From: Nocardiopsis algeriensis
GTDB taxonomy: Bacteria > Actinomycetota > Actinomycetes > Streptosporangiales > Streptosporangiaceae
Length of the DNA stretch: 64,000 bases
NCBI RefSeq assembly: GCF_014203695.1
Contig: NZ_JACHJO010000009.1
Location: 124,001 to 188,000, forward strand
Direction of reading: 5' to 3'
A program made the position numbers and the translations under genes. The notes under the pieces are model-generated. The model ran no database searches. It had not been told where the DNA came from and saw only the letters and a program-made list of their open reading frames with translations. This document shows, one piece after another, positions 1 to 64,000 of this stretch. Each line of letters opens with the position of its first letter. The first letter of the stretch is position 1.

Positions 1-2
1 AG

Positions 3-1043
3 CAGTCCGCGCTGGGGCTGCTGGAGCTGGAGGACGCCGCCGCGCGCCTGGAGCAGATCCGCCGGGCCCGGCCGCCCTACCCCACCTGGGTGGTCGTGGT
101 CGGCTTCGGACTGATCGCCTCCAGTGCGAGCCTGATGGTGGGCGGCGGCCTGATCGTGGCCACGGTGGCCTTCCTGGCCGCGGTGCTGGGCGACCGCACC
201 TCGGTGTTCCTGGCCCGGCGCGGGGTCGCGGAGTTCTACCAGATGGCCGCCGCCGCGGCCGTCGCCGCGGCGATCGGCGTGGGCCTGCTGTGGGTGAGCA
301 ACGAGTTGGCGCTGGGGTTGCAGGCAGGAGCGATCATCACCGGCAACATCATGGCGCTGCTCCCGGGACGCCCACTGGTGGCCAGCCTCCAGGACGGGAT
401 CAGCGGTACGTACGTGTCGGCGTCGGCCCGGCTGCTGGAGACCTTCTTCATCCTGGGCGCGATCGTGTCGGGGGTCGGCGCGGTCGCCTACGTGGCGCTG
501 CGTCTGGGGGTGTCCATCGACCTGGACAGCCTGCCGTCGGCGGGCACCTCGATGGAGCTCCCGGTGCTGGTGGGCGCGGCCGGGATCGCGGTGGCCTTCG
601 CCGTCTCGCTGGTGGTGCCGCTGCGGATCCTGCCCTGGGTCGCCCTGATGGGGGTGATGATCTGGACGATCTACGCGAGCATGCGCTCGCTGCTGGAGGT
701 CCCGCCGGTGGTGGGCACGGTCGTGGGCGCGATCGCCGTCGGCATGGTCGGCCACTGGCTGGCCCGGTGGGCGCAGCGGCCGGTGCTGCCCTACCTCATC
801 CCGTCGATCGCCCCGCTGCTGCCGGGAAGCCTGCTGTACCGGGGCCTGATCGAGTTCACCCAGGGAACGGCGGTCTCGGGTCTGCTCTCCCTCGTGGAGG
901 CGGTCATGGTGGGTCTGGCCCTGGGCGCCGGCGTGAACCTGGGCGGTGAGCTGGTGCGGGCCTTCCAGCGCGGCGGCCTGGCCGGCGCGGGGATGCGCAG
1001 CCGCCCCGCGGCCCACCGGACGCGCGGCGGCTACGGCCAGTGA
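3..1043 (+). CDS. Threonine/serine exporter family membrane protein, 5'-truncated by the window edge
   Basis: The reading frame is already open at the first bases of the window, so the N-terminus is missing. The visible 346 residues begin with a hydrophilic, Glu/Arg-rich piece and continue into about nine to ten hydrophobic segments with Gly/Ala-rich helices, ending in a basic tail. The combination of 'ITGNIMALLPGRPLV' and 'PSIAPLLPGSLLYRGL' is typical of the ThrE family, in which the N-terminal half (DUF1212/ThrE) is followed by a second membrane half (ThrE_2). Proteins of this family export threonine and serine; the substrate here is inferred from family only. It converges with the TPR gene on the other strand. 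Confidence 0.85.
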   Translation, partial: QSALGLLELEDAAARLEQIRRARPPYPTWVVVVGFGLIASSASLMVGGGLIVATVAFLAAVLGDRTSVFLARRGVAEFYQMAAAAAVAAAIGVGLLWVSNELALGLQAGAIITGNIMALLPGRPLVASLQDGISGTYVSASARLLETFFILGAIVSGVGAVAYVALRLGVSIDLDSLPSAGTSMELPVLVGAAGIAVAFAVSLVVPLRILPWVALMGVMIWTIYASMRSLLEVPPVVGTVVGAIAVGMVGHWLARWAQRPVLPYLIPSIAPLLPGSLLYRGLIEFTQGTAVSGLLSLVEAVMVGLALGAGVNLGGELVRAFQRGGLAGAGMRSRPAAHRTRGGYGQ

Positions 1044-1128
1044 GTTCCCGGACGGGAGGTCCACCGGCTGCCCGGGCCCCGCACCAGGCAACGGCGACGA
1101 CGATCGGAGGCCTTTCCGGACCAGAGCC

Positions 1129-2361
1129 TCAGGAGTGGTCGGGCCAGCCTTGGGGGAGGACGTCGCGGCCCGCCGCCGCCCCGAGGCGGCGGCGGAAGTC
1201 GGCATGCAGATCCGGGCCCCACACCAGGTCGCTCGGGGTGAGCAGCGCCTGGTGCATGGCCGCCCGCAGGCGTGCGGGGTCCTGCTCGCCCTCGGCCAGC
1301 GGCAGTGCCAGCAAGGAGTGCATCTGGGTGAGGGCCGCGAAGAGCTCCCCCGCCAGGGCGGGTGCGCTGACCGTGGCCACCGCCTCCTCCAGGTAGGGGT
1401 CCCACCACGGCGGCGTGCCCTCCCTCTCCTGCGAGGCGAACCCCAGGCGCAGCCTGCGGCGGACCTCGGCGGCGGTGTCCCGGTCCGGGTCTTCCAGGCC
1501 CCGGCGCCACACCTGGTGGGCCGAGGGGGGATCTCCGCGCAGCGCGAGCAGCCCGGACAGGATCTCCACGGCCGCGCCCGCGGTGCCGGGTTCCGCTCTC
1601 CCGCCGGTCTCCTCGGGGTCCCTTTCGAGGATCGCGCCGAGGTCGGCGACGGCGTGCTCCAGGCGTGCGGCGGCGCGCGCCAGGCGCAGGCCGGGGTCGT
1701 CGGTGACGGCCAGACCGCGCTCGGCCGCCGCGACCGCGGCGCCGGGCAGTCCTCGCTCCAGCAGGCGCCCGGCCAGGTCGCGGGCGGCCTCGACGACGGT
1801 GGCGGCGTGCAGGCGGTCCATCGCGGACGGGTCGGGAGGAAGGGAGAGGGCGGCCTCCCAGTGCTCCTCGGCCGCGGCGGCGTCGCCCCGCGCCTCCGCC
1901 GCCCTGGCCAGCCCGTAGCGGGCGACGGCGGTGTAGGCGGCTCCGCCCAGGTCGAGCAGGCGGAGCCAGGTGCGTTCGGCCTCCTCCTGCTCGCCGCCCT
2001 GCTCCAGGGACAGGGCCAGGTGGTAGGCGGCGCGGGGTGCGTAGCGGGCGTCGCCCGTGGCGACCGCCCGGCGGGCCGCCTCGCGCGAGGCGGCGGTGTC
2101 GCCCCGCTGATCCTCGGTCACGGCCAGGCCGAGCAGGGCGCGGGCCAGGGTCCGGGGGCCGGGTCCGGTGGCGGCCGCCCGGCGGTAGAGCGCGGCGGCG
2201 CGCGCCACGTGGCCGCTCTCGGCGAGGTCTCGGGCCTGTTCGCACAGTTCCGCGGCGTCCTGGCCGGGCGGGGGGCCGGTCTGTTCCATGTCCGCGGGAT
2301 CGACGGCCTGGGGCGGTTCGGCGGGGCCGGAGCGTGCGGCGGATCCGGACATGGCGGTCAT
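1129..2361 (-). CDS. Tetratricopeptide-repeat protein, cytosolic
   Basis: A 410-residue Ala/Arg/Glu-rich protein without signal peptide or membrane segment. Helical repeats of about 34 residues run through most of the length, for example around 'ARAAALYRRAAATGPG', 'APRAAYHLALSLEQGG' and 'AARYGLARAAEARGD'-like units, matching TPR/SEL1-type solenoids. TPR proteins usually scaffold protein contacts; no catalytic domain is seen. The ATG at 2361 is preceded by GGAG four bases upstream and was preferred over in-frame starts further upstream that lack a ribosome binding site. It is transcribed away from gcvP's terminator and is probably monocistronic. Partner and role are unknown. Confidence 0.7.
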   Translation of the reverse strand: MTAMSGSAARSGPAEPPQAVDPADMEQTGPPPGQDAAELCEQARDLAESGHVARAAALYRRAAATGPGPRTLARALLGLAVTEDQRGDTAASREAARRAVATGDARYAPRAAYHLALSLEQGGEQEEAERTWLRLLDLGGAAYTAVARYGLARAAEARGDAAAAEEHWEAALSLPPDPSAMDRLHAATVVEAARDLAGRLLERGLPGAAVAAAERGLAVTDDPGLRLARAAARLEHAVADLGAILERDPEETGGRAEPGTAGAAVEILSGLLALRGDPPSAHQVWRRGLEDPDRDTAAEVRRRLRLGFASQEREGTPPWWDPYLEEAVATVSAPALAGELFAALTQMHSLLALPLAEGEQDPARLRAAMHQALLTPSDLVWGPDLHADFRRRLGAAAGRDVLPQGWPDHS

Positions 2362-2505
2362 GGACTCCGTGTTCTGCGTGGGGGCTGCGCGGCGGGAACG
2401 CTTCTCTGGCGGCCACTCTAGTGCTTTGCCGTCGCGCGGCGATGGGGGGTTTCGGAGGAAAAAAGCCCTACCTTTACGACATAGATCTACATGTGGGACA
2501 AAAGA

Positions 2506-2531
2506 GACACGGGCCCTCGCGGGCCCGTGTC
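2506..2531 (-). terminator. Rho-independent terminator of gcvP
   Basis: An 11-bp perfect stem (GACACGGGCCC pairing with GGGCCCGTGTC) with a 4-base loop lies 13 bases past the gcvP stop codon. Read leftward it is followed by TCTTTTGT, a usable U-tract. Confidence 0.85.
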
Positions 2532-2543
2532 CCCCCTGCGGCA

Positions 2544-5432
<2,889 letters not shown>

Positions 5433-5512
5433 GGAGACCTCCTGGTGACAGGGCCGAGTTGCTCGGCGGTGTTCCTGCGGTCTCCCCCTCTGTCACCGGG
5501 CACGGCGGTGCC
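5433..5512 (-). promoter_or_regulatory. Expression platform between glycine aptamer and gcvP start
   Basis: Between aptamer and start codon the leader can form GGTGACAG pairing with CTGTCACC. The upstream GGAGACC can also pair with GGTCTCC, which overlaps the ribosome binding site AGGAGG and the bases after it. This suggests the switch acts by masking or exposing the ribosome binding site rather than by termination; no U-tract terminator is seen. The mechanism is inferred from base pairing only. Confidence 0.5.
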
Positions 5513-5604
5513 GGCTTCAGAGCGGCCTCCTCCGCGCGGTTCGTGGTGCCTGAGAGGTTACTGGGGAGTATTGCCCCGTCGGCGCCCCCTGCGGGGTCTC
5601 TCCC
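5513..5604 (-). promoter_or_regulatory. Glycine riboswitch aptamer (single) upstream of gcvP
   Basis: Read on the minus strand the leader contains, in order, GGGAGAG, then CGCCGACGGGGCAA, then CTCTCAGGCACC, then GCTCTGAAG. These are the conserved blocks of the glycine riboswitch (GGGAGAG ... CGCCGAAGGGGCAA ... CTCTCAGGCA ... CTCTGGA). Only one complete aptamer is visible; tandem aptamers are common in this class. It sits in the 5' leader of gcvP, the gene it would be expected to control. Confidence 0.85.
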
Positions 5605-5873
5605 ACGCGGTATCGACAGCCTGTTGACGCTGTGTACGCATACAAAGACAGGGCGAATGTCAGGTTTCATCCCTGTTGTGAGAACGACCGTACTCGATAC
5701 CGGTTCCCGAGGCGGAGTCCACCCGTGCGTTGGGCGCGTCACGCCGTGTCCGCGAGAGGAGGGGGAGGCCGTGTGGCCGTCCATCCACACGGACCCCCCA
5801 ACTCCTACTCTGCCACTACTCTCGGACAGTTCGGGGTGGGAGGATCCGGTGGCCGCCCCTCGGGCCGCGCGGG

Positions 5874-6467
5874 TCAGCCGGTGCGGCGCTCCCGGCGGCG
5901 CCGGGCCAGCTCGTCGACCGGCTGGGGCGCCGTCTCGGGCAGGTCCGCACGCCCCTCGGCCGGGACCACGCCCAGGGCCTCCTCGAGTTCGCGCCAGACA
6001 TTGGCCAGGGCGAGACCGAACATGCCCTGGCCCCGCTGCATGAGGTCGACGACCTCTTCGGGGGTGGTGCACTCGTAGACGCTCACGCCGTCGCTCATGA
6101 GGGTGATGCGCGCCAGTTCGGGCGCGGGCCGCCCGCGCAGGTGGTCGACCGCGGTCCGGATCTGCTGCAGCGATATCCCGGTGTCCAGAAGGCGTTTGGC
6201 CACCTTGAGGAGGAGGATGTCGGGAAGGCTGTAGAGGGGGGCGTTGTGGGCTCCGGCGCGCACGCTCGGCTCCACCAGGCCGGTCCTGGCCCAGTAGTCG
6301 AGCTGACGGTAGGTGATCCCGGCGGCGGTACACGCCGCGGGTCCCCGGTACCCGACGTCCTCAGGCAGCGCCACCACGTCCTCTTCGCACAGTAGGCCTT
6401 GCTGCCCTGCTAGCCGCAGCACGGACCGCCTGTCATGGGGTTCCCGCTTGCCGCTCGCCACTGCCAC
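5874..6467 (-). CDS. MerR-family transcriptional regulator of the garA neighbourhood
   Basis: A 197-residue protein with a winged-helix MerR DNA-binding domain at about residues 45-110: 'GITYRQLDYWARTGLVEPS' is the first helix-turn-helix, followed by 'YSLPDILLLKVAKRLLDTG'. A C-terminal helical region contains 'YECTTPEEVVDLMQRGQGM'. The GTG start at 6467 has GGAGG with five-base spacing. The order gcvP, merR, bifunctional nuclease, garA resembles the M. tuberculosis Rv1827-Rv1832 region, where MerR-like regulators flank the nuclease. No metal-binding Cys cluster is present, so it is probably not a metal sensor. The effector is unknown. Confidence 0.88.
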   Translation of the reverse strand: MAVASGKREPHDRRSVLRLAGQQGLLCEEDVVALPEDVGYRGPAACTAAGITYRQLDYWARTGLVEPSVRAGAHNAPLYSLPDILLLKVAKRLLDTGISLQQIRTAVDHLRGRPAPELARITLMSDGVSVYECTTPEEVVDLMQRGQGMFGLALANVWRELEEALGVVPAEGRADLPETAPQPVDELARRRRERRTG

Positions 6468-6805
6468 GCCGACCTCCGGCTACTCGTCCCGCGGCGGGCT
6501 CGACAGGGGATGTCCACTCGGGGAATGTGTGCGCCGCGGGTTCCACTGCACCGACCGTAGGCCGGGTGGATGGCAGCGTCAACGACGCACCCCGGCGCGT
6601 CGCCGAAGTGCGCGCACGCGGATGCGACCCCTCGCAAGGGCGGCGCCGCGCAGGCGCCCGCCGCTTTTCGGTCATGACCGCAACAGCCATTCCCCGCACC
6701 CAATCTATCATCAGCCCCACTGGAGAAACCGCAGGTCGCAACCGTGTGGCGGAGCCCGGACGGAGGAGAGCCGCGCCCACCGGACCGCCCCGGGAGCGCG
6801 GGACT
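6468..6805. other. Intergenic region upstream of the merR gene (338 bp)
   Basis: No convincing gene is seen on either strand. Read leftward it contains TA-rich patches such as GATAGATT within GC-rich DNA, which may belong to the promoter of the merR gene, but no -35/-10 pair is clear enough to assign. Confidence 0.4.
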
Positions 6806-7279
6806 TCAGTCGGTGCGGCGTCCGAAGTCCTCCGGCGAGATGTTGTCCAGGAACTCACGGAAGGCCTCGACCTGGTCCTCCTGCTCGTCGGGGATCGGCA
6901 GCCCGGCCTCCGCGATCACGTCCTCGTGCGCGTAGATCGGGGTGCCCGTCCGCAGCGCCAGGGCGATGGAGTCCGAGGGCCGGGCACTGACCTCCGCCCC
7001 GTTGCTGAACACCAGTTCGGCGTAGAAGACGCCGTCGCTGAGGCTGGTGATGTTGACCGTGGTGAGCGTGGTGTCCAGAGCGGCCAGCACGTCCCTCATC
7101 AGGTCGTGGGTGAGCGGTCGGGCGGGTGCCACCCCCTGTTGCGCCAGCGCGATCGCGGACGCCTCCACGTTGCCGATCCAGATCGGCAGGTAGCGGTCGC
7201 CGTCGGACTCCTTGAGCAGGACGATCGGCTGGTTCGAGGGCATCTCAACCCGGACGCCGACAACCTCCATGTGCTTCAC
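6806..7279 (-). CDS. Bifunctional nuclease family protein (DUF151)
   Basis: A 157-residue cytosolic protein that is essentially one DUF151 domain: 'DRYLPIWIGNVEASAIALAQ' and 'ARPSDSIALALRTGTPIY' are family signatures. It resembles mycobacterial Rv1829 across its length, including the acidic end 'EFLDNISPEDF'. Family members have been described as nucleases with RNase and DNase activity; activity here is inferred. The GTG at 7279 was chosen because GGAG lies five bases upstream and it matches the family N-terminus; the GTG at 7294 lacks a ribosome binding site. It lies between the merR and garA genes. Confidence 0.88.
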   Translation of the reverse strand: MKHMEVVGVRVEMPSNQPIVLLKESDGDRYLPIWIGNVEASAIALAQQGVAPARPLTHDLMRDVLAALDTTLTTVNITSLSDGVFYAELVFSNGAEVSARPSDSIALALRTGTPIYAHEDVIAEAGLPIPDEQEDQVEAFREFLDNISPEDFGRRTD

Positions 7280-7444
7280 AGCGGCTCCGTCCACGAGTCG
7301 TCATGCCGGATGGGCGCTCGTCCCTGCTCCCGGTCGGACCAGGACCCGAGGGCGAAATCGGCACCCTTCGTTACAAAGCTCTCCGGAGGCGGGGGGCCGC
7401 AAACCTCTTGGGCCTCCCCGCCGTCGTCGCCCGAGCCGCGCCGG

Positions 7445-7993
7445 TCAGCGGCGCGGCTTGGTCAGCAGGACCATCCGGAACTTGCCGATCTGGATCTCGT
7501 CCCCTCCGCCCAGCTCGGCCTCGTCGACCGGCTCGCGGTTGACATAGGTGCCGTTGAGGCTGCCCACGTCGCGGACACCGAACCCGTTGCCGCGGCGGAA
7601 GAACTCCACGTGCCGCCGCGAGACGGTGACGTCGTCGAGGAAGATGTCGCTGTTGGGGTGGCGCCCGGCGGTGGTCACGTCGCTGTCGAGAAGGAAGCGG
7701 CTGCCCGCGTTGGGGCCGCGCTTGACCACCAGCAGCGCCGTGCCCGGGGGCAGGGCGTCGGCGCCGGAGGAGTCCATGCCGCCGGCATCCTCCCCGGTCT
7801 CCTCTTCTTCCAGCGCCTGGATACCCGCGATGGAGATGGTGGAAGTAACGGACGCGGCTTCTGCGGCGGACTCGCCGCCGGCGGGTTGCGGGCTCGGCTG
7901 TCCGGCCCTGCGGATGGGGGTTCCGCAGTGGGAGCAGAAACGGGCATCATCCGCAACGGCGTGACCGCACTGCGTGCAGTAAACGCTCGACAT
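7445..7993 (-). CDS. garA: FHA-domain protein with N-terminal zinc ribbon, GarA/OdhI type
   Basis: The 182-residue protein begins with a zinc ribbon (Cys6, Cys9, Cys20, Cys23), continues through an acidic linker with 'TSTISIAGIQALEEEETGED', and ends in an FHA domain at about residues 86-176 with 'GRHPNSDIFLDD', 'SRRHVEF' and 'NGTYVN'. GarA/OdhI proteins bind and inhibit 2-oxoglutarate dehydrogenase and regulate glutamate dehydrogenase; phosphorylation of N-terminal threonines by Ser/Thr kinases makes the FHA domain bind its own tail. The linker threonines are candidate sites (inference). The zinc ribbon is a common actinomycete addition. It heads the conserved garA/merR neighbourhood. Confidence 0.85.
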   Translation of the reverse strand: MSSVYCTQCGHAVADDARFCSHCGTPIRRAGQPSPQPAGGESAAEAASVTSTISIAGIQALEEEETGEDAGGMDSSGADALPPGTALLVVKRGPNAGSRFLLDSDVTTAGRHPNSDIFLDDVTVSRRHVEFFRRGNGFGVRDVGSLNGTYVNREPVDEAELGGGDEIQIGKFRMVLLTKPRR

Positions 7994-8609
7994 AGGTCGG
8001 CTCGGCCTCCTACCGCACGGGGCGGTGCTTGAATCGGCTGATCGGTGGCACGCTCCGGATCCGGTGCGGGCACCCGGCCCGCACACCGCCCGGAACGCGG
8101 CGAGGCGTCCCGCTGTCACGGCAGTGGCGCGCCTCGCACGGTCGGTCGCTGAGTCTCGTCTCCCATGTTGTCCCCGCCGCCCCCGGTGGGGGTCCGCCGT
8201 TACCGAAAGGCCCGGTGCGGTGGGCGACGCGGTGTTCCAGGGAACACTCGACTCTAAACCATATCCCTGTCCAGGAAGGGTTCGGCTCCTCTCTCGGCCG
8301 GGCCGCGGAGGTCCCGCCGCACGGGCTGCGGAGCGGCGGAACCGGCGCCTGGAGCACCGGCTCCGTCCGCGGCCGGATCATCGGAAAGAGGGGCCCGTTC
8401 TGGTACCGATGCCTCTCCGGAGGATTTGGTTCGCTCCTGCGCCCCACGGATTTCCTCCGACTTCGCCAACCCGCCAAGACCTACCGTTATGTCCAAGTTT
8501 ATCCAGAGGAGTCGAGATCGGGAGAAGTCATTTCGTCCCTTGATTTTCCCAGCTCGGTGTGGGCGCGGGCGGAGAGCTCCGCCCGCACCCGTGCGGCTGC
8601 CCGGGGGCC
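7994..8609. other. Intergenic region between garA and the mannose nucleotidyltransferase gene (616 bp)
   Basis: Short overlapping ORFs exist here but have arginine-rich shadow composition and no family resemblance. The left part must hold the garA promoter; a TAGAGT hexamer read leftward near 8250 is a possible -10. The right end contains the terminator listed separately. Confidence 0.45.
8561..8590 (-). terminator. Terminator of the mannose-1-phosphate nucleotidyltransferase gene
   Basis: GGGCGGA and TCCGCCC form a stem around GAGC just past the stop codon at 8610. Read leftward the region is followed by GGGAAAATCAAGG, a weak U-tract. Confidence 0.55.
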
Positions 8610-11156
8610 TCAGCCCTCGGCCCGCTCCACGACGGCCGCCCACTCGTCCAGGAGGCGGTGCGCGGTGTCCTGGTCGGGCCCCTCGGCCCACAGATGGGTC
8701 ACGGCCTCCGCGGTGTCCGGCAGGACCAGGGCCCAGCTGCCGTCGGGCTCGATGACCCGTACCCCGTCGGTGGTGTCCAGCTCGCGGTCCCCGGCGGCCT
8801 CCACGACCGCGCGCATGACACTGCCCTTGACGGCCCACGGGGTGGGCACCGAACGCCGCTGGAGGTGTGCCTGGGGAATCGAGGCGTCGATCTGGCCCAG
8901 GGGCCGGCGGTCCCGCGCCACGAGGCCGAGGAGCCGGACGAAGGCGGCGATACCGTCGCCGGTGTGGCTGAACTCCGGAACGACGAAGCCGCCCCGGCCG
9001 TCCCCCGCCAGGACCGTCTCCGCCCCGTCGGCCTGCACCGCCTTGGTGAGCTCGTGCGTGGCCGTCGCCGTCCAGTGCACCTCGACGCCGTGCTTGGCGG
9101 CGACCGCCTCGGCGACCCGGGTCGTGGTGACGGGCAGCGCGACCCGGCCGCCCCCGCGCTCGGCGCACACCAGTTCCAGGACCACCAGCAGGGCACGGTC
9201 GTCGTCGACGAGCCGTCCCCGCTCGTCGACGACCGCCAGGCGCTCGGCCACAGGGTCGAACCGCACCCCGAAGTCCGCGCCGGAGTTGGCCACGAGCTCG
9301 CCCAGCCGCTCCAGGTCCCGGTTGCGCCGGGCCGCGGTGTCGGTGGGAGCGGCCTCGTCGAGCCGGTTGTTGACCGTGAGCACGTCGACGCCGATCCGCC
9401 CCAGCAGGGAGGGCAGGACGAGCGACCCGCTGCCGCCCGCGCAGTCCACCACGACCTTCAGCTCCGCCTCGGCCACACCGGAGGTGTCCACCGACCGCAG
9501 CAGTTCGTGCGTGTAGCTCTCGACGTTGCGCGAGGAGAAGGTGAGCTCCCCGATCTCGCCGGGGAAGGCGCGGCGGTACTCGGCACGCGAGAAGACCCGG
9601 TCCAGCTTGCGCTGGGCGGCCGGGGACAGGTCGGCACCGTCGGAGTCCAGGAAGAGGATGTCCACGGACTCGGGATCACCGGGCGTGGTGCGCACGACGA
9701 TCCCGCCGCTGACCCCGCTCTGGGAGGTGTGGAAGCGCGCCACCGGCAGTGGCACCACCTCCATGTCGCGCACCTCGATCGCCGCGGCGGTGAGGGCGCT
9801 GATGATCGCCCTCTTGAGGGTGCGCGCCGCGCGGGAGACGTCGCGCGCGGTGGTGACGACCGCCCCCTTCTTCAGCGTGGTGGCGTAGGCGTTGGCCAGG
9901 CGCACCGCGAGCTCGGGGGTGATCTCCACGTTGATCAGCCCCGAGACGCCGCGGGGGCCGAACAGCGACCGCTGGCCGCGCGACTCCCAGATGACGTTGG
10001 TGCTGACCACCGCCCCGGCCTCGATGGTCTTGAAGGGGTAGACCTTGACGTCGTTGTGGAGATAGGCCTCGGACTCGACGACGCAGTCCTCACCGATGAC
10101 CGCGCCCTCCTCGATGCGCGCGGCCGCCATGATGTCGGTGTTCTTGCCCACGACGGCACCGCGCAGGTTGGCGCCCCGTCCGACGAACACGTTGTCGTGC
10201 AGCACCGTGCGGTGGGCGAAGGCGTCGGCGCGCACCACGGCGTTGCTGCCCACCACGGTGAACTCGCGCAGCTCGGCGCCGGGTTCGACCTTGGCGTAGT
10301 CGCCGATGTAGAGGGGGCCCTTGAGGACGGCCTCGGGAGAGACCTCGGCGCCCTCTCCGACCCACACCCCCGGCGAGACCTCGAAGCCGTCGATCTCCAC
10401 GTCGACCTTGCCCGAGAGGACGTCGGCCTGGGCGCTGAGGTAGCTCTCGTGGGTACCCACGTCCTCCCAGTAGCCGTCGGCCACGTAGCCGTAGAGGGGT
10501 TCGCCCTCCTCCAGGAGCTCGGGGAAGACGTCGCCGGACCAGTCGACGACCTCTCCGGCGGCGACGCGGTCGAGGACCTCCGGCTCCATGATGTAGATGC
10601 CGGTGTTGACGGTGTCGGAGAAGACCTGGCCCCAGGTGGGCTTCTCCAGGAAGCGCTGGATGCGGCCCTGCTCGTCGACGATGATGATGCCGAACTCGAG
10701 CGGGTTGGGGACCCGTTTGAGGGCGATGGTGACCTTGGCGCCCTTCTCCTTGTGGAAGCGCACCATGTCGGTGAGGTCGATGTCGGTGAGCGCGTCGCCG
10801 GAGATGACGATGAAGGGCTCGCCGCGCAGGTGCTCCTCGGCGTTCTTGACGCTTCCGGCGGTGCCCAGGGGCACCTCCTCCGCGACGTAGTGGAGCTTCA
10901 TGCCGAGCTCCTCGCCGTCACCGAAGTAGTTGCGGATGAGGGTGGCGAGGAACTGGACGGTGACGACCGTCTCGGTGAAGCCGTGCTTGCGCAGCAGGCG
11001 CAGCACGTGCTCCATGATGGGCTTGTTGACGACCGGCAGCAGCGGCTTGGGCTGGTTGGCGGTCATGGGGCGCAGGCGGGTGCCCTCTCCGCCCGCCATC
11101 ACCACGGCCTTCATCGGGGTCGCGCCGGTCTCGGCGGCGTCGTGGGACGCGGTCAT
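8610..11156 (-). CDS. Mannose-1-phosphate guanylyltransferase-like protein fused to a degenerate phosphomannomutase domain
   Basis: An 848-residue protein. Residues about 15-250 form a sugar nucleotidyltransferase with '[13 protein letters not shown]' and 'FLEKPTWG'. Residues about 265-390 are a left-handed beta-helix of hexapeptide repeats. The rest resembles a phosphohexomutase fold. In that last domain the usual catalytic Ser loop reads '[10 protein letters not shown]' and the metal loop DGDxDR reads 'FDPVAER', so mutase activity is doubtful. The first domain would make GDP-mannose or a related NDP-sugar for glycans. ATG 11156 has GGAGG eight bases upstream; the internal Met at the nucleotidyltransferase start has none. 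Confidence 0.87.
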
Positions 11157-11313
11157 CGCCGGCACCTCCGTACGGCGGCGCGGTCGGGGGATTGGGCCGG
11201 AGGCTGGTGTTCGGAGCGCGCGCCGCGGCGCGCGGTGGGACATGTTCTCATAGCGGAGACGACACTCCCTTTCGTTCCGACAGGACTCGCGGTGAGCCGG
11301 TCCGTCGGCGGGG

Positions 11314-12111
11314 TCAGGGGCCGCTGTGCCCCTGGTCCCGGCCCGGCGCGCCCGGGCGTTCGGCTGCCGCCGCGGAACTGCCGTCGGCGGTCGCCGGTGT
11401 GGCTGGATCGGTTCGATCCGTCTCCGGGCCGCGGGTCGCGTCGCTGTCGGCCGGGACCTGGCGGGCACCGGGGTGATCAGCGCGGTCGTCGCGGCGGGTC
11501 CGGGCGATCAGGCGCAGTCCCTGAACGGCGTAGAGCAGTCCGGCCCACCAATAGAGAGCCGTTCCCCAGAGTGCGAACGCCCAACCTATAATCCTCGCCA
11601 CATCTCCGACGAGAGTCGCGTAACCCGCCAGGAACAGCAGCGGGAACGCGTAGAGCAGGCAGAGTGTCGCGGCCTTGCCCGCGAAGTTGACCGGGAGCGG
11701 GCCGTAGCCGAAATACCGCAGGATCGGCAGGGCGCCCAGGATGAGCGCGTCGCGCAGGACGAGGATGGCCATCAGCCACCACGGGACGATGCCGCGCACG
11801 ACCAGGCCGAGCAGCGCGGCGAAGATGTAGAGCCGGTCGGCGAGCGGATCCAGGACCATGCCCAGGCGGGAGGTCTGGTTCCAGGCCCGGGCGATCTTGC
11901 CGTCGAGCCAGTCGCTGAGCCCGGCGAAGGCGAGTACCAGGAGGGCCCACCAGTCGGCCTCCGGCACCAGGACGAGCCACAGGAACAGCGGGACGCCCAC
12001 CAGCCGGAGCATGCTCAGCAGATTGGGAACCGTCCAGATGCGGTCGCTGACCGCCTGGCTGGCCACATCGCCCCCCGCCCCATGTCCGTCGTCTTCCAAC
12101 GATCGCCCCAT
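11314..12111 (-). CDS. CDP-alcohol phosphatidyltransferase family membrane protein
   Basis: The 265-residue protein carries the full signature DxxDGxxARx8GxxxDxxxD as 'DWLDGKIAR' followed by '[10 protein letters not shown]', with about five to six hydrophobic segments and a long hydrophilic Pro/Asp-rich C-terminal tail. Such enzymes move a phosphatidyl group from CDP-diacylglycerol to an alcohol such as glycerol-3-phosphate, inositol phosphate or a second lipid, in the membrane. The acceptor cannot be told from sequence. The start at 12111 is a choice between two ATGs (12123 is the other); neither has a strong ribosome binding site. The tail of about 60 residues is longer than in typical PgsA proteins. 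Confidence 0.87.
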
Positions 12112-12280
12112 GGCGCCCACCATAACGGGCGGGACCGCCGTGTTTCCCCCTCGGAGCGCCCCGCCCGTCCCGAGGACGCAGGGCTGCTCCCAGGCACATC
12201 GTACCCCTGATCGCTATGCGACGAGTGTCCGGCAACGACCGTTGCTGCGCCGAGAGGAGGGCCCCTGTCCCGGTCACCGG

Positions 12281-13669
12281 TCAGGAGCCGCCGAGGATCC
12301 GGTCGGCCTCGCGCAGCCCGGAGAGCAGCGCCCCGTGCACGGTGCCGATGTGCTCGACCTCCGTGGCCTCCCCCGCGAAGAACAGCCGGTCACCGACCGG
12401 TGCCCTCAGCACCTCGCGGTCGCCGTCGCCGGAGCCCACCGCGGTGTAGGAGAAGGACCCCCGCGAGAAGTGGTCGTCCATCCAGTGGGTGAGGTAGCTG
12501 TCCACGGGGTCAGGCGCCTTGCGGAACATGGTGCGCAGCGCCGCCATAGCGTGGGCCACGACCTCCTCGTCCGACATCCGCGACAGGAACAGGGCGGCGT
12601 TGCCGCCGTTCCGCCCCACCAGCAGAGGCACACCCATCACCCTCTGACCCGCGTACCAGTTGAACCAGGTGCCCTCCTCGTTGCCCAGGTGGACCAGCAC
12701 CTCGGCGTCGCCCCAGAACACCTCGTCGAAACGCAGGAACAGCTTCTCCAGCCGACCGCTGCCCAGGCGGCCCAGGGCCCGCTGCTTGGCCGCGGGCAGC
12801 TCGGGCTCGAAACCGACCGCGCCCGCCTTGAGCACCCCCAGGGGGAGGGTGAGCAGGACCCTGTCGGCTCTCAGAGAGGTCTCGCCGCCCGGTACGCGCA
12901 CCCGTAGCGACACGCCGCTCCCGTCGTGGGAGATCCCGAGCACCTCGTGCTCCAGGCGCACGTCCAGGCCCCGGGCCAGGTGGTCGGTGAGCTGGGACAT
13001 GCCGTCGGGGAACACCAGGTCGTCGCCGCCGAACTCGTGCAGGGCGCCGAAGGCGGCGAAGGACACCTCCTCGGCCTCGGCGCCGTGGTCGTACTCGACG
13101 ATGCGGTGCACGATCTCGTTGGCGTCGCGGGCGCGGGCGCGCACCAGGTTCGCCTCGTAGAGGGCCTGCTTGATACCCCCCTCCATCGACTCCTCGGAGC
13201 CGGCGCCGACGTTGGCCCAGTACATGTGCTCCTGCAGGAGGTGGACGTCCTCCATGTTGCGGCGGTGGCGATCGAAGAGCAGGCGCCGGCCCTTGGGGTC
13301 GTAGGCGGTCTCGGTGGCGCGGTTGAACACCTCGGTGCGTACGCCGGCCTCGCGGACCAGCTCGGTGAGCGGGTTGTTCTCCTCACCGCGCATCCAGGAG
13401 GCGCCCGTGTCCAGGGTGGCACCGTGCCAGTCCCCCACCGAGTGGATGCGCCCGCCCGTACGCGCACGGGCCTCCAGGACGGTGACACGCTCTCCCGCAT
13501 CGGCGAGCCGGTCGGCGGCGGCCAGGCCGGCCATGCCCGCGCCCACCACGACGGTGTGTCCCCGGCCGGGTTGCGCCTCGCGCCCGCGCGGCTCCGGCGC
13601 CGCGGTCTCCTCGATACGCCCCGGCTCTCCCTGGGCGGCGGTCTCCTCGGTGTCACCCGGTTCGGTCAT
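12281..13669 (-). CDS. Flavin-containing amine oxidase
   Basis: A 462-residue flavoenzyme with dinucleotide-binding motif 'VVVGAGMAGLAAADRLADAG' near residue 40, the second motif 'GGRIHSVGDW' and the C-terminal FAD motif 'RLFFAGEATEVEHIGTVHGA'. This is the monoamine/polyamine oxidase fold; the C-terminal motif resembles spermine/spermidine oxidases and LSD1-like enzymes. There is no signal peptide. The N-terminal 35 residues are acidic, Glu/Pro-rich and probably disordered. The ATG at 13669 is preceded by AGAGGGG. Substrate is unassigned; polyamine oxidation is the best guess. Confidence 0.87.
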   Translation of the reverse strand: MTEPGDTEETAAQGEPGRIEETAAPEPRGREAQPGRGHTVVVGAGMAGLAAADRLADAGERVTVLEARARTGGRIHSVGDWHGATLDTGASWMRGEENNPLTELVREAGVRTEVFNRATETAYDPKGRRLLFDRHRRNMEDVHLLQEHMYWANVGAGSEESMEGGIKQALYEANLVRARARDANEIVHRIVEYDHGAEAEEVSFAAFGALHEFGGDDLVFPDGMSQLTDHLARGLDVRLEHEVLGISHDGSGVSLRVRVPGGETSLRADRVLLTLPLGVLKAGAVGFEPELPAAKQRALGRLGSGRLEKLFLRFDEVFWGDAEVLVHLGNEEGTWFNWYAGQRVMGVPLLVGRNGGNAALFLSRMSDEEVVAHAMAALRTMFRKAPDPVDSYLTHWMDDHFSRGSFSYTAVGSGDGDREVLRAPVGDRLFFAGEATEVEHIGTVHGALLSGLREADRILGGS

Positions 13670-13725
13670 GGCGGTCCCCTCTGCGGTAGTCACCGGCTAC
13701 TGGCGGATGTGTGCCCCGGGACGGC

Positions 13726-13761
13726 CGCGAGGGGGCGGGGCCGGTGCCCCACCCCCTCGCG
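13726..13761 (-). terminator. Terminator of the PRC-barrel gene
   Basis: CGCGAGGGGG pairs with CCCCCTCGCG, and inside it GGGGC pairs with GCCCC, forming one long stem just past the PRC gene stop at 13772. The U-tract is weak, as is common in GC-rich actinomycetes. Confidence 0.65.
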
Positions 13762-13771
13762 GGTCCTCGCA

Positions 13772-14581
13772 TCAGCTGCGCGGCGGACGGCCTCCGCGGC
13801 CCTCCTCGTCCTCTCCCTCGAACTCGATGCGCTCACTGCGACGCTCGCCCTGGACGTGCTCGTCGCGGGTCACGCGCTTCTTGCGCAGGTGGATCTCCTC
13901 GACGGGCACCTCCTTCTTGGAGACGACCGGGCGCTCCTCGTAGAGGGTGAAGGTCTCCTCTCCCTCCTCCATGGGCTCGTGCCGGCCCACCTGGGAGGCG
14001 TCGGTGACGGGACGCCGCTCGACCTCCAGCTCCTCGTGGCTGACGGGGACCGTCTCGTCGAACTGCTCCCGGTCGATGTGCTTGCGCATCCGGGCCTGGC
14101 CGCCCTCGCGGCGCTCGACGCCGACGTCGACCTGCTCCTCGGTGCGGTACACGACCTCGTCGTCCGCCCCGCCCCGCGTCCGGCCCTCCTGGCGCCCGGT
14201 CCGCTCGCGCCGGCCGGCCCCGGGACGCGCCTCGGTGCCCATCCCCTCGGTGCGGGTCTGGCCGGGGATGCCGCCGTGCATGGCGTAGTAGTCGCGGACC
14301 TGCTGCTCCTCGTCTCGGGAGATGTGGTCCTTGGCCTCGATGTTGGGTGCGTCCTTGACCGTGGCCTTGTCGTAGGGAACCTGGATGTCCTCCGCCACGG
14401 GGCGCGCGCCCTGGAGGGGCACCAGCGTCTCCCGCATGCCGAAGAGACCGGTGTTGACCGACGCCCATGTGGGGACGCCCGTTTGGTCGTCCAGGTACAC
14501 CTGGCCGATCTTGCCGATGTTGTTGCCCTCGTCGTCCAGGACGTGATGTCCGATGAGGTCCTCCGCGCTGTGGCGTGCCAT
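13772..14581 (-). CDS. PRC-barrel and DUF2382 domain stress-type protein
   Basis: The 269-residue, strongly charged protein starts with a PRC-barrel (about residues 5-75, 'DEGNNIGKIGQVYLDDQTG') and ends with a DUF2382 domain (about 140-245, 'EEQVDVGVERREGGQARMRK', 'TVPVSHEELEVERRPV'). The two are joined by a Gly/Arg linker. This architecture is common in actinomycetes and deinococci, where it is linked to general stress, but no biochemical role is established. The ATG at 14581 follows GAGAGGAGAGCC. It is divergent from the phosphatase gene. Confidence 0.88.
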   Translation of the reverse strand: MARHSAEDLIGHHVLDDEGNNIGKIGQVYLDDQTGVPTWASVNTGLFGMRETLVPLQGARPVAEDIQVPYDKATVKDAPNIEAKDHISRDEEQQVRDYYAMHGGIPGQTRTEGMGTEARPGAGRRERTGRQEGRTRGGADDEVVYRTEEQVDVGVERREGGQARMRKHIDREQFDETVPVSHEELEVERRPVTDASQVGRHEPMEEGEETFTLYEERPVVSKKEVPVEEIHLRKKRVTRDEHVQGERRSERIEFEGEDEEGRGGRPPRS

Positions 14582-14814
14582 GGCTCTCCTCTCACCGTGT
14601 CGATCCAGCGAGCCGCAACCCGCCGCACCCTCCTTCGGTAACCCGCATCGACCTGGAGAAACGGAACTTTCCGAGCCTTGGCCCAAACGGGAAGTCCCGT
14701 TGACGCCGGCCGGCCCCGACCCGCCTACCTGCACATATCCGCCATGGGAAAGAAATGTGGGGATATATTCCCCGCCTTTACTTTTCCCTGTTCGGAGAAA
14801 TAGCGTCCTCTCCC

Positions 14815-15591
14815 ATGAGCCACGAGAGAGAAATCCGCTGGGAAGGCTTCTTCAACGCCCGCGATCTCGGAGGGCTCCCCGTCCGCGGGGGAGGCCTCAC
14901 CCGCCGCGGGGCCTTCCTCCGCTCCGCCGACCCGCGCTTCGTCACCGAGGCGGGCTGGGCAGCGGCCCGTGCCGCCGGCGTCCGCACCGTCGTCGACCTG
15001 CGCAACGAGGACGAGATGCGGCCGGTCACCGGTGAGAGTGCGACGGAGCGGAGCGGTTCGGCCGCGTTCACCGCCGCCTCGGCAGGAATCTCCGTCCCAC
15101 CCGGCCTGACCCGCCTGGAGGTGCCCCTCGACGACATCGAGGACACCGCTTTCTGGCTGGACACCAACCGCAGACGCCTGAACGGGAGCCCGCTCTACTT
15201 CCGTCCCTTCCTCGAGCACAAGGCCGAGCGGTGCGCCGCGGTGGTCACGGCCCTGGCCCGGACCGAACCCGGGGGCGTCCTGTTCCACTGCGGTGCCGGC
15301 CGCGACCGCACCGGCCTGGTCTCCCTGCTGCTCCTCGCCCTGGCGGGGGTCGAGGCCGAGGCGGTGGCCGCCGACTACGACCTCACGACGGAGGCGGTCG
15401 TCCCGCTCTTCGCCGCGATGGGAGTGCCGGACCAGGGCCCGGCCGTCGCGACGGTGCTCACCGAGCGCGGCCTGACCCAGCGCGACGCCGTGCTCGACGT
15501 CCTCGCGGACCTGGACCCGCAGGGCTACCTCCTGGCCGCCGGGGCCGCCCCCGAAGACCTCGCCGAGCTCCGCACCCGCCTCCTGGGCTGA
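14815..15591 (+). CDS. Tyrosine-protein phosphatase (PTP, Y_phosphatase3 type)
   Basis: A 258-residue cytosolic phosphatase with the P-loop CX5R as '[10 protein letters not shown]' (Cys159, Arg165) and the N-terminal '[13 protein letters not shown]' typical of the MptpB/Y_phosphatase3 group. It would remove phosphate from phosphotyrosine, phosphoserine/threonine or phosphoinositides; substrate is unknown. No good Shine-Dalgarno precedes the ATG. A TAGCGT hexamer at 14801-14806 lies eight bases upstream of it, which suggests a leaderless transcript. The gene is divergent from the PRC-barrel gene and followed by a long gap. Confidence 0.9.
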
Positions 15592-16849
15592 CCGGCGCCC
15601 CTCCCAAGGCAGGGTGCCGTCGGGGCCGAGATGGGCCCTGCCCCACTGGAACGGTGACTCCCTCGGCGGCCAGGGGCGCATTCCAGGCAACGGCACCGGC
15701 AGGCGCGCACGCGCGCTCATCCGGGTCTCCGTCAACCTCCCCCGAGGAGGGCATGACACGAGCCCGAGATGGGCAGGGCCCGCTGGCGTCCTGCCTTCCG
15801 GCGCAGCGGAAGACGCAGGAGGTCGTCTTGCCCCGCCTGGGGCCGGACAGGACGGCCTCGGAAAAGTCCCTATGCTCCATGGAGACTCCCCGAAGAGAGG
15901 TGTCCGGGGGCCGGGGCTGCACGGGCGGAGTTGCTCAGCGGTGCTTGCCGCCTTCACCGAGGAAACGAAGGTGTGCCACTCTGCCGAGGCGAACACCAGA
16001 TGCCCGAGCTCAGGCTGCTCGAAGTCGCACACATACGCATCGGACTCCACCTCGACGCACGTGGGGTCATCCCCGCTGCAACCGCTCTTCCCCAACCCAC
16101 CACCTCGACACACTCCCCACTGGCTTTGGAGAAATTGCTCTTCAAGTGCTGCCAGTCTGGACCGGGAGGCTTCATTTCCAGTGATCTTGTACCTACAGCA
16201 AAGTTCGAACGCCCTCGGCTTCTGTCCTTCTCGGCAGCACACGCCTCCTTGAGTGACTTGCAGGGTTTCTTGAAGCCATCAAACATGTTCCGGGAGGACC
16301 AGAAAGCACACGAATATGCAGCATCAGTATGCGTCTTCCAAAACCATGAAACACGAGGCATATCCAACCTCGCTGCAAGTACAAGCGTCACGCCGAGGGA
16401 ACCCCCGGTCGGTGTCGGTGCGCCGCCGCTGGGCGCGGGCACAGCGGGCCTTGGCTCGCTGGTGGAAAGTGGTGGACCGTAGCCGCACTTGCTGATGTCG
16501 CGTTGGACGTCGCGGCTGGTCACGGTCCGTCAGCGGCTCCAGCTTCCAGAGCGCAGAAAGGGGGTGGTGAACACGGCGATCGGGCAACCGGACATTCGCT
16601 CTACTCAGCTCCGATAACGTCCTCGCCCAGACCGGAGAACCGGCACGGGCCAGAGCACCTGGCACCGCACCGGACCACCTGCGCGACCACGGCAACCTCC
16701 GCGCAGCAGGGGCGAAGAGCATCTGAGCAGCCTGTCTCCTCAGGGGAACATTCCTGATCTTTCGGCAGCAGTGCGCCTGTGTCGGCATCCGGGCGGGCAC
16801 TCTCTTCTTCAGCTTTTCGACAAGATCTCGTGTGTGGGTGGTGGAAGGC
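15592..16849. other. Long gap (1.26 kb) with lower GC and no convincing intact gene
   Basis: ORFs on both strands lack family resemblance apart from the DUF397-like stretch listed separately. Base composition drops between about 15,950 and 16,400, suggesting decayed or foreign DNA between the core genes and the STAND modules. Confidence 0.5.
15940..16242 (-). pseudogene. DUF397-like remnant without partner regulator
   Basis: On the minus strand an open frame shows 'DDPTCVEVESDAYVCDFEQ' followed by 'GHLVFASAEWHTFVSSVKA'. This matches the DUF397 pattern (CVEVA ... RDSK ... L.F ... W..F) found in small actinomycete proteins that accompany XRE-DUF5753 regulators. The start is unclear, no stop follows soon after the domain (the frame runs on into the phosphatase gene on the other strand), and no XRE partner lies upstream. 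I read it as a decayed copy; a functional longer protein is less likely. Confidence 0.35.
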
Positions 16850-17050
16850 ATGGAGCACAACAGCGACGGCGGCGTCCCTGAGGAGAACACCGACCGGCTG
16901 CGCGAGGCACTCGCCGCTGCCGACATCAAGCGGCTCGCACGCGCGTCCCGTGAGGGTGACGGAGACGAAGTGGAACAGATACGGCAAAGGTACGTGGACC
17001 GGCAGTCCGGATATGGCCAAAATCCTTGCAGGACAGGGGTTTCGTGTTAG
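16850..17050 (+). CDS. Small acidic/basic protein, first gene of STAND module copy A
   Basis: I do not recognise a named family. The 66-residue product contains 'ADIKRLARASREGDGDEVEQ' followed by 'IRQRYVD', a charged helix that is almost identical in copy B at 20,091. The ATG at 16850 has GGAAGG five to six bases upstream. The C-terminal tail beyond the conserved helix differs from copy B and overlaps the promoter of the next gene. Conservation in both copies argues that it is a real gene; its role may be regulatory. Confidence 0.55.
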   Translation: MEHNSDGGVPEENTDRLREALAAADIKRLARASREGDGDEVEQIRQRYVDRQSGYGQNPCRTGVSC

Positions 17051-17053
17051 CTT
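17026..17053 (+). promoter_or_regulatory. Candidate promoter of the 17,095 gene (copy A)
   Basis: TTGCAG at 17026-17031 and TAGCTT at 17048-17053 are spaced 16 bases apart, 41 bases before the ATG at 17095. The TAGCTT-containing block 'CGTGTTAGCTTC' is conserved upstream of the equivalent gene in copy B. Confidence 0.5.
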
Positions 17054-17094
17054 CAGGCCCAGAGATCGTTCCTTCGAGGCTCGATCGGAGCGCC

Positions 17095-17313
17095 ATGGAA
17101 CTGGAAATACTCGCCAAGGATGACAAGTCCGGACACGGAGGGTGCCCCTCCGTCTATCTCAGCGACACTGGCGAGTTCGTCGTCCAGGGTCTGGAACTGA
17201 ACGACACCGACTTCGCGAAACTGGCCAACCCTCTGCCGGGTGAGAGCGCAGTCCGGATCTCCCCCGAGATCGTGCTCGCCGCGGTCGAGCGCTACCGGCG
17301 GAGGGGGAGGTGA
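17095..17313 (+). CDS. Small conserved protein preceding DUF6879 (copy A)
   Basis: The 72-residue product reads as a compact domain with 'GGCPSVYLSDTGEFVVQG' in the middle and 'VRISPEIVLAAVERYRR' at the end. Homologues occur in copy B (20,337) and, more distantly, at 60,457 ('GGCPTLYETDTGDIVVQG'), always directly before a DUF6879 gene. No function is known to me. Its stop codon overlaps the GTG start of the DUF6879 gene (GTGA), so the two are translationally coupled and probably work together. The pattern is reminiscent of small partners in regulatory or toxin-antitoxin-like pairs, but that is inference. Confidence 0.8.
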   Translation: MELEILAKDDKSGHGGCPSVYLSDTGEFVVQGLELNDTDFAKLANPLPGESAVRISPEIVLAAVERYRRRGR

Positions 17314-17870
17314 TTCTGGAGAGAAGCGAATCCCAACCCATCAGCGGGGACGAGCTCAGCCGTTTCTTCGAGGAGTGCCAATACACCGCGTTCCGCCTGG
17401 AGACGCTCCAGGTCTACGACGTCGGCTACGAGGAGGAGGCCTTCCGGCGCTTCCTTGCCGACGGAGCGGTGGTCACCTCCAGGTCCCATGAGGAGTGGGC
17501 CCGCTGGGTCGGCAGCGGGCGGCAGTTCCGCCGGGTCCATGTCGTGGCCGAACCCCTCACGGACTACGTGAGGTTCGAGTGTGCTTGGGCCTACCGATCC
17601 AGCGTGGAGGCCGGCGAGGACGTGAACATCCTGCCTGTGGCCGAGGGCGAGTGGCCGCAAGGCATTCCTCGGTTCGACTACTGGTTGTTCGACTCCCACC
17701 AGCTCGTGCGTATGAACTACGCCCCCGACGGCAGCATGCTCACCCCCGACCTGGTGACCGACCCCCAGCAGATCGTGCAGGCCAACGTGATACGCGACCG
17801 GGCACTGCATCTGGCCATTCCTTTCACCGAATACGAGAAGCGTTTCGACGCCGACATGCGCTCCCTGTGA
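17310..17870 (+). CDS. DUF6879 family protein (copy A)
   Basis: The 186-residue protein matches the DUF6879 pattern: 'YTAFRLETLQVYDVGYEEEA' near the start, 'RRVHVVAEPLTDYVRFE' in the middle and 'RFDYWLFDSHQLVRMNY' towards the end. No catalytic motif is obvious and the biochemical role of the family is unknown. GTG start at 17310 overlaps the previous stop, and its own stop overlaps the GTG start of the STAND gene, so the three genes form a coupled operon. The Trp/Phe/Asp-rich C-terminal half suggests ligand or peptide binding (inference). Confidence 0.87.
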   Translation: MILERSESQPISGDELSRFFEECQYTAFRLETLQVYDVGYEEEAFRRFLADGAVVTSRSHEEWARWVGSGRQFRRVHVVAEPLTDYVRFECAWAYRSSVEAGEDVNILPVAEGEWPQGIPRFDYWLFDSHQLVRMNYAPDGSMLTPDLVTDPQQIVQANVIRDRALHLAIPFTEYEKRFDADMRSL

Positions 17871-19978
17871 CAAATCAACAAGAAAACATCAACACTGACA
17901 ACAAAGTCCGCGATGTCAACGGCACCGTTGTGCAGGCCGGTGTGGTCCATGGAGATGTCGTCATCTCCCCGAGCACCCGGAAGCCGTCGGTGCCACGACA
18001 GCTCCCCTTCTCCCCCAATGGGTTCGTCGATCGAACCGAGCACATACGGCACCTCGACGTGCTGGCCGGGGAAGTTGACAACGGCGTCCCCATCGCCATC
18101 GTCTCTGGGCCGCCAGGGGTGGGGAAATCGGCATTGGCTCTACATTGGGCACACCGTATGCGCGACAGGTTCCCTGACGGTGATCTCTATGCCCATATGC
18201 ACAGTCATGCCCCGGGGCCAAGGGTGGAGGCAGCCCAGGTCCTCGACTCGTTCTTGCGCGCACTCGGTGTCAGCGGCGATCGCATTCCGCTCGATCTGGA
18301 CGGCCGGGCCTCCCTCTTCCGTTCCCAACTCGACGGCAGGAACGTCTTGGTCGTCATGGACGACGTCCTCGATCCTGCCCAGGTCCGGCCCTTGCTCCCT
18401 GCTTCACCAGGGTGCATGGTGCTCATCACCAGCCGCAGCAGTCTCTCGGGATTGATCAGCCGAGAGGGCGCTCGGCGCCTCCCCCTGGATGTCCTGGCGG
18501 CGGATGATTCGGTGGAGCTGCTCCGCCAGTTCGTGGGAGCGCGCGTGGATGATGCGCTTGAGGACGCACGCCATATCGCCGAGCACTGTGCCCACCTGCC
18601 TCTGGCCTTGCGTGTCGCCGCGGAAAGGCTGACCGACCGCTGGAACACACCCCTCTCAGCTCTGGTGTCGGAACTCGCAGCAGAGGAATCTCGTCTGGAC
18701 ACCTTGTCGGAGGAGGACGAGTTGAGCGATCTGCGCGCCGTGATGGCGGCGTCCTACGAAGCACTCGAAAACGGCACCGCCCTTTTCTTCCGGACACTGG
18801 GGCTGCATCCGGGGACGGAGTTCTCCGCCGGGGCCGCGGCAGCCCTCACCGGAGTGGCGCAGGACGCTGCCCAGCGGTTCCTGGAGCGTCTGGTCCGGGC
18901 GAACCTCGTGGAGCGGCCCCGGCCTGGCCGATACCGGCTGCACGACCTGGTGCGGCTGTACGCGGTGGAGCGGGTAGCCGCCGAGGACGGGGCCGACGCA
19001 GCGCGCGGGGCGGTGGGACGTGTGGCCCGGTGGTACACGCACGCCGCTGCCCAGGCGCAGCGGACCGAGCTTCCGAACTTCCCGGTCGTGCCGGGTGGGG
19101 ATCCCCCTGCCGATCTGCCGGAATTCGGGTCTCCCGGTGAGGCCCTGGGCTGGTTCGAGCAGGAGCGGACGAACCTGATCGCCGTTCTGGAATCCGCTCA
19201 CGAGCACGGTCACCATGACACCGTCTGGCGGCTGGCCGCGAGTGTCTACCCGTTCTTCGAGGTGCACCGGCACTGGGACGAGTGGCGTGGCATCCACGTC
19301 ATCGGGCTGAGGTCCGCCGCATCGGCAGGCAGCGCCTACGGCCTGGCTCGCAACCACCTGGGGCTGGGTGATGCCCTGTGGAAACTCGGTGAGCTGGACG
19401 GGGCTCTCCACCACTACCGGACAGCGCTGGAGGCGGACGACCCCTGGGTCCAGGGCTTCGCGCTCCGGCAGTTGGGGACGATTTCCTGGCAGCGAGGTGA
19501 GCACGGTGACGAGGCGGTCGGGTACGTGGAGCGCGCCATCGACGCCTTCCGGAGCGCCGAGGAGCGGCGCGGGGAGGCGATGTGCCTGCTCAGCCTGGCC
19601 GAGTTCGCCGCCGACACAGGACGCTTCGAGGAAGCTCGGGAGCACGCCCGGAAGGCGGTGGAGGTCTTCGAAGCGACCGGAGACACATGGAGCGTGGCCT
19701 GGGGCCGCTGCACCCTCGGCCGCGCTCTGGTCCCGCTCGGCCGGCCCAAGGAGGCGTTGGCCGCCTACCGCGCCGCCGAGGAGGTGTTCGCCGACCACGG
19801 CGACCAGGACAGCAGGACGATCGCCCTGCTCGGCCTCGGCGATGTCCATGTCCGGCTCGGCGAGCCGGAGCGGGCTCGGGAGGCACTGGGCGCCGCCCTG
19901 GACCACCTGCGCGACCACGGCGACCCCCGCGCCGCGGAGGTCGAGGAGCGCTTGAGCGGCCTGACGGCCGGCGGCTGA
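17867..19978 (+). CDS. STAND-class NB-ARC ATPase with TPR sensor and N-terminal VQAG motif (copy A)
   Basis: A 703-residue protein. Residues 18-31 form 'VNGTVVQAGVVHGD', resembling the short amyloid-signalling (RHIM-like) motifs found at the N-terminus of bacterial NLR-like proteins. An NB-ARC ATPase follows, with P-loop 'GPPGVGKSALA' at about 81-91 and Walker B 'NVLVVMDDV' at about 159-167, then a winged-helix region, and TPR repeats over the last 250 residues. STAND proteins sense a trigger through the repeats, oligomerise with ATP and recruit or activate an effector. No effector domain is fused, so a partner sharing the motif is expected elsewhere. Start: GTG overlapping the DUF6879 stop. 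Confidence 0.88.
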   Translation: MTNQQENINTDNKVRDVNGTVVQAGVVHGDVVISPSTRKPSVPRQLPFSPNGFVDRTEHIRHLDVLAGEVDNGVPIAIVSGPPGVGKSALALHWAHRMRDRFPDGDLYAHMHSHAPGPRVEAAQVLDSFLRALGVSGDRIPLDLDGRASLFRSQLDGRNVLVVMDDVLDPAQVRPLLPASPGCMVLITSRSSLSGLISREGARRLPLDVLAADDSVELLRQFVGARVDDALEDARHIAEHCAHLPLALRVAAERLTDRWNTPLSALVSELAAEESRLDTLSEEDELSDLRAVMAASYEALENGTALFFRTLGLHPGTEFSAGAAAALTGVAQDAAQRFLERLVRANLVERPRPGRYRLHDLVRLYAVERVAAEDGADAARGAVGRVARWYTHAAAQAQRTELPNFPVVPGGDPPADLPEFGSPGEALGWFEQERTNLIAVLESAHEHGHHDTVWRLAASVYPFFEVHRHWDEWRGIHVIGLRSAASAGSAYGLARNHLGLGDALWKLGELDGALHHYRTALEADDPWVQGFALRQLGTISWQRGEHGDEAVGYVERAIDAFRSAEERRGEAMCLLSLAEFAADTGRFEEAREHARKAVEVFEATGDTWSVAWGRCTLGRALVPLGRPKEALAAYRAAEEVFADHGDQDSRTIALLGLGDVHVRLGEPERAREALGAALDHLRDHGDPRAAEVEERLSGLTAGG

Positions 19979-20090
19979 AGCTGCCCGTGGAATCGGCCGT
20001 CCCACAGGTGTGTGCCTGCTTCGACCTCTGCGGCGGGCACACGCCTGAGAGGTTTCTGGACAAGGTCTCGTGTGTGGTGTGCTGGAAGAC

Positions 20091-20246
20091 ATGGAGCACG
20101 ACCGTGACGCCCCCGCCCTGGAGGAGACCGCGCACGTGTTGCGCGATGCGCTCGCTGCCGCCGACATCAAGCGGCTCGTGCGTGCGTCGCGCGAGGGGGA
20201 CGGGGACGAAGTGGAACGGATACGGCAAAGGTATGTGGACGGGTAG
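20091..20246 (+). CDS. Small protein, first gene of STAND module copy B
   Basis: The 51-residue product shares 'ALAAADIKRL' and 'RASREGDGDEVE' with the gene at 16,850 but stops earlier at a TAG, ending in 'RQRYVDG'. ATG 20091 is preceded by GGAAGA. Function unknown; conservation between the two modules is the main support. Confidence 0.5.
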   Translation: MEHDRDAPALEETAHVLRDALAAADIKRLVRASREGDGDEVERIRQRYVDG

Positions 20247-20336
20247 GCCGGACATGGCCAGAATCCCTACTGGGCAAGGCTTCCGTGTTAGCTTCGAGTT
20301 CTGGGAAACGTTCCTTCGAGGCCCGATCGGAGTGCC

Positions 20337-20555
20337 ATGGAACTGGAGCTGCTCGCCAAGGACGACAAGTCGGGCGACAAAGGCTGCCCTTCCGTCTATC
20401 TCAGCGACACGGGCGAGTTCGTCGTCCAGGGCGCGGGCCTGAACGACTCCGATTTCGCGAAGCTGGCCAATCCCCTGCCGGGCGAGACCGCGGTCCGCAT
20501 CTCCCCCGAGATCGTGCTCGCCGCGGTCGAGCACTACCGGCGGAGGGGGATGTGA
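20337..20555 (+). CDS. Small conserved protein preceding DUF6879 (copy B)
   Basis: A 72-residue paralogue of the 17,095 product with the same length and the same 'GCPSVYLSDTGEFVVQG' core. It overlaps the next gene by GTGA. The few differences from copy A cluster around residues 35-45. Unknown function; strict co-occurrence with DUF6879 suggests a direct partner. Confidence 0.8.
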   Translation: MELELLAKDDKSGDKGCPSVYLSDTGEFVVQGAGLNDSDFAKLANPLPGETAVRISPEIVLAAVEHYRRRGM

Positions 20556-21112
20556 CTGTTCGGGACATGGGGCTCCGCCCGGTCAGCGAGACCGAGTTCG
20601 ACCGCTTCTTCGAGGAGTTCCGGTACACCGCGTTCCGTCTGGAGACACTCCAGGTCTACGACGTCGGCTATGAGAAAGAGGCGTTCCGCCGCTTCATGGT
20701 CGACGGAGAAGTAATCGCCCCCGCCTCCCGCAAGGAGTGGACGCGCCTCCTCGGCAGTGGGCGGCAGTTCCGCCGGGTCCACGTCGTCGTCGAACCTCTG
20801 ACGGACTATCTGCGGTTCGAGTGCGTGTGCGCCTATCGCTCCAATGTCAAAGCGGGCGAGGATGTCAACATCTTGCCCGTGGACGAGGGCAAGTGGCCGC
20901 AGGGCATCCCCCGGTTCGATTACTGGCTGTTCGACTCCCACCAGCTGGTGCGCATGAACTACACCCCCGACGGCACCATGCTCACCCCCGAACTGGTGAC
21001 CGATCCGGAGCAGATCGTGCAGGCCAACGCAATACGCGACCGAGCTCTGCACCTGGCCATTCCCTTCACCGAGTACGAGAAGCGTTTCGACGCCGACATG
21101 CGCCCCCTGTGA
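20552..21112 (+). CDS. DUF6879 family protein (copy B)
   Basis: The 186-residue paralogue of the 17,310 product keeps all conserved blocks ('YTAFRLETLQVYDVGYEKEA', 'RRVHVVVEPLTDYLRFE', 'RFDYWLFDSHQLVRMNY'). The first 12 residues differ, as do positions around 50-60. GTG 20552 lies in GGAGGGGGATGTG, giving both coupling and a ribosome binding site. Its stop overlaps the STAND gene start. Confidence 0.87.
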   Translation: MTVRDMGLRPVSETEFDRFFEEFRYTAFRLETLQVYDVGYEKEAFRRFMVDGEVIAPASRKEWTRLLGSGRQFRRVHVVVEPLTDYLRFECVCAYRSNVKAGEDVNILPVDEGKWPQGIPRFDYWLFDSHQLVRMNYTPDGTMLTPELVTDPEQIVQANAIRDRALHLAIPFTEYEKRFDADMRPL

Positions 21113-23220
21113 CAGATCAGCAAGAGCACCCGAGCACCAGCAACACCGTCCACACGGCCGATGGGACCGTCGTGCAGGCAGGCACGGTCCACGGAGACAT
21201 CATCGTCTCCGCGGACGGCCGTGGCCCTTTGGTGCCTCGGCAGCTCCCTTTCTCGCCCAGCGGGTTCGTCGACCGGGTCGATCACCTACGGGATCTCGAC
21301 GTACTGGCCGGCGGGACCACGTGCGACGTCCCCATCGCCGTCATCTCCGGGCCGCCAGGGGTAGGCAAGTCCGCGCTGGCCCTGTACTGGGCGCACCGCA
21401 TGCGCGCCAGGTTTCCGGGTGGCGATCTCTACGCCCACATGCACGGCCACGCCCCGGGACCGCGGACAGAAACCGCTCAGGTCCTGGATTCCTTTCTGCG
21501 TGCTCTCGGCGTCAGCGGCGACCGTATCCCCCTCGATCTGGACGGCCGCGCCTCCCTCTTCCGCTCCGAACTCAGCGGCAGGCGCATGCTGGTCGTCATC
21601 GACGACGTCCTCGGCCCCGCCCAGGTCCGGCCTCTGCTCCCCGCCTCTCCCGGCTGCATGGTGATCGTCACCAGCCGCAGCAGCCTCTCCGGGCTGGTGA
21701 GCCGAGAAGGTGCTCGACGCCTCTCGCTGGACGTCCTGGCGATGGACGATTCGGTGGAGCTGCTCCGCCGGACTGTGGGAACACGTGTGGACGAGGCTCC
21801 CGAGGAAGCACGGCGTATCGCCGAACACTGCGCTCGCCTCCCCCTGGCCCTGCGAGTCGCGGCTGAGAGGCTGACCGACCGCCGGGATGTGCCCCTGTCG
21901 GATCTGGTGTCGGAACTGTCCGCGGAGGAGTCCCGCCTGGACGCCTTGTCGGAGGAGGACGAGTTGAGTGATCTGCGCGCCGTGATGGCGTCGTCCTACG
22001 CAGCTCTGGATGACGACACTGCCCGTTTCTTCCGGCTTCTGGGCCTGCACCCGGGAGCGGAGTTCTCCGCTGCTGCCGCAGCGGCTCTCGCGGATGTCCC
22101 GCAGGCCGCTGCCCGACGGTTCCTGGAGCGTCTGGTCCGTGCACATCTCGTGGAGCGGACGCGTCCCGACCGCTACCGGTTGCACGACCTGGTACGGCTG
22201 TACGCGGCGGAGCGGACCACCGCCGAGGACGGTCCCGCCACGGCAGGAGAGGTGGCGGAGCGTGCCGCTCGATGGTACACGCACGCCGCTTGCCGGGCCC
22301 AGCAGGCCGCGCATCCGCACTTCCCCGTCGTCCCAGGTGCGGAACCGTCCGGACAGCTGCCGGAGTTCGGTTCTCCTTCCGAGGCGCTGACCTGGTTCGA
22401 GCAGGAGCGGACCAACCTGCTCGCCGCCCTGGACTCCGCCCACGGGCACGGACACCACGACATCGCTTGGCGCCTGGCTGCGAGCGTCTATCCGCTCTTC
22501 GAGCGGCACCGCCACTGGGACGAGTGGCGGGGCATGCAGGTCATCGGTCTGAGGTCGGCCGAACTGGCGGGCAGTTCTCTCGGTCTCGCGCGCAACCACC
22601 TGGGGCTGGGTGATGCCCTGTGGCTGCTCGGCGATGTCGAGGAAGCCGCAGGGCACTACCGGGCTGCGCTGGGTTCGGGAGAGCCCTGGGTCGAGGGGTT
22701 CGCGTTGCGGCAGCTGGCCCTGCTGTCCTGGCAGCGGGGCGAACGCGGTGCCGAGGTGATCGGCCTCGTGGAACGCGCCGTCACCGCGTTCCGCGAGGCC
22801 GGGGAACGGCGCGGGGAGGCGATGTGCCTGCTCAGCCTGGCCGAGTTCGCCGCCGACACCGGGGACTTCCAGGAGGCGTTGGTCCACGTCCGGGAGGCGG
22901 TGCGGGTCTTCACGGAGATCGGGAACGTGTGGAGCGTGGCCTGGGGCCGCTGCACCCTCGGCCGCGTCCTGGCCGGGCTCGGCCGGTTCGGCGAAGCACG
23001 GGAGGCCTACCGTGCGGCCGAGGAGGTGTTCGCCGACCACGGCGACCAGGACAGCAGAACGATCGCCCTGTTCGGCCTCGGTGACGCCCACCTCCACCTC
23101 GGCGAACCCGAACAGGCCCGGGAGGCGCTGGGCGCCGCCCTGGACCACCTGCGCGACCACGGCGACCCCCGCGCGGCAGAGGTCGAGGAGCGCTTGAGCG
23201 GCCTGGCAACCGGCGGGTGA
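21109..23220 (+). CDS. STAND-class NB-ARC ATPase with TPR sensor and N-terminal VQAG motif (copy B)
   Basis: This 703-residue paralogue has the same domain order as copy A: motif 'DGTVVQAGTVHGD' at about 18-30, P-loop 'GPPGVGKSALA', Walker B 'MLVVIDDV', winged helix, TPRs. The ATPase core is more conserved between copies than the TPR sensor region and the segment just after the motif. Equal length and retained motifs argue that both copies are functional. Divergence in the sensor would fit recognition of different triggers, as in NLR families (inference). Confidence 0.88.
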   Translation: MTDQQEHPSTSNTVHTADGTVVQAGTVHGDIIVSADGRGPLVPRQLPFSPSGFVDRVDHLRDLDVLAGGTTCDVPIAVISGPPGVGKSALALYWAHRMRARFPGGDLYAHMHGHAPGPRTETAQVLDSFLRALGVSGDRIPLDLDGRASLFRSELSGRRMLVVIDDVLGPAQVRPLLPASPGCMVIVTSRSSLSGLVSREGARRLSLDVLAMDDSVELLRRTVGTRVDEAPEEARRIAEHCARLPLALRVAAERLTDRRDVPLSDLVSELSAEESRLDALSEEDELSDLRAVMASSYAALDDDTARFFRLLGLHPGAEFSAAAAAALADVPQAAARRFLERLVRAHLVERTRPDRYRLHDLVRLYAAERTTAEDGPATAGEVAERAARWYTHAACRAQQAAHPHFPVVPGAEPSGQLPEFGSPSEALTWFEQERTNLLAALDSAHGHGHHDIAWRLAASVYPLFERHRHWDEWRGMQVIGLRSAELAGSSLGLARNHLGLGDALWLLGDVEEAAGHYRAALGSGEPWVEGFALRQLALLSWQRGERGAEVIGLVERAVTAFREAGERRGEAMCLLSLAEFAADTGDFQEALVHVREAVRVFTEIGNVWSVAWGRCTLGRVLAGLGRFGEAREAYRAAEEVFADHGDQDSRTIALFGLGDAHLHLGEPEQAREALGAALDHLRDHGDPRAAEVEERLSGLATGG

Positions 23221-23284
23221 GGGCGCGGATCGGGCCCGGGTCGAGGCCTCGGCTGCTTCCGTCGGGGCCTCGCACCACGCACGG

Positions 23285-23755
23285 TCACTGCTCGACGTAG
23301 GCCGCGAGGTTGGCCAGGGACGAGGCGAGCCCCTCCTCGTGGTCGGCAGGGGAGATGCCCGGGGGCACGCCCGTCGCCTCGACGGTCACCAGCGTGCCCT
23401 CGGGGACCTCCGTGAGCTGCCAGGTCATCGTCATCGTGCCGGCGAACTCGGGGTCCGGGGAGTCGAAGACGCCCCGCTGCACGATCCGCTCGCCCGGGAC
23501 CAGTTCGGCGAACTCGACCTCGGCGACGTCGCTGGACCCGGTGGTCTTGCCCTGCGCGGAAGCGGGGTCGGTGTAGGTCAGCACCATGCGGTATCCGCCG
23601 CCGGGGCGGGGGTCGAAGCGCTCGATGCGGCCGGTCATACCCTCCGGAGGCAGCCAGGCCTCGAGGGCGCGCGGGTCGGTCATCACCGCGTAGACGTGCT
23701 CCGCGCGGGCGCGGACGGTGCGGCTCGCTCTGTCGGTGCGCTGCTGCGGTTCCAT
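23285..23755 (-). CDS. SRPBCC (AHSA1-like) domain protein
   Basis: The 156-residue protein is a single START-like SRPBCC fold, with 'RASRTVRARAEHVYAVMTDP' at the start, 'AWLPPEGMTGRIERFDPRPG' in the middle, and the long C-terminal helix 'GLASSLANLAAYVEQ'. AHSA1-like proteins bind hydrophobic ligands or act in stress; nothing narrows the ligand here. ATG 23755 follows GAGGGTGCC. It is convergent with STAND copy B and is probably a single-gene unit. Confidence 0.87.
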   Translation of the reverse strand: MEPQQRTDRASRTVRARAEHVYAVMTDPRALEAWLPPEGMTGRIERFDPRPGGGYRMVLTYTDPASAQGKTTGSSDVAEVEFAELVPGERIVQRGVFDSPDPEFAGTMTMTWQLTEVPEGTLVTVEATGVPPGISPADHEEGLASSLANLAAYVEQ

Positions 23756-23864
23756 GGTCGGCACCCTCTTCCGCCCTCTTCGGTGTCCTCCTTCCGACAC
23801 TAACCGGGGGTACCGACGATCGGCCGGTGTCCCGGGGGGCGCGTCCGCCCCCCGGGACCGCCGG

Positions 23865-25511
23865 TCAGCAGGTGTTGTTCCGGCTGTTGTTCCAGGTGAT
23901 GTTGCGGACGACCGTGTTCGAGGCACACGGGTTCTCGTTGATCGCCGTGTTGTTCAGGGTCAGGTTCTGGAAGGTGACGTCGCGCGTGTTGGCGAACTCC
24001 GAGCGGGCGGCGATCCGGATGTCGCCCGGTCCGGACACGGTTCCGCCCTGCTCTGCGACGGTGACGTTGTAGCAGTTCTCGATCAGCATCGCGTTGCTGC
24101 CGGTGTCGGCGATGTCCACGCGCTCGATCACCGCGCCGCCGCTCTCGGAGACGCAGAAGATCCCCCGGCCGCCGCCGCGGGCGCGGACCTCGCCGACCCG
24201 GATGTTGGCCGGGTAGGAGTTGCCCACGCGGCCGTTGCGGTTGGCCATGCGGAAGGCCGCGTAACCCGTACCGGTGCCCGCGCCGACGGCGTCGACCCTG
24301 CCGACGGTGGCGTTCACGGTGTCGTTGAGCAGCAGGCCCGAGTAGGCCGTGTTGCGGGCGGTGACGGTGCCGATGGTCAGGCCGTCGACGCCGTAGGTCT
24401 CCACACCGTGGTTCCCGGTGCCCGAGACGTACACGTCGTCGATGCGGATGTTGCGCGCCTCGCGGACGGCGTCGTTGTCGCGGCTGTCGATGCGCATGCC
24501 CAGTCCGCCGGACAGGCGCAGGTCGATCTGCCCGAAGTGGACGTTCTGCGAGGTGCGCACCCATACGCCGAAGTACGGGTTTCCGGTCAGGGTCAGGTGC
24601 GGAACGGACACGTTGGTGACGTGGCGGATGCGCACGGCCGCGTTGTTGGCGCTGGGTGTGCCGGTCACGTTGATCGTGCCGCACACCTCCAGGGAGGTGT
24701 GGCTGGGCAGGTCCAGCGAGGTGTTGGCCGGCATCGAACCGGATCCGCGCACCACCACGCGCTCCTGCGAGCTGCGGCCCGGCGTCAGGCCGTCGACCGC
24801 CGCCCGCATGGCGGTGAGCATGTCACCGCCGCTGTAGAGGGTCGTCCCGCCGCGGCGAGCGGTCCAGGTGGAACCGTTCTGGACGGCCTCGGTGTGGTAG
24901 CTGCCGCTGCCGCAGTCGCCCGAGCCGTTCCCGCCGTCGACGCGGACCAGGTCCCAGACCTGGTTGTTGCCGCCGGTGGAGTCGTACTGGGACAGGCGGG
25001 CGGCCGGTTCGGTGCTCCACTCCCAGACCTCGAGGGCCTTGCCGCTGTGGCGGTTGATCAGCTGCACCCCGCCGGCGGTGTCGACCGGGCGCCACTGCTG
25101 GTTGGCGCCGTTGTTGTCGGTGTACTGGCGGATCTCGGCGCCGTTGGCGGTGGAGCGTTCCCACACGTCGAGTGCCTTGCCGCTGTGGCGGCTGACGATG
25201 CGGTAGTGGCCGTCGCCGGAGGAGACGAAGCGGAACTGCTGCCAGGCGGCGTCGGTGCGGTGCCACTGGATGACCTCGGCACCGTTGTCGGTGGAGCCGT
25301 TGAGGACGTCGGCGACCATGCCGCTGTGCCGGTTGACCAGCACGTAGTAGGCGCCGGTGTCGATGTCGGCGGCCGCTGCGGGGGCCGGCACCGCGGAGAC
25401 GCCGCCCATGCAGAGCAGGGCGGTCAGGGCTGTGTACAGGACGTGGCGCAGGTGCCCCCGACGGCGGGGTCCGGGGGCGGGGCCGCCGGACCGGGGGGAT
25501 CTGTCAGGCAA
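23865..25511 (-). CDS. Secreted ricin-type lectin plus parallel beta-helix protein, likely polysaccharide-acting
   Basis: A 548-residue exported protein. A twin-Arg-containing basic N-terminus is followed by a hydrophobic core and 'AVPAPAAAA', a typical signal peptide. Residues about 55-175 are a ricin B lectin trefoil with repeated 'HSGKALDVWE'/'HSGKALEVWE' and three QxW-like motifs. The remaining 370 residues form a right-handed parallel beta-helix with Asn-rich turns, as in pectate lyases and related glycanases; no catalytic residues could be assigned. A TTG start at 25511 is proposed because GAGGAG lies five bases upstream and gives a complete signal peptide; GTG starts further in are alternatives. 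Confidence 0.78.
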   Translation of the reverse strand: MPDRSPRSGGPAPGPRRRGHLRHVLYTALTALLCMGGVSAVPAPAAAADIDTGAYYVLVNRHSGMVADVLNGSTDNGAEVIQWHRTDAAWQQFRFVSSGDGHYRIVSRHSGKALDVWERSTANGAEIRQYTDNNGANQQWRPVDTAGGVQLINRHSGKALEVWEWSTEPAARLSQYDSTGGNNQVWDLVRVDGGNGSGDCGSGSYHTEAVQNGSTWTARRGGTTLYSGGDMLTAMRAAVDGLTPGRSSQERVVVRGSGSMPANTSLDLPSHTSLEVCGTINVTGTPSANNAAVRIRHVTNVSVPHLTLTGNPYFGVWVRTSQNVHFGQIDLRLSGGLGMRIDSRDNDAVREARNIRIDDVYVSGTGNHGVETYGVDGLTIGTVTARNTAYSGLLLNDTVNATVGRVDAVGAGTGTGYAAFRMANRNGRVGNSYPANIRVGEVRARGGGRGIFCVSESGGAVIERVDIADTGSNAMLIENCYNVTVAEQGGTVSGPGDIRIAARSEFANTRDVTFQNLTLNNTAINENPCASNTVVRNITWNNSRNNTC

Positions 25512-25646
25512 TGCTGCTCCTCGTGTGCGGTCCCAGGGCGTGCCCCGGGATGCGGTTCGGGGGGTGTGGGAGCGCTCCCGGATTTCGGAACCTAACACGG
25601 AATGCGCATTCCGGGTATCCGTGCAACTACTTTCGGAGACCAAGAA

Positions 25647-25682
25647 CGGGCCGGTGCGGGCCCGGGGCTCCGCACCGGCCCG
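25647..25682. terminator. Strong hairpin between the biosynthetic operon and the lectin gene
   Basis: A 13-bp perfect stem (CGGGCCGGTGCGG with CCGCACCGGCCCG) with a 10-base loop. It lies between the methyltransferase end and the lectin gene promoter and could end the long leftward operon. Confidence 0.65.
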
Positions 25683-25712
25683 CGCACGCGTCCGCCCGCC
25701 CCGACGCCTCCA

Positions 25713-25892
25713 GGCCCTGTTTTTGGATCATCTCGGGCTGCACGGCCGCCAGGCGCCCCCTTGCCGCGTCGGAGAGCTTGCGAAGCCGACCAGGCTGAGC
25801 TGCGCTCCCCGCCTCGCAAGGGAACACCTGGCCGGCCGTTCGCCGGAGGATCGGCTCCGCCGATACGGCGAGAGCATCCAAAAAACAGTGCC
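25713..25892. repeat. MITE-like 180-bp element with imperfect terminal inverted repeats
   Basis: The ends read GGCCCTGTTTTTGGATCATC on the left and, as reverse complement, GGCACTGTTTTTTGGATGCT on the right, matching at most positions. The poly-T/poly-A tracts are conspicuous in such GC-rich DNA. There is no ORF inside. The right end touches the stop codon of the ligase-methyltransferase gene. No clear target-site duplication was seen. Confidence 0.4.
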
Positions 25893-28360
25893 TAGCGGGG
25901 GCGGCGCCCCTGGACCGAGTAGATCGCGCAGGAGCTCGCCCGGAAGGAGGGGTCGGCCAGGAGGGCGCGCACGTCGGCGAGCTTCCCGTCGGTCATCCCC
26001 TCGCGCAGGAACGCCTCGCGCAGGTGCCGGGTGTGGTGCGCGATCAGGTGCACGCCGGGGGACCCCGCGTCCCACAGTTCCAGCCGGGGGCGGGGGTCGA
26101 TCTCCACCAGTCCCGCCCGGCGCATCGCATCGGCGGCGTTGCGCCCCCAGGCCGGATCGGCTCCGGCCCTCACCATCAGCCTCGTCTTGGCCTCCTGGAA
26201 CTCCTCGTAGAGCTTCTGCGCCCGGGCGTCGGGCATGAGCAGCGCCGGGCCGTAGGTGATGTCGAACTCGTCGAGCTGGAGCACCCCGCCGGGTTTGAGG
26301 GCGCGCACCAGGCGGTCCAGGACCGCGATCCGCTCCGGCAGGTGCAGCAGCACCAGCCGGGCGTGGACGAGGTCGAAGGCGGCCTCGGGAAGCGGGTCGC
26401 GGACGATGTCGTGGCGGACCACCGACAGCCCTTCCGCGGCGGGGATGCGCTCCGGCTTGATGTCGGTGGCCAGGACACTTCCGGCGGGCGCGACCCGGCG
26501 GGCCAGCCAGAGCGCGACGCTGCCGCCCCCGGCACCCACCTCCAGGCAGCGCCACCCCGGCCCGACCCCCGTCTGTTCGAGGCGTTCGACGGTCATCGGA
26601 TCGTAGGCGGCCGCCAGGAAGCGGTGCTGGTCGGAGGCGTGCTCGCTGTGGTTGTCGAAGACATAGCGGTCCGCACCGCCGGTTTCGGGCACCGCCTCGG
26701 TAGTGGTGTCGGTCATCGGTCCTCCTTCGGTCGGGGGTCGCCCTGCTGCTCGGACGGTCTCGGTCGCGATGCGGGCCAGGGTGGCCGTGCACACCTTCCC
26801 GGTCGGGCCCAGCGGGAGTTCGGGCAGGACGACCACGTGCTCGGGAAGCTTGCGCCGGTCCAGGCCCCGTTCGCGCAGGAAGGCGATCAGCTCCTGCCCG
26901 GAGGGAGGGACGGCCCCCGCCACGGGGGACACACACGCGCACATGCGCTCGCCCAGGTCGGGGTCGGGCACGGGGACGCAGTGGACGTCCGCCAGCAGGG
27001 GGTGGGCGCCGAGCTCGCGCTCCACCTCGGCGGGGAAGACGTTGACCCCGCCCCGGATCACCGTCCGTCGCAGGCGGTCCACCACCCACAGGACGCCGTC
27101 GCGGTCCAGCCGGCCCAGGTCGCCGGTGCGCACCCATCCGCCCGGGGCCCGGCGTTCGGCGTCCAGGCCGGGTGCGTCGACGTGGCACAGCGGTGTCATC
27201 GGGCCCAGCGCCCAGATCTCGCCCGTCTCCCCTGCCGGGAGCGGACGGCCGCCGGGGTCGCGGATGCTCAGCTCGGCCACGTCGGGGGCGGGGCGCCCGG
27301 CCATGCCGGGCTCCCAGGCCCCGGGGCGGCCGCCGGTGTGGCAGTTGACCCCGTCGGTGGAACCGTAGACGTTGATCACCGGCCGGCCGAAGCGCCGCAG
27401 GCAGAGGTCGTGCACCTCCCGGGTCAGCGGCGCCCCGCTGGCCACGACCGCGCGCAGGGACGAGGTGTCGGCCCGCTCGGGCAGGGCGGCGACGCGCCGC
27501 AGCATCGTGGGCACCCCGATCAGGTGCGTGGGGCGGTGCCGTTCGATCGCGCGCAGGGCCGCGGCGGGGTCGAAGCGGGGCAGGACCACCAGGGTCCCGC
27601 CGTGCCGGGCCAGGGTCACCGGCACCCCGCAGGAGCCGAAGGAGGAGGCCAGCGAGACGAGCACCAGGTTGCGCATCGGCTCGGGCCCGGTGTGCAGCGC
27701 CGCGAGGTAGTTGCCCCGGCCGCCGGCCATGGCGTTGTGCGTGTAGGCGACCATCGACGGCTCCCCCTCCGACCCCGAGGAGAGCAGGATGCGGGCCGGG
27801 GACTCGGGGTCGGGCCGGGCCGGGCTCCAGCGGCCGGGCTCGTCCGGACCGGTCCGGTCCAGGCTGTGCGTCCCCGGGCGCGCGGGGCCGAACGTCCACA
27901 CCCGGCGCAGATGCGGCAGGTCCGCGCGGTCCGTCTCGTGTGCCCTGCCGGGCACGGTGACGAGGCCGGCCGCCCGGGAGCGGCGCAGAAGGGCGCGCAC
28001 GTCGTCCGGGGACCGGCCGTCGGGGACGGGGAGCGCGACGGCCCCCACGGCGGCGACGGCGAGTTCGGCGACGACCGCCTCGCGCCCGTTGGGCAGCAGG
28101 ACGGCGACCACGTCGCGTTCGCCGGTCCCTCCGGCTGCCAGTGCGGCGGCCGCGCTCCGCACCCGGGCGTCCAGAGCGGCGTAGTCGAGCGTTCCGCGGT
28201 CGTCGACGACGGCCTCCCGGCCGGGGAAGGCGCGCACGTGCTCGCGGAACAGGGTGTAGAGGTCCTTGCCGGGGCACCAGCCCCGGGCGGTCCACTCCGC
28301 GCGCAGGCCGGGGGGAACGAGGTCGGCCAGCACCAGTCCGTTGGACGAGGTCCACGTCAT
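25892..28360 (-). CDS. AMP-dependent acyl-CoA ligase in frame with a class I SAM methyltransferase
   Basis: One open frame of 822 codons. Residues 1-548 are an ANL ligase: 'LLSSGSEGEPSM' (P-loop-like), 'NVYGSTDGVNCHTGG', 'GWVRTGDLGRLDRDG', and catalytic Lys in 'LPLGPTGKV'. Residues 549-822 are a methyltransferase with 'CLEVGAGGGSVALWLARR' and 'DLVHARLVLLHL'. No stop separates them. However, the methyltransferase Met (26716) is preceded by AAGGAGG with ideal spacing, encoded in frame as 'EGG', so a separate methyltransferase may also be made. The ligase would activate a carboxylic acid as AMP or CoA ester; methyl acceptor unknown. Last gene of the biosynthetic cluster. Confidence 0.85.
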   Translation of the reverse strand: MTWTSSNGLVLADLVPPGLRAEWTARGWCPGKDLYTLFREHVRAFPGREAVVDDRGTLDYAALDARVRSAAAALAAGGTGERDVVAVLLPNGREAVVAELAVAAVGAVALPVPDGRSPDDVRALLRRSRAAGLVTVPGRAHETDRADLPHLRRVWTFGPARPGTHSLDRTGPDEPGRWSPARPDPESPARILLSSGSEGEPSMVAYTHNAMAGGRGNYLAALHTGPEPMRNLVLVSLASSFGSCGVPVTLARHGGTLVVLPRFDPAAALRAIERHRPTHLIGVPTMLRRVAALPERADTSSLRAVVASGAPLTREVHDLCLRRFGRPVINVYGSTDGVNCHTGGRPGAWEPGMAGRPAPDVAELSIRDPGGRPLPAGETGEIWALGPMTPLCHVDAPGLDAERRAPGGWVRTGDLGRLDRDGVLWVVDRLRRTVIRGGVNVFPAEVERELGAHPLLADVHCVPVPDPDLGERMCACVSPVAGAVPPSGQELIAFLRERGLDRRKLPEHVVVLPELPLGPTGKVCTATLARIATETVRAAGRPPTEGGPMTDTTTEAVPETGGADRYVFDNHSEHASDQHRFLAAAYDPMTVERLEQTGVGPGWRCLEVGAGGGSVALWLARRVAPAGSVLATDIKPERIPAAEGLSVVRHDIVRDPLPEAAFDLVHARLVLLHLPERIAVLDRLVRALKPGGVLQLDEFDITYGPALLMPDARAQKLYEEFQEAKTRLMVRAGADPAWGRNAADAMRRAGLVEIDPRPRLELWDAGSPGVHLIAHHTRHLREAFLREGMTDGKLADVRALLADPSFRASSCAIYSVQGRRPR

Positions 28361-28380
28361 CGCGTCTCCGAGAGGTCGTC

Positions 28381-28425
28381 GAGGGGTCCGTGGCGGGGGA
28401 GTCCGTGGCCGGGGAGTCCGTGGTC
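28381..28425. repeat. Three tandem 15-bp repeats in an intergenic spacer
   Basis: GGGGAGTCCGTGGCC-type units occur three times in a row between the CoA-transferase and ligase genes, next to GC-rich hairpins at about 28,450-28,505. The 160-bp spacer is one of only a few real breaks in the operon and might hold an internal promoter or processing site. Confidence 0.6.
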
Positions 28426-28520
28426 GGCGCGGCACGGGGCGGGACACCGGCGCCCGGGCGCGAGGAAGGCGGGCTCCGCCCTCCGCCGGAGGGGCCTTCG
28501 CGCCGGAGGACGGTGCACCG

Positions 28521-30230
28521 TCACGGCACCTCCCCCGCCGGGACGGCCACGGCCGGCGGTGCGTCCCGCGGGCGGTCGCCGGCAGGGGCGAAGGTCCACG
28601 GGGCCCGGAAGCAGGAGATGCCGCCGACCGTGTCGAAGGCCCCCGCGAACTCCGGTGCGGACGCCATCGCCGCCAGGTCCTGGGCCGGGGCGGGACCGCT
28701 GCGGCCCTCGGGCGCGGTGCCGCGTCCGGCGCGGCGCAGCAGCCCGGCCGCGTCCGCCAGGGCGGTGCGGACGTGCATGCCGGTGCCCGTGCGGGCGCGG
28801 GCCAGCAGCGCCGCCAGCGCACCCTCCGCGGCGAGGAGTGCACCGAGCACGTCGGTGAGGGTGAGCAGGGACGGCGCGGGCTCCTCACCGGGCCCGGCCA
28901 GCAGGTCGGCCACCCCGCCGTGCGCCTGGACCAGGTAGTCGGTGGCCGTCGCACCGGGCCCGGGTGCGTCCCCGGCCCACCCGTCCGCGTGGACATGGAC
29001 CAGGCCGGGGGCGCATTCGGCGAGGTCCTTCGGTCCCAGCCCGAAGCGCCGGGCGCGCCCGGGCGGCCAGTTGTAGAGCAACACGTGGGCGGTGGCGGCC
29101 AGCTCTTGTGCGGTGCGGCGCCCCGCGGCGGTCCCGAGGTCGGCCTCGACCGCGTCCTTGCCCCGGTTCAGGGCCAGGAAGCGGGCGGAGCACTCCCCCA
29201 CCATCGGCGGCACCCCGCGCATCGGGTCGCCGCCGGGGGGTTCGATCCGCACCACCTCGGCGCCCAGCATGGCCAGCAGCAGGCCCGCCAGCGGGCCCTG
29301 GATCCGGCTGGTCGCCTCGACCACCCGCAGTCCGGACAGGGGCGCGGCCGCGCGGGGGGCGGGCAGCGGGTTCCCCCTGGCCCCGGTCGGGCGCAGCCGC
29401 CATCTCCAGGCGGAGGCGGAGGCCTCCGCGTCCGCCGCGGTACGCAGCAGGGCGATACTCACCCCGGCGCGGTGTGCGGCCGCGCGCACACCGGAGAGGT
29501 CCGCGGCGGCGGCAGCGGCGGCCAGCTCCGGCGGCAGCGGGCACACGGCGGTGGCGAAACGGCTCTGGAAGTGCGGCCAGCCGGCGGCGATGGCCGAGGG
29601 GGCGGCCCCCAGGTCGGTCCAGAAGGCCAGCCAGGCCTCCGCGTCCAGGGTCTCGATCTCGAAGCGCGTCCCGTCCGAGGCCCGGAAGGGCGGAGCGGCG
29701 CCGGGCTCCCCCCGCCGGGGCGGGTCCTGGCCCGGGGCGGTGGCCGCCGCGACGTGGGGGCCCGCCGCGAGCAGGGCGGCCTGGGCGGCCGAGACGGTCG
29801 CGTCCAGGGCGGGTCCGCCGCGGGCCAGGGCCAGCACGGACGCCGTCACGGCCTGCGCGGCGAGCACGCCCGCGCACACCGACGCGTAGTCCACACCCAG
29901 GAACCGGGGCCCGCCGCGGGACCGGCCGTGCAGGTGGGCGAGGCCGCAGGCGGCCTGCACGTCGTGCTCGCCCGCCATGGGCACCCCCACGGGACCGGCC
30001 CAGTCGAGGGCGCAGCCGGGCAGGGGTGTGCGGCGGAATCCGCCCGGGACCCGGACCAGGTCGATCTGCCCGGCCGGGGCACCGGGGGGTGCGGTGCCGG
30101 GGCGCCGGGAGACGGAGCATCCCAGCGCCCGCAGCCGGGTCTCCGCGATGTGCAGCGCGACCGAGTCGCCGACCGTGTGCGCGACCGCCCCGGCCAGCGG
30201 CAGGAGCGTCCGCGCGGGCCGTTCCGTCAC
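28521..30230 (-). CDS. CaiB/BaiF-type (class III) CoA-transferase with rearranged two-part architecture
   Basis: A 569-residue protein. The C-terminal part (about residues 297-500) has the class III N-terminal half: 'PLSGLRVVEATSRIQGPLAG', 'LGAEVVRIEPPGGD', 'FLALNRGKDAVEADL', and 'LTLTDVLGALLAAEG', in which Asp460 lines up with the catalytic Asp of the family. The N-terminal part (about 85-280) resembles the family's C-terminal half, with 'DYASVCAGVLAAQAVTASVL' and 'PFRASDGTRFEIETLD'. So the halves appear swapped or partly duplicated relative to the usual 400-residue enzyme. It would transfer CoA between acids. GTG 30230 overlaps the preceding ligase stop (GTGA). Confidence 0.8.
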   Translation of the reverse strand: MTERPARTLLPLAGAVAHTVGDSVALHIAETRLRALGCSVSRRPGTAPPGAPAGQIDLVRVPGGFRRTPLPGCALDWAGPVGVPMAGEHDVQAACGLAHLHGRSRGGPRFLGVDYASVCAGVLAAQAVTASVLALARGGPALDATVSAAQAALLAAGPHVAAATAPGQDPPRRGEPGAAPPFRASDGTRFEIETLDAEAWLAFWTDLGAAPSAIAAGWPHFQSRFATAVCPLPPELAAAAAAADLSGVRAAAHRAGVSIALLRTAADAEASASAWRWRLRPTGARGNPLPAPRAAAPLSGLRVVEATSRIQGPLAGLLLAMLGAEVVRIEPPGGDPMRGVPPMVGECSARFLALNRGKDAVEADLGTAAGRRTAQELAATAHVLLYNWPPGRARRFGLGPKDLAECAPGLVHVHADGWAGDAPGPGATATDYLVQAHGGVADLLAGPGEEPAPSLLTLTDVLGALLAAEGALAALLARARTGTGMHVRTALADAAGLLRRAGRGTAPEGRSGPAPAQDLAAMASAPEFAGAFDTVGGISCFRAPWTFAPAGDRPRDAPPAVAVPAGEVP

Positions 30231-31846
30231 GTCCACCTTCCCGTCCCGCAGCTGTCGGGGCGCAGGCCCAGGCGGTCGCGCAGCACGGCGCGCCGGACCT
30301 TGCCGGTGGCCGTGCACGGCACGCCGTCCCAGGTCGTCACCACGGGTTCGGCCAGCGGGGGCAGGTCGGCGACGGCCTTGCGCCAGGCATCGGCGTCGAG
30401 ATGTCCGTCCGCGGTGACCACGACCGGCACCGGAGGGCCTCCGGGAACGCTCAGGACGACGCACTCCAGCACTTGGGGAAGGCGGTCGTCCACGACGTCC
30501 TCCACCTCCAGGCAGCTTCCCTCGGGGAGGCTGTCCACCTCCCTGTCCACCAGGCGCACCGCACCGGTGCGGGAGATCGTCCCGAGGTCGCCGGTGTTCC
30601 ACCAGTCGCCCACCAGCTTGGACCGCCACCGCTCCTCCTCCCCGACATAGCCCAGGCACAGGGCGTCGGTGCGGCAGAACAGCAGGCCGGGCGTGCCGGG
30701 CGGGACCGGGCGCAGGGTCCGCGGGTCGACCGCGCGCAGGCGGGTGCGGGTGGGCACGGGGCGGCCCAGGTCGCGGGTGGTCGGGTGGCGTTCCCCGCTC
30801 CGGGCCAGGGCCCGCCGGGTGAGGAAGCGGAAGGTCAGCGGCCCGGTCTCGCTCTGCCCCCAGCCCTGCATCCACACCGGCGCCCTGCGGCCGGTGGCGT
30901 CGAGGAAGGTGCGCGCGGTCGTGGGGTGCAGGGCGTCGAAGGTGCTGATGTAGAGCCGGACCCGGCCGAAGGGGTGCCCGCGCTCCTGGGCCCTCGGGCG
31001 CCAGCGCACGTAGGTGGAGGGCTGGGCCTCCAGGGTGGTGGGGCGGTACCGGTGCAGCATCGGGCCGGCCTCGTCCCAGTCGGGGCCGGTGATCACCGAC
31101 AGCGCGGCCGGGGACAGCCACAGCACCCCGGCGCTCCAGGCGAGTGCGCGGCCGTGCGCGAAGGAGAACGCACCGGTCACCGTGTCGCTCGGGCGGCTGC
31201 CCAGCACGGGCCAGCGGTGCGACTCGAACCCCGCCAGGCGGCGCATGAGCGTGCGGGTGGAGTGCACGACCAGCTTGGGCACCCCGGTGGTGCCGGAGGT
31301 GTGCATGATCGCCAGCGGTGCGTCCAGGTGCGGGCGGCGGGGCGGCGGGGCGGCGGAGCCGCGCACGTCGTCCAGGCCGAGGAGGTCCGGCCCGTACACC
31401 CCGGGCGGGGAGTCGAGGACCAGGGTGCGTGCGGCGTGCGCGGACGGGCCGGCCCCCGATTCCCGGGCCGCCTCCAGCAGTGCCGTGTCGGTGACCAGCA
31501 GCGCCGGTTCCAGCCTCTTGAGCAGGGTCTCCAGCGCCTGCGGCTCCAGGTGCGCCGACAGTGACGCGGGCACCGCGCCCAGCCGCGCCGCGGCGCAGGA
31601 CAGCAGCACGTAGTCCCAGTGGTTGCGCTTGGCGATCGCGACGCGGTCGCCGGGTCGGACCCCGGCCGCGGCGAACCATCCCGCGGCCTCGGTGACCAGT
31701 TCGGCCGCACCGGGCACGTCGAGTTCCACGCCCCGGGAGGGGTCGATGTCCAGGGGCCTGCTCAGGTGCAGGGCGGTACCGCTGCCGCGCGAGGCCAGGT
31801 CGTCGAAGAGGGTCCCGAGGTGGATGGGTTTGGTGAACGGCATCAT
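30227..31846 (-). CDS. AMP-dependent acyl-CoA synthetase/ligase
   Basis: The 539-residue ANL-superfamily enzyme has the P-loop 'AIMHTSGTTGVPKLV', 'WMQGWGQSETGPL', 'WWNTGDLGTISRTG' and the C-terminal catalytic Lys in 'CTATGKVRR'. It adenylates a carboxylic acid and probably forms the CoA thioester used by the adjacent CoA-transferase; the acid is unknown. It shares only the superfamily core with the other ligase in the cluster. The start is the first of two adjacent ATGs, overlapping the FAD gene stop by four bases. Confidence 0.9.
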   Translation of the reverse strand: MMPFTKPIHLGTLFDDLASRGSGTALHLSRPLDIDPSRGVELDVPGAAELVTEAAGWFAAAGVRPGDRVAIAKRNHWDYVLLSCAAARLGAVPASLSAHLEPQALETLLKRLEPALLVTDTALLEAARESGAGPSAHAARTLVLDSPPGVYGPDLLGLDDVRGSAAPPPRRPHLDAPLAIMHTSGTTGVPKLVVHSTRTLMRRLAGFESHRWPVLGSRPSDTVTGAFSFAHGRALAWSAGVLWLSPAALSVITGPDWDEAGPMLHRYRPTTLEAQPSTYVRWRPRAQERGHPFGRVRLYISTFDALHPTTARTFLDATGRRAPVWMQGWGQSETGPLTFRFLTRRALARSGERHPTTRDLGRPVPTRTRLRAVDPRTLRPVPPGTPGLLFCRTDALCLGYVGEEERWRSKLVGDWWNTGDLGTISRTGAVRLVDREVDSLPEGSCLEVEDVVDDRLPQVLECVVLSVPGGPPVPVVVTADGHLDADAWRKAVADLPPLAEPVVTTWDGVPCTATGKVRRAVLRDRLGLRPDSCGTGRWT

Positions 31847-33201
31847 CGTTCCTCACTGGAGATCGGGGCGCGGTCGGCCGCCGGGGCGAGGAAGGCCAGC
31901 ACCCGTTCGGCGGCCCTCGCCGCGGAGGAGACGGCGCCTTCGCTGCACGGGCGCAGCGCGAGCCAGTCCCCGGCGTAGTCCACGGCCGAGGGCCCGCGGG
32001 CGGCGAAGGCGGCGCGCAGCCGCAGGGCCCGCGGTGTGGCGGCGGGCAGACCGTGGCGGAAGCGGTGCACGAGGGAGGCCTCGACTCGGTCGGACACCCC
32101 CGGGAGGAGGTGCTCCGCCCGCAGGGTGAGCCGGTACACCGCCTCCTCGTCGGAGGCGTCGAGGAGTTCGGCCGCGCCCCGGGGCGAGGCGATCAGGGAG
32201 ATCAGGCCCCGCCCCTGCGGGGCGCGACCGGGGTGCTTGTTGTGGTCGACGGTGACCACGTTGAGCAGCGGGTCCTCCGCGGCGGGCACCAGGACGGCGA
32301 AGCCCCCGCACGCGCCGACCGGTTCCAGGGGGCGGTCCAGCACGAGGGAGACGCGGAGCATGGGGGCGTACTCGCACGCCTCCAGGTAGGCGCGCTCGGT
32401 CTCGGGGGCGGAGGGGTGCAGCCGCGCCGCGACCGGTGCGGGGACCGCCAGCACGGCCGCCCTCGCGGAGATCGCGCCGGCCGGGGAGTCCAGCCGGACC
32501 CCGCCGGGGACCGCGGCCACACCCGTCACGGGATGGCCGGTGGCCACGTCGAGCCGGTCGGCCAGGGCCCGTGCGAGGGTGTCCATGCCGTCGCGGTAGG
32601 TGCACCAGTGGGCGGTGCTCCCGGCGGAGACCAGGTGGGCGGCGAAGGGGGCGGCGGCCGTCCGCTCGGGGACCCAGCCGAAGAACCCCGCGGCCAGCGG
32701 CCCCAGCAGCCGGTCGCGCAGCTCCGGGTGGCAGGAGCGCAGCAGGTCGGCGAGGGTGCTCTCGCCCAGCGGGGAGCGCTCGGGGTGTTCGGGGTCCGGC
32801 CGGGCCGCGGCCAGCCGGACCTGGAGGCGCAGCAGGTCCGCCCTGGCGCGCGGGGACAGGCCCGCGCCGGTGAGCAGGCCCAGGGGGCGGCCCGCGTGCG
32901 GCCGGGCCCGGCCGCCGCGCCACACCGACAGGGCGCCGCGGACCCGGGTCACCGCGCCCCCGTCCGCCAGTCCGAGCTCCCGGATCAGCCGCCAGGTGGC
33001 CGGATAGGCGCCGGCCGGGGGCATCATCTCCGCGCCGGTGTCGATGAGGCAGCCGTGCTCGCGCAGGGTGCGCATCCGGCCTCCCACCGCGTCGGCGGCC
33101 TCCAGGACCTGTACCGAGCGTCCCGCCCGGGCCAGGGCGTGGGCCGCGGCCAGCCCTGCGGGGCCCGCGCCGACCACGGCGACGTCGAGTTCCGAACTCA
33201 T
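31843..33201 (-). CDS. FAD-dependent oxidoreductase of the protoporphyrinogen oxidase/amine oxidase group
   Basis: A 452-residue flavoenzyme with 'VAVVGAGPAGLAAAHALARA' at residue 6, 'EAADAVGGRMRTLREHG', a substrate domain in the middle, and a C-terminal 'YAGDWLALRPCSEGAVSSAA' FAD motif. The pattern resembles protoporphyrinogen oxidase-like and desaturase-like enzymes, which act on hydrophobic or cyclic substrates. Within the cluster it might desaturate or aromatise an intermediate (inference). It overlaps both neighbours by ATGA, indicating tight coupling with the UbiA and ligase genes. Confidence 0.88.
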   Translation of the reverse strand: MSSELDVAVVGAGPAGLAAAHALARAGRSVQVLEAADAVGGRMRTLREHGCLIDTGAEMMPPAGAYPATWRLIRELGLADGGAVTRVRGALSVWRGGRARPHAGRPLGLLTGAGLSPRARADLLRLQVRLAAARPDPEHPERSPLGESTLADLLRSCHPELRDRLLGPLAAGFFGWVPERTAAAPFAAHLVSAGSTAHWCTYRDGMDTLARALADRLDVATGHPVTGVAAVPGGVRLDSPAGAISARAAVLAVPAPVAARLHPSAPETERAYLEACEYAPMLRVSLVLDRPLEPVGACGGFAVLVPAAEDPLLNVVTVDHNKHPGRAPQGRGLISLIASPRGAAELLDASDEEAVYRLTLRAEHLLPGVSDRVEASLVHRFRHGLPAATPRALRLRAAFAARGPSAVDYAGDWLALRPCSEGAVSSAARAAERVLAFLAPAADRAPISSEER

Positions 33202-34247
33202 CCCCCGGCCCCCAGGAGCACCGGCGCGAGGAGGTTCGCGGCAATGAGCAGGACCACGGTGACGCGGTGGGTGTGGATGGCCATGCGGCGGGCGCGCAGG
33301 ATGTCGCCGCGTACGAAGCCGATCACCAGCTGCGCCACCCGCATCGCGAAGACCGGGACGAGCACGGCGGGGAACCACCAGGGGGAGAGGCCGATCAGGG
33401 CGGAACCGCTGATGAGCAGGCTCTCGGCCGCGGTCACCGCGACGATGAAGGCGGCGTTGAGGCGGGGGGAGACCAGTGCGGCGACGGTGATCCGCCCGGC
33501 GGCGCGGTCGCCGGCGGCGTCGTTGGTGTTGGAGTACAGGCCGAACAGCATCGGCCCGAACCCGAACAGCAGTGCCTGGACCACGACGAAGCCGTCGACC
33601 TCTCCGGTGAGGAGCGCGTAGGGCACCAGGACCCAGCCCACGCCCAGTCCGATGAGGAAGACCTCCTGGAAGCCCCGGTAGCTGATCTTGAGGCCCCAGG
33701 AGTACTGGATCGACGCGACCACGCACAGGGCGGCCAGGGCGACGGCCCACGCGGGCCGGTGCGGTGCGGCCAGCACGACGAGCGTCCACAGCACCGCGCT
33801 CAGCCCGGTCGCCGCCCAGGCGAAGCGCAGCGCCTGGGGTTCGGTGAGCGTGCCGGCGACGAGGGGTTTGCGGGCCAGGCGGCGGCGGGCCGCGTCCGAC
33901 CCGTAGTTGGCCGCGTCGCTGCCGTCCCGGTGGCCGGTGACGTCGTCGAGGGCGACCATCGCGGCCACCACGGCCACCTCGGCGAGCAGGACGAGCAGGA
34001 GCAGTCCCAGCGTGGAGGGCTCCCAGCGCAGAGCGGGCGCCAGCATGGCCAGGACCAGGGGCAGGCCGATGTAGTAGTCGACGATGTCGAGCTTGGCCAG
34101 ACGGGCGTAGGCGGCCAGGCGGCCGCGTACGGGCACCGTGCCCGCGGAGGGGGGCGGTGTGGAGGCCGGCAGGACACAGGCCCCGGGGTCGGAGGCGGAC
34201 GGAGGAGAGGCAGGTGCGGCGGGGGGCGAGACCCTCTGTTCGGTCAT
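33198..34247 (-). CDS. UbiA-family prenyltransferase
   Basis: The 349-residue integral membrane protein has a Pro/Ala-rich N-terminal 40 residues and then about eight or nine transmembrane helices. The two Asp-rich, Mg-diphosphate-binding motifs of the UbiA superfamily are present as 'DDVTGHRDGSD' (about 101-111) and 'NDAAGDRAAGR' (about 242-252). Such enzymes transfer a prenyl or related polyprenyl-phosphate-borne group to aromatic or sugar acceptors in the membrane. Donor and acceptor here are unknown. ATG 34247 is preceded by GAGGAGG and overlaps the DegT gene by four bases. Confidence 0.9.
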   Translation of the reverse strand: MTEQRVSPPAAPASPPSASDPGACVLPASTPPPSAGTVPVRGRLAAYARLAKLDIVDYYIGLPLVLAMLAPALRWEPSTLGLLLLVLLAEVAVVAAMVALDDVTGHRDGSDAANYGSDAARRRLARKPLVAGTLTEPQALRFAWAATGLSAVLWTLVVLAAPHRPAWAVALAALCVVASIQYSWGLKISYRGFQEVFLIGLGVGWVLVPYALLTGEVDGFVVVQALLFGFGPMLFGLYSNTNDAAGDRAAGRITVAALVSPRLNAAFIVAVTAAESLLISGSALIGLSPWWFPAVLVPVFAMRVAQLVIGFVRGDILRARRMAIHTHRVTVVLLIAANLLAPVLLGAGG

Positions 34248-35386
34248 GGGTTCCTCCTCGCGAAGGCGTACACGGTGTCGGCGATGTGCTCCACCTGGCT
34301 GTCGCCCAGGTGCGGGTACAGCGGGAGCGAGATGTTGCGCCGCGCCGCCGACTCCGCGTTCGGCCAGCGCGCACCGGGCGGGGCGCACGGCGCGAAGGCG
34401 GGCTGCGCGGGCAGCGTCCGCGGGTAGTACACGTGGGTGTCGATCCCGTTCTCGGCCAGGTGGGCCCGGAGCTCGTCGCGCCGCTCGGCCAGGAGCGTGT
34501 AGACGTAGTGGCAGCGCCCGTCCCCGCCCGTGGGCGGCGCGACGATCCCGTCCTCGGCCAGCGGCGCGAGGCGGGCCGAGTAGTACGCGGAGATCTCGGC
34601 CCGGCGCGCCAGACGCTCCTCCAGCCCGTCCAGCCGGTGCAGCTGGAAGGTCGCCATCACCTCGTCGAAGCGGCTGTTGTGGCCGACGCGGTGGTGGACG
34701 AAGCGCCGCGTGCCGTCCTGGCCGTGGTTGCGCAGCATCCGCACCTGCCGGGCGAGCTCGGCGTCGCCGGTGACCACCATGCCGCCCTCGCCGGGCATGC
34801 CGAAGGTCTTGACCTGGACGAACGAGTAGACGCCGGCGTCGCCCCAGAGTCCTGCGGGCCGCCCGGCCAGCGTGCCTCCCTGGGCGAGGGCGGAGTCCTC
34901 GACCAGGCGCAGCGCGTAGCGGTCGGCCAGGGCCCGGAAGCGGGGCATGTCGGCCATCATCGAGAAGATGTGCGCGGGCATGAGCGCCCGCGTACGTGCT
35001 CCGACCGCGTCCTCGGCGGCGTCCGGGTCCAGGGTCAGGGTGTGCGGGTCGATGTCGGCGAAGACGGGGCGCGCACCGCAGGCGATGACGGTGGAGGCCA
35101 GTGGGGCGCATCCGAAGGCGGGCACCACCACCTCGTCGCCGGGGCCGATCCCCATCGCCGACAGGACGAGGGTGAGCGCCGAGGTCCCGCTGGAGCAAGC
35201 GACGGCGTCGGCCGCGCCGAGCCGGTCGCGCAGGGCGCGCTCCAGCTGGGCGGTGCGCTCGCCCAGGATGAACTTCTGCGCCGCCCCGGTCCCGATCTCG
35301 TGGACGGCCTCCAGCAGGGCGCCGCGGTCTGCCCCGAACAGGTCCGGGGCGAAGAACGGGACGGTGTGTCCGGCCGCCGTGCTCAT
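34244..35386 (-). CDS. DegT/DnrJ/EryC1 family PLP aminotransferase (1)
   Basis: The 380-residue aminotransferase has the PLP lysine in 'YSFVQVKTFGMPGEGG' (Lys193), the cofactor Asp in 'RLVEDSALAQGG' (Asp164) and 'CSSGTSALTLVL' near residue 65. This family aminates keto groups on NDP-sugars or keto-cyclitols, or acts as dehydratase when Lys is His; here Lys is kept. The motif after the Lys is slightly unusual ('VKTFGMPGEGG' rather than 'NATKxFxTxEGG'). It is paired with a second DegT protein, suggesting a diamino product or two successive transaminations. Confidence 0.9.
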   Translation of the reverse strand: MSTAAGHTVPFFAPDLFGADRGALLEAVHEIGTGAAQKFILGERTAQLERALRDRLGAADAVACSSGTSALTLVLSAMGIGPGDEVVVPAFGCAPLASTVIACGARPVFADIDPHTLTLDPDAAEDAVGARTRALMPAHIFSMMADMPRFRALADRYALRLVEDSALAQGGTLAGRPAGLWGDAGVYSFVQVKTFGMPGEGGMVVTGDAELARQVRMLRNHGQDGTRRFVHHRVGHNSRFDEVMATFQLHRLDGLEERLARRAEISAYYSARLAPLAEDGIVAPPTGGDGRCHYVYTLLAERRDELRAHLAENGIDTHVYYPRTLPAQPAFAPCAPPGARWPNAESAARRNISLPLYPHLGDSQVEHIADTVYAFARRNP

Positions 35387-36588
35387 GCGCGCCTCCTGAC
35401 GCAGAAGTCCTCGATCTCGTCGCAGACCCGGTCGACCTGCGCGTCGGTCAGGTCGGGGTGGAGCGGGAGGGCGACCGCTGCCTCGCAGGCGCGTTCGGCG
35501 CGCGGGAAGGCTCCCCGCGCGTACCCCAGGTGCGCGAAGCACGGCTGGAGGTGCAGCGGGAGCGGGTAGTAGACCTCGGTCCCGATCCCGGCCCCGGCCA
35601 GGTGGGCGACCAGGGCGTCGCGTTCCTCGACCTCGACCAGGTGGACGTAGACGACCCGGTTGCCGCCGGGGTGCACGGGGGCTCCGGAGGGGACGGCCCG
35701 CACACCGGGCAGGTCCCGCAGGCGGGAGTCGTAGCGGGCCGACAGCTGTGCCCGGCGGGCGATGGCGTCCTCCAGGCGGGAGAGCTTGGCCAGCAGCACG
35801 GCTGCCTGGATGTCGTCCATCTTGCTGTTGCATCCGGGCAGGACCGTGGGGTTGGCGATGCCGGGGAAGTCGTCGAGGGTCTGCCCGGAGCGGCCGTGGT
35901 GGCGCAGCGCGCGCGCCGTCTCGGCGACGGCGTCGTCGTCGGTCAGCAGGGCGCCCGCGTCGCCGATCGCGCCGAGCGTCTTGGCGGGGAAGAACGACAG
36001 CACTCCCCCGGTTCCGAGCAGACCGGCGTGCACTCCGCGCAGCCGCATGCCGATCGCCTCGGCGCTGTCCTCCAGCACCGTCAGGCCGCGGCGCCGGGCG
36101 ACCTCGTGCACGCCGTCCATGTCGGCCAGGCGGTCGAAGAGGTGCACGGGCATGACCATGCGGGTCCGGGGCGTGACGGCCGCGTCCACCGAGGCCGGGT
36201 CGATGCCGTACCCCTGCTCCTCGATGTCGGCGAAGACGGGAACGCCGCCGGCGAGCACCACCGCGCCGGCGGTGGCGATGAAGCTGTAGGCGGGAACGAC
36301 CACCTCGTCCCCGGGCCGCAGTCCGGCGGCCCGCAGCAGCAGAACCAGCGCGTCGGTTCCGGAATTGACGCCGACGACGTGCCCGGCTCCGGTCCAGCGA
36401 GCCAATTCGCGTTCGAACTCGGCGACCATGGAACCGTGGGAGAACTTCCCCCTGTCCATGACCCGCAGGCAGTTCTCACGAATGTCGGGCCACAGTTCTC
36501 GAAATGTCTTCGACTGTTCGAAGAAAGGGAGGGGGGAGTGCGTTCTTCCGACGGGGGGGTCTTCGGGGAGAGAAAGTGTTTTCTTCAC
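35383..36588 (-). CDS. DegT/DnrJ/EryC1 family PLP aminotransferase (2)
   Basis: The 401-residue aminotransferase has Lys203 in 'LSFFPAKTLGAIGDAG', Asp174 in 'EDSAEAIG' and 'GVNSGTDALVLLLRAAG'. These are the standard motifs of sugar aminotransferases making 3- or 4-amino sugars and of some cyclitol aminotransferases. The GTG start at 36588 has AGGA close upstream. It is the first gene of the lower operon, behind the EF-hand gene's terminator, and overlaps DegT-1 by ATGA. Confidence 0.92.
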   Translation of the reverse strand: MKKTLSLPEDPPVGRTHSPLPFFEQSKTFRELWPDIRENCLRVMDRGKFSHGSMVAEFERELARWTGAGHVVGVNSGTDALVLLLRAAGLRPGDEVVVPAYSFIATAGAVVLAGGVPVFADIEEQGYGIDPASVDAAVTPRTRMVMPVHLFDRLADMDGVHEVARRRGLTVLEDSAEAIGMRLRGVHAGLLGTGGVLSFFPAKTLGAIGDAGALLTDDDAVAETARALRHHGRSGQTLDDFPGIANPTVLPGCNSKMDDIQAAVLLAKLSRLEDAIARRAQLSARYDSRLRDLPGVRAVPSGAPVHPGGNRVVYVHLVEVEERDALVAHLAGAGIGTEVYYPLPLHLQPCFAHLGYARGAFPRAERACEAAVALPLHPDLTDAQVDRVCDEIEDFCVRRRA

Positions 36589-36615
36589 GTTCCTGTATTT
36601 CTGCGGCGCAGGGGG

Positions 36616-36654
36616 CCGGTTCCGGCCGCGGCGGGCCGCCGCGACCGGAACCGG
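36616..36654 (-). terminator. Terminator between the EF-hand gene and the aminotransferase operon
   Basis: A 39-base hairpin: CCGGTTCCGG pairs with CCGGAACCGG and CGCGGCG with CGCCGCG, with one mismatch and a 3-base loop. It lies 20 bases past the EF-hand gene stop. No U-tract follows, so it could instead act as a pause or processing site. Confidence 0.6.
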
Positions 36655-36674
36655 AACGGGGGGCGGAAACGGGC

Positions 36675-37202
36675 TCAGGCGCCGAGCAGGGGGATGTCGT
36701 TCCTGCCGAGGTGGTAGTCGCGGACCGCCGCGACCAGCTCACTGGTGGAGAGCCGGCCGCTGCCGTCGGTGTCCAGCGCACTGAAGGCCTGTGCGGCGCT
36801 GTCGGCGTCGACACCGACGGCCTCGAACCACTTCCCCATCTCCGTGGCGTCGACCTCGCCGTCCCCGTCGGTGTCGAGCACGGTGACGATCGCCTGGATG
36901 GTCGGCTGCACGAACTCGGCGAAGCCGACGTCGCCCCGGCCGATGATCTCCCTCTCGGCGACCTCGAGGAACTTCTCCCTGCTGATCTCCTGGGTGCCGG
37001 CCGCCTGGGCCAACAGGTCGAACATGCCCAGGTAGGCGTCCTTCAGGGCGGCGCTGTCGGCGCTGCCCGCGGCTCCGAGGCGATCGATGATCCCGTTCGC
37101 CTCCTTCTCGAAGTCCGAGCGCTCGATCACGCCGTTGCCGTTGGAGTCCCAGAAGCTGAATCGCTTCTCCAGGCGGTTGGCGGGCTTGGTCGCAGTCGTC
37201 AT
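36675..37202 (-). CDS. Calerythrin-like EF-hand calcium-binding protein
   Basis: The 175-residue acidic protein has three canonical calcium loops, at about residues 19-30 (DSNGNGVIERSD), 110-121 (DTDGDGEVDATE) and 144-155 (DTDGSGRLSTSE), plus a degenerate fourth around residue 75. Length, loop spacing and the end 'VRDYHLGRNDIPLLG' closely match calerythrin of Saccharopolyspora and its actinomycete relatives, cytosolic calcium buffers or sensors. It sits inside the biosynthetic cluster but has its own upstream AT-rich region and downstream hairpin, so it may be a passenger. Confidence 0.92.
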   Translation of the reverse strand: MTTATKPANRLEKRFSFWDSNGNGVIERSDFEKEANGIIDRLGAAGSADSAALKDAYLGMFDLLAQAAGTQEISREKFLEVAEREIIGRGDVGFAEFVQPTIQAIVTVLDTDGDGEVDATEMGKWFEAVGVDADSAAQAFSALDTDGSGRLSTSELVAAVRDYHLGRNDIPLLGA

Positions 37203-37369
37203 CTACTTTTCCTCTCGGTCAACAAAAAACACGCTGACAACACTTCTCATCTACGCGAAAAACAATTGTCCGACCCGACCGGGCCAAACTTTTTTCCGCG
37301 CCCTCATGGTACCTCTTTAGCACTCCACCGAAAGGTTTTCCCGAGAATTTCTTCGGCATTTTTGATCCC

Positions 37370-37849
37370 TTAATTGGGACATTTATGGGCGAATGCTTGG
37401 TTCTTCGGAGGCCGCTCCTCCCGAGGCTGTCCCACCGCTTCCCGCCCCCCTTGCCGGAACACCAGCGGCTCCTCCGGGGCCAGCCCGAGGTCCCGCCCCG
37501 TCGGCACCGGATCGGCGTGCACCAGCACGTTGTAGTGGTTGGGCAGGTGGCATCCGTCGAACCCGAGCACCACCCCCACCCTGCGGGAGCCGATCCACAC
37601 CTCGTCGCCGCGGTCCACCACCCCCGCGGAGGTGATCTCGGCGAACCCGAGGAACCCCACCCGGTCGATGCGGGTCCCCGTCTCGGTCCCGGTGTGGTCG
37701 GTGGCGACCAGCTCGTGCACCTCCCCCGCGCGGACACACCGGCTGGCATGGGGTTCGAGCCGCATGCCGCGCTCGTCCCTGCGGTGCACCAGGACCTTCA
37801 CCAGCACCGCCGTGACATCGCGCTTGGGCCCGTCCTCGTGCGGGTTCAT
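37370..37849 (-). CDS. Small unknown protein (DUF6917-like), coupled to the sugar oxidoreductase gene
   Basis: The 159-residue soluble protein has 'HELVATDHTGTETGTRIDRV' and 'GDEVWIGSRRVGVVLGFDG' and 'PNHYNVLVHADPVPTGRDLG', a beta-rich fold. I tentatively recall it as the DUF6917 type; no enzymatic role is known to me. It overlaps the Gfo/Idh gene by ATGA (start 37849) and is last in the upper operon. Its conserved His/Asp/Asn residues could bind a small molecule (inference). Confidence 0.7.
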   Translation of the reverse strand: MNPHEDGPKRDVTAVLVKVLVHRRDERGMRLEPHASRCVRAGEVHELVATDHTGTETGTRIDRVGFLGFAEITSAGVVDRGDEVWIGSRRVGVVLGFDGCHLPNHYNVLVHADPVPTGRDLGLAPEEPLVFRQGGREAVGQPREERPPKNQAFAHKCPN

Positions 37850-38784
37850 CCCACGCCCTCCCTCGCCTGCTCCCCGCCGACGGCCGCCCGCCGGTAGGTG
37901 TCCCCGACCAGCCGCAGCGCGGACGGCCCGCCCGCGTCGTCGACCCGGCCGCCGCGCACCCGCCGGCCGAACTCGGTCAGCACACCCTCGTACTCGTGCC
38001 ACAGGGACTCCTTGAACCCCGGCCGGCCCGCCAGCATGTCCGCCGTCAGGACCGCACCGTCGGCCGTGCGCACCTCGACCTCCTTGCACTCACCGGGATG
38101 GGACCAGTCGAGCAGCACCCGCACCCGGGCCCCGCCGGCGCGCAGTTCGACGTCGGCCCGCCGATCGGTGCCCGCGGCGTCCCGATCCACGCGGGCCGCC
38201 ACCACCTCGGCAGGCCCCAGCAGGAACTCGACCAGGTCGAAGGCGTTGGGCCCGTTGTCGGCGACGCATCCCCCGCCGCACCGGCCCGGGTCCAGGTACC
38301 AGGTGTCCGTGCCGGCGTGCTCCTCGATCCGCTCCAGGTAGCGCACGGTCATCTCCTCCACCCGCCGGCCCGCCAGCTCCCCGCGCAGCCGCGCGACCTC
38401 GGAGTTGTAGCGGCGGTGGAAGGCCGTGAAGAGCACCGCGTCCCTGTCGCGGGCCAGGACCCGAAGCGGTTCCCCCTGGGCGAGGTCCAGGGCGAGCGGC
38501 TTCTCCACGCACACGGCCACGCCCCGGTCGAGCGCGTCCGCGCAGATCCGGGCGTGGGTGTCGTTGGGCGCCGTGACCGCCAGCGCGTCCAGGCCCGCTT
38601 CGTCGAGCATCCGCACGTGGTCGGTATAGCCCGGCGCGCCGGAGCGGTCCGCGGCGAGAACCCCGGGATCGCGGTCGCAGACCGCGGCCAGGCTCATCCC
38701 CGGAACCGTCCGCAGCGCGGCGATGTAGAAGCGGGAGATCACACCGAGCCCGACCAGGCCCACCCGCAGCGGCCCGCCCGTCAC
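37846..38784 (-). CDS. Gfo/Idh/MocA-family oxidoreductase (1)
   Basis: The 312-residue enzyme has the Rossmann motif 'VGLVGLGVISRFYIAALR', the family hallmark 'EKPLALDLAQGE' (catalytic Lys) and a C-terminal substrate domain with 'GGGCVADNGPNAFDLVEFLL'. The family oxidises or reduces hydroxyl/keto groups on sugars, inositols and their derivatives with NAD(P). Next to aminotransferases it would supply the keto group to be aminated, as in aminocyclitol pathways (inference). GTG 38784 overlaps the Ldh gene stop (GTGA). Confidence 0.9.
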   Translation of the reverse strand: MTGGPLRVGLVGLGVISRFYIAALRTVPGMSLAAVCDRDPGVLAADRSGAPGYTDHVRMLDEAGLDALAVTAPNDTHARICADALDRGVAVCVEKPLALDLAQGEPLRVLARDRDAVLFTAFHRRYNSEVARLRGELAGRRVEEMTVRYLERIEEHAGTDTWYLDPGRCGGGCVADNGPNAFDLVEFLLGPAEVVAARVDRDAAGTDRRADVELRAGGARVRVLLDWSHPGECKEVEVRTADGAVLTADMLAGRPGFKESLWHEYEGVLTEFGRRVRGGRVDDAGGPSALRLVGDTYRRAAVGGEQAREGVG

Positions 38785-39926
38785 AGCCCCTCCCCCGCCC
38801 CGTGCTCCACCGGGGCCGGGAACCGCAGGCCGCTCCACGCGGCCAGATCCGCCAGCTCGGCGTACAGCGACGCCTCCAGGGGGACCCCCTCGCGCCTGCG
38901 CTCCTGCGCCCGGTGGTACTCGTGCCATCCGGGATAGCGCACCGGCTCGGCCGGATCGGTGGGCGGGCAGTCCAGCAGCGCGCCGAACATCTGCTCCGCG
39001 TCGGAGTCGAAACTCTCCCTCAGGGCGTCGGGGGCGAGGGCGGCGACGAGGAAGCCGATGTCGTCGTCCCGCCCGCTCGGCCCACCACCCGCGGCGAGGG
39101 CCTCGGGGTGGGGACCGGTCCCCGCTCCGGGCAGCAGCGCCGCCAGCACCTCGACCGCGAGCCCCAGACCGAAGCCCTTGTAGCGGCCGTCCTCCCCGCC
39201 CAGCCACATCAGGTGCGCCCGTCCGGCGTCGAAGGCACCGGGGTCGGTGACCGGTGCCCCGCCGTCGTCGCACAGGAGCCCCTCCGGCAGGGTCCTGCCC
39301 TCGCGGGCCGCCTGGCGGATCCGGCCGGTGGGTGCGGCCGTGGTGCTCATGTCGAGCAGGAACGGCGGATGCTCCCCGGCCGGGGCCGCGACACTGAGCG
39401 GATTGGTGCCCAGCATCGCCACCGCCCCGCCGGGCGGGCGGGCGATGCGCTGGCGCCCGCAGTTGGCGGCCACCAGGCCCACCATGCCGTGCTCGACCGC
39501 GCGCAGCGCGTGGTATCCGGCGCAGCCCAGGTGGGTGGCCCCGCGCACGGACACCAGGCCGATGCCGTGGCGCCCCGCGCGTTCGGCCGCCAGTTCCACG
39601 GCCTCGCTCGCCGACCACAGCCCCAGCGCGCCGCGCGCGTCGAGGAGCACCGCCGCCCCCAGGTCGGTGACGGTCCGGTGCTCGGCCGAGGGGTCGGCCC
39701 TGCCCTCGTCGAGCAGCGGCAGGTAGAGCCGGGTGAGGTTGGCCAGACCGTGGGAGCGGGGCCCGGTGAGGTCGCCGTGGCACAGTGCGTGCGCGGCCCG
39801 GTCCGCCCTGGCCGGAGGAAGGCCGCGGTCGGCGAACACCTGCGCGGTGAAGGCGATCAGGTCGTCGTGGTCCACCCGCACGGTCCTGTGTTCCGGCAGG
39901 GCCTGCGGCAGGGAGGCGGTGCTCAC
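38781..39926 (-). CDS. Malate/L-lactate dehydrogenase family (Ldh_2) oxidoreductase
   Basis: The 381-residue enzyme has 'GDLTGPRSHGLANLTRL' with the catalytic His, 'MLGTNPLSVAAP' and 'PFLLDMSTTAAPTGRI', typical of the Ldh_2 family. Family members use NAD(P) on small 2-hydroxy/2-keto acids, on ureidoglycolate, on diketogulonate or on delta1-piperideine carboxylate-type imines. In this cluster it may act on a keto acid or cyclic intermediate. GTG 39926 overlaps the M20 stop. Confidence 0.9.
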   Translation of the reverse strand: MSTASLPQALPEHRTVRVDHDDLIAFTAQVFADRGLPPARADRAAHALCHGDLTGPRSHGLANLTRLYLPLLDEGRADPSAEHRTVTDLGAAVLLDARGALGLWSASEAVELAAERAGRHGIGLVSVRGATHLGCAGYHALRAVEHGMVGLVAANCGRQRIARPPGGAVAMLGTNPLSVAAPAGEHPPFLLDMSTTAAPTGRIRQAAREGRTLPEGLLCDDGGAPVTDPGAFDAGRAHLMWLGGEDGRYKGFGLGLAVEVLAALLPGAGTGPHPEALAAGGGPSGRDDDIGFLVAALAPDALRESFDSDAEQMFGALLDCPPTDPAEPVRYPGWHEYHRAQERRREGVPLEASLYAELADLAAWSGLRFPAPVEHGAGEGL

Positions 39927-41206
39927 GCTCCTGTGTTCCTCTCTTCGGCGAATGCGGTCACGATGCGGGCCACCGCGTCGGCGAACCCGTCGAGTTCGGC
40001 GACGCGGACGAACTCTCCCTCGGCGTGCGCGTTGTTGGCGGCCAGGTCACCCGGCCCCAGGACCACGGTGCAGGCCCCGGGGACACCGGACATCCAGATG
40101 GCGTCGCAGGTGAAGGACGGCTCCTCCTGCGGCCAGGGCTCGATCCCGGCCCGGCGCAGCAGGGCGTGCCCCCAGGGGTCGCGGTCGTCCAGTACCGGCA
40201 GGCCGCGTTTGCGCCACTCCAGTCGGGTGAGGGCGCGGGCGTCGGCGGCCGTGCGGCCGAGCAGCGCGGTGCCGGCGAAGTCCTTGGCGAACACGTCGAG
40301 GCCCTCGTCGAGCGCCTCGGCCAGCGCCCGTTCCAGGAGGCGCCCCGCGGCGGGGTCGGCGTAGGACAGGTTGAGCAGCAGGGAGCCGCTTCCGTAGACC
40401 TTGTTGTGCAGGGTGCCGGTGTGCAGCCCGGCCACGCACACGGCGCCCGCCGCCGCGTGCCGCTCCAGGGCCCGTCCCAGGTGCTGGGCCAGGAAGCCCA
40501 GCAGCACGGAGGCGTTGTGCCCGGTGTGGGGGCGGTCGTCCACCGCGTCCTGCCCCCGGACCGACACGCGCGCGGTCATCGCCGCCGTGCTGCGGGGGAG
40601 GAAGCGCATCCGGGTGGGCTCGCAGAAGACGTTGAGCCGGCCGGTGTGGCCGCGTTCGACCAGGGGCCGGGTGCCCAGGGTCCCCAGGGCACCGCCCTCC
40701 TCCCCGGACACGGCCTGGACGAGCACGGCGACGTCACGCCCCACCGCCGGATTCCGGCGGCGGGCCTCGCGAAGCCCGGCCAGCAGTGCCACCGCGGGTC
40801 CCTTGGCGTCGACGGCGCCGCGTCCGCGGAAGACCTCCCCGTCGAAACCGACCGGCAGCTCTCCGGCGACCGTGTCCAGGTGGACGTTGAACATCACGGT
40901 GCGCCCGGCGGGCAGGTCGGGTCCCAGGCGCGCCACCAGGCTGGGCTGGCAGTCGAGGAAAGCGGGGTCGGACGCGGCCTCGCGCACCGGGGCCGGGACG
41001 TCGGGGCGGTCGAGGTCGGCGGGCCCGGCGGGGGCGTGGTGCACCGTGCGGAAGCCGATGCCGGCCAGCGCCCGGGCATAGAGGAGCTGGGCCTCGTGCA
41101 GGCGCGGTCGGGGCCCGGCCGGTCTGGTCTCCAGGGGGCCCGCGGTGGGCAGGGCGAGCAGCCGCAGCAGCAGTTCGCGGTCCTCGGGGGCGAGAGCGGC
41201 GCTCAT
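39923..41206 (-). CDS. M20-family metallohydrolase
   Basis: The 427-residue enzyme has the two-zinc site typical of M20 hydrolases: 'MFNVHLDTVAGE' (His109, Asp111), 'GRGAVDAKGP' (Asp133), 'SGEEGG' (Glu169 base, Glu170 ligand) and a late 'NNAHAEGE' His. Relatives include acetylornithine/succinyl-diaminopimelate deacylases. Within an amino-sugar or aminocyclitol cluster a deacetylase removing a protecting acyl group is plausible. The insertion around residues 50-100 is longer than in ArgE. It overlaps both neighbours by four bases. Confidence 0.88.
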   Translation of the reverse strand: MSAALAPEDRELLLRLLALPTAGPLETRPAGPRPRLHEAQLLYARALAGIGFRTVHHAPAGPADLDRPDVPAPVREAASDPAFLDCQPSLVARLGPDLPAGRTVMFNVHLDTVAGELPVGFDGEVFRGRGAVDAKGPAVALLAGLREARRRNPAVGRDVAVLVQAVSGEEGGALGTLGTRPLVERGHTGRLNVFCEPTRMRFLPRSTAAMTARVSVRGQDAVDDRPHTGHNASVLLGFLAQHLGRALERHAAAGAVCVAGLHTGTLHNKVYGSGSLLLNLSYADPAAGRLLERALAEALDEGLDVFAKDFAGTALLGRTAADARALTRLEWRKRGLPVLDDRDPWGHALLRRAGIEPWPQEEPSFTCDAIWMSGVPGACTVVLGPGDLAANNAHAEGEFVRVAELDGFADAVARIVTAFAEERNTGA

Positions 41207-42084
41207 CCGACCGCCTCCCCGTGCCAGGCACGGGCCGCGAGCCGCTCCAGCGCGCGTCCGGCGCGGACGAAGTCGCCGTGATCGCCCCGGCCCGGGTCGG
41301 TGCCCGAGGCCCGCAGGTGGGGGCGCATGTGCAGGTGGGGTTCGAGGGAGAGCGCTCCGGTGTAGCCGTGCGCGGCCAGCGTCTCCAGGCACTCGGCCAC
41401 TCCGGACTCCCCCGCGCCAGGCGGCACGTAGTCGGCATCGCCGCCGGACCCGGCCACGGCGTCCTTGACGTGGACGTGCACCACGTGTTCGACGAGGGCG
41501 TGCAGCATGTCCGGGGCGCAGTACCCGTGGGCGATCCCGTTGCCGGTGTCGAAGAGCAGCCGCAGGGCGGGGCTGTCGACCGCGTCGAGCAGGTCCAGGG
41601 CCCGCTCCGCGCTCTCGCCCGCCCATCCCGCGCAGTTCTCGTGTGCCAGCACCAGCCCGGTGTCCTCGGCGCGGCGGGCCAGTTCGCGCAGGCGCAGGCG
41701 GACCCGGCGGCCCCACTCGGCGTCGTCCAGCCCGCCCGAGGGGTAGGACATGATCCGGACCAGCCGGGCGCCCAGGAGGGCGCACCGGCGCACGAGCACC
41801 TCCCACTCGGCCAGGTCGGGGGCGAAGTCCCCGGTGGCGGGCCGGGACCAGTTCCCGATACGGGAGTCGACCGCGACCACCCGCACACCGGCGTCGCCGA
41901 TCTCCTGCGCGGCGCGGGCGAAGGCGCGCTCGTCCATCGCCGCGACCGGAACCCCGTCGACGGAGCGCAGTTCCAGCAGGTCCCAGCCGAGCTCGGCCAG
42001 GGCTGCCAGCTGTCCGGCGAGGTCGGGCGCGGCCTCGTCCCCGATGCCGGCGAACACCGGACGGGTGCGTTCAGGCGACGACAC
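41203..42084 (-). CDS. Sugar phosphate isomerase/epimerase (xylose isomerase-like TIM barrel)
   Basis: The 293-residue protein is an AP-endonuclease-2/IolE-type TIM barrel: 'LGWDLLELRSVDG', 'ARLVRIMSYPSGG', 'LVLAHENCAGW' (metal Glu), 'LRLLFDTGNG', 'HVVHVHVKDA' and 'GALSLEPHL' give the expected metal-ligand series Glu-Asp-His-Glu. Relatives isomerise or dehydrate inositol and keto-sugar intermediates. Together with the two Gfo/Idh enzymes this resembles inositol-type chemistry. The GTG start at 42084 overlaps the upstream gene by 14 bases. Confidence 0.88.
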   Translation of the reverse strand: MSSPERTRPVFAGIGDEAAPDLAGQLAALAELGWDLLELRSVDGVPVAAMDERAFARAAQEIGDAGVRVVAVDSRIGNWSRPATGDFAPDLAEWEVLVRRCALLGARLVRIMSYPSGGLDDAEWGRRVRLRLRELARRAEDTGLVLAHENCAGWAGESAERALDLLDAVDSPALRLLFDTGNGIAHGYCAPDMLHALVEHVVHVHVKDAVAGSGGDADYVPPGAGESGVAECLETLAAHGYTGALSLEPHLHMRPHLRASGTDPGRGDHGDFVRAGRALERLAARAWHGEAVG

Positions 42085-43081
42085 TGTCCACCTCCCGCTT
42101 CCGGGACCCGGCGGCGCACAGGTTCTTGGCCTCCGCGAGCAGCCGGGCCGCCTCCACCTGGACGGGGAGCGTCCCCGGCCCGGGGAAGGAACCGGCGTAG
42201 CGGCTGTAGGCGGCGCGGAGGAAGGCGGGGAGCGCGTCGTCGGTGAAGACCGAGCGGGTGGGGCCTCTGCCGGGCGTCCGGACCGACAGCTGGGCGGTGT
42301 GGTCGGCCGCGCTGCACGGGTAGTGGCCGGTGAGGACCGCCCTGTCGAACTCCAGCACGATCCGGCGCTCGCGGACGGGGGAGGTCAGGTCCGACTCGAC
42401 GCTGCTGAGCACCCCGCGGTGGTGGACCAGGCCGAGCCGGGCCCGGCCCATCCGGGGCAGTGTGGTGCGGTCGGTGGCCATGTCGTCGAGGGAAGCCGAG
42501 GTGACGTCGGCTCCTCCGGCCAGGTCGACCAGCACGGCCAGCGCGTGCGGCACCTCCACGTCGAAGGCGGTGGGGTGGCCCGGTTCCTCCGCGGTGCGGG
42601 TGAAGCGGGGCTTGTTCTGCCGCACCGCCACGGTGCGCAGCTCACCGAAGGCACCGCTTCGCACCGCGGCGCGCAACCGCCGGGTGAGCGCGCTGTCCAG
42701 CCACTGCGTGGTGACGGTGATGTCCAGCCCCCAGCGCCGCCGCAGCCGGGCGAGGGCGGCCAGCTCCACCAGGTCCGGGGCCAGCGGCTTCTCCACGACG
42801 ACCATGCGGTAGCCGAGCCGCGCCAGGTGCTCCAGCGGTTCCGATCTCAGGTGCGGAGGCGTGCACAGGTGGACCACGGTGCGCTGCGGCGGCGCGGAGC
42901 GCGCCGCCTCCTCCAGGGAGTCGGTCATGAGCACTCCGTCGACCTCGCCCCGGAAGGGGTCGAACCCCACGACGGGCCCCGGGGCGAAGAGGGCGGGTGC
43001 CTGGGCCCGCGCCTTGGCGAGCGAGGGCAGGTGCAGTCCTTCTCCCGATCTGCCCAGGCCGACGACGAGGGTGTGCAGCAT
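42071..43081 (-). CDS. Gfo/Idh/MocA-family oxidoreductase (2), first gene of the upper operon
   Basis: The protein (336 residues from the ATG at 43081) starts with 'MLHTLVVGLGRSGEGLHLPS', a Rossmann fold, and has 'RMVVVEKPLAPDLVELAAL' with the catalytic Lys. The two Gfo/Idh enzymes of the cluster share only the core, so they probably act on different substrates. An in-frame GTG at 43114 is an alternative start; GGAAAGG lies 11 bases before the ATG. It opens the run of overlapping genes that continues to 37,370. Confidence 0.85.
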   Translation of the reverse strand: MLHTLVVGLGRSGEGLHLPSLAKARAQAPALFAPGPVVGFDPFRGEVDGVLMTDSLEEAARSAPPQRTVVHLCTPPHLRSEPLEHLARLGYRMVVVEKPLAPDLVELAALARLRRRWGLDITVTTQWLDSALTRRLRAAVRSGAFGELRTVAVRQNKPRFTRTAEEPGHPTAFDVEVPHALAVLVDLAGGADVTSASLDDMATDRTTLPRMGRARLGLVHHRGVLSSVESDLTSPVRERRIVLEFDRAVLTGHYPCSAADHTAQLSVRTPGRGPTRSVFTDDALPAFLRAAYSRYAGSFPGPGTLPVQVEAARLLAEAKNLCAAGSRKREVDSVVA

Positions 43082-43241
43082 GCGGTCAGGTGCCTTTCCG
43101 TTCGTCCTGTTCACGGTGCGCGTCAGGTCCCGGAGAACCCGGGGGTCCCTCCCGTGCCCCGGGGGAGACGTGCCGGGGCACTGCGCGCGGAAAACGGCGG
43201 TCGGTTCCGAGGGCGCGGACGCGCCGGCGGAACGGAGCCGC

Positions 43242-43559
43242 TCAGGACACCGAGAAGCTGAACAGCCCGCTGGGCGGGGCGTGCCAGCCGCGGTCCGGCG
43301 CGACCGTGACCCCCGGGCCCAGGCATCCGCGACCGGCGTGGAGGTGCACGTCCGTGTCGGTGAGGTTGACCAGGACGTGTGCGGTCGCGGGCAGCGGGTG
43401 GCAGCTTCCCGACGCGGGGTTCTGGTAGTGCCGCAGGTTCTCGAACTCGGTCGTGAACACCACCACCTCTCCGGTGGCGGCGTAGGCCGGGGCGGCCCCG
43501 GTCAGGGTGCCGGCCGCCACGAGTGCACATCCCGCCAAGGCGGATACGAGAGCCCTCAT
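43242..43559 (-). CDS. Small secreted protein, unknown
   Basis: The 105-residue product begins with a clear signal peptide ('RALVSALAGCALVAAG' then 'APAYAATG'). The mature part of about 75 residues is beta-rich with two Cys ('GSCHPLP', 'GRGCLGPG') that could form a disulphide, and ends 'GLFSFSVS'. I do not recognise a family. ATG 43559 is preceded by GGAAGAAGG. It lies directly upstream of the biosynthetic operon on the same strand, but the 160-bp gap suggests a separate unit. Confidence 0.72.
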   Translation of the reverse strand: MRALVSALAGCALVAAGTLTGAAPAYAATGEVVVFTTEFENLRHYQNPASGSCHPLPATAHVLVNLTDTDVHLHAGRGCLGPGVTVAPDRGWHAPPSGLFSFSVS

Positions 43560-44079
43560 CCTGATGACCTTCTTCCTTTTCCATGCGCTCGGGAAATGTG
43601 CGCCGGTTGTTCCGCATCCCCGCCGGCGCCCTCCGCATTCTTCCAACCTCTCCAGAGAAAAACCATGAAAGCCCAGGGCAGGCACCGTTTTCGGTTTTCC
43701 GTTACCCGATGCAAAAAAGAAGAATGCCCAAGTTGTCCAAACGGTGCCTTATGGGAGACAGGCAGTTCCTTTTGCGAATTCTCCCGCCACATCATGACAA
43801 CATCCAAAAAACAGGAATCAGAGGCGAGCACCTGTCGGTACCACTCCGCCTCACTCCAGCCGCATGCAGCTGAAGTGAACACGGTTACTCGTGTTGCGGA
43901 CATCCCCTGAGCAACTGGTGCACCGGAGCCGTCACGCAACGCTCGGACCAGGAGCAACGGAGCACACAGCACATGTCACGGAAGGGGGAAAGTCCTGGTT
44001 TTCGGTCCCCGTGAAAACCCGTCCCACGACCGGTAGCGGGAATCCGCCTGCACGTACCGAGAGAGCGGCCCCGGAAAAC
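43560..44079. other. AT-richer intergenic region (520 bp) upstream of the secreted protein and cluster
   Basis: GC content drops visibly (runs such as AAAAAACAGGAATC and AAAAAAGAAG). An ORF of 96 codons on the plus strand has no family resemblance and no ribosome binding site. The region probably holds the promoter of the secreted-protein gene and possibly imported DNA at the cluster border. Confidence 0.45.
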
Positions 44080-44121
44080 GACGGCGCCCGCCCCGGAAGG
44101 ATTTCCAGGGCGGGCGCCGTC
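44080..44121 (-). terminator. Rho-independent terminator of thyX
   Basis: A 14-bp perfect stem (GACGGCGCCCGCCC with GGGCGGGCGCCGTC), 14-base loop, 25 bases past the thyX stop, followed leftward by GTTTTCC. Confidence 0.85.
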
Positions 44122-44145
44122 CGCATCGGGGTCGGACCCGGGCGG

Positions 44146-44943
44146 TCAGACCTTGCGCCACTTGGGGACCCAGGCGCCGTCGGACACCTCGTAGTCGCCG
44201 AAGAGCGCCGGGGCCTCCTCCTTCAGGGCCTCGCCGATGAGGTTGAACAGCAGGCGGATCTCCTCCTCGGCACCGGGAGCGGTGCGGGCCTCCAGGGTGT
44301 GGCGCAGGGTGCGCACGTTGGCGGTCCACACCAGGCCGGTGGCGACGCCCTCGGGGGCGAAGCGGCGCATGAACGACGTCTTGTGCTTCTTCTCGGCGAA
44401 CTTCACGCCCTCGTCGTCCAGGCCGAAGTGGTCGGCCATCCAGAGCTGGAACTCCTCCATCTGCGCCAGCATGTCGGTGGCGCGCTTCATCAGCTCCGAG
44501 TCCTCCTGGGCCCACTCGGGGAACCAGAAGGGCAGGTCGTTCAGGCGCACGAAGCGCAGCGACTCCTGCGAGACGGCCACGCCCGGGCGGTGGCGGATCA
44601 GCTCATGGGTCAGTACACGGGACACGTTGTGCAGGACGAAGCTGAAGCTGATGTGCTCCAGGACCGAGCCGTGCATGCTGGCCAGGATGTTGCCGAGGTA
44701 GGCGTCCTGGTCGGCGCGCACCCGGGTGACGTTGGGGTTCAGGCCCGGCTCCCACGAGCGGTAGCACAGACGCCCGGCGAACTCGGCGAGGTTCTGGGGG
44801 TCGTTGAGGTGGGCGTCGAGCTCACCGCGGTCGAAGCGCTCCAGCCACGACTCGCCCCCGACCTCCTGGAGGTAGTCGGCGATCGCGTCGTAGTCCACCT
44901 GCGGACGCGCCACCAACCGCACCTGCGGCTCGACCCTCTTCAC
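44146..44943 (-). CDS. thyX: FAD-dependent thymidylate synthase, variant motif
   Basis: The 265-residue protein makes dTMP from dUMP using FAD, NADPH and methylene-tetrahydrofolate. It is recognisable by 'HISFSFVLHNVSRVLTHELI' and the signature 'RHRPGVAVSQESLRF' (RHR at 117-119). The classical motif is RHRX7S; here the conserved Ser after RHR falls one residue later, as if one residue were inserted, and the final Tyr is Phe. The remaining framework and the C-terminal 'ANVRTLRHTLEAR' agree with ThyX. GTG 44943 is preceded by GGGAGG at seven bases. It is monocistronic with its own terminator. Confidence 0.88.
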   Translation of the reverse strand: MKRVEPQVRLVARPQVDYDAIADYLQEVGGESWLERFDRGELDAHLNDPQNLAEFAGRLCYRSWEPGLNPNVTRVRADQDAYLGNILASMHGSVLEHISFSFVLHNVSRVLTHELIRHRPGVAVSQESLRFVRLNDLPFWFPEWAQEDSELMKRATDMLAQMEEFQLWMADHFGLDDEGVKFAEKKHKTSFMRRFAPEGVATGLVWTANVRTLRHTLEARTAPGAEEEIRLLFNLIGEALKEEAPALFGDYEVSDGAWVPKWRKV

Positions 44944-45098
44944 AGCAATGCCTCCCGTTCTCGGTCCCGCTCCCGGGCACACCTCACGGCCGGGACCGGG
45001 GTTCCGGGAACACGGGGCGCAAGGGGGAGCAGGGCTGACCAGCCTTCCACGAGGGTACACGGGGGCCGGCGCGGTCTGCGGAGGACGGCCCCACGGGA

Positions 45099-45147
45099 AG
45101 CGGGCCCGGCGCCCACCGGAGAGTTCCGGTCGGGCGCCCGGCCCGCT
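45099..45147 (-). terminator. Terminator after the small membrane protein gene
   Basis: AGCGGGCC...GGCGCCC pairs with GGGCGCC...GGCCCGCT with one mismatch, and inside ACCGG pairs with CCGGT, making a very long hairpin about 60 bases past the stop at 45208. Confidence 0.65.
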
Positions 45148-45207
45148 GCTGAAGGGTTGACTGCCGTTTCCCGGTTTCCCCGTCGTCGGACGGGGAGGCC
45201 CGCACGG

Positions 45208-45348
45208 CTAGAAGCCGTAGAAGTAGCCGGGGACCAGGAACAGGCCGACGACAATGGCGATGATGCCCCAGAGGAGCTGGCTGCGCAGCACCCCGAGAAC
45301 GCCGGCGACGATGAGAATGACTCCGAGGATCGTAAGCAAAATACCCAT
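45208..45348 (-). CDS. GPGG-type small membrane protein (46 aa)
   Basis: The product from the ATG at 45348 is almost entirely two transmembrane helices: 'GILLTILGVILIVAGVLGVL', a short 'RSQLLW' turn and 'GIIAIVVGLFLVPGYFYGF'. Length and pattern match the actinomycete small membrane proteins named after a C-terminal GPGG motif; here the motif reads VPGY. Role unknown. No strong ribosome binding site is seen; an ATG at 45366 is an alternative start. It lies between thyX and trpE with its own hairpin terminator. Confidence 0.65.
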   Translation of the reverse strand: MGILLTILGVILIVAGVLGVLRSQLLWGIIAIVVGLFLVPGYFYGF

Positions 45349-45474
45349 ACGCAACCAATGACCCATAACGGAATGGCCAAACTTCGAGTTTCGGATGATG
45401 CTCGGAGAAAGGCCTTCCACCGCAGGTGAGGCGGCCCGGAAGTGATGTGGCACACGCCCGGACCGCCCCTGGTC

Positions 45475-47703
45475 TCAGCCCCGCGCCAGGCGCAGCACGC
45501 GGGACACGATGCCCTCGCCCACGGCCGCGGTGAGAATCGACTCGGGATGGAACTGGACCGCGTACCAGCGCGCGGCGGAGTTCTCGACGGCCATGACCAC
45601 CGGCTCCTCCCCCTCCAGCACCGCGGTCACGTCGTAACCCTTCACCAGTTCGGGCAGCGAGTAGGTGGAGTGGTAGCGGGCGGCCTGGAAGGTGCCCCCC
45701 TCCCCCAGGCCGGCGAGCAGCTCCCCGCCGGAGACCCTCACCTGTCCGGGCTTGCCGTGGACGGGCTCGCCGAGGGTGCGCAGCTCTCCGCCGGCGTGCT
45801 CCACCATGCCCTGGAGGCCCAGGCAGACGCCGAAGACCGGCAGGCGGCGGGAGGCCAGCTCGTCGAGCAGCGCCGACATCCCGAAGTCGGAGGGCAGGCC
45901 CGGTCCGGGCGAGAGCACCACCAGATCGGGAGCCAGCCGGTCCAGCAGGGACGGGTCGAACCCGTAGCGGACGGTGGTGACCTCGGCCCCGTGGCGGCGG
46001 ACGTAGTCGGCGAGGGTGTTGACGAAGGAGTCCTCGTGGTCGACGAGCAGCACCTTCATCCCCTCGCCGGGCAGGTCGGCCGGGGCCGCGGCGGCCTCCT
46101 GCCGCTCCGCTGCGCCGTGCCCGGCCGCACTCTCCTCCTCGCCTTGGGCGAGGGTCTCCACCAGGGCCCGCGCCTTGAGGAAGGTCTCCCGCTCCTCCGC
46201 CTCGGGGTCGGAGTCGTAGAGCAGGGTGGCGCCCACGCGCACGGCGGCCACACCGTCGCGGATGTGCGCGGTGCGCAGGGTCAGGCCGGTGTTCATGGAG
46301 CCGTCGAAGTTCAGGACGCCGACCGCACCGCCGTACCAGCGCCTGGGGCTGGCCTCGTTCTGCTCGATGAACCGCATCGCCCAGGTCTTGGGCGCCCCGG
46401 TGACGGTGACCGCCCACATGTGGGTGAGGAAGGCGTCGAGGGCGTCGAACTCGGGACGCAGGACACCTTCGATGTGGTCGACGGTGTGGATGAGGCGGGA
46501 GTACATCTCGATCTGGCGGCGGCCGATCACGCGGACACTGCCCGGCTCGCACACCCGGGACTTGTCGTTGCGGTCCACGTCGGTGCACATGGTGAGCTCG
46601 GACTTCTCCTTGGGGGAGGCCAGGAGCTCCTCGATGTTCTCGGCGTCCTCCAGGGCGTCGCCGCCCCGGCGGATGGTGCCCGAGATGGGGCAGGTCTCCA
46701 CCCGCTGCCCGGCGCCCGGCTCCCCGCTGACCCGGACGAACATCTCCGGGGAGGCGCCGACCAGGTACTCGCCCTCGCCGAGGTTGAAGAAGAACTCGTA
46801 GGGGGCGGGGTTGCGCTCGCGCAGGCGCTCGTAGAAGCGGGCCGGCGAGGAGCAGCGGGCGAAGAGGCGGTGCCCCGGCACGACCTCGAACAGGTCGCCG
46901 CGGCGGAACTTCTCCTTGGCCTCGGCCACGATCCGGGCGTAGGAGCCGGGCTCGGGTCCCTCGGGCACCTCGCCGGCGACCACGGGCGGGGTCGGCTCGG
47001 TCCGGCGCTCCAGCCCGCGGGTGGTGGCCTCGGCGCGGGCGCCCGCGGCCGGGACGGTGAAGTCGTAGGTGTGGCGCACGCACGTCTCGCGCTTGCGGTC
47101 GCGCACGATGATCGCGTCGGGCAGGTGCAGGACCAGGTCGCGATCCTCGGGGTCGCGCTCGATGTGCTGCTCGATGGGTTCGAACTGGAAGGCCAGGTCG
47201 TAGCCGAAGGCGCCGTACAGGCCCAGGTCGGTGTCCTCAGGGCTGTGCAGGGCCGCCATGACGGCGCGCAGGGCGGTGAAGACGCTGGGGCGGCGGCTGC
47301 GCTCCTCCTCCGAGAAGAACTCCCCCGGGTCGGGTTCGGGGACGGTGACGGTGACCGCGCCGCCCTCGATGCCGGCCGGGTCGCCGCCCGCGTCGGGCAC
47401 GCCGGCCGAGCACAGGGCCTCGGCCAGGACGGGAAGCAGGACCCGGCCCCGGTCGTTGAGCGCGGTGGCGGTGACGCGGCGCCCGCGCGTGGTGATCTCC
47501 AGGCAGGGGTCGACGTAGCCCAGGTGCCAGCGGTCGTAGCGGCCCGGATACTCCATGCCGGAGGAGAGGACCCCGCCCCGGTGGTACTCGACCGACGCGA
47601 CGAGGTCGTCGAGGACCTCGGGGTCGCAGGGGGTGGTGGTGCGGTGGACGGTGACGCCGCCCTGGGTGCGGTAGGTGGTGGTGTGTACGTCGCTGGAGTT
47701 CAC
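45475..47703 (-). CDS. trpEG: Anthranilate synthase, fused TrpE-TrpG
   Basis: A 742-residue fusion that makes anthranilate from chorismate and glutamine. Residues about 1-530 are the TrpE chain ('GAFGYDLAFQFEPIE', 'PISGTIRRGGDALEDAENIE', 'DVDRNDKSRVCEPGSV', 'AVTVTGAPKTWAMRFIE'). After an Ala/Glu-rich linker the class I glutamine amidotransferase starts at 'MKVLLVDHEDSFVNTLADYV', with nucleophile Cys in 'GVCLGLQGM' and His/Glu in 'QFHPES'. Fused forms occur in rhizobia and streptomycetes, some in secondary metabolism. GTG 47703 has AAAGGA six bases upstream. A Trp attenuator in the leader implies control by charged tRNA-Trp and hence a biosynthetic role. Confidence 0.95.
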   Translation of the reverse strand: MNSSDVHTTTYRTQGGVTVHRTTTPCDPEVLDDLVASVEYHRGGVLSSGMEYPGRYDRWHLGYVDPCLEITTRGRRVTATALNDRGRVLLPVLAEALCSAGVPDAGGDPAGIEGGAVTVTVPEPDPGEFFSEEERSRRPSVFTALRAVMAALHSPEDTDLGLYGAFGYDLAFQFEPIEQHIERDPEDRDLVLHLPDAIIVRDRKRETCVRHTYDFTVPAAGARAEATTRGLERRTEPTPPVVAGEVPEGPEPGSYARIVAEAKEKFRRGDLFEVVPGHRLFARCSSPARFYERLRERNPAPYEFFFNLGEGEYLVGASPEMFVRVSGEPGAGQRVETCPISGTIRRGGDALEDAENIEELLASPKEKSELTMCTDVDRNDKSRVCEPGSVRVIGRRQIEMYSRLIHTVDHIEGVLRPEFDALDAFLTHMWAVTVTGAPKTWAMRFIEQNEASPRRWYGGAVGVLNFDGSMNTGLTLRTAHIRDGVAAVRVGATLLYDSDPEAEERETFLKARALVETLAQGEEESAAGHGAAERQEAAAAPADLPGEGMKVLLVDHEDSFVNTLADYVRRHGAEVTTVRYGFDPSLLDRLAPDLVVLSPGPGLPSDFGMSALLDELASRRLPVFGVCLGLQGMVEHAGGELRTLGEPVHGKPGQVRVSGGELLAGLGEGGTFQAARYHSTYSLPELVKGYDVTAVLEGEEPVVMAVENSAARWYAVQFHPESILTAAVGEGIVSRVLRLARG

Positions 47704-47757
47704 GGCCGGTCCTTTGGCGCTGGCGTTCGGTATGGGCTACGCCGGCCGGGGCCGTGG

Positions 47758-47833
47758 AAACGAGAAACGACCGCCGGTCCGGGGCGGTCGCTGCACGGGT
47801 ATGCGAAATCGGAGCACCGCCTAGGGGCGGCGC
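47758..47833 (-). promoter_or_regulatory. Trp attenuator: pause, antiterminator and terminator strands before trpEG
   Basis: Read leftward: strand 1 GCGCCGCC (47833-47826, overlapping the end of the leader peptide), strand 2 GGCGGTGC (47821-47814), strand 3 CGACCGCC (47790-47783) and strand 4 GGCGGTCG (47775-47768), followed by TTTCTCGTTT. Strands 1-2 pair (8 bp with one G-U), 2-3 share GGCGGT/ACCGCC, and 3-4 pair perfectly (8 bp) in front of the U-rich tract. This is the textbook alternation of attenuation: ribosome stalling at the Trp codons frees strand 2 to pair with strand 3 and prevents the terminator. Confidence 0.88.
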
Positions 47834-47865
47834 CACCACTGAACCGGGGTGGAGGAGTTTCGCAT
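47821..47865 (-). CDS. trpL: Trp leader peptide MRNSSTPVQWWRRP
   Basis: A 14-codon ORF with two adjacent Trp codons at positions 10-11, ending in TAG inside the pause hairpin. There is no Shine-Dalgarno. A TACACT hexamer ends seven bases before the ATG, exactly where a -10 box would lie for a transcript beginning at the A of ATG, so the leader is probably translated from a leaderless mRNA. It would stall the ribosome when Trp-tRNA is scarce and allow transcription into trpEG. Confidence 0.88.
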   Translation of the reverse strand: MRNSSTPVQWWRRP

Positions 47866-47930
47866 GGCCCCGAGTGTAGCGTGTGCCACTGCTCCGGGGA
47901 ACCCGGCGCGGGGACGCGCCGGAAGGACTG

Positions 47931-48506
47931 TCACGCGGGCATGCGGCTGATGAACTGCTGCGGGTCCAGGGCCGGGCGCCTGGACCTGTCGAGGCGGGCG
48001 CGCAGACGCTCGTCGATGCTGCCGACGTACAGCCAGCCCATCAGGTGCTCAGTGTCGGCCAGGCCGTGCACGGCCCGCACCTCGGGGGCGTTGGCGTGCA
48101 GCCCGGTGCGCCACATCACGCCCCAGCCGCACCGCCACAGCGCCAGCTCCAGCAGGTGTCCGACACCGGCGGCGGTGGCGTGCTGCTCCCACTCGGGCAC
48201 TTTCGGGTGCGGTTTCGGGCTGGCAACGACCGCGATGAGGAGCTCGGCGCGGAAGGGCTTGGTGTTGAACTCACCGGGCTCGCGCACGACACCGGCCGCC
48301 GCGTCGAGCGCCTCGCCGAGGCGGGCGCGGTCGTCGCCGCGCAGGGTGATGAGCCGCCATGGGCGCAGCACCTTGTGGTCGGCCACCGCGGAGACCGCCG
48401 GCAGCAGGCGCGCCAGTTCCTCGTCGCCGGGGGTCTCCGGTCCGACCTTCGACAGCGAACGCCGGGTGGCCATCGTCTCGAGAACCGGATCGGAGAAGAA
48501 CTGCAT
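47931..48506 (-). CDS. Nitroreductase family protein
   Basis: The 191-residue FMN-type nitroreductase fold shows 'LETMATRRSLSKVGPETPGD' at the start (the Arg-Arg/Lys FMN-contact pattern), 'VLRPWRLITLRGDD' and 'LGHLLELALWRCGWGVMW'-like segment in the second half, ending near the leader peptide. Members reduce nitro groups, quinones or flavins with NAD(P)H. Substrate unknown. ATG 48506 has only a weak GA-rich site upstream. It is transcribed toward the trp leader but the leader has its own promoter-like element. Confidence 0.85.
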   Translation of the reverse strand: MQFFSDPVLETMATRRSLSKVGPETPGDEELARLLPAVSAVADHKVLRPWRLITLRGDDRARLGEALDAAAGVVREPGEFNTKPFRAELLIAVVASPKPHPKVPEWEQHATAAGVGHLLELALWRCGWGVMWRTGLHANAPEVRAVHGLADTEHLMGWLYVGSIDERLRARLDRSRRPALDPQQFISRMPA

Positions 48507-48864
48507 GTACCCGTCTTTCCCACCGGGGCGGGTTCCGCCCCGGCTCCTCGCCCTGGTCACCGCGCAGACGGCGGCGCCCTGAAACCACCACCCACCATAC
48601 GAGGTGTTCGGCCTGGTCCCGCGCAGGTGAGGGAGGAGGCAGGGCGGGCTCCCGCCCCGGGGACGGGAAAGCGGGGGAAGTGTCCTTGGGGTGGGGAGCT
48701 CTGGGCCGTTGCCCCGGCGAACCCCTACCGTGGGGACACTCTCGCCCGCTTTTGTGGCCCTGGGGTGGGGTTCCGAGGCCATGTGCAACCGGATGAGCCT
48801 CTGCGGCGAGGCAGAAAGCATCGTCTGAGACCATGGCGGGGCACAGGGCCGGACCCGTCCTTGT
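48507..48864. other. Intergenic region (358 bp) holding an 86-bp imperfect inverted repeat
   Basis: No gene is seen. At 48668-48753 AAAGCGGG...GTGTCC...GGGGT faces ACCCC...GGACAC...CCCGCTTT, giving a long interrupted stem. It may be a terminator for the DUF262 gene (which ends at 48865) or a small mobile remnant. Confidence 0.5.
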
Positions 48865-50646
48865 TCACTCCTCGGCGGGTGTGACCGGTTTACCCATCGC
48901 CTCCGACACCAGGTCGAGCAGGAGCGCAGCCCTGGCCTCGTAGAACGCCTCGAAGTCGTCCGCGCGCAGGTATGCGGGATCGATCAGGTGCCGCTCCAGG
49001 TAGGTGTCCATCTCGGTGCCGGCGACCTTGGTGACTGATTCCAACTTCTCCAGGTAGACGCTGGGGGCCTGTCCACCGATACTTCGGTTGGTCTTGGCCG
49101 ACAGGGGCGTCTTGTTGACGATGCTGTCGTACCTCGCTTTGGCGATCCCCTGCTGCTCGCACCACTTCTGGGGGAAGATGTGGTGGATGTCGACGGCGTG
49201 GTCGAAGTAGGTGTTCTCCTTGATATTCTCCCCGGTCCGCAGGTCGGTGACGTCGCGTCGAAGCAGAAGGGCATAGATGCCCTTGTACGCGGCGCTGTTG
49301 CGAGTGCGCAGGGTGTCCAGGCGTCCGGCGGAGAACTGGGCCTCCTCCACAGTGCGCGGCTGTGTATGCCCTCCCCGGGCCCAAGCGACGACATCGGGCA
49401 GGTCCCTGGCGAAGCGCGACTCGGTGCTGCCGCCGTACATCTCGCCGAGAATGCCGCACCAGAACCACCGTGAGATCGCTGTGCGTGCGACGTGGCTCTC
49501 CGCTTCCTCTCCGAGAGTCGCGAAGATGGCTGCCAAGGGGATGATCTGGGTGCCGTAGGGCAGGAATCTCGTGTCGTACACGCATTGCCCGTACAGGAAC
49601 TTGGCCGTGGTCAGCAGCGCTTCGACCGCCTTGTCGGCCCACTCCAGATAGTCCTCCAACGAAAGCCGGAGCATCTCGGCGCGCCGACAGCCGATCCGGG
49701 GAGCCCTGTCGGCCTCACCCCCCTGCGCGAGCCATCGGTGATACCGGGCCTGGGTCGCCAACAGAGTGACGATCTGCAGGAAGTCGGTGTCGCGCACCTC
49801 CCACAGCACGCGGTACAGGGAATTGCCATGCCATGCCTTCTGACGCTCGGCCCAGTCCTGACGCAGTTCGAACTCGTCCGCGGCGAAGGTGGCGGTGAGC
49901 AGTTCGAAGACGGTGAGCGGCTCGCCTCCGGTGTTGACCTTCTCAAAGACCTGGCACACAGCCTCGCGCGGGGTGGCCTTGTCCAGTTCGATGATGGGGA
50001 ACTGGTACTTCTCGAAGCGGTCCAGGACCTCCTTGTCGAAGCGCTTCCACAGCTCGAGCTTCGGCCGGGCGTAGTCGTGGTGCTCACGGAAGCCGTCCGC
50101 CCAGTCCCTGGAGTCCATGACCTGTGCGAGCGGGAAAAAACCGGCCTCGTACTCCTTCTCCGGCGTGGAGCAGTCCAGCTCCACTTCCCTGCGGAGGTTG
50201 CGGACGATCCGGTTCTCGGGCAGGAACCTGATCGCCTGTTCACGGTCCATATCGGGATGCACCGCAGCCTCGATGTCCAGGTAGAACCATCCGGACACCT
50301 TCCGGCCCCGCTCGTCATGGGTGCGCACCGGTGCGTCCAGGCAGATCGCCTGGTACAGCGAAGTCATACGCTGCTGCCCGTCGAGGATGAGCGTCTCCGC
50401 GTTCTTCCTCGCCTCACCCACTCCCTCGATCGTGCGTTCCCTGAACTGGGTCTCTCCACCGGTTCCCAGAAACATGAGGGTGCCCACCGGATAACCCTGA
50501 GAGATTGAGGCGAGCAGGCTGGCGATGCCGTCCTTCGACCACACCCATCCCCGTTGGAAGTCAGGGAGTTGGATGCGCCCGTCATGGACTCTGCGCAGCA
50601 ACTCGGTGAGGAATTCCTTGGTGCTGTTGAAGGTGTCTACCGCCAT
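48865..50646 (-). CDS. DUF262/DUF1524 protein, GmrSD- or SspE-like modification-dependent restriction enzyme
   Basis: The 593-residue single chain starts with a DUF262 (GmrS-type, ParB-like) domain: 'IQLPDFQRGWVWSKDGIASL', 'GYPVGTLMFLGTGG' and 'LILDGQQRMTSLYQA' with the nucleotide-binding DGQQR motif. The C-terminal DUF1524 nuclease has 'AVDIHHIFPQKWCEQQ' around residue 485 and 'TPLSAKTNRSIGG' (HNH-like His-Asn). Fused GmrS-GmrD proteins cut DNA with modified cytosines, and SspE uses the same pair of domains against non-phosphorothioated DNA; which applies is open. ATG 50646 has AAAGGA six bases upstream. No modification genes are adjacent. Confidence 0.88.
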   Translation of the reverse strand: MAVDTFNSTKEFLTELLRRVHDGRIQLPDFQRGWVWSKDGIASLLASISQGYPVGTLMFLGTGGETQFRERTIEGVGEARKNAETLILDGQQRMTSLYQAICLDAPVRTHDERGRKVSGWFYLDIEAAVHPDMDREQAIRFLPENRIVRNLRREVELDCSTPEKEYEAGFFPLAQVMDSRDWADGFREHHDYARPKLELWKRFDKEVLDRFEKYQFPIIELDKATPREAVCQVFEKVNTGGEPLTVFELLTATFAADEFELRQDWAERQKAWHGNSLYRVLWEVRDTDFLQIVTLLATQARYHRWLAQGGEADRAPRIGCRRAEMLRLSLEDYLEWADKAVEALLTTAKFLYGQCVYDTRFLPYGTQIIPLAAIFATLGEEAESHVARTAISRWFWCGILGEMYGGSTESRFARDLPDVVAWARGGHTQPRTVEEAQFSAGRLDTLRTRNSAAYKGIYALLLRRDVTDLRTGENIKENTYFDHAVDIHHIFPQKWCEQQGIAKARYDSIVNKTPLSAKTNRSIGGQAPSVYLEKLESVTKVAGTEMDTYLERHLIDPAYLRADDFEAFYEARAALLLDLVSEAMGKPVTPAEE

Positions 50647-50997
50647 AGGGGGTCCTTTGGTCGTAGGTACCGGGATGGGTGAGGTTCATAGAGCTTGAGC
50701 CCGTCCAGCGCGCGCACGGACACCTCGGGTGGAACAACCCGCTCCATGGCTGCCTTCCAGGCGTACAGGTCCGGCCCGGCGTTCAGGCGAATCGGCCTGG
50801 TGGTCCGCCTTCAGGAATTAGGGCTTCAGGTGTCTCCCGCTCGCTCAGCGCGAAGCGGCGGCGAGCAGCCGACGGCCCCTTGGCCGGATGTGGACACGTG
50901 CGGGTGCACCTCCCCTGCCAGGTCCTTCGTGTCCAGGGGCTTGACATGCCCGCGATCTTGGCGATCCCGATCAAACACGTAACCCATAATGTCGGAC
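50647..50997. other. Divergent intergenic region between the two endonuclease genes (351 bp)
   Basis: No supported gene. The right end has a CATAAT hexamer at 50985-50990, seven bases before the ATG at 50998, a likely -10 of a leaderless transcript for the HNH gene. A perfect TTGACA at 50941 is too far from it to pair. Confidence 0.5.
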
Positions 50998-51966
50998 ATG
51001 AAGGCATTTGTCGGCGTCACTGACAAGGCCTGGGCCGACTTTCTCGCTCAGCGCCCCCACGTGAACGAGGTCAACTTCTGGCGCCCTTCGGGAAAGGCCT
51101 TCTCCGCGCTCTCGGCCGGAGAGCCCTTCCTGTTCAAGACCCACAAGCCGCACGACCGGGTCGTGGGCGGCGCCGTCTTCAGCGGTTTCGCGCTCGTCCC
51201 CCTGTCCGAGGCCTGGGAGAACCTCGGCGAGGGGAACGGCAGGGAGGACCCGGAGGACCTGCGCGAGGCGATCAACGGGTACCGCGCCAAGAACAAGATG
51301 CCCCTCATCTCTCCGGGGGAGGACCCGCTCATCGGTTGCATCATGCTGCGCGACCCGGTCTTCTTCCCCGAGGAGGAGACCTTTCCTCCGCCCCCGAACT
51401 GGCCCTACAGCGCTGTCCAGGGCAAACGCTACGAAAACATCGTCGAGCACGAGCTCGCCGACTACTTCGCGCCCATCGTCGAACGTGTCCTGCACCGCCC
51501 GCCCGCGGAGATCCTCGCCGAGGAGGAGAACGCCGTGGTGGCGACCTGGGAACACCGGGGGCCGATGTTCGCCGAGGCCGTCCCCACCCGCCGCCGGTTG
51601 GGGCAGGATGCGTTCAAACTGGCTCTCCTGCACGCCTACGACGGCCGGTGCGCCATCACCCACCGGGGCGTCCGCCCGGTGCTGGAGGCCGCGCACATCC
51701 ACCCGGTGTCCTCGGGCGGCCTGCACCGCCTCGACAACGGTCTGCTTCTCCGGTCTGACGTGCACAGACTCTTCGACCTGGGGTACCTGTCGGTGTCCCC
51801 GCAGCTGAGGGTCCGGGTCAGCCCCCGTCTGCGGATGGATTTCCCCGACACCGAGGAGTATCGCGCGCTGGACGGCCGAGAGGTGCGCGTTCCCAAGGAG
51901 AAGGGGGACCGCCCGTCACCGGACGCCCTGGAGTGGCACATGGACGAGGTCTTCAAAGCGCAGTGA
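50998..51966 (+). CDS. HNH restriction endonuclease with N-terminal PUA-like domain
   Basis: The 322-residue protein has an N-terminal sensor-like region ('VTDKAWADFLAQRPHVNEVN', 'GEPFLFKTHKPHDRVVGGA') resembling PUA/EVE-type modified-base readers. Its C-terminal HNH nuclease has 'CAITHRGVRPVLEAAHIHPV', 'NGLLLRSDVHRLFDLGYL' with the His-Asn-His pattern. This architecture is common in predicted type IV-like restriction enzymes of actinomycetes. The ATG at 50998 is preferred because it follows the -10-like CATAAT by seven bases and matches the family start; ATG 50989 is inside that hexamer. It is probably part of the defence island. Confidence 0.87.
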   Translation: MKAFVGVTDKAWADFLAQRPHVNEVNFWRPSGKAFSALSAGEPFLFKTHKPHDRVVGGAVFSGFALVPLSEAWENLGEGNGREDPEDLREAINGYRAKNKMPLISPGEDPLIGCIMLRDPVFFPEEETFPPPPNWPYSAVQGKRYENIVEHELADYFAPIVERVLHRPPAEILAEEENAVVATWEHRGPMFAEAVPTRRRLGQDAFKLALLHAYDGRCAITHRGVRPVLEAAHIHPVSSGGLHRLDNGLLLRSDVHRLFDLGYLSVSPQLRVRVSPRLRMDFPDTEEYRALDGREVRVPKEKGDRPSPDALEWHMDEVFKAQ

Positions 51967-52051
51967 GTCCGGGCGGCCGCGCCACGGCTGTCCGGCTGTC
52001 CGGGAGCGCTTTCGGTCGCCGTGCCCTTGGGGGGCCGTGATCTCTACGCGC

Positions 52052-52595
52052 TCAGCTCCGGCGGGCGGTGGCCTTGCGGATCTTCTCCACGTACTCCGGT
52101 ACCAGTTCGGCCGGATCACCGGCCACCGCTTCCAGCCGATGGGTGAGCAGGTCGGTGTCGGCACTGCCCAACCTCACCAGGGGCCGGCGAATGCGCATCG
52201 CCCAGGCTCCCGGCCGAGTGTCGGGGAAGATTTCCAGCTCCGGCACGAGCGGCGCCATCTCCACCCCGGTGCGGTAGGGCGTTACCTGCTCCACTCTCAG
52301 GTCGCAGCCCTGGGTGAAGGTGCGCCCGGCGATGGTCACCGGGTCGTCCAGCATGCGCACGGGTGAGGTCACCTCGGCCGTGCCGATGATCCGGGTCCGG
52401 TCCCCGGGTCGGGTTCTGCCAGCATCCCCGGGTGGTGAGCAGGAGCAGCCGGTCCCCCACCGCGAGCCGGTCCACTTCGGCGCGCCGCCGGGCCGGGAAG
52501 GCCATGCGCTCCTTCCCCAGGACCCAGGCAACGGCCTGGCGTTCGCTGAGGACCAGCAGGTAGGTGGCGGGGTCGGTCTGCATGTCCTGGCTCAT
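52052..52595 (-). pseudogene. EVE/PUA-like domain protein, broken by one frameshift
   Basis: Two frames together give one coherent domain of about 180 residues: the first part reads 'AVAWVLGKERMAFPARRR' up to 'TTRGCWQNPTRG', the second resumes with 'RIIGTAEVTSPVRMLDD' and ends 'EYVEKIRKATARRS'. The join falls in the GGGG run near 52,405, where removing one G restores the frame. EVE/PUA-like domains bind modified bases and often lie beside restriction enzymes. Either a real inactivating mutation or a homopolymer sequencing error. Confidence 0.7.
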
Positions 52596-52696
52596 GTCCG
52601 CACCAGGATTCCACAGACCGGCCGCTTCCCGGAATCGGACGGCGCGGCCCCGTCTTCGGACGGAGATCGGGGCCGTGCCAGGTTCGTCTCCTGCCC

Positions 52697-53186
52697 CTAG
52701 ATCAGCGCACCCGGGGGCTTGAACAAACCACCGTCCTCGAAGCCGCCATCCTCCACCTCGGTCTCCTTCGTGTCCTGGTCGGCGCCCTCGGCCGAGTCCG
52801 CCACGGCCTTGGAGGGCAGCAGCGGGCTCGGATCCCCATGCCAGGACACCACCAAGGAGTCCCGGGCCCGAGTCGCCGCCACGAACAGCGTGGACCTGGC
52901 CTTCTGCAGCTCGTGCCGGTACCGGTCGGGGTCGCCCTCGCGCAGGCCCTCCAGCTCGGCGCGGGGCACCAGACCTTCGCTCACCGCTGCGATGGCCATG
53001 TGCTGGTACTCCAACCCCTTGAACCTGTGCAGCGTGCCCACGTGCACCGCCTGCTCGAACCCGCTGGGCGACCCCTCCTTGCTCAGGGACGCCCGCGCAC
53101 CCCCGCCTTGTTCAGCGCGAACTGCACCGCGTCCACCTCGCCGAGGATTTCTCGCGTCGTACTTAAGCTCGTACCTACGGCTCAAT
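52697..53186 (-). pseudogene. UvrD-like helicase C-terminal remnant joined to a toxin-like start
   Basis: The frame contains UvrD/RecB motifs near the C-terminus of such helicases: 'HVGTLHRFKGLEYQHMAIAA' and 'ARSTLFVAATRARDSLVVSW'. The N-terminal two-thirds of the helicase are absent. Just upstream, 'EVDAVQFALNKAGV' lies in another frame, so at least two indels have occurred. At its 5' end a TTG codon overlaps the antitoxin-like gene stop (TTGA) and begins 'SRRYELKYDA', which looks like the start of a RelE-type toxin cut short. The whole is best read as a deletion scar joining two genes. Confidence 0.65.
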
Positions 53187-53391
53187 TCTCGTCTCCCCAC
53201 ACCTCATCATGTGTGAAGACCTGTTCCCGGCCCGATTTGACGGCTTCCAGGATCCGCGCTGCCTCGGCGTCGTCGTGCTCTTCGAGGAGCTGTTCGTAGT
53301 GTTCGACCCATCTCGCGGGGACCAACACGTACCCGGTGAGGTCACGTCCGACATCCGGGCCGTTCTCAGGTTCGGTGGGCATGTCTCCCAT
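53182..53391 (-). CDS. Antitoxin-like small protein (orphan)
   Basis: The acidic 69-residue product has 'GYVLVPARWVEHYEQLLEEH' and 'DDAEAARILEAVKSGREQV', resembling Phd/YefM- or RelB-type antitoxins that accompany RelE-like toxins. Its stop overlaps the start of a truncated toxin-like frame. GGAAG lies eight bases before the ATG at 53391; a GTG at 53406 is an alternative. With the toxin lost, it may persist as an orphan. Confidence 0.6.
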   Translation of the reverse strand: MGDMPTEPENGPDVGRDLTGYVLVPARWVEHYEQLLEEHDDAEAARILEAVKSGREQVFTHDEVWGDEN

Positions 53392-53461
53392 GGTCAGGGC
53401 TTCCACCTCTCAACGAGAGTGCGAGTGCGTCAACAGAACACGAACCGCGCTGTTCAGGACC

Positions 53462-54523
53462 TCATTTCTCAAGCGCCGGACCACTCGCCGGTTCCTCCCG
53501 CGGGACCTGAGCCAAACGGGCGTCGACCTTATCGACCAGATCCTTGAAATCCCGATAGCAGACCTGAACGAAGGCCTGGGTACTGCCGAGCGCGCCGTCT
53601 GCGGCCTTGAGGTCGAACATGGGCTTGCGGGCATCGTGAGCCAACGGCATGAGGCTGCGGTAGTTGCGGATGGTGGCGATCTCGTGCTCGGTGCTCCCTG
53701 AGCGAGTGGGACTGTCCAAGACGAAGCGGTCATAGACCACCGGAATCCGGTTCAGCCAACGTTGGTAGGCCTGCACCGGTCTGTCCAGACGCATGCCCGG
53801 CTGCATGATGACGTAGCCGAGAGGAGTCATGTGTCCAGCGGGAAGATCGAGTTCCTTCGGTGCCCAGGGAAGAACCACCTGCTGCCACTTCTGGCGCCAT
53901 TCCCGGAGGGTGGGCCCCAGGTTGCGCAGACCGCGCAGGGAGAAGAGATCTGCGGCCAAGGGCATGAGGACGGTGTCGGAGGACAGCAGAGCCGCACGGT
54001 TGATCGCGCCCAGATTGGGCCCCACATCGATCAGGGTGATGTCGGGGTCTATGCGCCGGCGGACATCCTGGATGATGCGGTGGAAGGCCGAGGTGGTACG
54101 CAATGCCTTTTCGTCACCGCTGAAGCCTTTGGCCCAGTTGGTGGACAGCTCATCCTCGAACCGGCTCAATTCCAAGTCTCCCGGAATCAGCCAGAGGTTA
54201 TCCGCCGTTTCGATGGGGTCGACGGCCCGAATATCGCCCGTTCCCTTGACGATCGGTTCGACCGCCTGAGCTATGGTCCACACTCCGCCGAGGTCGAAGC
54301 GGGAGAAGAGCGGCTCCTGACGATCCGGAAACGTCGGTTCGGACTCGTCCCAGAGGAAGGACAGGTCCTCCTCGTCGAGGAAGGACGAGGTGAGGTTGGA
54401 CTGGGGGTCCAGATCGACCACCAGGATGCGCTTGCCCTGCCGCTGGTACATGTGGGCCAGGTGGTAGACCAGCGTGGTCTTACCGACACCGCCCTTGTTG
54501 TTGAACAGCGCGATGGACGTCAT
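53462..54523 (-). CDS. ParA/MinD-type AAA ATPase of a two-gene unit
   Basis: The 353-residue ATPase has the deviant Walker A 'FNNKGGVGKTTLVYHLAHMY', Walker A' 'LVVDLDPQSNLTSSFL' and Walker B 'DITLIDVGPNLGAINRAALL'. A specific C-terminal half with 'NYRSLMPLAHDARKPMF' is not found in chromosomal ParA. No parB gene or parS-like repeats are nearby, so it is unlikely to serve chromosome partition. It overlaps the upstream AlbA/HATPase gene by ATGA. Together they may form a defence or plasmid-derived module. Confidence 0.87.
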   Translation of the reverse strand: MTSIALFNNKGGVGKTTLVYHLAHMYQRQGKRILVVDLDPQSNLTSSFLDEEDLSFLWDESEPTFPDRQEPLFSRFDLGGVWTIAQAVEPIVKGTGDIRAVDPIETADNLWLIPGDLELSRFEDELSTNWAKGFSGDEKALRTTSAFHRIIQDVRRRIDPDITLIDVGPNLGAINRAALLSSDTVLMPLAADLFSLRGLRNLGPTLREWRQKWQQVVLPWAPKELDLPAGHMTPLGYVIMQPGMRLDRPVQAYQRWLNRIPVVYDRFVLDSPTRSGSTEHEIATIRNYRSLMPLAHDARKPMFDLKAADGALGSTQAFVQVCYRDFKDLVDKVDARLAQVPREEPASGPALEK

Positions 54524-55701
54524 CAGCCTCTCCTTAGCACGACGGCCCAGTGTGAATCTTCGACCTCGAACTCGGGTGGCGGATTCCCGTTGCGTGCCAG
54601 CGCCTCCCTGATCCTGCTGATGCCCCTGCCGAACCGGTTCACGTAACCGAGGTTCTTGAGGGCGCCAGCCAGGGAGGGGTTGCGGTAGTCGTTCATCCTG
54701 TCGTAGTTGTCTTGGCGTACGGCGCCATAGGGGCCGCCCGGGTTGCTGATCTCCACACGGTCGGCGAACCACAGAATGCGGATGGGCGCGTTGGATGACT
54801 CGTAGTTGCGGTGCATGATCGCGTTCATGATGGCCTCACGGAGCGCGGCGAGCGGATAATCCGGGCGTGTTTCCTCCCGGAATCCGCCTACTTCCATGAG
54901 CCGGGTATGGATGTGCCCGCGTAGCAGCGCGTTCAACTGCTGCGCCGTGCCGACCACATTGGCACGCAGCTCCTGGTCGTCCACTACGACACTGTCCATG
55001 TGATCCCCTTCGTAGCGGACGAACTGGGTGTAGGCACCAGGCAGTGAGGCTGAGGGGTCCAATCCGATCAGGAGCAGGCCCAGTACGGTCGCTTGCCCTG
55101 AATCAGGATCGAGAAGACGCAGCGAGGCAAGCTGCTGCTCCTCTGGTCGGTGGTTCTCCTCCAGGACCTCCTCCGAGACCGCATTGGGCAGGTAAGTGTT
55201 ACGAAAAAGCCGTAGATCCAGGTCTGCGGTGGTACTTCCGGGCCAGGGATGGCTGTCGAAGGGCAGGGACTTGCAACGCCTGCGCTCGGCAAGGACTCGT
55301 TCGTCATCCGCTGTGGCCCTACGGGTCGTCGGACCAGGACGCACCCAGGCGACACCATCGAGCCGTACAGGCGGCGCCGGCGAGGCTTCGACATGGATGT
55401 GGATGACGGGTTCCCCGTTGAACCGGGCTCTCTCGACCGTGAAGGAAGGGCGGTCCAGGATTTTGCCGTCATCGCGAAGGTTGGCGAGGTTCAGAAGAGC
55501 CTTGTCGGAGGTGTCGAGAGCGGGCTCGACGGTTCCGTCCTCCCGGACCCCGATGACGATGTCACCGCTGCCCTTGCAGGTAAGGTCGTTCGCCATCGCG
55601 CAGACCGCCTTGCGGATGACATTCAGGTCCTTGACCACTCGCTTGAACTCCAGGGTGCAGGTCTCCTGAGTCCCTAGCTCAGCGGCGAGTTCGCGTTGCA
55701 T
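54523..55701 (-). CDS. AlbA_2 (Schlafen-type) DNA/RNA-binding and HATPase_c_4 protein
   Basis: The 392-residue protein starts with an AlbA_2 domain ('ETCTLEFKRVVKDLNVIRKA', 'ANDLTCKGSGDIVIGVREDG') and continues into an HATPase_c_4 GHKL-like domain ('ALREAIMNAIMHRNYE', 'DRVEISNPGGPYG') and a winged-helix-like end ('RFGRGISRIREALARNGNPP'). Such proteins are usually called ATP-binding transcriptional regulators, and some are parts of defence systems. ATG 55701 has GGAAAAGGA upstream. Coupled to a ParA-like ATPase. Confidence 0.87.
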   Translation of the reverse strand: MQRELAAELGTQETCTLEFKRVVKDLNVIRKAVCAMANDLTCKGSGDIVIGVREDGTVEPALDTSDKALLNLANLRDDGKILDRPSFTVERARFNGEPVIHIHVEASPAPPVRLDGVAWVRPGPTTRRATADDERVLAERRRCKSLPFDSHPWPGSTTADLDLRLFRNTYLPNAVSEEVLEENHRPEEQQLASLRLLDPDSGQATVLGLLLIGLDPSASLPGAYTQFVRYEGDHMDSVVVDDQELRANVVGTAQQLNALLRGHIHTRLMEVGGFREETRPDYPLAALREAIMNAIMHRNYESSNAPIRILWFADRVEISNPGGPYGAVRQDNYDRMNDYRNPSLAGALKNLGYVNRFGRGISRIREALARNGNPPPEFEVEDSHWAVVLRRG

Positions 55702-55881
55702 CGTGTCCTTTTCCGTGTGGTCTGCGCATTGCGCGCTTAGAAGCGGAGCAGCTCGGTCGAGCAGTCCCGGTATGACCGTACAGCCGAGCATCCTGTGGAA
55801 ATGCGATGGTGACCGCTTCGTCCTGAAAACGGTCACCACCAGAATGCCGTCCGCCCTGTTCGGACATGGGCGGACACTTGA

Positions 55882-56214
55882 TCAGGACGCCAGGAGTTGG
55901 GCGAGGGTCCGAGCGTCAGGAACCTCAGCCAATCCCGTGGAGGAGGCCACCCAGAACGACCCGGTCTTCTCCCCGTACCAGATCACCAGGTGCCGGTTGC
56001 GGGCCTGGAGAGCGGCGGCGAAGGCGTGCTCGTCGCGGTACTCGGCCTTGTGACCTCCCAGGATGGGCAGCTTCTCTGCGCGAATCCTGCGGCAGGAGGG
56101 GTGCGCACAGCGAGAGCAGACCGGCCCGGCCGGCAGGGGGCGCATGCGCAGGGGCAGCACAGGGTAGTGCAGCGGGCCGCGTGCAGTTCGGGGAGCGGGG
56201 ATAGGATGCGTCAT
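55882..56214 (-). CDS. Conserved actinomycete hypothetical protein with zinc-knuckle-like Cys
   Basis: The 110-residue basic protein has 'VCSRCAHPSCRRIRAEKLPI', a Cys/His cluster that may bind zinc, and 'NRHLVIWYGEKTGSFWVASS' with a C-terminal Leu-rich end. I know such proteins only as hypothetical neighbours of HATPase and XRE-DUF5753 genes. ATG 56214 follows AGGA. It is in the same direction as the HATPase gene and might share its transcript. Confidence 0.65.
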   Translation of the reverse strand: MTHPIPAPRTARGPLHYPVLPLRMRPLPAGPVCSRCAHPSCRRIRAEKLPILGGHKAEYRDEHAFAAALQARNRHLVIWYGEKTGSFWVASSTGLAEVPDARTLAQLLAS

Positions 56215-56308
56215 CGATCCTGCTTTCTGAACATGTGGAAGTGTGCGGATTTCGGGATTGAAGGGCCCGGGAGGAGCGTTGCAGCGCTCTCCTGGGCCCG
56301 TTTCGCGT

Positions 56309-56899
56309 CTACGACACGAGGTGGACGACGTTCTCCAAGTCGGCGTTCCAGCGGCTGCCGGTCAGGTCGTAGGCCAGGAAGAACCACACCTGGCGGTGGT
56401 CGGGGATGCCGTTGTCGCCCCAGGAGGTGGCCAGGGCGTCGACCAGCGCCAGACCGCGCCCGGACTCGGCGTCCAGACCCAACCTGCCCGGGTCGACCCT
56501 CAAGGGCGAGCGTCGACCGAGAGGCAGCGCATCTCCTTCCTGCTTGGCGCCCTGGTCACGGCAGGTCAGGCGCAACCCGTCGCGGTGACGCCGGCAGGTG
56601 AGCGTGTAGACCCCGAAGGGCTCCCCCGAGCGCGAGTGCTTCAGGGCGTTGTTGGCGAGCTCGGAGCCGAGCAGGGTGAACAGATAGCGGTAGTCGCTGT
56701 CGCGGTCGGCGGCGCAGGTGTCCAGGAAGGCGCGCACCAGCGGCATGTACTGGGTGGAGCCGCCGAAGTCGTAGCGGCGGGTGCGGTAGGGGGCACGCTC
56801 GGCCCGGCCGGTGAAGTAGTGGCGGGCTCGGGGCGGAACCAGCTCCCCGAGCGGGACGGTCACCTCGGGCAGGGCTGCCAAGGATGCGGTTGCGGGCAT
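56309..56899 (-). CDS. HATPase_c_2 anti-sigma-factor-like ATP-binding protein
   Basis: The 196-residue protein has GHKL-type motifs: N-box 'LGSELANNALKHSRSGEPFG', 'RDQGAKQ' and G-box 'LDAESGRGLALVDALATSWG'. This is the RsbW/SpoIIAB-like kinase fold abundant in Streptomyces and Nocardiopsis, acting as anti-sigma factor or in regulator pairs. A start at 56899 is preferred because AAAGGAG lies ten bases upstream. It is divergent from the XRE gene, a common arrangement in actinomycetes. Confidence 0.88.
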   Translation of the reverse strand: MPATASLAALPEVTVPLGELVPPRARHYFTGRAERAPYRTRRYDFGGSTQYMPLVRAFLDTCAADRDSDYRYLFTLLGSELANNALKHSRSGEPFGVYTLTCRRHRDGLRLTCRDQGAKQEGDALPLGRRSPLRVDPGRLGLDAESGRGLALVDALATSWGDNGIPDHRQVWFFLAYDLTGSRWNADLENVVHLVS

Positions 56900-57124
56900 G
56901 ACGAACAGGCTCCTTTGCACATGGGAGTTGAACGGGGGTTCGGTGTGCCCGCAGGTGAAGGACCTTCGCGTTTCCCGCCCAGCGGGAAGGGGCACGGCGT
57001 AGCCTGACCAGCAAGGACTCTGCGTGAGGCCCTGGTCACCGGCTACGCTCCGACTTTAAAACCGAGATTCAGGAAAGTCAACGCAACTAAGCGAATCTCT
57101 CCTTTCCTGGTTTACACTGGAGCC

Positions 57125-57988
57125 ATGCAACGCCCTCACAGTCCAACACTCCGACGTCGGCGCCTATCCGCCGAGCTGAAGCGCGCCCGCGCCAGGGCAA
57201 AGCTCACTACGACTCAAGCAATCAAGAGCCTCGGCTGGGCCGCTGGCAAGCTCAGCCAAATCGAGAACGCGGAGACACAGAAGGTCAAACCGGACGATCT
57301 CGACAAAATGCTTGACCTGTATGAGATCAAGGATCCAGCGAAACGCGAGGCACTACACGCTCTGGCCAGAGATGCCAAGGTCCGTGGCTGGTGGTCGAAG
57401 TACAAGGAGGTGTTCGGCCCTCAGTCCTTGCCGGACTTCGAGGCAGAAGCATCCGCGATCCGCACCTTCGAGGGGCTGGTGGTCCCAGGGCTTCTCCAAA
57501 CACCCGACTACGCCCAGGCCGTCATCCAAGGCGGTCGTTACACCAGCGCGGAGGAGGTCGAGCGACGCGTCAAGGCCCGCATGGAGCGACGCGACATCCT
57601 GACACGCTTCAAGCCGGCAAGCCTGCGCGTGATCCTTGATGAAGCAGTGCTGCACCGGGTGATTGGTAGCCCTCCGGTCATGGCTGAGCAGTTGCGTCAT
57701 CTGCTCCACATGGCCAAACTTCCCAACATCGACCTTCAGGTAGTGCCCTTCGCCGCAGGCGCGCATGCCGCTTTTGTCGCCCCATTCAGCATCCTGGACT
57801 TCCCGGACCCTCTTGATGCGCCGATCGTGTTTGTGGACACTGCCTCAGGCGGTCTCTTTCTGGAAGAATCGGACGAAGTGGAGTCGCACATCGTCACTTT
57901 TGGTGACGTCCAAGGCTCTGCGATGAGCGCGTCACAGTCCGCCAGGCTCATCACAGAAGTCCTAAAAACCCTGGAAAGCAAATCATGA
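57125..57988 (+). CDS. XRE-family regulator with DUF5753 domain
   Basis: The 287-residue protein has an N-terminal helix-turn-helix ('LTTTQAIKSLGWAAGKLSQI', about residues 27-46) and a DUF5753 ligand-like domain containing 'RTFEGLVVPGLLQTPDYAQA' and 'LQVVPFAAGAHAAFVAPFSI'. These regulators are paired with DUF397 proteins and influence development or antibiotic production in streptomycetes. Codon use is less GC-biased than in neighbouring genes. Its stop overlaps the DUF397 gene (ATGA). Confidence 0.92.
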   Translation: MQRPHSPTLRRRRLSAELKRARARAKLTTTQAIKSLGWAAGKLSQIENAETQKVKPDDLDKMLDLYEIKDPAKREALHALARDAKVRGWWSKYKEVFGPQSLPDFEAEASAIRTFEGLVVPGLLQTPDYAQAVIQGGRYTSAEEVERRVKARMERRDILTRFKPASLRVILDEAVLHRVIGSPPVMAEQLRHLLHMAKLPNIDLQVVPFAAGAHAAFVAPFSILDFPDPLDAPIVFVDTASGGLFLEESDEVESHIVTFGDVQGSAMSASQSARLITEVLKTLESKS

Positions 57989-58251
57989 ACGACGAGCTTC
58001 TTTTCAAGAAGAGCAGCTACAGCAGTGCTCAAAGCCAGAACTGTGTAGAAGTAGCCCACATCCCCACCATGTTCCGCAAGAGCAGCCACAGCGGTGTCAA
58101 CAACAACTGCGTCGAGATCGCCGATCTTCCCTGTGGTGCGGCCGTCCGGGACTCCAAGCACCCAGACCACGGCCACCTGCCCTTCCCCTCCGCCGAGTGG
58201 GGTGCCTTCCTCGCCAGCGCGCTCACCACCGCCCGCCTCCCCCAGCCCTGA
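57985..58251 (+). CDS. DUF397 protein with doubled N-terminal motif
   Basis: The 88-residue product contains the DUF397 lead motif twice: 'FKKSSYSSAQSQNCVEVA' at about 7-24 and 'FRKSSHSGVNNNCVEIA' at about 30-46, followed by one C-terminal half ('VRDSKHPDHGHLPFPSAEW'). Typical members are about 60 residues with a single motif, so this looks like an internal partial duplication. Translationally coupled to the XRE gene, and presumably its antagonist or partner. Confidence 0.88.
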   Translation: MNDELLFKKSSYSSAQSQNCVEVAHIPTMFRKSSHSGVNNNCVEIADLPCGAAVRDSKHPDHGHLPFPSAEWGAFLASALTTARLPQP

Positions 58252-58272
58252 CCGGCTCTGACACCGACACCC

Positions 58273-58310
58273 CGGGGTGGCCGACAGGGACGCCCCTGCC
58301 GGCCACCCCG
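58273..58310 (+). terminator. Terminator of the XRE-DUF397 operon
   Basis: CGGGGTGGCCG pairs with CGGCCACCCCG and, inside, CAGGG with CCCTG, with one mismatch and a 4-base loop, 22 bases past the stop codon. Confidence 0.85.
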
Positions 58311-58569
58311 CGTCATGTCACCTCCGTGCCCCAGGCACCCACCCCACCCCGCTCTTCAACTCTCTCCCCGGGCCACTCTCACCCGCTCCCCATGGCCCCT
58401 GCCGGAGGGGCCCTCCGCCCCCTTCAACGTTCCTCCGCTTCGCAAGCAACTTCGAGCAAGGGCGTTGGTCGGTCACCGGACGCGGGCTTTGATGGATGTA
58501 GGGCAATCACCCGCTACCTCGGACCGCCCTGTTCCACACGACCCCCACCCCTGTTGTGAGGAGGCGGCC

Positions 58570-58593
58570 ATGAACGACGACGGCAACAACTGA
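58570..58593 (+). CDS. mccA: Candidate microcin C-like precursor peptide MNDDGNN
   Basis: A seven-codon ORF, MNDDGNN, preceded by AGGAGG with ideal five-base spacing. E. coli MccA is also a heptapeptide, MRTGNAN, and the C-terminal Asn is the residue that MccB adenylates. Here the C-terminus is likewise Asn, with the same Gly-Asn core. It lies 81 bases beyond the end of the HIT gene and faces the MccB/HIT operon (opposite strand), which is unusual. The frame is also open upstream (ATG 58492), giving a longer form with the same Asn end. No Asn-ending short ORF was found upstream of the mccB gene. Confidence 0.5.
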   Translation: MNDDGNN

Positions 58594-58610
58594 CATCCAC
58601 CAACGCCTTC

Positions 58611-58641
58611 GGGGCGGGGCGGACCAGGTCCACCCCGCCCC
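58611..58641. terminator. Hairpin between the candidate precursor peptide and the HIT gene
   Basis: GGGGCGGGG pairs with CCCCGCCCC and GGAC with GTCC, one mismatch, 3-base loop. It sits between two convergent genes and could end both transcripts. In the E. coli mcc operon a hairpin likewise follows mccA. Confidence 0.65.
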
Positions 58642-58674
58642 TTCAGCGTGGTCGCTCCCCCGACGCGCGTCGCG

Positions 58675-59166
58675 TCAGGTCGCTGCTTCGGCCCGCACTC
58701 GCTCGGCGACGCGCGCGAGCCAGGCGTCGTCCGCGCGGACGTGGTCGTGGGAGGACAGGTAACCCTGATAGCGGTCGAAGTAGCCGGTGATGGGCGAGGA
58801 CACCTCACGCCAGTTCTCGCCCTGGTTACCCGCGGTGTGGTGCATGGGAAAGAGCTTGGCGTGGGCGTGGTCGACCCCGTAGCCCTCGTACATGATCCCG
58901 GTGCGGGCCACGTCCTCGAACGCCCGGTCCAGCAGACGGGCCACCTGTCGGGCGGCCAGATGCAGCGCGGTGTACTCCTCGGGCTCCATCTCCACGACGT
59001 AGCTGGGTCGGTGGGCCTTGGGGATCACGACCGAGAAGCCTTCGGTGTTGGGGAAGATCGACAGGAACGCCAGGTGGTCGGCGTCCTCCCAGATCCGATG
59101 GGCGGGCGCGTCACCGGCTGCGATCCGGCAGAAGATGCACTCGGGGGCTTGGGACTCGGTACTCAC
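58675..59166 (-). CDS. mccH: HIT-family hydrolase, candidate microcin C-type immunity phosphoramidase
   Basis: The 163-residue protein has the HIT-superfamily start 'CIFCRIAAGDAPAHRIWEDA', 'GFSVVIPKAHRPSYV' and the active-site segment 'GYGVDHAHAKLFPMHH'. The triad reads His100-Ala-His102-Ala-Lys104: the middle His nucleophile is kept and the third His is Lys, as in a subset of HIT proteins. In some microcin C-like clusters a HIT enzyme (MccH) hydrolyses the phosphoramide of the toxic aspartamide-adenylate and gives self-immunity. It follows the MccB-like gene by 41 bases. GTG 59166 has GAGGAG four bases upstream. A housekeeping HIT role cannot be excluded. Confidence 0.8.
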   Translation of the reverse strand: MSTESQAPECIFCRIAAGDAPAHRIWEDADHLAFLSIFPNTEGFSVVIPKAHRPSYVVEMEPEEYTALHLAARQVARLLDRAFEDVARTGIMYEGYGVDHAHAKLFPMHHTAGNQGENWREVSSPITGYFDRYQGYLSSHDHVRADDAWLARVAERVRAEAAT

Positions 59167-59207
59167 AGGACTCCTCGGTGTCGTGGTGTCGCGGGACGGA
59201 CGTCGGC

Positions 59208-60266
59208 TCAGGTGGAACAGTACGGGTCGCGGTCGGCGGGCTGTGCCTGGATCGACATGTCGTGCGACCACACGCCCATACGCCGGTTCAAGGACGCCGG
59301 CACTCCGAACCCTCCCAGATGGCGCAGGACGTCCAGGGCGGCCAGGGAGGAGGCGAGCATGTTGACCGGGCCGTTGGACGGCGCCTGGTAGCGGGCGTTG
59401 ATCCGTCCGATGAGCACCGCCAGCTCGGGTTCGTCGGCGGGGGCGCTTGCCGTGAGCGGCCGGCAGTCCCAGCATCCGGTGATCCCGGGGAGCACCAACG
59501 GCCCCCACACCGCGATGTCGTTGACATAGCAGGCGTTCAACCACGCCCGGCCGGAGTCGACGCAGTGAGCATTCACCAGACCGGTCAGTCCCGGTGAGTC
59601 GGCGGAGACCAGCAGCAGGTCCGCCTCCGGAAGGGCTCTCAGGTCTTCGGTGTCGGCCGGCGCGCCGACGACGGAGCGGATACGGCATCCGGGGTTGCGG
59701 CGGCGCAGTTCCCGAGCCAGGACCTGGCTCTTGGGCGAACCGGCGTCGGCCTCGGTGAACAGGAACTGGCGGGTCAGGTTGCTCAGCTCCACATGATCGG
59801 CATCCACCAGAGTCAACGCGCCGACCCCCGCAGTGGCCAGGGTGACCGCGACCAGGTTGCCGATCCCCCCGCAGCCCAGCAGGAGCACGTGGGCAGAGGC
59901 CAGCCGTCGCTGCACGCGCTCTGCGTCCGCGCCGGACAACTCGTAGAACAGGGCGTGCCTGCTGTAGCGGTCCTGCGGGTCGTAGGCGGAGACGGAGAGC
60001 AAGCAGTTCCCACGTTCCAGGGTCGACATCGCCGCCTCTGCGCGGGCGGCTTCCACCCGGCAAGGACCGAGCAGGAAGTCCAAGGCCTCAGCCCGGGTCC
60101 GGGGCTCGCGGAAGTGATCGGCGAGGTGGATCAGCGGGCGCCACAGCTGTCGGTCCCGGATGCTCTGCCGAATGGAGCCGAATCCGAGGAAGAGTGTGCC
60201 GTCCTGCACCCCGATACGGACATAGGGGGCGAGTATTCGCGGGGGTTCGATGCCGGGAGGATGCAC
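59208..60266 (-). CDS. mccB: MccB-like peptide adenylyltransferase (ThiF/E1 family)
   Basis: The 352-residue protein has almost the length of E. coli MccB (about 350). A peptide-binding N-terminal domain (1-100) ends 'RYSRHALFYELSG', followed by the ATP site 'LLLGCGGIGNLVAVTLATAG' (GCGGIG at 131-136), 'LSNLTRQFLFTEADAG', 'VSADSPGL', 'YVNDIAVWGPLVLPGITG', zinc CxxC 'CWDC' (265-268) and 'SLNRRMGVWS'. These blocks match MccB by memory far better than MoeB or ThiF. MccB adenylates the C-terminal Asn of MccA to make a non-hydrolysable N-P bond. The second zinc pair is incomplete: the chain ends 'PYCST'. GTG start; weak ribosome binding site. Confidence 0.87.
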   Translation of the reverse strand: MHPPGIEPPRILAPYVRIGVQDGTLFLGFGSIRQSIRDRQLWRPLIHLADHFREPRTRAEALDFLLGPCRVEAARAEAAMSTLERGNCLLSVSAYDPQDRYSRHALFYELSGADAERVQRRLASAHVLLLGCGGIGNLVAVTLATAGVGALTLVDADHVELSNLTRQFLFTEADAGSPKSQVLARELRRRNPGCRIRSVVGAPADTEDLRALPEADLLLVSADSPGLTGLVNAHCVDSGRAWLNACYVNDIAVWGPLVLPGITGCWDCRPLTASAPADEPELAVLIGRINARYQAPSNGPVNMLASSLAALDVLRHLGGFGVPASLNRRMGVWSHDMSIQAQPADRDPYCST

Positions 60267-60329
60267 CGGGGGAAACCGCCTTTCGGTCGGGCCGCGAAGG
60301 CCGGAACCAGGTCACCGCCGACCGTAGAA

Positions 60330-60351
60330 CCGGAGCGGTGTCCCGCTCCGG
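60330..60351. promoter_or_regulatory. 9-bp perfect hairpin in the leader between mccB-like gene and its divergent neighbour
   Basis: CCGGAGCGG, loop TGTC, CCGCTCCGG, located 64 bases upstream of the MccB-like start in the 190-bp divergent intergenic region. It may be a regulatory hairpin or an operator; no U-tract follows on either strand. Confidence 0.5.
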
Positions 60352-60456
60352 GAAGTTGCTCGGAATTGCTCCCGCAGGCCCTGTCGAAGCCTGGAAACGT
60401 GCGGTGGCGGTCGGCAAGACTGGTCTTCTCGACTCCCTGGAAGAGGAAACCTGCCC

Positions 60457-60657
60457 ATGAAGCTGCGCAAGATAGGAACCACCTCGCAGGACGGCGGATG
60501 CCCGACGCTGTACGAGACCGACACCGGTGACATCGTGGTCCAGGGCGACCGGCTGACCGTTCCCGAAGCGTTGGCCCAGCTGAGCGACGTCCTTGCGGGT
60601 GAAGAGTTCGTCGTTGTCCCCCGCACCCTGCTGACGCGCTTCGCCCCCAAGGAGTGA
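60457..60657 (+). CDS. Small conserved protein preceding DUF6879 (third module)
   Basis: The 66-residue product is a distant homologue of the proteins at 17,095 and 20,337: 'GGCPTLYETDTGDIVVQG' occupies the same place, and it too directly precedes a DUF6879 gene. GGAAGAGGAAACC lies upstream of the ATG. The C-terminal half is shorter and ends 'LLTRFAPKE'. It is divergent from the MccB-like gene. Confidence 0.8.
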   Translation: MKLRKIGTTSQDGGCPTLYETDTGDIVVQGDRLTVPEALAQLSDVLAGEEFVVVPRTLLTRFAPKE

Positions 60658-60658
60658 G

Positions 60659-61186
60659 ATGCCCCCGATCCTCAGCGGAGAGGACTTCACCGACCTCTTC
60701 CGCCGCTACCGCCACACGGCCTGGCGGCTCGAAACCCGCTCCCACTACGGAAAGCTCAACGAGGACCAACCCTTTCAGGACTGGTTGGCTGGCAAGGACC
60801 CCGGCCTGGAGTGGTTCAAGCCTTGGCTGCGCATGGTGCGCGAGGAGCTCGCCACCGGAAAACGGATGGAACGGGTACGCCTCATCGACGATCCGCCCTC
60901 GGACTACCTGCGTTGGGAGCTGTGGGGAACTCCCTACAACCTCGGTGTGGGCGAGGACATCCGCTACCTGCCCCGCGACCACCCGATCGTCGCCGAACTC
61001 CCCGACCACGACTTCTGGGTCTTCGACAGCCGTACGGTGGCCCGCCTGGAGTTCGACGGGGACCGGTTCCTGGGGGCGACCCTCAGCGAGGAGGCCGAGC
61101 ACGTACTGGCCGCCCTCCAGGCACGCGACGCCGCGTGGCATCATGCTCTGACGTTCACGGAGTACATGGCGACAAGGGCACGATGA
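60659..61186 (+). CDS. DUF6879 family protein (third module)
   Basis: The 175-residue protein has the family blocks 'RHTAWRLETRSHYG', 'RMERVRLIDDPPSDYLRWEL' and 'DHDFWVFDSRTVARLEFD'. It is clearly more distant from copies A and B than they are from each other. It begins one base after the previous stop and overlaps the XRE gene by ATGA. Its placement before an XRE regulator rather than a STAND ATPase shows that the small protein-DUF6879 pair is the constant part of these modules. Confidence 0.87.
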   Translation: MPPILSGEDFTDLFRRYRHTAWRLETRSHYGKLNEDQPFQDWLAGKDPGLEWFKPWLRMVREELATGKRMERVRLIDDPPSDYLRWELWGTPYNLGVGEDIRYLPRDHPIVAELPDHDFWVFDSRTVARLEFDGDRFLGATLSEEAEHVLAALQARDAAWHHALTFTEYMATRAR

Positions 61187-62046
61187 CCGACTACCAGACA
61201 GCTCGGGTCTCGCTCGGTGTCCGCTTGCGCGAACTCCGGGGCGAGGCCGGGTTGTCCGGCAGGGAACTCGCGGCGCGCCTGGACTGGCAGCCTTCCAAGG
61301 TGTCGAAATTGGAGCACGGCAGGCAGACCGCGAGTGTGGAGGACCTGCGTTCGTGGGCACGGGTCTGCGGGCGCCCGCAGGCGGCGGAAGGGCTGCTGGC
61401 CCAGCTCCGTTCCTTGGAGACCCACTACGCGAGCTGGCGCCGGCAGCTTGCCGGTGGCCACGGACCACGTCAGCGCTCGTACTCGCCCCTGGACGCGCGC
61501 ACTCGGCACTTCCGGATCTTCGAGGCGGCGTGCGTCCCCGGGCTCCTCCAGACCCGTGATTACGCCACGTACATGTTCCGCCGGGGAGTTCGCCGGCATC
61601 GCACGCCTGACGACGGAAACGAAGCGGTACGCGCCCGAATGGAACGGCAAGGAATTCTCGACCTACCGGGCAAGACCTTCCACATCCTGCTCTGGGAGCC
61701 CGCGCTACGGATCCGCTTGGGCCCGGACACTGTCATGGTCGAGCAGCTGTCCCGTGTCGTCACGGAGATCGCCCGGGCAAGGGCGGAGATCGGTGTGATC
61801 CCCATGGGCGTGAGCATGGACGTGGTGCCCTCACACGGTTTTTGGGTCTTCGACGACGACCGGGTGCTGGTGGAGACGATCGGGGCCGAGCTCTGCCTGA
61901 CCGAGGACGTCGCCATCGCGCCCTACGTGCGGATGTTCGAAGAGCTGTCCCGTTCCGCGCTACGGGGCCCGGCCGCCATCCGCCTGGTGGAGGCGGTGCG
62001 CCGCGACCTGGGTGGTGGCGCCCAGGCCTCACCCGACAGGAAGTGA
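61183..62046 (+). CDS. XRE-family regulator with DUF5753 domain (third module)
   Basis: The 287-residue protein has a helix-turn-helix 'LSGRELAARLDWQPSKVSKL' and 'EHGRQTASVEDLRSWARVCG', and a DUF5753 region with 'EAACVPGLLQTRDYATYMFR' and 'IGVIPMGVSMDVVPSHGFWV'. Same length as the regulator at 57,125 but a different sequence. It is coupled to the DUF6879 gene (ATGA). Here the usual DUF397 partner is missing downstream; the DUF6879 protein may take its place. It could regulate the divergent mccB-like operon (inference). Confidence 0.9.
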   Translation: MTDYQTARVSLGVRLRELRGEAGLSGRELAARLDWQPSKVSKLEHGRQTASVEDLRSWARVCGRPQAAEGLLAQLRSLETHYASWRRQLAGGHGPRQRSYSPLDARTRHFRIFEAACVPGLLQTRDYATYMFRRGVRRHRTPDDGNEAVRARMERQGILDLPGKTFHILLWEPALRIRLGPDTVMVEQLSRVVTEIARARAEIGVIPMGVSMDVVPSHGFWVFDDDRVLVETIGAELCLTEDVAIAPYVRMFEELSRSALRGPAAIRLVEAVRRDLGGGAQASPDRK

Positions 62047-62098
62047 GACGCCGCTTCCCGGCCCTGCCCCTCCAGCGCCCTCCCCCATCCTGCCCGCA

Positions 62099-62147
62099 CC
62101 CCCACCCGGGGCCACCTTTACCCGTCTCCAGTGGCCCCGGGTGGGGG
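62099..62147. terminator. Bidirectional terminator between convergent XRE and AbiEi-like genes
   Basis: A 17-bp perfect stem (CCCCCACCCGGGGCCAC with its complement) and a 15-base loop. The stop codon of the minus-strand gene (62118) lies inside the loop. Confidence 0.8.
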
Positions 62148-63152
62148 GAGCGTTGCCGCCCTTCCCCCACGCCCTTCCCCCGCCACCAGTGCCAGGATGT
62201 ACCCCGGCCGCTTCAGGTCCGCCCAGGTGAACCGGACGATGCGCACGTCCGGGTACAGCATCTGCAGGGCGTTCTGCCGCTCCCGGTCCCTGGCCAGGGC
62301 ACGCGGGGTGCTGTGCGGACCGAGCCCGTCCGCCTCCCCGATGAGCCGGGACCCCTCCCACCAGAAGTCCACCACCGCCACGGTCCTACCCTCCCGGTCG
62401 GTGAAGCGACGCTGGAGTTCGTCCGGGGGCATCCCGCCGTCCTGACAGATCAGCCGGATACGTGTCTCCAGCGGGCTCTGCGCCCGCCCGTCGGTCAGCC
62501 CCCACCACCGACGCATGTCCACGCACCCCGCCCGCCCCCGCATCCGGTCGTTGAGCCTTGGAATGTCCTCCTGCCCGAGCAACCCCTGATTGAGGGCCGA
62601 GTCCATCAGGCACACGGCGCTCTCGCGGTCCAGGCCCGGGACGGTGTCGCGCAGAGTCCGTCCCGGATCGGTGACCCTCAACCCGTCGCCGAGCACGGCG
62701 ACCTCCTCGGGACGCACGTTCCAGCCGTGCAGGTCGACCCCGGCCAGCTCTCGTGGCCTCTTCAGGGCAGGGACGACCATGTGGATCCCGTGACCGTTCC
62801 ACCGGTCCAAACCCCGTATACCCCACAGTCTCGCCGCGGTCGGTCCGGCCGCGCACGCCCTCGGTCCCAGGGCGAGCTGAGCGGCCATGACCAGGCAGCG
62901 CAGCCGCTCGGGGGTGCCGGTCCCGGGCATAAGGCGGCGCACCACGTAGACCTGGTGGTGGGGGTGCAGCCACTCTCCCCGCCGGACCATCCGCCGGATG
63001 TCGTACCTGTTCAGCCCGCACTCCCGTGCCTGCGGCCAGGAGAGGACCCCGTACTGGCCAGCCGCGACCGCGACGGCCGCCTCCATGGAATCCGGAGCGG
63101 AGGCACACTGCGGGCCGGGGCTCGGGAGAGCGGGGTACTGGGCGGAGCTCAT
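62118..63152 (-). CDS. AbiEi-antitoxin-like winged helix plus DUF559/Vsr-like nuclease fold protein
   Basis: The 344-residue protein begins with a winged-helix region ('GQYGVLSWPQARECGLNRYD' then 'RRMVRRGEWLHPHHQVYVV') resembling the N-terminus of AbiEi-type antitoxins. It ends with a PD-(D/E)XK-like domain ('VDFWWEGSRLIGEADGL', 'QMLYPDVRIVRFTWADLKRP') of the DUF559/Vsr type. This combination is frequent in actinomycetes, where its role is unproven. ATG 63152 has GGAGGG directly in front, too close for ideal use. It stands alone. Confidence 0.78.
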   Translation of the reverse strand: MSSAQYPALPSPGPQCASAPDSMEAAVAVAAGQYGVLSWPQARECGLNRYDIRRMVRRGEWLHPHHQVYVVRRLMPGTGTPERLRCLVMAAQLALGPRACAAGPTAARLWGIRGLDRWNGHGIHMVVPALKRPRELAGVDLHGWNVRPEEVAVLGDGLRVTDPGRTLRDTVPGLDRESAVCLMDSALNQGLLGQEDIPRLNDRMRGRAGCVDMRRWWGLTDGRAQSPLETRIRLICQDGGMPPDELQRRFTDREGRTVAVVDFWWEGSRLIGEADGLGPHSTPRALARDRERQNALQMLYPDVRIVRFTWADLKRPGYILALVAGEGRGGRAATLPPPGATGDG

Positions 63153-63550
63153 CCCTCCACTATCCGCACGCCCCGCCCCTTGCGCCACGGCCGGTCCGGC
63201 GCCTGTGGACAAGCCGCCCTTCTCCACCCCTCCTCCACCCCTGTGACCCGAACGGGCAGCCTCAGCCCACCGGGGGCGGCCGCCAAAGCGGACATAACAC
63301 CCTCGGAGCATTGACCTTCGGTGGGGTGCGCTTCAGCTCTCACACCACCGGGCGGGATCCGCTGTGCTACTCAGGCGGGTGTTCCCCGACGGGGCCCCCT
63401 CCCGCGGTCAAGAAAGCGGTCGATCGTGGCCGTGGGAGGGGGGTCCGTCCGAGGAGCTCTGAGGCCGGCCCGCACTCCTCCAGGGCGCGCCCTGGGAACA
63501 CCTGTCTCAGACAGGCATCACCAGAAGTAGCGCTGGGTACTCTGCGGGCC
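63153..63550. other. Divergent intergenic region (398 bp)
   Basis: No supported gene. An imperfect inverted repeat (GGGCCCCCTCCC facing GGGAGGGGGGTCC, about 63,390-63,455) is present. TACTCT ends seven bases before the ATG at 63551 and is a likely -10 of a leaderless transcript. Confidence 0.5.
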
Positions 63551-64000
63551 ATGCGCCTGCTGATCATCTCCGACACCCACCTGCCGCGACGCGCCCGCGA
63601 TCTTCCCGCCCAGGTGTGGGAGGAGGTCGACCGCGCGGACGCCGTCATCCACTCGGGAGACTGGTGCGACCTCGACTCACTGCTCTCCCTCCAGGAGCGG
63701 GCCGAGCGGATCATCGGCGTGTACGGCAACAACGACGGCCCCGAGCTGCGCGAGCGGCTACCCGAGGTGGCCCGCGCGGACCTGGGCGGCGTACGCTTCG
63801 CGGTCGTCCACGAGACAGGGCCGGCCAAGGGGCGCGAGAACCGGTGCGCGAAGCGCTTCCCCGACGTGGACGTACTCGTCTTCGGGCACTCGCACATCCC
63901 TTGGGACACCCGTGCCGACACCGGCCTGCGCCTGCTCAACCCCGGCTCGCCCACCGACCGCCGCAGGCAGCCCCACCACACCTACATGACGGCCGAGGTC
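63551..64000 (+). CDS. YfcE/MJ0936-type metallophosphoesterase, 3'-truncated by the window edge
   Basis: The visible 150 residues carry the complete metal-site series of small calcineurin-like phosphodiesterases: 'IISDTHLPRRA' (DxH), 'VIHSGDWCD' (GD), 'GVYGNNDGPE' (GNxD/E-like), 'FAVVHETGP' (GH-like position) and 'VLVFGHSHIPW' (GHSH). It should hydrolyse phosphodiesters with two metal ions; physiological substrate unknown. There is no Shine-Dalgarno and a TACTCT hexamer seven bases upstream suggests a leaderless mRNA. The C-terminus lies beyond the window. Confidence 0.88.
   Translation, partial: MRLLIISDTHLPRRARDLPAQVWEEVDRADAVIHSGDWCDLDSLLSLQERAERIIGVYGNNDGPELRERLPEVARADLGGVRFAVVHETGPAKGRENRCAKRFPDVDVLVFGHSHIPWDTRADTGLRLLNPGSPTDRRRQPHHTYMTAEV

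Follow-up and report, generated by a model that had tools for sequence, protein, structure and literature searches.

Introduction

Leaderless tryptophan attenuators in front of trpE or trpE(G) are already in print for S. lividans (PMC8079986) and S. meliloti (PMC7298713), according to the accessible parts of both papers. In S. lividans, trpL1 precedes a monocistronic trpE and its leaderless transcription was reported in a study with 5'-end RNA-seq, while trpS has a leader of its own, trpL2, with one Trp codon (PMC8079986). In S. meliloti, trpE(G) is described as the only attenuated trp operon (PMC7298713). Among actinomycetes, a Trp-dependent attenuator at the anthranilate synthase gene of S. 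venezuelae has been studied experimentally (Lin, Paradkar and Vining 1998, as cited in the accessible text of PMC4833913 and PMC1262725), and the trp attenuator of C. glutamicum is likewise cited as experimentally studied. A survey of 2005 had predicted trp attenuators in Actinobacteria (PMC1262725). The accessible text of that survey names trp operons for Corynebacterium and Streptomyces only, includes Thermobifida fusca in its genome set without naming it for trp, and describes no conserved terminator hairpin upstream of the mycobacterial cys operons. For C. diphtheriae, the accessible account identifies no transcription start for the trp leader and describes the ilvB leader as leaderless (PMC5784534). 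A study of actinobacterial trp attenuation from 2015 (Korolev et al.), known here as a citation, may already cover the type of leader described in this text. No paper on attenuation and leader peptides in Nocardiopsis was found in a literature search whose coverage left subscription papers mostly outside.

Here we compare with these systems a leader found in Nocardiopsis algeriensis, in the window that was analysed (the whole stretch of 64,000 nt). We read it as a classical ribosome-mediated, tryptophan-responsive transcription attenuator that would control trpEG from a leaderless transcript, and we give this reading a probability of about 0.93.

Results

A tandem-Trp leader upstream of trpEG

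The minus-strand ORF trpL and the stems upstream of trpEG are real features of this DNA, and they are conserved in relatives. The features of the locus are, in the order of the transcript:

47873-47878 (-): -10 hexamer TACACT, exactly 7 nt 5' of the trpL ATG
47821-47865 (-): leader peptide ORF trpL, MRNSSTPVQWWRRP followed by a stop, ATG to TAG read directly; putative transcription start at 47865
47858-47865 (-): 5' strand of a candidate outer helix, AUGCGAAA, containing the start codon (MFE and duplex tests)
47833-47838 (-): tandem Trp codons 10 and 11 (UGG UGG), from the sequence and the leader alignment
47826-47833 (-): strand 1, GCGCCGCC, with the Trp codons at its 5' edge
47814-47821 (-): strand 2, GGCGGTGC / GGCGGUGC, partner of strand 1 or 3
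47801-47808 (-): 3' strand of the candidate outer helix, UUUCGCAU, part of the linker that joins strand 2 to strand 3
47783-47790 (-): strand 3, CGACCGCC, partner of strand 2 or 4
47768-47775 (-): strand 4, GGCGGTCG / GGCGGUCG, 3' arm of the terminator
47758-47767 (-): U-rich tract, TTTCTCGTTT / UUUCUCGUUU, directly after strand 4
47710-47715 (-): AAAGGA, likely Shine-Dalgarno of trpEG (anti-SD duplex -6.7 kcal/mol)
45475-47703 (-): trpEG, 742 aa, anthranilate synthase components I and II fused in one protein (profile matches)

trpL encodes 14 residues, and 117 nt separate its stop codon from the start of trpEG. As in a classical trp attenuator, a trp biosynthesis gene follows closely on a small leader ORF that contains tandem Trp codons. 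The trpEG product matches NF010081 with 1063 bits (cut-off 645) and TIGR01815 with 932 bits (cut-off 739) and is closest, among the named matches listed, to that of Nocardiopsis sp. ATB16-24 (88% identity in the best segment). It is the first enzyme of tryptophan synthesis, acting at the first committed step; trpB lies on a separate contig. The pattern TACACT-N5..8-ATG-N6..36-TGGTGG has a single match in the 4.81-Mb genome, which is trpL itself (0 control matches), and a second WW leader with the exact TACACT pattern was not found there.

Two further observations concern other genes of this organism. Its own trpS (L114, 632-646) carries TAGGCT 6 nt before the ATG, as in leaderless genes, and no WW leader was seen by eye upstream of it. 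At 5527-5615 (-), Rfam RF00504 (glycine riboswitch aptamer) matches with 58.9 bits, immediately 5' of a same-strand ORF of 962 aa (2544-5432), which presumably resembles glycine dehydrogenase GcvP.

Strands, terminator and folding

The four strands, the 8-bp terminator stem and the U-rich tract that the sequence-only reading had announced were all located, at 47833-47758 (-), and TACACT does stand seven bases before the ATG (47878-47873). That reading included neither the fused TrpE-TrpG identity of the target gene nor the 8-bp complementarity between 5' end and linker described further below.

The mutually exclusive pairings 1:2, 2:3 and 3:4 are found in the sequence, in constrained folding and in the conservation of the leader. 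The UAG stop codon of trpL sits in the 1:2 loop. An 8-bp GC-rich stem followed by UUUCUCGUUU has the make-up of an intrinsic terminator, though its U tract is interrupted. The MFE fold of the 116-nt leader includes the 1:2 and 3:4 stems and reaches -51.2 kcal/mol (z -3.21), a value equalled by 0 of 200 shuffles (mean -40.7 kcal/mol). For the folding with a stalled ribosome, nt 14-45 were masked and the RNA was cut at nt 86, 90, 98 or 110. With the mask, the RNAs of 86 and 90 nt fold best into the 2:3 antiterminator (-12.5 kcal/mol), and once strand 4 is included (nt 98), 3:4 prevails with -20.8 kcal/mol vs the -12.5 of 2:3 at nt 86-90. Antitermination must thus be kinetic, since 3:4 beats 2:3 despite the mask as soon as strand 4 exists. 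Unmasked, the outer helix and 1:2 are formed at all four lengths.

Rfam includes a Trp leader family. When the region 47680-47940 was compared with the covariance models of Rfam 15 (4227 families), no match was obtained at E<=1.

Conservation in relatives

A whole-genome search for trpEG gave a match in 150 of 150 family genomes. The sample studied here comprises 110 trpEG loci, the best 30 of these 150 genomes, our own locus (L002) among them, and the best 80 of 465 named relatives. In this best-of-list sample, own locus counted, a leader ORF with WW or WWW precedes trpEG in 108 of the 110 loci. The 108 loci hold 97 distinct leaders, which become 96 after dropping L048 and 88 after merging those identical over the first 100 nt; they stand for distinct sequences and not for independent species, because both sources of loci overlap in organisms. 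In L048 (Nocardiopsis salina) TACACT and the ATG are conserved, but the WW codons lie in another frame than this ATG; the record contains an N inside the leader, which makes an error in the sequence likely. The two loci without a called leader, L022 and L061 (Streptomonospora mangrovi), have contigs of equal length and probably come from one assembly. They keep the WW codons and the stems, the usual stop codon is missing, and the reading frame continues through the terminator.

Alignment A1 contains 59 of the 96 leaders, all of WW type (53 distinct rows). In its terminator helix 100% of the lettered cells are paired, and two pairs show compensatory changes, AU to GC in 9 and CG to AU in 1 of the 53 distinct rows. 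The 1:2 helix is 98.6% paired, and RNAalifold predicts both the 1:2 and the 3:4 helices. A gap misplaced by MAFFT in strand 3 left one terminator pair gapped in 33 of 53 rows, for which reason the 6-bp terminator core was counted by motif instead; 88 of 88 distinct leaders have it. The core of 2:3, GGCGG with CCGCC, was located where expected in 79 of 88. Because strands 1 and 2 hardly vary, 1:2 and 2:3 themselves show little covariation. A rule of a hairpin plus four U was passed by 74 of 96 leaders, four of them (L013, L015, L047 and L055) with the match on the 1:2 hairpin and not on the terminator. The shuffles for this rule, single-base and scored against the observed hairpin, are uninformative for the 22 leaders without one.

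The covariance model R1, built from A1, was tried on 47 loci outside this alignment: 35 of the remaining 37 leaders (mostly Actinomadura; L105 and L109 are omitted) and 12 loci of trpL1 type. The best match falls at the leader in all 47 (E 1.7e-13 to 0.0055), and its start is offset from the chosen leader start in L078, L095 and L106. Stem conservation in related genomes had been named at the outset as a check on the attenuator, and the stems are indeed kept. In a class-wide search R1 matched 44 of 246 genomes; matches beyond the own family reach E 4.4e-7 at best, are not all at trpE, and are not counted as attenuators here. T. fusca carries this trp leader (L054).

GC-rich DNA folds readily, as the mean of the shuffled leaders illustrates, and one could imagine a conserved hairpin region with a WW ORF arisen by chance and no regulation by tryptophan. 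However, the WW or WWW ORF is retained in 108 of 110 loci while the other leader codons vary, the terminator has compensatory changes and the pattern is unique in the genome, which makes a chance ORF hardly credible. A Trp attenuator with a WW leader peptide, as proposed from the start, is borne out by the ORF, the stems, the trpEG target and the conservation.

The peptide tail WWRR is strongly conserved too. It would be compatible with attenuation that the released short RNA, the 14-aa peptide or both also act in trans, like rnTrpL and peTrpL of S. meliloti, where the described anatomy is alike, with a leaderless 14-aa trpL before trpE(G) and the other trp genes elsewhere (PMC7298713, accessible part). 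Nevertheless, the conserved RR codons double as RNA strand 1, so their conservation requires no peptide function, and we consider an additional role in trans improbable.

Similar trp leaders were also observed before very distant relatives of anthranilate synthase, in L119-L130 and L149, whose ORFs are cut by the end of the locus. The 12 loci L119-L130 are those of trpL1 type and were drawn from 16 genomes that match a motif of the S. lividans trpL1 peptide; R1 matches all 12. The ORFs behind their leaders score 94-127 bits with NF010081, below the cut-off, vs 1063 for trpEG, these scores being taken from partial ORFs; in L127 a PabB model outscores NF010081. In L149, from another family of the same class, TACCGT stands 7 nt upstream of the ATG of the WW leader MYATALGTWWRAS. 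Over 400 aa, the ORF that follows this leader is a distant anthranilate synthase match (NF010081, 111 bits). The L149 leader could be one more branch of this attenuator. It looks as if the attenuator had outlived a swap of the gene that it controls.

A probably leaderless transcript

Leader starts were chosen blind to the promoter, as the innermost ATG at least 5 codons before WW. Upstream of the starts so chosen, 90 of 96 leaders have TAnnnT at 6-7 nt (shuffled upstream sequence: 0.6%) and 92 of 96 have it at 5-9 nt (1.4%); position -1 is occupied by C in 82 of 88. Within 20 nt of the start, a Shine-Dalgarno-like core (GGAG, GAGG, AGGA or AAGG) precedes 1 of 96 leaders vs 59 of 96 trpEG starts, the latter a rough figure because these are protein-match starts unchecked as gene starts. 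Median anti-SD energies are -2.5 kcal/mol for the leaders and -6.0 for the trpEG starts. A conserved -10 box at 5-9 nt before the start together with no Shine-Dalgarno is what a leaderless leader-peptide attenuator should show. In S. lividans, the distance from -10 box to transcription start averages 6.3 nt, and 88.7% of spacers measure 5-7 nt (PMC8079986, accessible part). The promoter spacing, kept at 6-7 nt, and the near absence of Shine-Dalgarno-like cores support, indirectly, the leaderless transcript that the sequence-only reading had called probable, and we retain that grade for trpL.

The alternative is that the Trp attenuator has a conventional 5' leader: transcription would start upstream, from an own promoter further up or by read-through of a nitroreductase-like gene, and the peptide would start internally. 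A same-strand nitroreductase-like ORF (47931-48821) does end 65 nt 5' of the trpL ATG, no -35 element stands out by position upstream of the leaders, and the 20 nt upstream of trpL itself have an anti-SD energy of -5.0 kcal/mol, close to the -6.7 of trpEG. Set against this are the TAnnnT and Shine-Dalgarno counts across the leaders, the S. lividans trpL1 reported as leaderless (PMC8079986, accessible part), and a perfect 8-bp hairpin, CCGGCGCG-TCCC-CGCGCCGG, which follows the upstream gene at 47903-47922 (-), between it and the trpL promoter, though without a U tract. We therefore regard an upstream start as quite unlikely and continue with the leaderless transcript.

A candidate outer helix over the start codon

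The first 8 nt of the leader, AUGCGAAA, are exactly complementary to UUUCGCAU in the linker after strand 2, and the helix is present in the MFE. In A1, 85.0% of its cells are paired vs 14.7-46.2% in slid controls. In 69-72 of 96 leaders over two runs, no more than 5% of shuffled linkers pair with the first 12 nt as well as the native linker does; the second run gave 46 of 65 WW and 23 of 31 WWW leaders (69 of 96), the first 72. The leaders of trpL1 type, which have a different 5' sequence, passed in 9 of 12 cases. The 5' sequences differ between AUGCGAACC (Nocardiopsis and Actinomadura groups) and AUGUUCGCGC (Streptomyces trpL1 type) yet keep comparable pairing. Compensatory changes are visible by eye in L106 and L072, which start with GUG and have CAC opposite, and in L084, where position 4 has A for C and the opposite base is U for G; the whole duplex of L072 is no better than its shuffles (0.44).

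The covariation score of the outer helix is reached by 11 of 500 shuffles. Its pairs with double changes show no excess, 351 of 500 shuffles reaching their number, and RNAalifold does not predict the helix on A1. Linkers swapped between codon classes pair more weakly in three of four classes; in the AUC class, two of the three foreign linkers give better pairing than its own. The pairing test was failed by 24 of 96 leaders, including the clades L006/L051/L074 and L024/L025/L029/L056. For L078 the result is void because the start rule took an internal GTG as the start, while the model match starts 9 nt upstream at ATGCGAAAC.

We tentatively suggest, as an addition to the attenuator that could well turn out wrong, two further strands, the start-codon region (AUGCGAA..) and the linker after strand 2, whose pairing would bury the ribosome entry. 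The helix would close over this site soon after about 65 nt had been made, and the site would be the sole one because the transcript is leaderless. Consequently, the ribosome would load only in a brief window, re-initiation would be blocked and untranslated transcripts would end by default. The outer pairing crosses the 2:3 antiterminator and would therefore hold strand 2 in the off state as well. We propose the brief loading window because, according to the accessible part of a review, stable structure around the start codon reduces leaderless translation in some species (PMC9031893); the outer helix may thus keep late ribosomes off the start codon. If functional, it would offer a clean test of how ribosomes reach a leaderless start codon ahead of the folding that covers it.

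Discussion

The elements of the trpL attenuator and their conservation are seen directly, and by analogy with this well-studied family its regulatory behaviour, the response to tryptophan included, would be the following. Transcription would begin at or beside the A of the trpL AUG, and a ribosome would bind this 5'-terminal AUG. When Trp-tRNA(Trp) is scarce, the ribosome would stall at codons 10-11 and cover strand 1; strand 2 would then pair with strand 3 ahead of the synthesis of strand 4, and the polymerase would continue into trpEG. When Trp-tRNA is plentiful, the ribosome would reach the UAG in the 1:2 loop and leave, allowing 1:2 to form, as it would also do with no ribosome loaded. With 1:2 formed, strand 3 would pair with strand 4 and transcription would stop around 47767-47758.

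Nocardiopsis, Actinomadura and relatives are here shown to share a conserved trp attenuator that is probably leaderless. No Rfam 15 family matches the own copy, and R1 provides a covariance model that finds such trp leaders. The initial remark that well-preserved attenuators are seldom annotated in actinomycetes thus suits the copy studied here, but it has to be tempered by the prediction of trp attenuators in 2005 and by the reported trpL1 of S. lividans.

The likenesses that follow are taken from the accessible parts of the cited sources. The attenuators predicted for Corynebacterium and Streptomyces share with trpL the UGG repeats, the competing hairpins and a GC-rich terminator with poly-U (PMC1262725). 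That of S. venezuelae also stands before an anthranilate synthase gene in an actinomycete, a likeness drawn from citing statements and not from sequence. The mycobacterial polycysteine attenuators (Canestrari et al. 2020) resemble the probably leaderless trpL in their leaderless short ORFs with tandem codons for the sensed amino acid and in attenuation downstream, but they sense cysteine. In trpLE(G) of S. meliloti, compared by description and not by sequence, a 14-aa peptide, a trpE(G) target and an RNA that starts at the trpL ATG, as is probable here, are found again, in this case in an Alphaproteobacterium and with products that act in trans (PMC7298713). Finally, trpL1-trpE of S. lividans TK24 has a Trp leader (MFAHSTRNWWWTAHPAAH) reported as leaderless and, like trpL, hairpins and a U-rich stretch (PMC8079986), and differs from trpL in its three Trp codons, its peptide and its 5' sequence.
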